Shown: one piece after another, positions 1 to 34,165 of the stretch
Layout of the letters: each line of letters opens with the position of its first letter
How positions within the stretch are numbered: the first letter of the stretch is position 1
Source: an uncultured Erysipelotrichaceae bacterium
GTDB lineage: Bacteria; Bacillota_I; Bacilli_A; RFN20; CAG-826
Length of the DNA: 34,165 nt
Direction of reading: 5' to 3'
Assembly: GCA_900314585.1 (NCBI GenBank)
Contig: OMVV01000004.1
Coordinates: forward strand, 1 to 34,165
The notes under the pieces: model-generated
Databases searched by the model: none
What the model saw: the letters and a program-made list of their open reading frames with translations, nothing else
Told to the model about the DNA's origin: nothing
Position numbers and translations under genes: made by a program

Positions 1-25
1 AATTGAAGCTAAAATCTCTATTTTT

Positions 26-53
26 AAAAAAAGCAAAGCTTTTGCTTCTTTTT
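26..53 (+). terminator. Intrinsic terminator upstream of holA
   Basis: The arms AAGCAAA (31-37) and TTTGCTT (41-47) form a 7-bp stem around a 3-nt loop. An A-run lies on the left (26-30) and a T-rich run on the right (48-53), so it could work in both directions. It probably ends transcription of the gene left of the window and isolates holA. Confidence 0.6.
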
Positions 54-92
54 GTCGTATCTTTTTATAAAAATTTATAAGATAATAGTTGT
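52..92 (+). promoter_or_regulatory. Probable holA promoter with very short leader
   Basis: TTGTCG (52-57), an 18-bp spacer and TATAAG (76-81) resemble a vegetative promoter; GATAAT (81-86) is an alternative -10 box. With either, transcription would start within about 5 nt of the ATG at 93. No Shine-Dalgarno sequence is visible. The -35 is weak. Confidence 0.4.
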
Positions 93-1043
93 ATGAATTA
101 CATCCTTTATGGCGAACAATATCCGATGATCAAGAAACGCCTTAAGAAAATCTTATCTGAAAGATTAGGCGAGATTGATGATTTTAATGTTGCGAAATTC
201 GAATTTTCAAATGAAAACATCGATGAAATTTGCGATGAGGCTAGCATGCTTCCTTTAGGATATGACTCTAAAGCGGTGGTCATCGATAAAGCAATATTCC
301 TAGAGCCAAAAGGAAACAAGGAAGCGAACGAAAAATTCCTCACTTTGCTAAAAAACAATGATGAATCAATCAATGTTATCTTCATTCTTAGAAGTGAAAA
401 TCTAGACTCGAAAAATGAAATTGTTTCTTTTATTAAAGAAAATGGCCAAATCTTTGAGTTTTTAAATCTCAAAAAGGAAGAATGGCCAATCTATATTAAG
501 AAGTATTTCAAAGATCGCAACGTTGAAATTGAACCAAACGCGATTAATGAGCTCGCTTTAAGAGTGGATGGTGATTTAACTAGATTCATTAATGAAGCCG
601 AGAAACTTTGTCTATATAAAGATCATTTAACTCTCACTGATATCACCCTGATGGTAGCGAAACCTCTTGAAGATGACGCTTTTCAAATCACAAATGCCCT
701 TTATCGAGGCGATAATGCAGCGGCCTTATCAATTTACCGAGACATATGTTTACAAGGCTCAAATGCGACGGACGGCCTGATTCCAATGCTTGGATCATCT
801 TTCCGTTTTGCTTCTCAAGTCTTGTTCCTATCTTCCCAAGGCTTAGACGCGAAAGAAATTGCAAAGCAATTAAATGCGAATGAGTACCGTGTGAGCATCA
901 CTTTAAGAAATGGTCGACGCTTCTCAAGAAGGCAAATCGCTCACGCGTTAGACGACTTATATTACCTTGATTACCAAATAAAAAGCGGTCAGATTAACCG
1001 CTTCTATGGTTTAGAATTATTTTTAATTAATTTTCCAAACTAA
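93..1043 (+). CDS. holA: DNA polymerase III subunit delta
   Basis: The 316-residue protein has the size and sequence character of HolA, the clamp-loader delta subunit, which opens the DnaN sliding clamp so that the gamma complex can load it on primed DNA. Family features are the start MNYILYGEQYPMIKKRL, the middle-domain stretch LALRVDGDLTRFINEAEKL, and the C-terminal helical domain near residues 210-316. As expected for delta, there is no Walker A motif. It converges on rpsT and their stop codons abut with no spacer, the same pairing as yqeN-rpsT in Bacillus. ATG 93 is chosen because the reading frame has no better upstream start and the promoter lies directly before it. Confidence 0.93.
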   Translation: MNYILYGEQYPMIKKRLKKILSERLGEIDDFNVAKFEFSNENIDEICDEASMLPLGYDSKAVVIDKAIFLEPKGNKEANEKFLTLLKNNDESINVIFILRSENLDSKNEIVSFIKENGQIFEFLNLKKEEWPIYIKKYFKDRNVEIEPNAINELALRVDGDLTRFINEAEKLCLYKDHLTLTDITLMVAKPLEDDAFQITNALYRGDNAAALSIYRDICLQGSNATDGLIPMLGSSFRFASQVLFLSSQGLDAKEIAKQLNANEYRVSITLRNGRRFSRRQIAHALDDLYYLDYQIKSGQINRFYGLELFLINFPN

Positions 1044-1310
1044 TTATTTAGCTAAAGAATTCACTAATTTGCTGAGGCTTGATTTTTTACGTGCAGCAGT
1101 GTTGCGAGCATAGACACCAGCGGTGACGCTCTTATCAATTAATTTAATTGCAACTTTTAATTCTGCTTTAGCAGCTTCAACGTCTTTCTTTTCGCAAGCA
1201 ACGCGAACTTTCTTGGCTTGGGTAGCGATGCGGCTACGATAAGCGACGTTGCGTTGACGAGCTTTTTCATTAGTTTGAATTCTTTTGATTTGGGATTTGA
1301 TTTGCGCCAT
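1044..1310 (-). CDS. rpsT: 30S ribosomal protein S20
   Basis: This 88-residue basic helical protein begins MAQIKSQIKRIQTNEKARQRN and contains the conserved stretch AGVYARNTAARKKSSLSK, both typical of S20, which binds the 5' domain of 16S rRNA during 30S assembly. The length is normal. A clear Shine-Dalgarno (AGAGGT on the minus strand, near 1318-1323) precedes the ATG. It has its own promoter in the gap to the adenylation gene. Its stop codon directly abuts that of holA on the other strand, so no terminator lies between the two. Confidence 0.95.
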   Translation of the reverse strand: MAQIKSQIKRIQTNEKARQRNVAYRSRIATQAKKVRVACEKKDVEAAKAELKVAIKLIDKSVTAGVYARNTAARKKSSLSKLVNSLAK

Positions 1311-1376
1311 TTTTGTTTACCTCTTGTAAAAATGTTCGTTCATAAGTTTATCAAACTTACAAATTATACACAATTA
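1311..1376 (-). promoter_or_regulatory. rpsT promoter and leader
   Basis: On the minus strand a consensus TATAAT occupies 1363-1368; no good -35 is visible 17 bp upstream. The leader contains a perfect inverted repeat, AAGTTT-GAT-AAACTT (around 1344-1358), and then the Shine-Dalgarno. The hairpin could take part in S20 autoregulation, but that is speculative. Confidence 0.5.
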
Positions 1377-3380
1377 TTATTTGGATTTTTTGACTCCTTT
1401 TAGGATTAAAACTTCTTCAGTAAAATCATTTACTGATGTTAGTTTAGCGTACTTTTCTTCTGGAATCTTAATTTCAAAGGCTTCATCGATATAGTTGATG
1501 AGTTCGATGTAAGACATTGAGTCGCCACCTAAATCGTTGATCCAGTGATCATCATCACCAATCTTGATAGCGGGAAGGAATAAAGTTTTCGCGAAGAGAT
1601 TACGAATTTTCTCAATGATTGGTTCGACATCTTCTTTCTTGTAACCGCTGAAATCTTTGATTTCTTTCTTTTCATCAAAGCCGATAAAGGCTTTCTTTTT
1701 AATCTTGATGAGTTCACGAACTTGGAAACGTTTGACTTTCATTGACGCAGTTAAAGGAAGTTTTTCCTTTGCGACATAGAAATCTTGAACACGTTTTTCG
1801 TTAGATAAGGAAGCATTGATTCTATCAATCTCTTCTTTCATCTTTTTAAGTTTTTCATCATCGACATCGTTGGTGATTTCAAAGATAGCGGTGATGGATT
1901 CGTGTTGAGATTTACCTTTCTTCACACCGATGACGCAGACATTGCTGACGCCTGGGATTTCTTTAAAGTAATCTTCGATTTCATCAGGATAAATGTTTTC
2001 ACCATTCTCATTGATGATGATATCTTTGATACGACCTTTAATGTAGTAGAAGCCGGTTTCATCTTTGGATGCGATATCACCTGTAGGCATAAAACCATCG
2101 ATTAATTCTGGAGTTTGTTCGACATCATTGATGATTTCAATCTTGTGGGTGATATCGGATTTAATCATAAGTTCACCGACATTTGGATGAAGTTTGGTGG
2201 TGTTTCTTAATTTGAATTCAACTCCGTGGAGTGGTTTACCAATTGAACCTTTGAGACGATATTCAACTTTTGGTGAGAGTTCCACGCTGACAACGCCAGC
2301 TTCAGTCATACCATAACCATTATATAATGGATATCCGATACCATTGATGATGTTCATTGTTTCAGCAGAGATGTATCCGCCACCAGAAATACAGTAACGA
2401 ATTTTCTTACCTAAGAGCTGGCTTTGGACAACACCTAAGGCAATTGCGGATGCGCCTTGTCCAGCCATGACGTTATTGATTTTGTGCGTATTGAAAGCGA
2501 TCATCTTGGAAAGGATGTCAGCTTTCTTTGGTCCTTCTAAATCCGCTTTGCGGATAAGGCCTTGAGCGAGCGAATCCCAGAATAAAGGCACGCTATAAAC
2601 GTGGGTGACGCCACAACGTTGGCAGGTAGTGAAGACTTCAGTTGGTGATAAATCTTTAACAAAAACTATGTTTTTGCCATAGAATGTGTACCAAAGGAAG
2701 ACCGCCACAAAACCAAAGATATGGTGGAATGGGATGATTGCAGCGATATTGATTTCGCCTGGATACATGATGTCGTTAGTGGTGTCTGGCATATCTAAGC
2801 TAGCAGCGATTTGATGACAGAGATTTGCACCATCAAAGACCATTAATTTGACATTGCCGGTGGTGCCACTGGAGCAGAAGATAACTTCGTTAGCCCATGT
2901 AACCGGGAACTTGTAGTTAACTTTGATATCATCTAACGCGCCAACATTAACGGTTGGGATCTCGTAGGAGAAGATTTCTCCAGTAACGATACCTTTTGCT
3001 TGTGATTCTCTTAAAAGAGTTTCAGTATTCTCTTTAGGGAGTTTCGCATCGATTAAGAATGGAATATAACCATTCATTAAAATACCCCAGAAAAGGCGTG
3101 GCCAATCAGGGCAGTTTTTAAGTTTAAGAGCGACGACCGAATTCTTTGGAAGTTCGCTTAACTTTTGGTTGAGTTTGGAAGCTGTTTCGAAACATAATGT
3201 ACGGTAGTTCTTATATTTATAAGAAACAATCTTTCCTTTTTCATTGATGTATGTGATAGCAGTTTCTTTAGCGTGTTGGGTTGTTGCGGCTAAATAGATT
3301 TCCTGCATTGTTTTTGATGTTTTTAATAAATTTGCAGCAGATTCATAGAACTTTCTGACTTGCTTATTATCCTGGTACAT
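1377..3380 (-). CDS. AMP-forming adenylation enzyme fused to a carrier protein domain
   Basis: This 667-residue protein has two parts. Residues 1-560 form an ANL-superfamily adenylating enzyme: SSGTTGNVK (170-178, phosphate-binding loop), YGMTE (356-360), TGDIA (433-437), GRIKD (449-453) and a C-terminal lysine region SMKVKR (546-551). Residues 585-667 form a carrier domain with LGGDSMS; Ser621 is the expected phosphopantetheine attachment site. The enzyme should activate a carboxylic acid as an acyl-adenylate and load it onto its own carrier arm. The substrate (fatty, aryl or amino acid) cannot be read from the sequence. There is no condensation, thioesterase or reductase domain, so the acceptor must be another protein. 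The start has a strong GGAGGT. It is transcribed divergently from fmt. Confidence 0.85.
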   Translation of the reverse strand: MYQDNKQVRKFYESAANLLKTSKTMQEIYLAATTQHAKETAITYINEKGKIVSYKYKNYRTLCFETASKLNQKLSELPKNSVVALKLKNCPDWPRLFWGILMNGYIPFLIDAKLPKENTETLLRESQAKGIVTGEIFSYEIPTVNVGALDDIKVNYKFPVTWANEVIFCSSGTTGNVKLMVFDGANLCHQIAASLDMPDTTNDIMYPGEINIAAIIPFHHIFGFVAVFLWYTFYGKNIVFVKDLSPTEVFTTCQRCGVTHVYSVPLFWDSLAQGLIRKADLEGPKKADILSKMIAFNTHKINNVMAGQGASAIALGVVQSQLLGKKIRYCISGGGYISAETMNIINGIGYPLYNGYGMTEAGVVSVELSPKVEYRLKGSIGKPLHGVEFKLRNTTKLHPNVGELMIKSDITHKIEIINDVEQTPELIDGFMPTGDIASKDETGFYYIKGRIKDIIINENGENIYPDEIEDYFKEIPGVSNVCVIGVKKGKSQHESITAIFEITNDVDDEKLKKMKEEIDRINASLSNEKRVQDFYVAKEKLPLTASMKVKRFQVRELIKIKKKAFIGFDEKKEIKDFSGYKKEDVEPIIEKIRNLFAKTLFLPAIKIGDDDHWINDLGGDSMSYIELINYIDEAFEIKIPEEKYAKLTSVNDFTEEVLILKGVKKSK

Positions 3381-3400
3381 AAATTGACCTCCAGTTTTCT

Positions 3401-3429
3401 AATATATCAAATTCTGTCATGATTGAAAA
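3401..3429 (-). promoter_or_regulatory. Promoter of the adenylation/carrier gene
   Basis: On the minus strand TTTTCA (3424-3429), a 17-bp spacer and TATATT (3401-3406) precede the Shine-Dalgarno GGAGGT and ATG 3380. The -35 lies on almost the same bases as the fmt -35 on the other strand. Confidence 0.6.
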
Positions 3430-3458
3430 TCATTAAATCTAACTTTATAATTTAGGAC
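3423..3458 (+). promoter_or_regulatory. fmt promoter, leaderless layout
   Basis: TTGAAA (3423-3428), a 17-bp spacer and a perfect TATAAT (3446-3451) are followed by only 7 nt before ATG 3459. The expected transcription start is 3458 or 3459, so the mRNA should begin at or 1 nt before the start codon. No Shine-Dalgarno site exists. Confidence 0.8.
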
Positions 3459-4394
3459 ATGAAGTCCTTATCAAATTACCGCATTGTTTATATGGGCACT
3501 CCAAGAATGAGTGCTGAAATCTTAGAATCTCTGATTCAAGATGGTTTTAACATTGTCGCGGTGATCGCTCAAGAAGATAAGCCACAAGGCCGCAAGGCAA
3601 TCTTACAAAAAGTTCCAACAAAGGTTGTTGCGGAAAAATACAATATTCCAGTTTATCAACCGCATCGTATCCGTAAGGAATATGAATTTGTTAAGGATCT
3701 TAAACCTGACTTAATTATCACAATGGCCTATGGCCAAATTGTTCCACAAGGTCTTTTAGATATTCCTTCCAAGGGATGTTTGAACATCCATGGTTCTATT
3801 CTTCCAAAATATCGTGGTGCTGCGCCAATCCAAAGAGCAATCATTAATGGTGAAACCAAAACCGGTGTCACCTTGATGGAAATGATCGATAAGATGGACG
3901 CTGGCAAAATGTTTGCCTTTGAAGAATGCGAAATCAGCAGTGAAGATAACTACACTTCACTATGTGAAAAGATTGTTGAATGCGGAAAATCTATTCTCAA
4001 AAAGAATTTAGTTAACTATCTTGAAGGAAAACTTCCTGGCGAAGTTCAAGATGAAAATAAAGTCACTTTTGCTGATAAAATTAGCCCAGAAGATGAAAAA
4101 TTAGATTTATCTAAACCAACAAATCTATTCCTAAATTGGGTTCGCGGTTTAAGCGATGAACCTGGTGGATATGTCTACCTCAACAATTTGAAATTCAAGA
4201 TATTTAAAGCCCATCCTTATTCTAAGGAAGTTAATAAAGCAGTGGGCACCTTGTCCATTTCTAAGAACGTGATCGTGCAACTATGCGATGGAGAGATTGA
4301 ACTTGATGAAGTCCAACTCGAAAGCAAAAAGAGAATGGATGCAAAAAGTTTTGCCAACGGCAACCGTCCACTCGATGGCGTAATTCTTAAATAA
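3459..4394 (+). CDS. fmt: Methionyl-tRNA formyltransferase
   Basis: The 311-residue protein formylates initiator Met-tRNA using 10-formyl-tetrahydrofolate. The N-terminal Rossmann domain starts YRIVYMGTPRMSAEIL. The catalytic segment NIHGSILPKYRGAAP carries Asn109 and His111, and Asp147 sits in IDKMDAGKM; these are the family's catalytic triad. The C-terminal OB-like domain spans roughly 205-311 and ends in NGNRPLDG. In many bacteria fmt follows def in an operon; here def is absent and fmt has its own leaderless promoter. A nuclease-helicase gene follows after 17 nt. Confidence 0.96.
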   Translation: MKSLSNYRIVYMGTPRMSAEILESLIQDGFNIVAVIAQEDKPQGRKAILQKVPTKVVAEKYNIPVYQPHRIRKEYEFVKDLKPDLIITMAYGQIVPQGLLDIPSKGCLNIHGSILPKYRGAAPIQRAIINGETKTGVTLMEMIDKMDAGKMFAFEECEISSEDNYTSLCEKIVECGKSILKKNLVNYLEGKLPGEVQDENKVTFADKISPEDEKLDLSKPTNLFLNWVRGLSDEPGGYVYLNNLKFKIFKAHPYSKEVNKAVGTLSISKNVIVQLCDGEIELDEVQLESKKRMDAKSFANGNRPLDGVILK

Positions 4395-4409
4395 TTAACA
4401 TTTGTTAAT
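4394..4409. repeat. Perfect inverted repeat before the helicase gene
   Basis: ATTAACA (4394-4400), two bases, then TGTTAAT (4403-4409) is a perfect 7+2+7 palindrome. It starts at the last base of fmt and ends 2 nt before the next ATG. There is no U-run after it, so it is not a terminator. It could be an operator or an RNA hairpin affecting translation. Confidence 0.5.
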
Positions 4410-4411
4410 GT

Positions 4412-6745
4412 ATGGAAAAATATTTATCTTTGTCTGTCCATCAACTTGTCGACTTTCTTTTAAGAACCGGTGATATTGATAACCGAATCTTTAATAAGAC
4501 CACGATGAGTGAAGGCACAAAGATTCATGCCTTCTATCAATCCAAACAAAACAGGGATTATATTGCTGAATATTACCTCAAAGAACTCTTCCATGTTGAT
4601 GGCTTTTCAATTGACCTTGATGGTAGGGCTGATGGAGTGATCATTTCCGACAACGGTGCGACCATTGATGAAATCAAATCTACTATTTCTCCACTAGATG
4701 AGTACTACGAAGAACACAAGGAATGGCACCTTGGACAAGCTAAATGTTATGCCTTAATGTACGCTCATCTAAACAAGCTCGACAAGATGGATATCCAACT
4801 CACATACATCCATCAAATCGACAACACGAGAATGTACAAAAAGTTCTCATACTTAACAAGCGAACTTGAAGAATATGTTACTAAATTAATCAAAGATTAC
4901 CTTGAATTTTATAAATTGATCTTCGAAAGAACTGAAAAGCGAAATGAATCTGCAAAGAACTTAAAGTTCCCATTTCATAGTTTTCGAAAAGGACAAAAAG
5001 AATTATCTAAATATGCCTATGGCATCTCTAAGAGTGGTGGCCTGCTTTTTGTCGAAGCACCTACCGGCATTGGTAAAACAATGTCAACTCTTTATCCATT
5101 TGCGAAGTCATTTGCAGATGATGAAAATGAAAAGATATTTTATCTTACCGCCAAAAACTCTGGTCGAATTACAGCCTTTGAAGCGACAAAGCTTCTTTTA
5201 GAAGAAGGTCTTTACGCCTCGGCAATTATGATTACTGCGAAAGACAAGATTTGTTTTTGCCCTGGTAAGAGCTGCAATCCAGATGAATGCCCATTTGCGA
5301 AGGATTATTACACTCATATCCGTAAAGCCTTAATTGATTCAATTAAAGAATACAATTTATTCACTCCTGAACTTATTTGTGACATCGCTAAGCATTATGC
5401 CATCTGTCCGTTTGAATTCTCTTTAGATTTATCTTTGTACGCAGACATTATTGTCTGTGACTATAACTACATGTTTGATCCAATGGTGTATCTAAAGCGA
5501 TATTTTGATGAAGACGCATCAAAGATGATTGTCCTAATTGATGAGGCTCATAACCTTGTTGATCGTGGTAGAGAGATGTATTCAGCTTCTTTTGATTCAT
5601 ATTCTTTTAAGAAAGCCAAGAAAGCAGTTAGACATCTTGAACATAAGAAAATCAAGAACGCCACTAAGCGAATAACAAAGTTATTTAGTTCGTTTGAAGA
5701 TCTTCCTGAAGGTGAAACAATCATTCCGTATCTTGATGATAAAGATGTCGCTGGACTTAATGCGTACTTACTCGCATCCAGTGATGTTAATAAACATCAT
5801 CATGAATATGTGAATGAAGATTTCACCAATTTCTTCTTTGATCTCAATAAATTCGTCAAACTCTACGAACTGTATGACTCCTCATTTACTCTATTTGTCA
5901 CAAAAACGGCCTCAGGAGAGAAGAAAATATCTCTTTATTGCCTTGACCCAAGAGACCAACTTAAGACGTCTTTAAACAAGGTAAAATCAAAGATTATTTT
6001 CTCAGCGACCCTTTCACCATCTGAATACTATATCGATTTACTTGGTGGCAATAAGTCTGATCCATTACTTAGACTTCCATCTCCATTTCCAAAGGAAAAT
6101 CTCGATTTAATGGTCGCTCCAACAGTGTCGATTCGTTATAAGAACAGAGAGCAAACTCTCGAAGAGGTTTCTCGATATATCAAAACGCTTATAAGCGGTA
6201 AGGTTGGCAACTACTTTGTTTATGTTCCAAGCTATGAATACTTAGAAAAGTTAACACCTTATCTTTATGATAAAGACATCAATCTTATCATCCAAGAACG
6301 CGATATGAACGAGCTTGACAAGAACCAATTCTTAGCTTGCTTTGTCGATAAGCCAAAGAAGACGACGGTTGGTATCGCAGTTGTTGGCGGCGCCTTTGGC
6401 GAAGGTATCGATTTAGTTAGTGAACGTCTTATTGGTGTGGTTGTCGTAGGGGTTGGTTTACCACAAATCTGTTTTGAACGAAATTTAATTCGCAAATACT
6501 TTGATGAGAAGCTTCAAAAAGGATATTCATATTCCTATTTAAACCCAGGTCTTAACAAAGTTATGCAAGCGGTTGGTCGTGTCATCCGAAGCGAATCTGA
6601 TCGTGGAGTTGCTCTTTTAATTGATGACCGTTATTTGTCGAAGACATATAAAGATCTCTTTAGTGACAAATGGTCGCATTATAAAGTTGTGACTTCGATA
6701 AAAGATGTGCAAGAGGAAGTTGAAAACTTCTGGAATAAAAAATAG
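4412..6745 (+). CDS. XPD/DinG-like helicase with N-terminal PD-(D/E)xK nuclease-like domain
   Basis: In this 777-residue protein, residues 1-180 resemble a RecB/Cas4-type nuclease: Asp74 in GRADGVI, then Glu87 and Lys89 in IDEIKST, and a QAKCYALMY segment (109-117). The rest is a superfamily 2 helicase of the Rad3/XPD/DinG group: Walker A APTGIGKT (216-223), DEAH at 377-380, and motif VI near the C-terminus ([14 protein letters not shown]). Cys281, 283, 288, 293 and 332 lie between Walker A and DEAH, where XPD proteins hold a 4Fe-4S cluster. A role in DNA repair or recombination is likely. It follows fmt after 17 nt and has no Shine-Dalgarno; its end carries the lepA promoter. Confidence 0.85.
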
Positions 6746-6755
6746 AATATTGTTT
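6720..6755 (+). promoter_or_regulatory. lepA promoter, leaderless layout
   Basis: TTGAAA (6720-6725), a 17-bp spacer and TAGAAT (6743-6748) are followed by 7 nt and ATG 6756. The hexamer, spacer and ATG distances are identical to those of fmt. The first three bases of the -10 box are the stop codon of the upstream helicase gene. No Shine-Dalgarno site exists. Confidence 0.75.
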
Positions 6756-8567
6756 ATGAATTTTGATAAATCCCACATTCGAAATTTCTCAATCATCGCG
6801 CATATTGATCATGGCAAATCAACTTTAGCGGATCGTATTTTAGAGTTGACCGAAACAATCTCTAAAAGAGAAATGAAAGATCAATATCTTGATTCGATGG
6901 ATCTAGAAAGAGAACGTGGAATCACTATCAAACTAAATGCAGTTACAATCAAATATCATTCTTTGAATGGAGAGGATTATTTATTTAACCTCATAGACAC
7001 TCCGGGGCATGTCGACTTCACATACGAAGTATCGCGTTCCCTTGCAGCGTGTGAAGGTTGTTTATTAGTCGTGGACGCCACTCAAGGAGTTGAAGCCCAA
7101 ACTCTCGCTAATGTTTATTTAGCAGTGGACAACAATCTTGAAATTGTTCCAGTTATCAATAAAATTGATCTTCCAAGTGCCATGCCTGATTTTGTTAAAG
7201 GCGAAATCGAAAGCCGTATTGGTATTCCTGCTGATAATGCGTGCCTTGTGTCTGCGAAAACTGGTGAAGGCATCCAAGACGTCTTAGAGGCAGTGGTTAA
7301 ATATATTCCTGCGCCAACTGGAGATGATAACAAGCCTTTACAGGCTTTAATCTTTGATTCTTACTACGATTCATATCGAGGAGTCGTTGTTTTAATCTGT
7401 GTTAAAAACGGTAAAGTCAAAGTTGGTGACACCATTAAACTAATGGCTGCCAATAAAGAATACTTAGTAACCGAAGTTGGTATTAGAACTCCAAAGGAGT
7501 TAAAGAAGAACGAATTATGCGCTGGCGAAGTTGGTTTCTTAGCTGCCCAAATCAAAGACATCAAAGATGTTGTGCCAGGTGAGACAATTACTTTGAGTAA
7601 TAATCCTTGTAAAGAGGCTCTTCCTGGATACCGCAAGATGAACCCAATGGTCTACTGTGGTTTATACCCAGTCGATTCGAAGAAATTCGTTGATTTAAAA
7701 GATGCTTTAGAGAAACTATCTCTAAATGACTCATCACTTGTCTTTGAAGCTGAGACCAGCCAAGCTTTAGGCTTTGGTTTTAGATGTGGCTTCCTTGGCT
7801 TACTTCATATGGATGTTGTTCAAGAAAGACTTGAAAGGGAATATAACCTTGATCTGATCTTGACCGCACCAAGTGTTATTTACCATATCATCCTTTTTAA
7901 AGGTGATATGATTGAACTTGATAACCCATCAAAACTTCCTGATATTACAACCATCAAAGAGATTGAAGAACCATATGTTAAAGCTTCAATCATGACTCCA
8001 AAGGAGTTTGTTGGTCCGGTTATGGAACTTTGTCAGAACCGTCGAGGCATCTATATTGATCTACAATATTTTGATGACACAAGAATGGTTATAACCTATG
8101 AACTTCCTTTAGCCGAAATTGTTTACAATTTCTTTGATAAACTTAAAAGCTACTCTAAAGGCTATGCAAGCTTTGACTACGAATATAGTGGTTATCGTGC
8201 TGGTAACTTAGCAAAGATGGATATTCTCCTTAACGGAGAAGTTATCGATGCTTTATCAACAATCGTCCATCGCTCAACCGCATATGAACGTGGAAGCGTA
8301 GTTGTTCGCAAGCTCAAAGAGATTATTCCAAGACAACAATTTGAAGTCCCAGTTCAGGCTGCCATAAATGGCAAGATCATCGCTAGAGCGGATATTAAGG
8401 CCGTTCGTAAAGACGTCTTAGCCAAATGTTATGGTGGTGATATTTCTAGAAAACGCAAATTGCTTGAAAAGCAAAAAGAAGGTAAAAAGCGTATGAAGGC
8501 CATTGGATCAGTTGAAGTTCCACAAGAAGCTTTCATGAGTGTATTATCAATCGACGACGAAAATTAG
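6756..8567 (+). CDS. lepA: Elongation factor 4 (back-translocating GTPase)
   Basis: This 603-residue translational GTPase of the LepA/EF4 family acts on stalled or maturing ribosomes. The motifs are AHIDHGKS (15-22, G1), DTPGHVDF (81-88, G3) and NKID (135-138, G4). The family-specific segment [16 protein letters not shown] and the LepA C-terminal domain with [18 protein letters not shown] are present. ATG 6756 is chosen over an in-frame ATG at 6705 because the latter lies inside the helicase gene and adds 17 residues foreign to the family, and because the promoter fits 6756. In Bacillus lepA lies next to hemW and hrcA, as here apart from inserted genes. Confidence 0.96.
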
Positions 8568-8579
8568 TTAAGTCGTTAT

Positions 8580-8613
8580 TTAGTAAAAAATTAGTAGTTT
8601 TATATTGTAATAT
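8580..8613 (+). promoter_or_regulatory. Promoter of the Fic-like gene with a TTAGTA direct repeat
   Basis: TTAGTA occurs at 8580-8585 and again at 8591-8596, an 11-bp period. GTTT and a -10 box TATATT (8601-8606) follow. The same arrangement precedes dnaG at 27729-27755. From TATATT the expected start of transcription is near 8613, directly before an in-frame ATT. Confidence 0.55.
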
Positions 8614-10005
8614 ATTTTTCGTTTCTCAGACGAAAAGTATTCCACTCGTCCAGAAGTCGCGTCCGCATTAGGGACAAATTTAATCGAACCAATTTGGAAT
8701 ACAATTTTATTGTATCGAAAAACATATCGTCGTCAGATTAATGTTTTTGATATCACAAAGGTTCCATTTACAGTTACATACGTTCCAAGTATCAGTGAGA
8801 AGATTGAAGCTCTCGAAGAGAGTATTTCCAAATACATCGTTGATTTTGGTGGACTTGTTGATGGATCATTATCAAAACAAACCATCTTTCGCGATGCTTG
8901 CATACATAATCTTCGTTATATCTCTAAGGTTAACAAAGTTAATATCAATGATGTTGCCCTAGGAAATATCGTCGATTACAAGAATACTGATTCATTATAT
9001 GAACCTTTGTTCCGTTATTTCTCTGCCATTGTCCATTTAGAAAAGAATCCAACCGAGAAGTTTAACTTAAACACTCTCGGATTATATTATTCAATCATTT
9101 CTGATGAAGAAAGAACCGAATCTTTCTTTAGAAAGAGTGAGATTGAAGCTCAATCACAACGCTTATTGATTAACCGTGAATACGTTGGAGCGCCTACCCA
9201 AGACATTCCGGCTTTAATGAATAACCTTATTAACTATGTTAACGATAGTAAGGATTCCTTTGTTGTTAAAGTCGCAGTCATCACCTACATGTTTAATTAT
9301 ATTAAACCATTCGAGAAATATAACTTAGAGATGGCTGCCATCATGTCTAAGCTCATCGTTTCATTATCGGATGTTGAATCAGCCGCAGCATATCTTCCTC
9401 TGGAAGCTGTTGTTGCAGACAGCGAAGGCAAGATCGCTGAAGTCTCTCGTGAAATTCAACGCTCACGCGACATGACATACCAACTCACTCGCGTTATGGA
9501 ATATTTTGATGATGCTATTCAATATGTTTCTGACCGTATAGCAAAGCTATCTGTTAGTGAAGCTCAGAATTCATATTTGTATGGCGAATCCAAAGAAGAA
9601 TTCGTCGCCGAGTTCGGTGTTGAACCATCTCCAGAAATTATCCCCGAAGAAAAGAAAGTCGAAGAACAACCTAAGGTTGCTCCTAAGAAAATAGTTCAAC
9701 ATAAACCAATTGAAGTGATAGCAAGACCTTCTAAAGAAGAAAACGATGGTCCAAGCGACAAACAACTTCGTAGAATGGCAAATGATCTTCTTGAAGAAGA
9801 CCCACTTCTTAAAAAAGGCCAAGCTCATTTCTATGTTCGTCACTGTACCAAAGGTAAATACTACACAATCCAACAATATAAGAAGTGCGAAGGCTGTGTT
9901 TATGAAACCGCTCGTACATCCATGGACAATCTAGCGCGCCTTGGCTACTACCGACGTGAACAGGTGAAAAACAAGTTTGTTTACACACCAATCGACAAAG
10001 AGTAA
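8614..10005 (+). CDS. Degenerate Fic-fold protein with C-terminal winged helix
   Basis: Coding sequence with Fic-family layout: an N-terminal helical part, the stretch VGAPTQDIPALMNNLINYV (flap and following helix in Fic proteins), a core helix ending KPFEKYNLEM (231-240), an acidic/Pro linker, and a winged-helix-like end (about 377-463) with Cys residues. Where active Fic enzymes have HPFxDGNGR, this has KPFEKYNLE: the catalytic His is Lys and the Gly and Arg are gone, so AMP transfer is not expected. Reading upstream of TTG 8710 gives 32 further plausible residues (for example TRPEVASALGTNLIEPIW) back to the stop at 8608-8610. The only start-like codon placed well against the promoter is ATT 8614; TTG 8710 is the alternative. 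An operon with the next two genes is likely. Confidence 0.7.
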   Translation: MFRFSDEKYSTRPEVASALGTNLIEPIWNTILLYRKTYRRQINVFDITKVPFTVTYVPSISEKIEALEESISKYIVDFGGLVDGSLSKQTIFRDACIHNLRYISKVNKVNINDVALGNIVDYKNTDSLYEPLFRYFSAIVHLEKNPTEKFNLNTLGLYYSIISDEERTESFFRKSEIEAQSQRLLINREYVGAPTQDIPALMNNLINYVNDSKDSFVVKVAVITYMFNYIKPFEKYNLEMAAIMSKLIVSLSDVESAAAYLPLEAVVADSEGKIAEVSREIQRSRDMTYQLTRVMEYFDDAIQYVSDRIAKLSVSEAQNSYLYGESKEEFVAEFGVEPSPEIIPEEKKVEEQPKVAPKKIVQHKPIEVIARPSKEENDGPSDKQLRRMANDLLEEDPLLKKGQAHFYVRHCTKGKYYTIQQYKKCEGCVYETARTSMDNLARLGYYRREQVKNKFVYTPIDKE

Positions 10006-10022
10006 AATAGGGAGACGAAATT

Positions 10023-10259
10023 ATGCCAAACTTATTAGGATTATGGATCACTCTTGGAATGTTAGGCTTCTTTGGCCTAATGATTCTAATTATCATTCTT
10101 GTCAAAAGACGTTTTACGTCTTTGCAAATCAAGAAAGATGAGATTGATGAAGAAGAAGCAGTTCGTCAAGAGCTTGATCGTTATTTAGTTCCAATCGAAG
10201 ACGAAGAAATTCAAAAGGCTATGGCTGAAGAAGCTAAGCAAGATGAAGAAAAGAAATAG
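10023..10259 (+). CDS. Small single-pass membrane protein
   Basis: This 78-residue protein has one hydrophobic helix (about residues 4-27, LLGLWITLGMLGFFGLMILIII), then KRR and a charged, mostly acidic tail (DEIDEEEAVRQELDRYL). Positive residues after the helix suggest the tail is cytoplasmic. A Shine-Dalgarno GGGAGA precedes ATG 10023. It starts 17 nt after the Fic-like gene and its last codons overlap the start of hemW by 17 nt, so all three are probably co-transcribed. I do not recognise a family. The clean start, composition and spacing argue that it is a real gene. Confidence 0.75.
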   Translation: MPNLLGLWITLGMLGFFGLMILIIILVKRRFTSLQIKKDEIDEEEAVRQELDRYLVPIEDEEIQKAMAEEAKQDEEKK

Positions 10260-11340
10260 TCCATCGCTATATATACACATTCCGTTTTGTGCTCACATAT
10301 GCAAATATTGTGATTTCACAAAACTTTTTTATAATGAAAGCTTTGCAACCAACTATGTTGAAGCTCTCCTTAAAGAGATTGACTCATATAATATCAACAA
10401 AGTTGAAACAATCTACATCGGTGGTGGCACACCAACCGCTTTAAATGATGCTGATTTTGAACAGGTTCTTCAGAAAGTTAAACCATTCTTAGCTAGCGGT
10501 GGTGAATTCACTGTCGAAGCTAACGTTGAAAATCTTAGCAAAGCTAAACTTGAGATTATGGCCCGTTATGGTGTCACTCGTTTATCCATTGGAGTTCAAT
10601 CAACGTCAAATAAGACTCTAAAAGAGATTGGTCGAAGTCACACCTATGAAGACGCTATTAAAGTGGTTAATGAGGCTAAAAAGTATCATTTCGATTCAAT
10701 CAATGTCGATTTGATCTATGGATTCAAAGGACAAAGTCTTCAAGACTTGGAAAATGATTTAGCTAACATCCTTAAACTTGATACCGATCATATTTCAATC
10801 TATTCGCTTATCGTTTCACCAGGAACAGTTTTTTATAACGAAAAATATCAAACCCAAAATGAAGATGATTCTCGACTTTTTTATGAAACGATCTTAAAAG
10901 CTTTAAGAGCGAACGGTTATGAAAGATATGAAATATCTAACTTCGCCCGTAATGAAAAATATTCACGACACAACCTTACGTACTGGCATGACCAAGAATA
11001 TATCGGCTGTGGATTAGGCGCATCCGGCTATGCTGATGGTGTTCGCTATGAGAATACACGTAATCTGGATGCGTACTTAAATGGGAATATAGTTGCATCC
11101 AAAGAGAGAATAGATCTCGACAAAGATTTCACATATTATTTGTTAACAAATATGCGCCTTGAAAAAGGCTTTAAGAGAGCAGATTTTAAATCTAAATTTG
11201 GAATAGATTTTCTAGAAAAGTACTCTCCGAAAGTCGATCGATTCATTGAAAGTGGAGATGTCATCATTGATGAAGTTAGTGTCCGTTTGTCGGATAACGG
11301 TCTTCTCATCATGGATTACATCCTTCGCGAAATTATCTAA
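10243..11340 (+). CDS. hemW: HemW-type radical SAM protein
   Basis: The 365-residue protein has the radical SAM cluster motif Cys16-x3-Cys20-x2-Cys23 in PFCAHICKYCDF, followed by IYIGGGTPTAL and the family segment RLSIGVQS. HemW proteins resemble coproporphyrinogen dehydrogenase but are thought to be haem chaperones, and many annotations call them oxygen-independent coproporphyrinogen III oxidase. No other haem gene is in the window. The position between lepA and hrcA matches Bacillus hemN/hemW. ATG 10243 lies inside the end of the small membrane protein gene, suggesting translational coupling; a strong Shine-Dalgarno is not evident. Confidence 0.88.
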   Translation: MKKRNSPSLYIHIPFCAHICKYCDFTKLFYNESFATNYVEALLKEIDSYNINKVETIYIGGGTPTALNDADFEQVLQKVKPFLASGGEFTVEANVENLSKAKLEIMARYGVTRLSIGVQSTSNKTLKEIGRSHTYEDAIKVVNEAKKYHFDSINVDLIYGFKGQSLQDLENDLANILKLDTDHISIYSLIVSPGTVFYNEKYQTQNEDDSRLFYETILKALRANGYERYEISNFARNEKYSRHNLTYWHDQEYIGCGLGASGYADGVRYENTRNLDAYLNGNIVASKERIDLDKDFTYYLLTNMRLEKGFKRADFKSKFGIDFLEKYSPKVDRFIESGDVIIDEVSVRLSDNGLLIMDYILREII

Positions 11341-11435
11341 AACTACATAACAAATTCTTTTGACTTAAGTCTTTTTTTCTTTACATAAGTAAAAAGAAAG
11401 TCGACAATATAAAAGCCGTAGGCGAGGTAAAGTCG

Positions 11436-13442
11436 ATGAAAAAACCACGAATTGCATTATTGCTAACATTGTCAGCATTAGTCTTAAGCGGATGTAATTT
11501 ATTCCCATCAAATGGTGGAGGGAAGAAGCATCCATCAACAGGTTCTAGTGATACGTCAACTAGTTCAACTTCAGGAAGTAAAACTTCCAGTGGATCATCT
11601 TCAACAAGCGATACAAGTTCTACCTCAGGTAGTTCTTCCTCTTCTAGTTCGTCTTCTTCATCAAGCAGTTCCTCATCCAGTTCATCTTCAAGTAGTAAAA
11701 CCACTTCTACATCCTCAAGTTCCTCTTCGAGCAGTTCCTCTGAACCAGGACCAACCGATGTTTATCCAACCGCGATTTCAATTGATTCTTCAAGAACAAT
11801 TGATATTGGTGAAACAACCACATTAACTGTTACATTCACTCCATCCAACACAACTGTTAGAGATGTTGAATGGTCAACTTCAAGCGGTGCAATCGCTACC
11901 GTAGTTGACGGCATCGTTACAGGCGTGGCTGCTGGTACAGCTACGATTACAGCAACTGCCTACAATCAATATCACACAGCGCTTCATTCAACCTGCGCAG
12001 TCACCGTTAATGATTCAGGCGAAATTACAAAAACAAAATTATCATATACATATGATGACTATATTGAAAATAACGCTTATCAATTAAGCAATTGTCCACT
12101 AAGTGGAAATCCAAAACTTTTGGTCATTCCAGTGTGGTTTACTGATTCAAGTTCTTTCATCACCACAAGCAAGAAAGAAAATGTCCGAAGCGACATCGAA
12201 AAAGCCTACATTGGTTCAACTTCTGATACTGGATGGAATAGTGTGAAAACCTTCTATAAAGCCGAGTCAAAAGACAAGATGGTTTTAAATGCCACTGTTA
12301 GTGAATGGTATGAATGTGGTAAATCTACCTCAACTTATTACACCGATGGAAATGCAACTCAAAGTCTAGTGACAACCGCAACCAATTGGTATTTCTCAAA
12401 CCATAGTGATTCTAAGAGTAACTATGACACCAACAAAGACGGATATTATGATGGCATCATGCTCATTTATGGAGCCCCTGATAATCGTACTTGGGGTAAG
12501 GAATCTTATTCTAACCTTTGGGCATATTGCTATTGGATTCAACAAAACTCTGGAACTTCAACAAATCCAAATCCTAATGTTTATTTCTGGGCCAGTTATG
12601 ATTTTATGTATTCAAGTTCAAAAGCCTCTGAAAGAGCTGGTACAAGCTATGGCGGTGGCGATACTTCTCATTGCTCAATCGATGCTCATACATATATTCA
12701 CGAAATGGGCCACGTTTTAGGTCTTGAAGATTATTATGACTATGGACCAAGTGGTTTATGTCCATCAGGTGGCTTCTCGATGCAAGATTATAATGTTGGT
12801 GGCCATGATCCATATTCCGTTATGGCGTTTGGTTGGGCCGATCCATATATCCCAAATAAATCAATGTCTATTACCATAGGTAATTTCCAAGACACACACG
12901 ACTTGATTTTGCTTGCCAATCACACAGTTAATTCACCATTTGATGAATACTTATTGTTAGAGTTATACACTCCAACAGGATTAAATAAATTTGATTCTGA
13001 TTATTCATATAGAGGTAATTATCCACAAGGACCAAGCACACCAGGGATTCGACTTTGGCATATTGATGCTCGACTTACTTATCCAATCGGTGATGATTCT
13101 TGGTCAACAAACTTAAAAACCAATCCAAGTTATGGCAATGTCTATCACGCGATGTCAAACACATATGATGATAGTGAATATGGTTCAGCTCTAGGTTCAG
13201 ATTATTATGACTATAATATCCTTCAACTTATCCGTAACAATTCATCAGAAGACTATCGTCCTTCGGACGAACTTAGTGCTTCTGCGTTATTCACAAAAAA
13301 CAAAGGCAGCTTCTCGATGAGTAGTTTCTCTAGTCAATTCAAAAGAAGCGGAAAGATGAATGATAACTCAACTCTAGGTTGGTCATTTACGATCACTTCC
13401 TTATCTTCAACATCAGCGACAATCAACCTTGTCAAAGCCTAA
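11436..13442 (+). CDS. Secreted lipoprotein with Ig-like domain and M6-like zinc metalloprotease
   Basis: In this 668-residue exported protein, residues 1-19 are a signal peptide (MKKPRIALLLTLSALVLSG) with lipobox LSGC, giving lipidated Cys20. Residues about 33-102 are an almost pure Ser/Thr linker. Residues about 110-192 form a Big2-type bacterial Ig-like domain (YPTAISIDSS...AGTATITATA). The protease domain follows: HEMGHVLGLED (422-432), the HExxHxxGxxD zinc-binding and catalytic signature, and GGHDPYSVMAFGW downstream, as in immune-inhibitor-A-like M6 peptidases. DTNKDGYYDG (331-340) looks like a calcium loop. It should be anchored outside the membrane and cleave external proteins; the target is unknown. 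GGCGAGGT serves as Shine-Dalgarno. It breaks the hemW-hrcA synteny and so looks like an accessory insertion. Confidence 0.88.
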   Translation: MKKPRIALLLTLSALVLSGCNLFPSNGGGKKHPSTGSSDTSTSSTSGSKTSSGSSSTSDTSSTSGSSSSSSSSSSSSSSSSSSSSSSKTTSTSSSSSSSSSSEPGPTDVYPTAISIDSSRTIDIGETTTLTVTFTPSNTTVRDVEWSTSSGAIATVVDGIVTGVAAGTATITATAYNQYHTALHSTCAVTVNDSGEITKTKLSYTYDDYIENNAYQLSNCPLSGNPKLLVIPVWFTDSSSFITTSKKENVRSDIEKAYIGSTSDTGWNSVKTFYKAESKDKMVLNATVSEWYECGKSTSTYYTDGNATQSLVTTATNWYFSNHSDSKSNYDTNKDGYYDGIMLIYGAPDNRTWGKESYSNLWAYCYWIQQNSGTSTNPNPNVYFWASYDFMYSSSKASERAGTSYGGGDTSHCSIDAHTYIHEMGHVLGLEDYYDYGPSGLCPSGGFSMQDYNVGGHDPYSVMAFGWADPYIPNKSMSITIGNFQDTHDLILLANHTVNSPFDEYLLLELYTPTGLNKFDSDYSYRGNYPQGPSTPGIRLWHIDARLTYPIGDDSWSTNLKTNPSYGNVYHAMSNTYDDSEYGSALGSDYYDYNILQLIRNNSSEDYRPSDELSASALFTKNKGSFSMSSFSSQFKRSGKMNDNSTLGWSFTITSLSSTSATINLVKA

Positions 13443-13463
13443 AAAATATCGCAAAAATCGAAT

Positions 13464-13491
13464 AGACGTGGGGTAAATCTCACGTCTTTTT
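13464..13491 (+). terminator. Terminator after the metalloprotease gene
   Basis: AGACGTG (13464-13470) pairs with CACGTCT (13481-13487) around a 10-nt loop and is followed by a short T-run. A second, weaker hairpin (AACAAC-TTT-GTTGTT, 13500-13514, then CTTTT) follows, so this may be a tandem terminator insulating the heat-shock operon. Confidence 0.75.
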
Positions 13492-13534
13492 CATATTTTA
13501 ACAACTTTGTTGTTCTTTTCAATTTCAAACAAAA

Positions 13535-13561
13535 TTAGCACTTATGACTTGACAGTGCCAA
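13535..13561. promoter_or_regulatory. CIRCE operator 1, overlapping the -35 box
   Basis: TTAGCACTT (13535-13543), 9 nt, CAGTGCCAA (13553-13561). This matches the HrcA-binding CIRCE element (TTAGCACTC-N9-GAGTGCTAA) in 15 of 18 arm positions. Its right half overlaps the -35 box, so bound HrcA would block RNA polymerase. Confidence 0.85.
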
Positions 13562-13576
13562 AATTATTTCTATAAT
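13549..13576 (+). promoter_or_regulatory. hrcA-grpE-dnaK-dnaJ promoter
   Basis: Consensus TTGACA (13549-13554), a 16-bp spacer and consensus TATAAT (13571-13576) form a strong vegetative promoter with the start of transcription near 13583. It is flanked and overlapped by two HrcA operators. Confidence 0.85.
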
Positions 13577-13581
13577 TGTTG

Positions 13582-13608
13582 TTAGCACTCCAAAAGAGCG
13601 AGTGCCAA
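13582..13608. promoter_or_regulatory. CIRCE operator 2, at the transcription start
   Basis: TTAGCACTC (13582-13590), 9 nt, GAGTGCCAA (13600-13608), with a single mismatch to consensus. It begins at about +1 of the transcript, so it lies in the 5' leader directly before the hrcA Shine-Dalgarno. Confidence 0.93.
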
Positions 13609-13621
13609 AAAGGAGAATAAA

Positions 13622-14659
13622 ATGAACCGTCGTGATCGCATCTTAAAGTTGATCGTTGAACACTTCATCAAAACTGCTCAACCAGTCGGTAGCCAAACCC
13701 TCATCAATGAGTATGGTATGTCTTATTCCAGTGCGACTATTCGTGCGGAAATGAATGCCCTCGAAGGTGATGGACTCTTAGAAAAGACGCACACGTCAAG
13801 TGGCCGCGTTCCTTCTAGTAAAGGATATCGATATTATATTGAGCACCTACGTGAGAAAAGCGTCTCCGATGAATTCAAATATCAGATGCAAGCGATTCTC
13901 GACCTAAAGACTCAATCGATTGATAACGTGATCAAAGAGTCGTGCGAGATTTTATCTCAAATGACTTCCCTTGCTTCAATCGTCCTCGGTCCTAACGCCA
14001 AAGAAGAAAAGCTCGCTTCAGTTCAAATTATTCCATTATCTTCAACAAGTGCGACCTGCGTCTTCGTTACCGATCAAGGTTATGTTGAAAATAAGACCTT
14101 CGCTTTAAGTGAAGAAGTCCAACTCTCCGATATTGAAAACTGTGTCAAACTTCTCAATGAAAGACTTAAAGGCACAGCGATCTCTGAGTTAGTCGCTAAG
14201 ATGGAAGCAATTCGTCCATTACTTAATGACTACGTCGTTGATAAGGACATCATCTATCAAGCGATGCTCGAAGCCTTTGTTGGCTTTGCCAAAGACCGCT
14301 TGAACACTTATGGCACGGATAACTTATTCGATCAACCGGAATTCGCTAACGACGCCTCAAAGATCCGTCATCTTCTTGAATTATTCGAATCTCCGGAAGT
14401 ATTCCGTGAGGTAGAAGATGAAACTTCGGGTGATATTTCCATCCATATCGGTGGTGAAGGTGATGAAGAAGATGTCTCCATCATCTCCGCGAAAGTCAAA
14501 ATCCCTGGTAGCAAAGAAGGTTCAATCGCCATCGTTGGTCCAAAACGAATGGACTACGATCAAGTTGTCTCTTCGATGGAATATCTTCTAGAAGAACTTG
14601 AACGAAGATACGCTTCAAATAATAGAAAGGAGTCAACAAGTGTCACCAAAGAAAAGTAA
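13622..14659 (+). CDS. hrcA: Heat-inducible transcription repressor HrcA
   Basis: The 345-residue repressor binds CIRCE and represses chaperone genes until unfolded protein titrates GroEL away from it. The N-terminal winged helix (1-75) contains the family hallmarks QPVGSQTLINEYGMSYSSATIRAEMNALE and HTSSGRVPSSKGYRYY. The rest is the GAF-like and dimerisation domain, ending in GPKRMDYDQVVSSMEYLLEEL. It is the first gene of the operon and lies directly downstream of two CIRCE sites, so it is autoregulated. AAGGAG lies 6 nt before ATG 13622. Its end overlaps the start of grpE by 20 nt. Confidence 0.97.
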   Translation: MNRRDRILKLIVEHFIKTAQPVGSQTLINEYGMSYSSATIRAEMNALEGDGLLEKTHTSSGRVPSSKGYRYYIEHLREKSVSDEFKYQMQAILDLKTQSIDNVIKESCEILSQMTSLASIVLGPNAKEEKLASVQIIPLSSTSATCVFVTDQGYVENKTFALSEEVQLSDIENCVKLLNERLKGTAISELVAKMEAIRPLLNDYVVDKDIIYQAMLEAFVGFAKDRLNTYGTDNLFDQPEFANDASKIRHLLELFESPEVFREVEDETSGDISIHIGGEGDEEDVSIISAKVKIPGSKEGSIAIVGPKRMDYDQVVSSMEYLLEELERRYASNNRKESTSVTKEK

Positions 14660-15164
14660 TGATGATAAGTTAGCAAAGCTAACAGCCGATGTCGAACATT
14701 GGAAGAATGAGTATTATCGAGCCTACGCCGATATGCAAAATCTGAGGAAACAAGTTGAGAAAGAACATCGCGAAGCCATTCGCTATCGCGCTGCCGGATT
14801 CGTTGAAAACTTGTTACCAATTCTCGACGGATTCCATATGGCCTTACAAAATGAGGCTAAATCCGAAGAGATGAAAAACTTCTTAGTCGGCTTCGAGTTC
14901 ATTTATCGCAATATGCTCAGCGTCTTAGAAAATGAAGGCGTCAAAGAAATCGCTCCAAAAGTTGGTGATGAGTTTGACCCCAACACCATGCAAGCGATCG
15001 AAACCACCTATGATGAAAAAGCAAAACCAAACACAGTTAACAAAGTTAATGTCAATGGCTATATGCTTCACGATCGATTGATAAGACCAAGCATTGTGGT
15101 CGTCACCACAAATAAAAAAGACGAACCTAAAAAAGACAACAACGCTCCAGAAATGGACGCCTAA
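14640..15164 (+). CDS. grpE: Nucleotide exchange factor GrpE
   Basis: The protein has 174 residues from GTG 14640. It forms a dimeric coiled coil that releases ADP from DnaK. The N-terminal helix (KLTADVEHWKNEYYRAYADMQNLRKQVEKE) and the C-terminal beta-wing (GDEFDPNTMQAIET...VNVNGYMLHDRLIRPSIVVV) are typical. The start is GTG 14640, not the in-frame ATG 14598: AAAGGAG at 14626-14632 lies 7 nt before the GTG, whereas the upstream start would overlap hrcA by 62 nt with no ribosome site. The coding region overlaps hrcA by 20 nt, suggesting coupled translation. Confidence 0.93.
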   Translation: MSPKKSNDDKLAKLTADVEHWKNEYYRAYADMQNLRKQVEKEHREAIRYRAAGFVENLLPILDGFHMALQNEAKSEEMKNFLVGFEFIYRNMLSVLENEGVKEIAPKVGDEFDPNTMQAIETTYDEKAKPNTVNKVNVNGYMLHDRLIRPSIVVVTTNKKDEPKKDNNAPEMDA

Positions 15165-15169
15165 TATAG

Positions 15170-17014
<1,845 letters not shown>

Positions 17015-17032
17015 TGAAGTAAACTTACGGGA

Positions 17033-17057
17033 GCGATTGGGCTTTATGCCCATTCGC
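17033..17057 (+). other. Intercistronic hairpin between dnaK and dnaJ
   Basis: GCGATTGGGC (17033-17042) and GCCCATTCGC (17048-17057) pair with one mismatch and a 5-nt loop. Only a short TTTC follows, so it is not a strong terminator. It may be a partial attenuator or a 3'-end stabiliser that keeps dnaK mRNA above dnaJ mRNA. Confidence 0.6.
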
Positions 17058-17081
17058 TTTCGTGCTTAGAAAGGAGAGATT

Positions 17082-18221
17082 ATGGCCAAACGAGATTTCT
17101 ATGAAGTGCTCGGAATTAATAAATCAGCGAGCAAAGATGAAATTAAATCCGCTTATCGTAAATTAGCGAAGAAATATCATCCAGACCTCAACAAAGAACC
17201 AGGTGCCGAAGAAAAATTTAAAGAAGTACAAGAAGCTTACGACATCCTTTACGATGACAAGAAGCGACAAATGTATGATCAATTTGGTATGGCTGCTTTT
17301 GAACAAGGCGCTTCAACTGGTGGGGCTGGTAATCCATTCTCCGGCGCTGGATTCTCATCGCAAGGATTTGGCGATATCGACTTAGGCGATATCTTCTCAT
17401 CATTCTTTGGTGGAGGAGCAAGAAGACAACAACGTAACTTCGGTCCACAAAGAGGAGATGATACTCTCCAACGCATTCGTGTTCCATTTATGGATGCGAT
17501 CTTAGGAAAAAAGGTTTTAGTGCCAGTTGCCTACGATGAAAAATGTGCCAAATGCAATGGTACAGGTGCGAAAGACCCATCTGCAGTTAAAACATGTACT
17601 CGTTGTAATGGACGCGGTTATGTGACCACCCAACAAAGAACAATCTTTGGTGTCATGGAACAACAAAGCGTCTGTCCAGAATGTGGTGGCTCTGGCAAAG
17701 TTATCACAGATAAATGTCCAGAATGTCAAGGCAAAGGTCATAAGCACATCAAGCGTGATCTTGAAGTCAACATTCCAGCAGGCATCAATGCTGGTCAACA
17801 AATTGTCATTCGTGGCAAAGGTGAAGCCGGTCGTAATGGTGGTGAAAATGGTGATCTATATCTAGAAATCGTCATCGTCCCACATGAATTCTTCAAACGT
17901 GATGGTAACGACATCCATTTGGATGTCCCAATCAGCTTTGTCGATGCGATCTTAGGTAAGAAAGTTGATATTCCAACCGTTTATGGCACTGCGGAAGTTG
18001 AAATTCCTGCAGGTGTTCAACCAAATCAAATCCTTCGTCTAAAAGGACGAGGTATCAAAGATATGCGTAAAGGAACGCCTGGCGATCAATATCTTCACAT
18101 CATCGTGAAAACTCCAACCAAGGTTTCCAAAGATCAAAAGAAGTTACTTGAAGAGTATCAAAAGAAAGAAGATAAAAAAGATTCCTTCTTTGATAAATTC
18201 ATCAACTCCTTCAAACGTTAA
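17082..18221 (+). CDS. dnaJ: Chaperone protein DnaJ (Hsp40)
   Basis: This 379-residue type I DnaJ has a J domain with HPD at 33-35, a Gly/Phe-rich region (about 75-120) and four CxxCxGxG zinc repeats ([32 protein letters not shown]). The C-terminal substrate-binding domains follow. It delivers substrates to DnaK and stimulates its ATPase. AAAGGAG precedes the ATG. A terminator directly follows, so dnaJ ends the heat-shock operon; Bacillus has prmA next, which is absent here. Confidence 0.97.
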
Positions 18222-18232
18222 ATTATATTTAA

Positions 18233-18257
18233 GGCCACTAAATGTGGTCTTTTCTTT
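18233..18257 (+). terminator. Terminator of the heat-shock operon
   Basis: GGCCAC (18233-18238) pairs with GTGGTC (18244-18249), with one G-U pair and a 5-nt loop, followed by TTTTCTTT. It lies just after dnaJ. Confidence 0.85.
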
Positions 18258-18300
18258 AAAAAAATCAATATTTTGATAGAATAATGATTGGGAGATAGAT

Positions 18301-18759
18301 ATGAACAAATACATGCATATGGCGATCCTTGAAGCTCGTAAAGGAATTCGCAAAGGTCACGGTGGTCCTTTTGGTGCGGTCATCGTTAAAAATGGTGAAG
18401 TCATCGGTAAAGGTCACAATGAAGTTGTGAAAAACAACGATCCAACATGCCATGGCGAAATGATGGCGATCCATAAAGCTTGCAAAAAGCTTGGCACATT
18501 CGACTTAAGTGGCTGCGAACTTTATACGACAGGTGAGCCATGCCCAATGTGTATGTCAGCAATCCTCTGGGCGAATATTGATAAGGTATATTACGGATGT
18601 AATATTCTTGATACCGAAGATATTGGCTTTAGAGATAAGAAGTTCTATGATATGCAACGTCCAGGCGAAAGAGAAAAACTCGTTATCGAGCTTGATCGAA
18701 AAGCCTGCTTAAAACTCTACGCAGAATATAAGAACATCGCTGATAAAACCGCTTATTAA
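18301..18759 (+). CDS. Guanine-deaminase-like nucleobase deaminase
   Basis: This 152-residue zinc deaminase belongs to the cytidine/guanine deaminase fold. His51 and Glu53 (CHGE) and Cys81/Cys84 (PCPMC) are the metal ligands and the proton shuttle. The start GGPFGAVIVKNGEVIGKGHNEV, the NNDPT segment and the C-terminal DTEDIGFRDKKFYD resemble Bacillus guanine deaminase GuaD more than the tRNA deaminase TadA, so conversion of guanine to xanthine is the best guess. TadA-like or other base specificity is possible. GGGAG precedes the ATG, and a weak promoter (TTTAAA, 16 bp, TAGAAT at 18277-18282) overlaps the dnaJ terminator tail. It has its own terminator. Confidence 0.78.
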   Translation: MNKYMHMAILEARKGIRKGHGGPFGAVIVKNGEVIGKGHNEVVKNNDPTCHGEMMAIHKACKKLGTFDLSGCELYTTGEPCPMCMSAILWANIDKVYYGCNILDTEDIGFRDKKFYDMQRPGEREKLVIELDRKACLKLYAEYKNIADKTAY

Positions 18760-18776
18760 TCAAAAAATAAACATTT

Positions 18777-18803
18777 GGACAGATAAAACTGTCCTTTTGT
18801 TTT
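18777..18803 (+). terminator. Terminator after the deaminase gene
   Basis: GGACAG (18777-18782), 6-nt loop, CTGTCC (18789-18794), then TTTTGTTTT form a textbook Rho-independent terminator. Confidence 0.88.
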
Positions 18804-18813
18804 GCAATCTTTG

Positions 18814-18822
18814 TGTTATACT
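18814..18822 (+). promoter_or_regulatory. Extended -10 promoter of the TM2 gene
   Basis: TG-T-TATACT (18814-18822) is an extended -10 element. The ATG is 13 nt downstream, giving a leader of about 7 nt without a Shine-Dalgarno. Confidence 0.5.
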
Positions 18823-18835
18823 TTGTTAAGTATTT

Positions 18836-19273
18836 ATGGCGAAATGTAAGTATTGTGGCGCAGAAATATCACGTCTAGACAAGGACAATTGTCCATTTTG
18901 TGGTGGAAGAAAGCCTCTAGAAGGCATCGATAGTTCCACGCAGGATATGACAAAGGCCCTTGAAGATTTAGCCTCCTTAGAGGACGCGCCAAAGGGTAAA
19001 TCAAAGATTTTGGCAGCAATCCTGGCCTTCGTTTTGGGTATCTTTGGAGTACATTGCTATTATCTAGGCAAATACAAAGTGGGATTAATTGTCTTAGGAA
19101 TCAGCGTGATTTCTATTTCCGGTGTCGGCTCAATTTTATATTTCGCATTATTACATAATGTCTTTGGATATCTAATCCCATTATTCATCATGGAAGCCCT
19201 AATGATTGGCGTTGGAGTGTCATATTTACTTCGTCACGATGTCGTCGACGCTAGTGGAGAATTTTTGAGATAA
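18836..19273 (+). CDS. Zinc-ribbon TM2-domain membrane protein
   Basis: In this 145-residue protein, residues 1-25 form a zinc ribbon with Cys4, Cys7, Cys19 and Cys22 (CKYC and CPFC). A polar linker follows. A TM2 domain begins near residue 55 with the typical GIFGVHCYYLGKYKVG turn, and the remaining C-terminal part holds further hydrophobic helices ending near residue 132. TM2 proteins are widespread and their function in bacteria is poorly known. The gene occupies the place where Bacillus has prmA. Its stop overlaps the rsmE start (TAATG), so it heads the TM2-rsmE-mtaB unit. Confidence 0.82.
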   Translation: MAKCKYCGAEISRLDKDNCPFCGGRKPLEGIDSSTQDMTKALEDLASLEDAPKGKSKILAAILAFVLGIFGVHCYYLGKYKVGLIVLGISVISISGVGSILYFALLHNVFGYLIPLFIMEALMIGVGVSYLLRHDVVDASGEFLR

Positions 19274-19992
19274 TGCAACGCTACTTTGGTCGGATTCTTA
19301 AGAAAGCTATCTCACTTGATGAAGAGGATAAGTTCCATCTTCTCAAGGTTATGCGCGCTCGAAAAGGCGAAGAAATCGAAGTCGTCGCTGACGAAAAACT
19401 TTACTTATGCGAAATTACTTCGATTAAACCTTTGTTAATCACTGCAAAAAAAGAAATCAAAGAGAATAACGAATTACCTAACTATGTTATTTTGATCGCT
19501 TCCTTACTTAAAGGCGACAAGATAGACTTAGTTTTACAAAAGGCGACTGAACTTGGTGTCAGCGAAGTTATTTTGCTCACTTCTGAAAGAACAGTGGTGA
19601 AAGTTCGTGCTCATCAAAGCGATCTTAAACTTGGTCGTTATCAACGCATTCTTCGTGAAGCGGCTTGTCAATCGAAACGTCTTCGCATCCCATTAATTCA
19701 AAACATCATTGATTTTAGTCGAATCGATGAAATCGATGCTCAAGCAAAATTCATCGCCTATGAAGGCGTGAAAGGTTCGGTTTCAACATTTAATAAACGT
19801 CTCGCTGCTGTTAAGCCAGGTAAACGCATCGCGATTATCATTGGTCCTGAAGGTGGCTTTACTGAAGCCGAAGTTCATTACGCGAAGAACAATGGCTTTT
19901 TGCCAGTTGGCTTAGGCAATCGCATTCTTAGAGCAGAAACCGCTTCAATGTACGCTTTAAGCGTAATCGCTAATAGATTGGAAGATAAGTGA
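19273..19992 (+). CDS. rsmE: 16S rRNA (uracil1498-N3)-methyltransferase
   Basis: This 239-residue SPOUT-family enzyme methylates U1498 of 16S rRNA. It begins MQRYFGR with a PUA-like N-terminal domain. The C-terminal trefoil-knot SAM-binding motifs are GPEGGFTEAEV and LGNRILRAETA. The start overlaps the preceding TAA as TAATG, and it ends with TGA, which overlaps the mtaB start. Synteny with Bacillus yqeU-yqeV supports the call. Confidence 0.95.
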   Translation: MQRYFGRILKKAISLDEEDKFHLLKVMRARKGEEIEVVADEKLYLCEITSIKPLLITAKKEIKENNELPNYVILIASLLKGDKIDLVLQKATELGVSEVILLTSERTVVKVRAHQSDLKLGRYQRILREAACQSKRLRIPLIQNIIDFSRIDEIDAQAKFIAYEGVKGSVSTFNKRLAAVKPGKRIAIIIGPEGGFTEAEVHYAKNNGFLPVGLGNRILRAETASMYALSVIANRLEDK

Positions 19993-21233
19993 TGCTTAAA
20001 TTCATCTCTTTAGGTTGTAAAGTTAACTCCTATGAGTCAAATGCCCTTAAGGAGTTATTTTTATCAAAGGGATTTTCTGATAAAGATAACATTATTGTTA
20101 TCAATACCTGTTCAGTTACCGCGGTTGCGGATCAAAAGTCCCGTCAAATTATCCGTCGTGAACGTCGCAACAATTTAGATTCCATCTTAGTGGTGATGGG
20201 TTGCTATTCGCAAAAGAACGCTGATTATGTTGTTTCTAGCTGTGGAGCAGATATTGTCGTTGGCACATCTAATCGCAACAAGATTGTCGATTATGTGAAA
20301 ACTTTCTTAAAAGAAAGAAAACCAATTGTTGATATTGAAGAAGATCCACGTAAGTTCAAATATGAATCTTTTGGAACAATTGTGATTCCAAAAACAACTA
20401 GAGCCTACATCAAGATCGAAGATGGATGTAACAACTTTTGTACATATTGTACAATTCCATACACCCGTGGTGTTGCACGTAGTCGCGATAAAGATGAAAT
20501 CATCGCTGAAGTTAAGGAGCTCATTAAAAATGGTTTCTTAGAATTCGTTATCACTGGTATACATACCGCTCACTACGGATTAGATTTGAAGAATGTAACA
20601 TTTTCTTCTTTAATAGAAGAGTTGCTCAATCTTGATGGTTTATATCGTCTTCGCATTTCTTCAATCGAAGAAAGTGAAATTGATGATAAACTCATTTCCC
20701 TCTTAGCGAGCAAAGATAACATCGCAAATCACTTGCATATGCCTCTTCAAAGCGGTTCATCATCCGTCTTAAAAAGAATGGGCCGTAAATATAACGTTAA
20801 TGACTTTATTAACAAGGTAAAAAGAATTCGTGAAGCCCGTCCTGATATTGCGATTACAACCGATGTTATCGTTGGCTTCCCAGGCGAAACTGAGGATGAG
20901 TTCCTAGAGACTCTTAATTTTATTAAAGAAGTCAATTTTGCCGAACTTCATGTCTTTCCATTCTCTGCTCGTGAAGGCACAAAAGCGTATGCGATGAAGG
21001 ATCAAGTTAGTCCTGAAGTGAAGGCTAAACGCGTCCAAATTCTTTTAGAATTATCTGAGAAACTTAAAGCGGATTACCGTAAGAAGTTTGTAGGTAAAGA
21101 ACTCGAAGTTATTATTGAAGAGCAAGATAAAAAGAGCGGCCTAATGATTGGCCATTCTTCGAATTACCTGCTTCTTGAAGATAAGCTACCAACCTCAAGT
21201 GTTGGAAAAATTGTTAAAATAAAAGTTCGATAA
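19992..21233 (+). CDS. mtaB: tRNA t6A37 methylthiotransferase MtaB
   Basis: This 413-residue radical SAM methylthiotransferase converts t6A to ms2t6A at position 37 of ANN-decoding tRNAs. The N-terminal UPF0004 domain carries cluster ligands Cys9 (SLGCKVNSYES), Cys40 and Cys71; the radical SAM motif is Cys146-x3-Cys150-x2-Cys153 in GCNNFCTYC. A TRAM domain lies near the C-terminus. GCKVN favours MtaB over MiaB. ATG 19992 overlaps the rsmE TGA stop (TGATG); the in-frame GTG at 19989 would add one Met. Confidence 0.94.
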   Translation: MLKFISLGCKVNSYESNALKELFLSKGFSDKDNIIVINTCSVTAVADQKSRQIIRRERRNNLDSILVVMGCYSQKNADYVVSSCGADIVVGTSNRNKIVDYVKTFLKERKPIVDIEEDPRKFKYESFGTIVIPKTTRAYIKIEDGCNNFCTYCTIPYTRGVARSRDKDEIIAEVKELIKNGFLEFVITGIHTAHYGLDLKNVTFSSLIEELLNLDGLYRLRISSIEESEIDDKLISLLASKDNIANHLHMPLQSGSSSVLKRMGRKYNVNDFINKVKRIREARPDIAITTDVIVGFPGETEDEFLETLNFIKEVNFAELHVFPFSAREGTKAYAMKDQVSPEVKAKRVQILLELSEKLKADYRKKFVGKELEVIIEEQDKKSGLMIGHSSNYLLLEDKLPTSSVGKIVKIKVR

Positions 21234-21278
21234 ATTCGAAAGAAATTAGGCAAATATTAAACATTGTATTAAAATTGT

Positions 21279-21306
21279 TTGCTATCGAATCTTCCTTATA
21301 TATAAT
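21279..21306 (+). promoter_or_regulatory. rpmF promoter
   Basis: TTGCTA (21279-21284), a 16-bp spacer and TATAAT (21301-21306) precede a strong Shine-Dalgarno AAAGGAGG. No clear terminator separates it from mtaB. Confidence 0.65.
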
Positions 21307-21335
21307 ATATGTCGGTCTAAAGGAGGCTTATAAAT

Positions 21336-21587
21336 ATGGCAGTCCCATTCAGAAGAACATCAAAAACATCAAAAAGAATGAGAAGAACTCATTTCAAATT
21401 ATCTGTTTCTGGTTTAGTCAAATGTCCAAACTGTGGTGCAACCATCAAATCACACAACGTGTGTCCAAAATGTGGTCACTATAATGGTAAAGACGTTATG
21501 AGCAAACCAAAAGAAGAAAAAGCAGTCGATGTTAAACCAGCAAAGAAAGCCACTAAGAAAGCAGCTCCAAAAAAAGAAGCTGAATAA
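21336..21587 (+). CDS. rpmF: 50S ribosomal protein L32
   Basis: The 83-residue protein starts [19 protein letters not shown] and has the zinc ribbon CPNC...CPKCG characteristic of zinc-binding L32. L32 is usually about 57-60 residues; this one has an extra tail of some 25 residues rich in Lys, Ala and Glu ([17 protein letters not shown]). It has its own promoter and AAAGGAGG Shine-Dalgarno. In many Bacillota rpmF lies after yceD and next to plsX-acp; here it stands alone before deoC. Confidence 0.95.
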
Positions 21588-21619
21588 TTGTGGTAAAATA
21601 ATTCTACGAGGTAATTAAA

Positions 21620-22264
21620 ATGGAAATTAACAGAATGATTGATCACACACTTCTTAAGCAAGATGCTTCTGTTGAAGCAATTGAAAAACTTTGTGAAGAA
21701 GCTAAAGAATATCACTTCGCATCCGTGTGTGTTAATCCTAGCTTTGTCCCTCTTGCAGCCAAATTGCTCAAAGGAACAGATGTCAAAGTTTGTACAGTCG
21801 TTGGATTCCCATTAGGAGCAACACTTCCAGAAAGCAAAGCTTATGAAGCTAAACTTGCGATCGAAAATGGTGCTACTGAAGTAGATATGGTCCTTAACGA
21901 CTCAATGGCAAAAGAACACGATTATGACTATATTGCCAAAGAAGTCGCGTTGGTCAAAAAAGCATGTGGAAACATTTTACTTAAAGTAATTCTTGAAACA
22001 TGTTTATTAAGCGATGATGAAATCATCGAATGTTCAAAAGCCTGTGTTAAAGGCGGTGCTGATTATGTGAAAACCTCAACTGGTTTCTCTAAAGGTGGCG
22101 CAACTACACATGCGGTTGAATTAATGCGTAAAGCCGTTGGCCCAAACATTGGAGTCAAAGCTAGCGGTGGCATTCATTCTAGAGAAGAAGCCGAAGCAAT
22201 GATTAAAGCTGGCGCAAGCCGTATCGGTGCTTCTTGTGGAGTACAAATTGTTAAAGGTGAATAG
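21620..22264 (+). CDS. deoC: Deoxyribose-phosphate aldolase
   Basis: This 214-residue class I aldolase splits 2-deoxyribose-5-phosphate into glyceraldehyde-3-phosphate and acetaldehyde. Lys151 in VKTSTGF is the Schiff-base lysine; Lys180 in GVKASGGI and Asp89 in EVDMVLN are the other catalytic residues. The length is normal. It follows rpmF after 32 nt with a GAGG ribosome site, so both may share a transcript. Together with cdd downstream it suggests salvage and breakdown of deoxynucleosides. Confidence 0.96.
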   Translation: MEINRMIDHTLLKQDASVEAIEKLCEEAKEYHFASVCVNPSFVPLAAKLLKGTDVKVCTVVGFPLGATLPESKAYEAKLAIENGATEVDMVLNDSMAKEHDYDYIAKEVALVKKACGNILLKVILETCLLSDDEIIECSKACVKGGADYVKTSTGFSKGGATTHAVELMRKAVGPNIGVKASGGIHSREEAEAMIKAGASRIGASCGVQIVKGE

Positions 22265-22305
22265 TAAGACTATTCTTTACGTCAGAAAGGAAGGTGAAAT
22301 AAGAT

Positions 22306-22479
22306 ATGCCAAAAATTGTCGTCCGTGAGAATGAACAATTAGACGAAGCTCTTCGTCGCTTTAAACGTCAAGTCAACAAATCTGGCGTCCTTCTTGAAGC
22401 ACGTAAAAGAGAATTCTATTTGAAAAAAGGCCTTAAGCGCAAAATGAAAAGCGAGATGGCCCGTCGCAAATCTTATTAA
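22306..22479 (+). CDS. rpsU: 30S ribosomal protein S21
   Basis: This short reading frame encodes 57 residues, starting [20 protein letters not shown] and ending in a basic Lys/Arg-rich tail ([14 protein letters not shown]), the typical form of S21, which helps mRNA binding on the 30S subunit. A Shine-Dalgarno AAGGAAGG precedes the ATG. It lies 41 nt after deoC and is followed by two terminators. It follows mtaB in Bacillus also, apart from the inserted rpmF and deoC. Confidence 0.95.
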
Positions 22480-22487
22480 TAATATTA

Positions 22488-22511
22488 GCCACTTCGGTGG
22501 CTTTTATTTTT
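22488..22511 (+). terminator. Terminator 1 after rpsU
   Basis: GCCAC-TTCG-GTGGC (22488-22501) is a stable UUCG tetraloop hairpin, followed by TTTTATTTTT. Confidence 0.93.
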
Positions 22512-22516
22512 ACCTT

Positions 22517-22543
22517 GAAGATGATCAGGTCATCTTCTTTTTT
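22517..22543 (+). terminator. Terminator 2 after rpsU
   Basis: GAAGATGA (22517-22524), 5-nt loop, TCATCTTC (22530-22537) and six T. It is a second complete terminator in tandem with the first. Confidence 0.88.
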
Positions 22544-22550
22544 ATAAAAT

Positions 22551-22567
22551 TTAATACAAAGTATTAA
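22551..22567. repeat. Inverted repeat upstream of the C39 gene
   Basis: TTAATAC-AAA-GTATTAA is a perfect 7+3+7 inverted repeat without a following T-run. It lies about 60 nt before the C39 start, where an operator would be expected. GTATTAAT is also the nearest -10-like sequence in this gap. Confidence 0.45.
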
Positions 22568-22628
22568 TAAAGACACCTTCGAACAAAATGTCTCTTAACA
22601 TGAGTATCTATTTGGTAGGAGGTTATAT

Positions 22629-23801
22629 ATGACATATACATGTTTTCAGGGCAATGATAGTGATTGTGGCTTTGCTGCTTTAAAGATGCTTTTAGCAAAC
22701 AAGGCAAATAATAAATCCTATCTATACATCCGTAAGCCCTCAAAGAAGAAAGAATACACTTTCTACGAACTGATTCGCTATGCGAAGAAGTATGGTTTTC
22801 AACTCACATCATATGAAATGCCGGTTGAAGATTTTAAAAGCATCCCAATAGGTTCTCTTGTTCTTTTAAAGGAGAATCACATGGTCTATCTTAAAAAGAT
22901 AGGAAGAAAACGAGTCACTTATTTTGATCCAGCACTTGGCAAGATGAGCGTCCCTTACAAAGAATTCATGAATAAGTGGAGAGGAATCGTCATGGAATGC
23001 GTGAACGCATTAGAAGCAGATGATCTTGATATTCCTAAGCCTAAGTTAATTCCGGTGTGGATGGATGTCATCTATTATTCACTTATCGCGGTGATCTTTG
23101 CCTCACTGATGACTGGATTTTATCTCATCAATGACCAGTCATCTGTGGTGCTGACAATGGTTTTCTTACTACTATTTGCGATTGCCCAATTAGTAGAAAA
23201 TTGGTACATAATCAAAGAATTAAAATACTTTGATAGAAGATTTTTATCACTTTTCTTCTCCCAAAAGAAAAACCAAAATATGGACAAATACAAGGACTAC
23301 ACTGAGTACAAACAAAACTACTTCATCGTCTCAAAACTTTTGGTGTCCAGCCTGATTATGATTGTGGCGTTTGGGGTGCTCCTATGCATCAATGACTATA
23401 GGAACACTTTAGTCTTCATTATTTTACTTTTAGTAAAGACATTGGATAATTTGCTCTTTTCTCGCAAGGAAGAGAAGGACGCTAAAGACATTGCGACGAT
23501 CGAGTCCCTTGCTTTTGATTGTGAACGCACTCTCACTCATGAGCTTACCAGAGCAAACTCTCTTGCGAGCAAGGTCGCGCTGAATAAATCACTTAAGCGT
23601 GTTGCATATATATTTCTGTGCTTGTGCTTAGCGGTGCTAATGATGTTGTTTAGTAATGTCACATCGACTAACTTTGTCATATTCCATTTTGGAATATATG
23701 TTTTAGTTTCTGACGCTTTTGATCACATTATTAAGTTCTTTTCTAGCTCAACTGACCGCAAAATTAAAAAGGCTCGATTCCTAGATGATTGCGATTTATA
23801 A
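22629..23801 (+). CDS. C39 peptidase fused to six-helix ABC-exporter-like membrane domain, no ATPase
   Basis: This is a 390-residue protein. Residues 1-125 form a C39 cysteine peptidase domain: Gln7, Cys13 (QGNDSDCGFAALKML), His84 (ENHMVYL) and Asp100 (YFDPALG) fit the oxyanion residue and catalytic triad. Six hydrophobic helices follow, at about 147-167, 173-190, 233-254, 258-276, 325-343 and 346-364. Short gaps within pairs and long gaps after helices 2 and 4 mirror ABC exporter membrane domains. C39 exporters normally continue with an ATPase of about 200 residues or more; here the protein ends at residue 390 and ybeY starts 40 nt later. It resembles mycoplasma peptidase-containing ABC transporters. 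A strong TAGGAGG precedes the ATG. Substrate unknown; no obvious double-glycine precursor gene is nearby. Confidence 0.82.
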   Translation: MTYTCFQGNDSDCGFAALKMLLANKANNKSYLYIRKPSKKKEYTFYELIRYAKKYGFQLTSYEMPVEDFKSIPIGSLVLLKENHMVYLKKIGRKRVTYFDPALGKMSVPYKEFMNKWRGIVMECVNALEADDLDIPKPKLIPVWMDVIYYSLIAVIFASLMTGFYLINDQSSVVLTMVFLLLFAIAQLVENWYIIKELKYFDRRFLSLFFSQKKNQNMDKYKDYTEYKQNYFIVSKLLVSSLIMIVAFGVLLCINDYRNTLVFIILLLVKTLDNLLFSRKEEKDAKDIATIESLAFDCERTLTHELTRANSLASKVALNKSLKRVAYIFLCLCLAVLMMLFSNVTSTNFVIFHFGIYVLVSDAFDHIIKFFSSSTDRKIKKARFLDDCDL

Positions 23802-23821
23802 GCAATTTTTAAAAAAGGTGC

Positions 23822-23841
23822 TATAATATACACCCAAGAAT
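23822..23841 (+). promoter_or_regulatory. ybeY operon promoter -10 with short leader
   Basis: A perfect TATAAT (23822-23827) lies 14 nt before ATG 23842, giving a leader of about 8 nt with no Shine-Dalgarno. The -35 is poor. It would drive ybeY-cdd-era-recO. Confidence 0.55.
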
Positions 23842-24291
23842 ATGGAATTAGACTTCGTTAATCAAGGTCCAGCATCTTATGATGCTTATGAGCAGATTTA
23901 TCGTGACTTATACGCGAAATTGTTCACGCATCTAGGACTCAAGGGCAACTATTTTACTGACGTTACTATTGTAAACAATGAAGAAATTCATAAAGTTAAC
24001 GCTCAGTACCGTCACATTGATCGCCCAACTGATGTCATAAGCTTTGCTTTCCTTGATGATAAGAACGAACTCATTCCAAGTGATGGTTCGCCAATCTCTC
24101 TTGGAGAAATCGTAATTTCGTATGAAAAGGCCGAGGAACAAGCGAAAGAATACGGACATTCTCTTAAAAGAGAAATGTCGTTCCTCTTCGTTCATGGAAT
24201 GCTCCATCTACTCGGTTATGACCATATGAAAAAAGAAGACGAAGTTACTATGTTCAGGTTACAAGACGAAATATTAGGAGGTCTGAAATAA
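23842..24291 (+). CDS. ybeY: Endoribonuclease YbeY
   Basis: This 149-residue zinc-dependent RNase is involved in 16S rRNA 3'-end maturation and ribosome quality control. The signature HGMLHLLGYDH supplies His118, His122 and His128 as metal ligands, and RPTDVISFAF is the conserved upstream motif. It is followed by cdd and era as in Bacillus, though dgkA is missing between. Its TAA overlaps the cdd start (TAATG). Confidence 0.95.
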   Translation: MELDFVNQGPASYDAYEQIYRDLYAKLFTHLGLKGNYFTDVTIVNNEEIHKVNAQYRHIDRPTDVISFAFLDDKNELIPSDGSPISLGEIVISYEKAEEQAKEYGHSLKREMSFLFVHGMLHLLGYDHMKKEDEVTMFRLQDEILGGLK

Positions 24292-24692
24292 TGGAACCAA
24301 AAGAACTAATTAAAAAAGCCGTTGAAGCCCGTAAGTTATCTTACTCACCTTATTCCCATTTTGCAGTTGGTGCTGCTTTACTTTGTAAAGATGGTAGCGT
24401 ATTCGTTGGCGCGAATATCGAAAACTCAAGCTATCCACTTTGCATGTGTGCAGAAAGAAATGCAATTTACAATGCTTACCTTAATGGTAAGAAGAAAGAA
24501 GATTTAGTGGCGATGGCTCTCTCGGCTGATACCGATGAACCATGTTCACCATGTGGTGCGTGCCGCCAAGTTCTTTCAGAATTATTCCCAAAAGACGCTC
24601 CAATTTATATGTCCAATCTTAAGGGTGCAGTTCAAGAAACAACAATCTCCGAACTTCTCCCATTCGCCTTCTCTGAAGACGCTTTAAAATAA
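24291..24692 (+). CDS. cdd: Cytidine deaminase
   Basis: This 133-residue homotetramer-type cytidine deaminase carries out pyrimidine salvage (cytidine and deoxycytidine to uridine forms). Cys53 and Glu55 in CAERNA and Cys88/Cys91 in PCGACRQ are zinc ligands and the catalytic acid. AGGAGG (24276-24281) lies inside the end of ybeY, and start and stop overlap, so translation is probably coupled. Its stop overlaps the era start. Confidence 0.96.
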   Translation: MEPKELIKKAVEARKLSYSPYSHFAVGAALLCKDGSVFVGANIENSSYPLCMCAERNAIYNAYLNGKKKEDLVAMALSADTDEPCSPCGACRQVLSELFPKDAPIYMSNLKGAVQETTISELLPFAFSEDALK

Positions 24693-25564
24693 TGAAAAGT
24701 GGTTTTGTCGCAATCCTTGGAAGACCAAATGTTGGTAAGTCAACAATTTTAAACGCTCTTTTAGAGCGAAAGATTTCCATTGTCACCGACAAAGCTCAAA
24801 CAACTAGAAACGCCATCAAAGGAATTTACGATGATGGTAAATATCAAATCATTTTCATCGACACTCCAGGAATTCATAAAGCTCATCATTCCTTAGGAAA
24901 AATCATGAATCGCGATGCGCTTGATTCCGCTAAAGATGTCGATGCCATTGTCTTAGTGGTGGATGCCTCACGCAAAATCGATGAAGGCGATATGTTTATC
25001 AATAAAAGCATCGCTAAAGACGCTCCACTTTATGTGGTAATCAATAAAATTGATTTAGTGCGAATCGATCAAGCCCAAAAGATTAAAGCGGATTATCAAG
25101 CTCTTTATCCAAACGCGAAGATCATCGAGATGTCCGCGATTGAAAACTTTGGTCTAGACACCCTTCTTGATGAAATCAAATCAGTTATTAAAGAAGGCCC
25201 ACGCTACTTTGATGAGAACACAATCTCAGATAAAGATAGTTCTTTCTTCGTTTCGGAAGTAATTAGAGAAAATCTTCTAAAGCTTCTAAAAGAAGAAGTG
25301 CCACACAACCTCGCTGTTAGAGTGGATGAAATCAAACACAAATCAGAATCAGTGATGATTCATGCAACAATTATTGTCGACCGCGACTCCCATAAGGGAA
25401 TTGTCATCGGTAAAGATGGCAAGCGCATCAAAGCGATCGGCATGCGCTCAAGAAAAGAGCTCGAGGAATATTTCCAAAAGCGAATCTTCCTTGAACTATT
25501 CGTTTCAGTCAAAGAAGACTGGCTAAATAACCCAAGAATTCTAAAAGAATTAGGATACAAATAA
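24692..25564 (+). CDS. era: GTPase Era
   Basis: This 290-residue ribosome-assembly GTPase binds the 3' end of 16S rRNA. GRPNVGKST (10-18) is G1, DTPG follows in IIFIDTPGIHKAHH, and NKIDLVR is G4. The C-terminal KH domain contains GKDGKRIKAIGMRSR. The start overlaps the cdd TAA and the end overlaps the recO ATG, both as TAATG, so cdd-era-recO is a tightly coupled operon. Co-location with ybeY fits a shared role in 16S maturation. Confidence 0.97.
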   Translation: MKSGFVAILGRPNVGKSTILNALLERKISIVTDKAQTTRNAIKGIYDDGKYQIIFIDTPGIHKAHHSLGKIMNRDALDSAKDVDAIVLVVDASRKIDEGDMFINKSIAKDAPLYVVINKIDLVRIDQAQKIKADYQALYPNAKIIEMSAIENFGLDTLLDEIKSVIKEGPRYFDENTISDKDSSFFVSEVIRENLLKLLKEEVPHNLAVRVDEIKHKSESVMIHATIIVDRDSHKGIVIGKDGKRIKAIGMRSRKELEEYFQKRIFLELFVSVKEDWLNNPRILKELGYK

Positions 25565-26280
25565 TGGAATTTGAAGGAATCGTTATCCGTCAAACACCGT
25601 TCCGTGATCATGACGCAATGGTCACGGTTTTATCTAATGATAAGATGCGTTCTTTTCTCGTTAGGGGTGCGCTCAAGTACGATTCTAAGCTCGGCCCATC
25701 CTCTAACATGTATACGAAGTCTCGATTTCAGTTAATGAGAGGCAAAGAAGGCCATGCCTTACGTAGTGGTGAGATCTTAGAAAGCTTCGAAAATATCAAA
25801 ACCAATATTGATTCATTAGCAGTGGAAGACTTCTTAGGTGAGTTAACTAATAAGTTAATCCAATCTAGTGATGCTCCTAGCATATACTCGTGGTTAGAAA
25901 AAGGCCTCCAGTTAATGAACTCTGGATTCTCACCTTATACAGTTGCTTTAATCTATTTTGCAAAGGTCTTAGATATCGCTGGATATTCGCTCAACGTAGA
26001 TTCATGCCAAAAATGCGGTCAAAAGAGCCAGATAATCGCTCTTTCTTATAAAGATGGAGGATTTATCTGCCGCGATTGTTTCAGTACCTTAAAACACGCA
26101 AAAGAGAATCCAACTAAATTAAAAATAGTTCGATATATCTTCAAAGTTGATCTTGCTAACTTTAACAAGGTCGAATTCCCAAAAGAAGCATGTATGGAAC
26201 TCATTAAAGAATTAAACAAATTCTTAGATGATGTCGCTCAGACTAATTTAAAGTCAATTGAACTCTTGAAAAAAATCTAG
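25564..26280 (+). CDS. recO: DNA repair protein RecO
   Basis: This 238-residue RecF-pathway protein helps RecA load onto SSB-coated DNA. The N-terminal OB fold begins EFEGIVIRQTPFRDHDAMVTVL. The C-terminal helical domain has a zinc site with Cys148, Cys151, Cys169 and Cys172 (CQKCG...CRDC). The order era-recO-glyS is the Bacillus order. It overlaps the era stop and ends with TAG; no terminator is visible before glyS. Confidence 0.94.
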   Translation: MEFEGIVIRQTPFRDHDAMVTVLSNDKMRSFLVRGALKYDSKLGPSSNMYTKSRFQLMRGKEGHALRSGEILESFENIKTNIDSLAVEDFLGELTNKLIQSSDAPSIYSWLEKGLQLMNSGFSPYTVALIYFAKVLDIAGYSLNVDSCQKCGQKSQIIALSYKDGGFICRDCFSTLKHAKENPTKLKIVRYIFKVDLANFNKVEFPKEACMELIKELNKFLDDVAQTNLKSIELLKKI

Positions 26281-26358
26281 AGTACACTTAAAATAGGTTG
26301 ACAAAACATATGGATTGCAAGAAACTATAGCAGTTCATTTTTAAATGAGGTGTAAAAA

Positions 26359-27732
26359 ATGGAAAAGAAATTCGATGAAATTGTTAACCATTTGATTACA
26401 AGTGGTTTCGTATACCAAGATTCAGAAATCTATGGTGGTCTATCTAACTCTTGGGACTTCGGTCCTTTAGGTGTTGAACTTAAACGCAACATCAAGAAGT
26501 TGTGGTGGCAGAAGTTCGTTCAAGAAAGTCCAACTAATGTTGGAATTGACGCGGCGATCTTGATGAATCCAGGCGTTTGGAAAGCAACTGGCCACGTTTC
26601 AACATTCTCAGATCCACTTATCGATTGCAAGGAATGTCATGCCCGTCATCGTGCCGATAGTCTTATCGAAGAACAACATCCAGAAGTTGATGTCCATGCG
26701 ATGAGCCAAGACGATATGATGAAGTTTATCAAAGATAACAAGGTCAAATGTCCAGTCTGTGGTAAATCAAATTTCACCGACATTCGTCAATTCAATATGA
26801 TGTTCAGAACTCACATCGGTGTTACCGAAGCAAGCGAATCACTTGTCTATCTTAGACCAGAAACTGCTCAAGGTATGTTCGTTAACTTCAAAAATGTTCA
26901 GAGAACATCTCGTCGCAAAATTCCATTTGGCATCTGCGCGATTGGTAAATCATTCCGTAATGAAATTACACCGGGTAACTTTATCTTCCGTGTTCGTGAA
27001 TTCGAACAAATGGAAATGGAATTCTTCTGTAAACCAGGCACTGACTTAGAATGGTTTGAATATTGGAAAGATTACTCATTAAGATTCTTGGAATCTTTAC
27101 ATGTTTCCGCTGAAAACCTTCATTACCGTGATCACGAAAAAGAAGAACTCGCTTTCTATTCCAAAGCAACATGCGATGTTGAGTACAAGTTCCCCTTTGG
27201 TTGGGGTGAAATCCTTGGCGTCGCCGATCGTACCGATTACGACTTAAAACGTCATATGGATGCTAGTGGCGAATCTTTGGAATATTTAGATCCAGAGACA
27301 AATGAAAAATATGTTCCATATTGTATCGAACCATCAATGGGTGTTGAAAGAATCTTCTTAATGGTGGCATGCGAAGCATATGATGTCGAGCAACTTGAAA
27401 AAGACAGCCGTATTGTCATGCACTTTGCACCAAAGCTTGCTCCGTATTTAGCAGCGGTTTTGCCTCTAAGCAAACAACTCGGTGATAAGGCTAAAGAAGT
27501 TCTTAACTCGCTCAACAAATATTTTTCAGTTGCATATGATGAGACTGGTTCAATCGGTAAACGTTACCGTCGTCAAGATGCGATTGGTACACCATACTGT
27601 ATTACAGTAGACTTTGACACAATTGAGAAAGACAATTGCGTAACCGTGCGTGATAGAGACACGATGGAACAAGTTCGTTTACCAATCTCTGAACTTAAAG
27701 AATACTTACAAAATAAGTTAGAAAATAATTAG
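26359..27732 (+). CDS. glyS: Glycyl-tRNA synthetase, class II dimeric type
   Basis: This 457-residue single-chain GlyRS is of the eukaryote-like alpha2 type, as in Mollicutes and some Bacillota, not the two-gene glyQ-glyS type of Bacillus. It starts with [21 protein letters not shown] (motif 1 region). A zinc-like insert follows (CKECH near 94 and CPVCG near 134), then [37 protein letters not shown] (motif 2) and GVERIF (motif 3). The anticodon domain begins near 355. A GAGGTG ribosome site precedes the ATG. The 78-nt leader is too short for a T-box. An isolated TTGACA lies at 26298-26303, with no well-spaced -10. Confidence 0.96.
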
Positions 27733-27765
27733 TAGATATTTAGTAGTTTTATAACATAGTTATAT
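27729..27765 (+). promoter_or_regulatory. dnaG promoter with a TTAGTA direct repeat
   Basis: TTAGTA at 27729-27734 (overlapping the glyS stop) and at 27740-27745, then GTTT and TATAAC (27750-27755). The ATG at 27766 is 10 nt downstream, giving a leader of about 4 nt. The architecture matches the promoter at 8580-8606 base for base in spacing. Confidence 0.55.
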
Positions 27766-29574
27766 ATGGCAATAGACTCCAATTTAGCTAAAGATATCAA
27801 GGCTCGGGCCGACATAGTCGACGTTATTTCTCACTACCTAACTTCAGTGCAGAAAAAAGGTCGTCGTTTTGTCGCGATGTGCCCGTTCCATGATGACCAC
27901 GATCCATCTTTACAAATCGATAAAGAGAAACAAGTATTCCGTTGCTTTGTCTGCGATTCCGGCGGTGATGTCTTTTCATTCGTACAAAAGTACGAAAAAT
28001 GCACTTTCCCAGAAGCTATTAGGAAAGTCGCGGAGATTATTGGATATGACGATCCTCGTCTACATGAGAGAGTTGCCGCTCCAAAAGTCGATGAGTCTTT
28101 AGTGCCAATTTACAATTGTTTGACTGAACTCCAGAAGTTTTATGCTTATGGCTTAACAACCGAAGAAGGCAAAATTGCGAGAGATTATCTTGATAAACGC
28201 CATCTTTCCAATGAACAACGCGAGAAATTTGGATTAGGCTATGCCTTTAAAGATGGCAAGATGGTTATTCAATACCTCCAACAAAAAGGTTTTTCTTTGA
28301 AAAATATTGAAAATACCGGTATAGCTTTAGCCCAAACATCCAATATGAACGACAATAACTCTGGTCGTCTGATTTTCCCTATTAGGGACCACAATGGTCA
28401 AGTTGTTGGATTCTCTGCTCGTAGAATGGTAGAAGATGACACCGCCAAGTACATTAACTCACCAGATACTAAGGCGTTTACTAAAAGTAATGTTTTATAC
28501 AATTACCATCTTGCAAAGCAAACCGCTAAACATGATGGTTACGTATATGTCGTGGAAGGCTTCATGGATGTCTTCGCTCTTGATAGCATTGGAGTGACGA
28601 GTTGTGTTGCTTTAATGTCAACAAAGTTGACAAGTCGTCACATTGAAATGCTTAGAACCTTAGGCGTAGAGATTCGTCTCTGCCTCGATGGCGACCGTCC
28701 GGGTCAAGAAGCGATGATGAAAATCATGGCCCAACTCGACGAAGCAAAGCTTCCGTATCGTTTAGTCTCAGTGCCACGTGAAGTTCGTGACCCAGATGAA
28801 ATCTTAAAACAAGATGGCGAAGAAAAACTAAAAGTTTTTATCAACTCTTTAGTAGATCCATTCAACTTTGCTTTAAACTACTATAAGAATATTTCTCCTT
28901 TGGAGACAGTTGATGATCGTAAGAAAGTCATCAATCACTTTATTCCAATGATTAATTCACTCTCTTCTCAATTAGAGAAGGATGATTATGTTTATAAACT
29001 ATCAGAAGCAACTGGATTCTCCGCTAATGCGATTAAGAATTCCATTAGGGAATATGCATCTAAACATAGAGGTGTAAGTGGACCAACCTTTAATGTGAAC
29101 ACCGAAGTAAAGACTTCACCAAATCTTACTGTTGATAAGCAATATCGTCGTCTCGCTTTAGCGGAATATGCAGTCTTAAAACTCATGTTCACCGCTAAAG
29201 AAGCAGTGGATTACTATAGACAAAATATTAAATATTTTGCAACCGATAGTTATCGTCAAATCGCTAATTTCATTATTGAAGCAGCTGATCAGGGAAGGGA
29301 AGTTACTCCAGATGAAATTATTAACGATATACATTCTTCTCAGTTCCAAAACGCTGATGAACTCGTCACTTTAGTGACCAATATCGCATTCTCTTTGGAT
29401 AAAAAATTCTCCGCTAAGGAATTAGAAGATTATGGAAATGTTATTAAGGTCGAAAGGTCTCGTATCGAAGATAAGTATAAGCTAAATAAGGCTCTTGAAG
29501 GGAAGAGTCCTCAGGAAGCTGCTCGTCTCATCCAAGACTATTACGATCGCAATAAAATAAAAGAGCCACAATAA
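27766..29574 (+). CDS. dnaG: DNA primase
   Basis: This 602-residue primase lays down RNA primers for replication. The zinc-binding domain has Cys39, His42, Cys60 and Cys63 ([11 protein letters not shown]...CFVC). The TOPRIM domain contains [12 protein letters not shown] and DGDRPGQEA. The C-terminal helicase-interaction domain spans about 450-602. It stands upstream of rpoD as in the macromolecular-synthesis operons of many bacteria. The start ATG 27766 has no Shine-Dalgarno and sits right after the promoter. Confidence 0.97.
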
Positions 29575-29582
29575 GGCCCTTT
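29560..29582 (+). other. Hairpin at the dnaG stop codon
   Basis: AAAGAGCC (29560-29567) pairs with GGCCCTTT (29575-29582) with one A-C mismatch. It encloses the dnaG stop. No T-run follows, so this may be an RNA processing or stability element between dnaG and rpoD. Confidence 0.4.
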
Positions 29583-29600
29583 AGAAAGAAGGATAAGGAA

Positions 29601-30899
29601 ATGGCAGGAAAAAAGGAAAAAGACGCCACCAAAAGCGTAAAAAGTGCCAAAAAAGAGGTTAAAGCCAAAAAGGAAAAGGCCACTAAACCTGTTAAGGCAG
29701 TCAAGGCCAAGAAAGTCAAAGACGAAGTCGATGATGAAGAAGAAGGTATCGAATCTTTAGAATCAGTTAAGAAACGTCTTTTGAAAAAGGCTCAAAACGA
29801 TGGTGGTGAAATCGAACAAGCTGAAATCGATGAAGCGATTCAGAAGTTTGATATGTCTGATGAAGACATCGAAGATTTAATCAATTACTTTGTAAAAAAG
29901 AAAATCAAAGTTATTTCCGATAACGATGAAGAAGGCATTGCCGAAATCGATTTTGGTGACGGTGATGATGATATGATGGGCGCGGAACTATCCGATGAAG
30001 ATGTTCCAGATGAAAAAGAACTCCAAGATATCTCTAACCTCATCGTTGGTGATGTGAAAGTCAATGACTCTGTTAAGATTTATCTTAAAGAAATCGGTAA
30101 AGTTCGCTTATTGACCGCTCAAGAAGAAATCGATATCGCTAAACGAATCGTCGCTGGCGATGAAGAAGCCAAACAAGAACTTATTACCGCTAACCTCCGT
30201 TTAGTTATTTCTATCGCAAAGCGATATGCTGGACGTGGTATGCCATTCTTAGACCTTATCCAAGAAGGTAACATGGGTCTTATCAAAGCGGTGGAGAAGT
30301 TTGACTACACAAAAGGATTTAAGTTTTCAACTTATGCCACTTGGTGGATCCGTCAAGCTATCACTCGTGCGATCGCTGACCAAGCTCGTACCATCCGTAT
30401 TCCTGTCCACATGGTTGAAACCATCAACAAAATCACGAGGGCTCAACGTCAACTAGTTCAAGAACTAGGTCGTGACCCAACTGCTGAAGAAATTTCCGAA
30501 CGTCTTGAAGGTGCGCTTAGCCCAGACAGAATTCGTGAAATTCAATGCATCAACCAAGAACCTGTTTCACTTGAAACCCCAATCGGCGAAGAAGATGATT
30601 CCCATCTTGGTGACTTTATCGAAGATAAGGAAGTCATTTCTCCAAGTGAATACACGACCAAATCTCTTCTTAAAGATGAGTTATATGACGTCTTACAAGA
30701 TTTGACCGACCGTGAAGCTCGTGTTCTTGAACTCCGTTATGGTTTACTTGATAACCATCCACGCACCCTTGAAGAGGTTGGTAAAGAATTCGGAGTTACC
30801 CGTGAACGTATTCGTCAAATTGAAGCGAAGGCGATTAAGAAACTTCGTCACCCAACTCGTTCCAAACGTTTAGGTGATTATCACTCATACAAAAACTAA
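29601..30899 (+). CDS. rpoD: RNA polymerase sigma factor RpoD (SigA)
   Basis: This 432-residue primary sigma factor contains region 1.2 with [20 protein letters not shown], region 2 with [29 protein letters not shown] and [15 protein letters not shown] (-10 recognition), region 3, and region 4.2 with [30 protein letters not shown] (-35 recognition). The first 40 residues or so are a Lys/Ala-rich extension, followed by a region-1.1-like acidic part. An AAGGA ribosome site precedes the ATG, 26 nt after dnaG. It should recognise the TTGAAA/TATAAT promoters seen across the window. Confidence 0.97.
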
Positions 30900-30900
30900 T

Positions 30901-31551
30901 ATGAAAATATCGGATCGTCTTAAAACAGTTGCCGCTTTTATCAAAGATAACGCAAACGTTGCTGACGTTGGAGCGGATCATGGACTACTTGAAATTTATC
31001 TTTTAGATAATCACAAAGTTAATTCCATCATGGCAATTGAAAATAAAGATGGTCCTTTTCAAACCTTACGAAATAATCTAAAAGATTATAATGTCAAATT
31101 ATCTCTAAGTGATGGCCTTCAAGATATCGATGAAAATGTTGATACGGTGGTCATCGCTGGAATGGGCGGAGTCCTCATCAGCGACATTCTTAAAAGAGAT
31201 TCCAAGAAACTTAACAAAGTTAAGCAGATTGTCGTTGATGCTCATAGGGACATTGAACTCGTAAGAAAAGAAGTAACCAAACTCGGTTACTACATTGAAA
31301 AAGAGAAAATCGTCTTTGAAAACAAACAATATTACTTTGTAATCTCATTCCTCAAAGGTCATAAAGATTATCCTCTTGAAGTGTATGAATGGGGTTATAA
31401 GATAAAAGATGATCCACTCTTTAAAAAGTATCAACAAGCTGAACTTGAAACCTTGGAAACAAATTTAACCAAATATTGCCAAGGCAAGAATGTTGACCAA
31501 GAAGTTATCAAGGATAAAACTGACAAAATAAGGAGATTAGCGAACTTATGA
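30901..31551 (+). CDS. trmK: tRNA (adenine22-N1)-methyltransferase
   Basis: This 216-residue SAM-dependent methyltransferase of the TrmK family makes m1A22 in tRNA. The SAM-binding motif VADVGADHGLLEIYLL and the catalytic-site segment VVIAGMGGVLISDIL are characteristic. ATG 30901, one base after the rpoD stop, is chosen over an in-frame ATG at 30874 inside rpoD. The TGA stop overlaps the next ATG (ATGA). It lies before the Nif3-like gene as yqfN-yqfO do in Bacillus. Confidence 0.93.
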   Translation: MKISDRLKTVAAFIKDNANVADVGADHGLLEIYLLDNHKVNSIMAIENKDGPFQTLRNNLKDYNVKLSLSDGLQDIDENVDTVVIAGMGGVLISDILKRDSKKLNKVKQIVVDAHRDIELVRKEVTKLGYYIEKEKIVFENKQYYFVISFLKGHKDYPLEVYEWGYKIKDDPLFKKYQQAELETLETNLTKYCQGKNVDQEVIKDKTDKIRRLANL

Positions 31552-32321
31552 ACACGATTAAATTATTAAGAAACCTCTCAACTCGTTTTCCAAAGTCACT
31601 TAAAAGTCGTGGAGACCGCGTTGGTTTAATGACTGGTCGCTTACCAGAAAGCGTTAACAATATTTTGCTATGTCTTGATTTTGATGATATTGTCTATGAC
31701 AAACTTAAAGATTTAAAACATAAACCAGATTTGATTTTGACTCATCATCCATTCATCTATGGCACGAAATACCGCATCTTCCAAAGAGACGAAGTAAAAA
31801 AAGATCTCTGCGAAAGAATCGATAAGCTCGGCATTCCTGTTTATAGCATGCACACCAACTTCGACCGTGGACGTGGTGGAATGAACGACGCTCTTACTGA
31901 AGCATTACATCTAAAAGATGTTAAAAGACTTGAAACTGCCTCAATGGCGCGTGGTGGTCGTCTTGAAAAACCGATGGAAATTCATGAATTTGCTAAATAC
32001 GTGAACAAGTGCTTAGGATTATCATATTCGCAACTTGTGCACGCTGGTAAAGATATGATTGAAACTGCAGCGATTATCGGTGGTGGTGGATCCCGTGAAT
32101 ACAAAAATGCGATGATGGAAGGTTATGATATTTATATATCAGGCGACACTCCACATCATGTTAGACGTGAAATTATTGCCTATCATTATAATTACTTAGA
32201 TGTTTCTCACGAAGTTGAGAAGATCTTCGTCTATCAAATGAAAAAAATTCTCCTTGAGATTGATCCAACACTAAATGTTGAAATCGTCGATCACGAAGAA
32301 CTTCCGGAATTAATTGACTAA
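31548..32321 (+). CDS. Nif3-like dinuclear metal centre protein
   Basis: This 257-residue member of the DUF34/Nif3 family (Bacillus YqfO group) is often annotated as GTP cyclohydrolase 1 type 2; the true function is unsettled. The metal-binding motifs are LTHHPFIYG, SMHTNFDRG near the middle, and DVSHEVEK near the C-terminus. It is the short form without the PII-like insert seen in some homologues. AAGGAG (31530-31535) lies within trmK, and start and stop overlap. Its last 12 bases overlap the end of ispH on the other strand, so there is no terminator between them. Confidence 0.9.
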   Translation: MNTIKLLRNLSTRFPKSLKSRGDRVGLMTGRLPESVNNILLCLDFDDIVYDKLKDLKHKPDLILTHHPFIYGTKYRIFQRDEVKKDLCERIDKLGIPVYSMHTNFDRGRGGMNDALTEALHLKDVKRLETASMARGGRLEKPMEIHEFAKYVNKCLGLSYSQLVHAGKDMIETAAIIGGGGSREYKNAMMEGYDIYISGDTPHHVRREIIAYHYNYLDVSHEVEKIFVYQMKKILLEIDPTLNVEIVDHEELPELID

Positions 32322-33182
32322 AGATTCGATTTTTACTTTGATAGCCTCGCTGATCGCTTTTGGGGTTGAGGCTCCACTAGAGATAGCGACAAGATTTAGA
32401 CCTTTAAGGTCTTTTTCTTTTACATCATCCTGATTTTGAATGGCGATAACCTTTGCACTTGGGAAATGTTCTTTCGCCATATCAAACAATGTTTTCGCGT
32501 TGTTGGAGTTTTTACCACCAACGATATAGATGAGCTGAGTTTCTTTTGGAAGAGAAAGCAAAGCTTCTTGACGTCTTGTTGAAGCATCGCAAACGCTTTT
32601 GAAGACTTTTGCCTTTGGATATTTGTCTTTGACAAGATTAATTAATCTTTCAATTTCGTAGTGAGAGAAAGTTGTTTGGTTGATGATTAGTGGTGATTCA
32701 TCTTTGATTTCTGGAATGATTTGCTTTGAAACATCTAAAAGATGAACGCGACTAGAAATTGATAAAGCAGCAGTGGCTTCTGGGTGATTTTCCTTGCCGA
32801 TATAAATGACATCGTGGCCTTCTTTAATCGATTTAGCGATCTCCGAGAAAGTCAACGTGACAAATGGGCAAGTTGTATCAACAAATTCGAGATTTCTCGC
32901 TGATAATCTATTCTCAACTTCCTTTTTGTGACCATGGGCAGTCAAAATTACAATTGATCCATCTTCGATTTCATCGATTAATTCCAATAGATCTTTTCCC
33001 TTTTGATAAATTGTCTCAATTTCCGCTTTTTTTAGTTCGAGCAAAGAATCCTCATTATGAATGAGCATGCCCAGAATAACTATCTTGCGATTAGGATTAG
33101 ATTCTTTGGTTTTGTATGCTAAAGAGATGGCATTAGCCACTCCCGCGCAATAGCCATATGGTTTTGCAATTATGACTTCCAT
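32310..33182 (-). CDS. ispH: 4-hydroxy-3-methylbut-2-enyl diphosphate reductase
   Basis: This 290-residue iron-sulfur enzyme carries out the last step of the MEP isoprenoid pathway. Cys12 (PYGYCAGV), Cys105 (TTCPFV) and Cys198 (SVCDASTRRQ) are the cluster ligands; His42, His84, His133 and Glu135 (NHPEA) are substrate-binding residues. The conserved NQTTFS follows. It implies that this organism makes isoprenoids by the MEP route. The gene sits between nif3 and a DEAD-box gene as in Bacillus, but here is on the opposite strand, so an inversion has occurred. The ATG is 7 nt after an extended -10 box, and no Shine-Dalgarno is present. Confidence 0.96.
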   Translation of the reverse strand: MEVIIAKPYGYCAGVANAISLAYKTKESNPNRKIVILGMLIHNEDSLLELKKAEIETIYQKGKDLLELIDEIEDGSIVILTAHGHKKEVENRLSARNLEFVDTTCPFVTLTFSEIAKSIKEGHDVIYIGKENHPEATAALSISSRVHLLDVSKQIIPEIKDESPLIINQTTFSHYEIERLINLVKDKYPKAKVFKSVCDASTRRQEALLSLPKETQLIYIVGGKNSNNAKTLFDMAKEHFPSAKVIAIQNQDDVKEKDLKGLNLVAISSGASTPKAISEAIKVKIESLVN

Positions 33183-33189
33183 GCTTTCA

Positions 33190-33198
33190 ATAATATCA
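33190..33198 (-). promoter_or_regulatory. Extended -10 promoter of ispH, leaderless layout
   Basis: On the minus strand TG-A-TATTAT occupies about 33190-33198, and 7 nt separate its end from the ATG at 33182. The predicted transcript starts at or next to the start codon. No good -35 is present, as is usual with extended -10 promoters. Confidence 0.6.
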
Positions 33199-33216
33199 CG
33201 ATGATAAATTTTCGTG

Positions 33217-33239
33217 TATAATTAACGCGTTCAAAAATT
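33217..33239 (+). promoter_or_regulatory. -10 box of the DEAD-box helicase gene
   Basis: A perfect TATAAT (33217-33222) lies 17 nt before ATG 33240, giving a leader of about 11 nt with no Shine-Dalgarno. It is divergent from the ispH promoter. Confidence 0.55.
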
Positions 33240-34165
33240 ATGTCATTCAAGGGTATCAACTTATCAAATAAGATGCTTGTCTCATTATCAAGACAAGGTT
33301 TTTCAACTCCATCTTCAATCCAATTAAGAGCGATTCCAAAAGCTTTAAAAGGTAAAACCTTGATGGTTCAATCAGCGACCGGCACAGGCAAAACTTTATG
33401 CTTTTTAGTGCCAATAATTGAGAAGATTGATTTAAAAAATCAAAACCTTCAAGCAATTATCGTCGCACCAACTAGAGAACTCGCTCAACAGATTTATGAT
33501 TTTGCGATTCCCTTTGCTCAAGAATTCAAAGGTTTAAAGATTCGCTTATTCAAATCTGGGGAGGAAAAAGAAAACACTCTTAAAGGTCTTTCAATCGCTC
33601 CACACATTGTCATTGGAACTCCTGGTAGATTAGCTGATGTCTTAAAAGACGGAGCGTTATCTCTTAAAAACGTCAAAACAATTGTCTTTGATGAAGCTGA
33701 TATGCTTCTAAAAGAAGGATACTTCGCTGAGATCGATAAATTCGCTTTACTTGTGAACAAACCACAATATCTTGTCTTCTCAGCGACTCTTGAAGCCAAC
33801 TTAGCGCATACCCTTGAAAAGTATGTCGGTCCAAATGTCCCAGTTGTTAACGAAGACATTATGACTTCGAATAATGTTAAACATTATCTTGTTGATATTC
33901 GTCATGAAGATAAACTTGTTGCACTTGAGAATTTAATCAAATGCATCAACCCATATCTTCTTTTAGTGTTCGCTTCCAAGAAAGAGACCGCTAATGAAGC
34001 TTATGCTTATCTTAAACAAAGAAAATATAAAGTCGGTTTACTTACTGGTGATCTCAACGCTAGAGAACGTAAAAACGTCATGAAACAGATTAGAAACGAC
34101 GATATTTTTATTCTCGTTTGTTCAGATATGGCAGCGCGTGGACTCGACATCAATGATGTCACCGA
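33240..34165 (+). CDS. DEAD-box RNA helicase (partial, runs off the window)
   Basis: An open frame of 308 codons continues past the right edge. It starts MSFKGINLSNKMLVSLSRQGF, then the Q-motif region TPSSIQLRAIP, Walker A SATGTGKT (45-52), PTRELAQQ (78-84 region), GTPGR (126-130), DEAD (151-154), the SAT motif and the second RecA domain with DMAARGLDIND at the edge. It probably unwinds structured RNA in ribosome assembly or mRNA decay. The position next to ispH matches Bacillus cshB (yqfR). The last motif and C-terminus are outside the window. Confidence 0.95.
   Translation, partial: MSFKGINLSNKMLVSLSRQGFSTPSSIQLRAIPKALKGKTLMVQSATGTGKTLCFLVPIIEKIDLKNQNLQAIIVAPTRELAQQIYDFAIPFAQEFKGLKIRLFKSGEEKENTLKGLSIAPHIVIGTPGRLADVLKDGALSLKNVKTIVFDEADMLLKEGYFAEIDKFALLVNKPQYLVFSATLEANLAHTLEKYVGPNVPVVNEDIMTSNNVKHYLVDIRHEDKLVALENLIKCINPYLLLVFASKKETANEAYAYLKQRKYKVGLLTGDLNARERKNVMKQIRNDDIFILVCSDMAARGLDINDVT

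Follow-up and report, generated by a model that had tools for sequence, protein, structure and literature searches.

FicX, a conserved Fic-fold protein with a lost active site, as a candidate binder of phased direct repeats at dif and the replication terminus in an order of uncultured Bacilli

The dif site is where the copies of a bacterial chromosome are separated, and Xer dimer resolution at chromosomal dif is usually thought to require FtsK only. We know of no protein that marks the terminus in most bacteria; to our knowledge MatP, Tus and RTP are each limited to small groups. The sites of MatP, matS, are palindromes scattered over about 800 kb. RTP, which acts on Ter in Bacillus subtilis as Tus does in Escherichia coli, is a winged-helix protein. 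MatP has been reported from enteric bacteria only, and for most bacteria the connection between Ter and division has been called an open question (PMC7188993). The promoters of rtp and tus contain ter sites (PMC10331603). At the plasmid site cer, the accessory DNA extends over about 180 bp (PMC5357621). In Caulobacter crescentus, ZapT offers the case of a protein from a transcription factor family that has been turned to terminus binding (PMC7188993).

Among the openly accessible papers searched, none described a Fic protein tied to dif or to the terminus, and none described repeats in phase with the dif of a chromosome. The protein described here, for which we use the working name FicX, has its closest structural counterpart in SoFic (3zcn/3eqx), a member of the self-inhibited class of Fic/Doc proteins (PF02661). 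Both share the fold of the Fic core and the order of Fic core followed by winged helix. Of the two, FicX alone is devoid of the catalytic residues, and it carries an extra N-terminal segment as well as a long linker between the Fic core and the winged helix.

The window analysed is a stretch of 34,165 nucleotides from an uncultured Erysipelotrichaceae bacterium, and ficX occupies positions 8,611-10,005 of its forward strand. The frame is open from stop to stop over about 464 codons (463 stop-free), the second of which is the ATT at 8,614. An earlier note on this DNA had proposed a protein of the Fic fold with its active site destroyed, whose intact frame and DNA-binding-like tail suggested that it had been put to a new use. 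Structure prediction and profile searches bear out the fold. The Pfam Fic family (PF02661) matches residues 177-242 of FicX with 27.8 bits (cut-off 24; E 4.5e-6) and also matches 23 of 28 orthologues. The AlphaFold2 model, built from an alignment of these 28 orthologues, has a mean pLDDT of 84, and a Foldseek search of the PDB with this model is led by full-length Fic proteins, with SoFic at an E-value of 2e-9 and a probability of 1.00. A sequence profile likewise picks up Fic proteins of known structure (4rgl, E 1e-13).

The flap segment VGAPTQDIPALM is encoded at positions 9,184-9,219 (+), and the motif HPFx(D/E)GN(G/K)R is replaced by the degenerate KPFEKYNLE at 9,304-9,330 (+). Judged by its sequence, FicX would thus not be an active Fic transferase, having neither the histidine nor GNGR. 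The same genome encodes an ordinary Fic protein with an intact HPFQDGNGR, which indicates that the motif loss is specific to the FicX family. Relatives were gathered from the same order and from named genomes (205 relatives, 80 kept); the records listed are metagenome-assembled or uncultured, carry labels such as Bacilli, Bacillales, Bacillota and Erysipelotrichaceae, and include Candidatus Fiminaster and Candidatus Onthovivens. In a set of 120 distinct FicX sequences, the first motif residue is K in 82, R in 13, Q in 7, V in 6 and E in 6, and never H; the proline is invariant, the phenylalanine is kept in 115, and N or S occupies its position in 114. None of the motif variants contains GNGR. 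The catalytic histidine, both glycines of the motif and the arginine are gone from all 120 orthologues, and a conserved (K/R)PFxx(Y/F)(N/S)xE stands in their place. No orthologue with an intact Fic motif was found in the order. Within a sample of 247 Bacilli genomes, high-scoring FicX proteins are present only in this order; outside it, the class-wide matches at the threshold used were other Fic-type proteins (56-70 bits) or proteins matching in the winged helix only.

Close pairs of ficX genes give a dN/dS of 0.05-0.08, and pairs further apart give about 0.09-0.13. Since the motif loss is conserved throughout the orthologues and the gene is under such constraint, the family is not decaying. 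These sequences make FicX a stable family of pseudo-Fic proteins, which an order of uncultured gut bacteria has conserved. The claim of the earlier note that loss of catalysis came without decay is therefore upheld, and the copies with an intact HPFxxGNGR that would have marked this one as a relic did not appear.

That ficX is decaying, its motif loss being neutral, nevertheless draws some support from the beginning of the window copy, which is without start codon, ribosome-binding site and -10 box. FicX of the relatives begins MADN...AIRFSEE, and its ATG lies 7-8 codons upstream, preceded by a ribosome-binding site and a -10 box. In the window, the place of the -10 box, the ribosome-binding site, the ATG and the first codons is taken by a scar at 8,602-8,616 (+) that is about 57 bp shorter, so that the copy has no normal start. 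Its conserved part, which begins at the codon 8,617-8,619, follows one stop codon and two non-start codons, and no ATG, GTG or TTG occurs in the frame upstream of the TTG at 8,710. The shortening may stem from a genuine deletion silencing this copy or from faulty assembly, and the window ficX may not be translated normally. Against decay stand the 463 codons free of stops, an identity of 70% to the nearest relatives, the low dN/dS and the loss of identical residues in every orthologue. For the family, decay is refuted and its probability is practically negligible; at most, the window copy alone is damaged or misassembled.

The order lepA-ficX-small membrane protein-hemW, which had been read correctly from the window, holds in the genus and mostly in the order. 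The small protein, with one transmembrane segment, is encoded at 10,023-10,259 (+); its ORF follows ficX and precedes hemW in 76 of 79 named loci, and its product has a conserved acidic tail resembling ELDRxLxPIEDEE. The suggestion that FicX acts with this protein did not hold. The gene is also present between lepA and hemW in eight of ten order genomes without ficX, and in seven of twelve ficX-bearing genomes examined an ORF of this kind was not found. Because each occurs without the other, the small protein belongs to the lepA-hemW neighbourhood and not to FicX; we regard it as a neighbour, not a demonstrated partner, and have rejected it as a specific partner or Ter anchor. Two other genes of the window may be recorded here. 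Between hemW and hrcA, positions 11,436-13,442 encode a secreted lipoprotein-like protein with a long serine-rich linker and an HExxH peptidase-like motif (HEMGH). At 22,629-23,801, inside a run of core genes, a product with a C39-peptidase-like start is followed by several membrane segments.

The presumed DNA reader of FicX is its C-terminal winged helix (YETARTSMDxL...KNKFVYTP), encoded at 9,751-9,990 (+). It is conserved more strongly than any other part of FicX and was modelled separately with a pLDDT of 88.5, which bears out the C-terminal winged helix predicted in the earlier reading. The Penicillinase_R/BlaI family (PF03965) has matches in 22 of 28 FicX members at E<=1 (best 4e-4), which served solely as a lead toward DNA binding; it gave no match to the FicX of the window, and the curated cut-off for a winged helix of the BlaI/MecI/CopY type was not reached. 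With the winged helix alone, Foldseek returned, among others, DNA binders of the MarR type, the centromere binders TubR and AspA, and BlaI, each with an E-value above 0.001. Pfam and fold searches gave Fic and winged helix only, and no homology to MatP. For the Fic part, a role as scaffold in dimerisation or docking is probable.

Overall, the earlier reading stood as to the Fic fold, the dead site, the absence of decay and the new use, and failed as to the membrane protein partnership; it had missed the link to a repeat at dif and the terminus. The direct repeat TTAGTA-AAAAA-TTAGTA, of 11-bp period, is located in the ficX promoter region at 8,580-8,596 (+), 13 bp past the lepA stop. The arrangement TTAGTA-n5-TTAGTA directly 5' of the ficX -35 box is common to genomes in which the identity of the FicX protein goes down to 28%. 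Allowing one mismatch, the repeat was found within 170 bp 5' of ficX in 71 of 80 named loci, and in 0 of 71 control stretches taken 1.8-2 kb upstream. The exact repeat occurs five times in the 1.04-Mb genome of the window, always on the window contig. Two of these copies are in the window, the one before ficX and one between glyS and dnaG, where three 11-bp units (TTAGAA/TTAGTA/TTAGTA) at 27,718-27,745 (+) include an exact pair at 27,729-27,745. In other genomes the repeats are clustered too, often in 2-4 tandem units. Many are situated between convergent genes, beside deoB and a gene for a xer-type recombinase, and some just 5' of dnaG (37 bp before it), dxs and obgE. A promoter-only regulon as the whole story was rejected, as repeats also lie between convergent genes, and an RNA element in transcripts was not favoured, the sites being clustered at the terminus and phased to dif.

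The dif site was searched for as ACTTCGNATAATN4ATTATGTNAA. This pattern is present once per genome in 47 of the 58 genomes of the order, in which the reversed control pattern was never found. In the genome of the window, dif is at contig position 48,040, past the end of the window, with a repeat at 48,182 and ficX 39 kb away. Relative to dif, the five exact repeats of this genome are at -39.5, -20.3, -8.7, +0.14 and +8.3 kb (p 9e-6). Of the 20 repeat sites in genome G043, 15 are at most 60 kb from dif (p 1e-10), and the GC skew changes sign at dif (184 kb; 181-202 kb) and again near dnaA (713 kb), which lies opposite. Ten genomes taken together have 47 of their 68 exact repeats no more than 60 kb from dif. 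Except in part for G020, where seven of twelve exact repeats are far from dif, the repeat sites are confined to the terminus region. In the ficX-bearing G048, G066, G069 and G076, few or no exact repeats occur at a distance from dif. Since ficX itself belongs to the terminus region, the repeat near it could be partly an effect of location. A parS-like centromere near the origin was considered and rejected, because the skew and the position of dnaA put the sites at the terminus.

A repeat less than 700 bp from dif is found in 37 of 39 genomes of the order with ficX and in none of nine without it (Fisher 3e-8), and the composite of dif, 104-134 bp and TACTAn6TACTA is found in 20 of 32 Bacilli genomes with ficX and in none of 215 without it (Fisher 2e-21); such phyletic counts overstate independence, since the genomes are related and the HemW tree has three changes of ficX presence, of which well supported branches force only one. 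The two exceptions among the 39 are G076, with a two-mismatch copy in place, and G037, where dif is at the contig end; the twelve genomes missed by the composite were missed because the pattern is strict. The repeat next to dif has a single orientation and starts 131-174 bp from the dif start, and 24 of 31 such repeats are within +/-1 bp of one 11-bp register. Over all sites, 54 of 64 repeats point toward dif. At distant sites this bias is weaker (27:9) and is confounded by gene direction.

Other features of these regions were observed. In 22 of 37 genomes with ficX, and in none of nine without it, the stretch from dif to the repeat contains a DnaA-box-like TTATCCACA at about +101 to +124 from dif; in the window contig it falls in the region 48,040-48,198, outside the window, and similar sequences occur in L153-L156, L159, L161 and others. 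The intergenic region with dif in L157 (10,504-10,977; C7 of G067, 24,503-24,992) has a dense array of nine exact repeats (22 near-exact) in both orientations. In the family f5, repeats are concentrated at the dif region and have often gone from the ficX promoter. The ParB_N domain was not found in seven of the thirteen ficX-bearing genomes searched, including that of the window. Two genomes of the same family, G076 and G048, have ParB and only weak TTAGTA repeats, and changes in the segregation machinery are possibly linked. FicX itself is not ParB, and the repeats do not belong to a ParB-parS system.

FicX is the best candidate reader of the TTAGTA repeats, because its winged helix is its most conserved part, its distribution matches that of the sites, and G032, with a diverged recognition helix, has no TTAGTA repeat. 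From the computed fold, lost active site, purifying selection, repeats, position at dif and the terminus, and co-occurrence with ficX, we infer that FicX is a pseudo-Fic repurposed as a protein binding to dif and the terminus, forming a Ter nucleoprotein complex and regulating its own gene, a reading to which we assign a probability of about two in three. The winged helix would read TTAGTA repeats spaced 11 bp apart, and FicX on the repeats beside dif and over tens of kilobases around it would build a nucleoprotein complex at the replication terminus. Such a complex would probably mark Ter and dif and keep them organised for Xer dimer resolution and for the late phase of chromosome segregation, and FicX on the repeat of its own promoter would mediate autoregulation. 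Our ranking places terminus organisation or anchoring first, an Xer accessory role second and a fork trap third. Anchoring and organisation in the manner of MatP, our first choice, is held at a little under even odds. More tentatively, and with the odds clearly against it, the dead FicX and its phased repeats might constitute an accessory complex on chromosomal dif that gates Xer dimer resolution across an order of Bacilli.

The repeats could also be read by another protein of the same distribution. An OmpR-type response regulator might bind them, ficX being a mere target or neighbour. OmpR-type boxes are typically 6-bp direct repeats with 5-bp spacers, so the format and the 11-bp period of the repeat would suit such a regulator, as would the sites just 5' of dnaG, dxs and obgE. 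Yet the strongest sites are at dif between convergent genes, where no promoter is needed, and the sites are concentrated at the terminus and their presence tracks ficX over the 247 Bacilli genomes; we consider this reader unlikely. A purely local role for FicX, as an ordinary transcription regulator acting on itself, dnaG, dxs and neighbours, is very unlikely; the link to dif would then follow from gene order. The position of the repeat before the -35 box of ficX and shortly before dnaG, together with a winged helix resembling BlaI/MecI repressors, would agree with that role, whereas the 37 of 39 against 0 of 9 at dif with a conserved phase would not. Neither would the sites 3' of convergent genes, nor the presence of as many as nine exact copies within a single dif-bearing intergenic region.

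A polar replication fork trap, formed by FicX on oriented repeats as by RTP or Tus on Ter, is improbable as well, even though 54 of 64 sites face dif, the sites are intergenic and arranged around the flip of the GC skew, one is in the ficX promoter as in those of rtp and tus, and RTP too has a winged helix. The orientation bias fades with distance and tracks gene direction, polarity is mixed in G043, and one site, near plsY, has the wrong orientation for a trap in several genomes. In part of the f5 genomes, all that is left is a dense array of both orientations at dif itself, which would make a poor trap. Furthermore, a fork trap needs no fixed helical phase to dif; this phase favours a protein complex at dif, for Xer control or anchoring, over a pure fork trap.

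Taken as a terminus-organising protein, FicX shares features with several known systems. The spread of its repeats over tens of kilobases gives the resemblance to MatP/matS, where repeated sites are likewise confined to the terminus region around dif. Protein and site are unrelated in the two cases, matS being a widely dispersed palindrome and the FicX-linked sites 11-bp direct repeats, one of them phased to dif. The promoter site, and perhaps the polarity, give the resemblance to RTP-Ter and Tus-Ter, whose sites are oriented around the terminus. RTP and Tus have no Fic domain, and the TTAGTA repeat does not follow the A/B half-site design of RTP and has a fixed spacing to dif. In this last respect it resembles the Xer accessory complexes of PepA and ArgR at cer, where the sequences bound by the accessory proteins stand a defined distance away from the Xer core; the fixed distance and phase expected of such an element are observed here. 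PepA and ArgR complexes act at plasmid sites, whereas the accessory-like TTAGTA sequence flanks chromosomal dif. ZapT, unlike FicX, belongs to the MerR family, shows little sequence specificity in vitro and has no site at dif.

The Fic fold, the winged helix and dif are known parts, and functional precedents exist. The system of FicX and its repeat is considered new because neither the protein nor the site is homologous to those of known terminus systems. The composite of dif and repeat provides a one-line sequence test of terminus position in these uncultured genomes. With a short, precise repeat in fixed phase to dif, a role in dimer resolution becomes directly testable. If the proposed reading is true, these bacteria would have an independently evolved terminus system, in which an enzyme scaffold has traded catalysis for a role at a DNA site.
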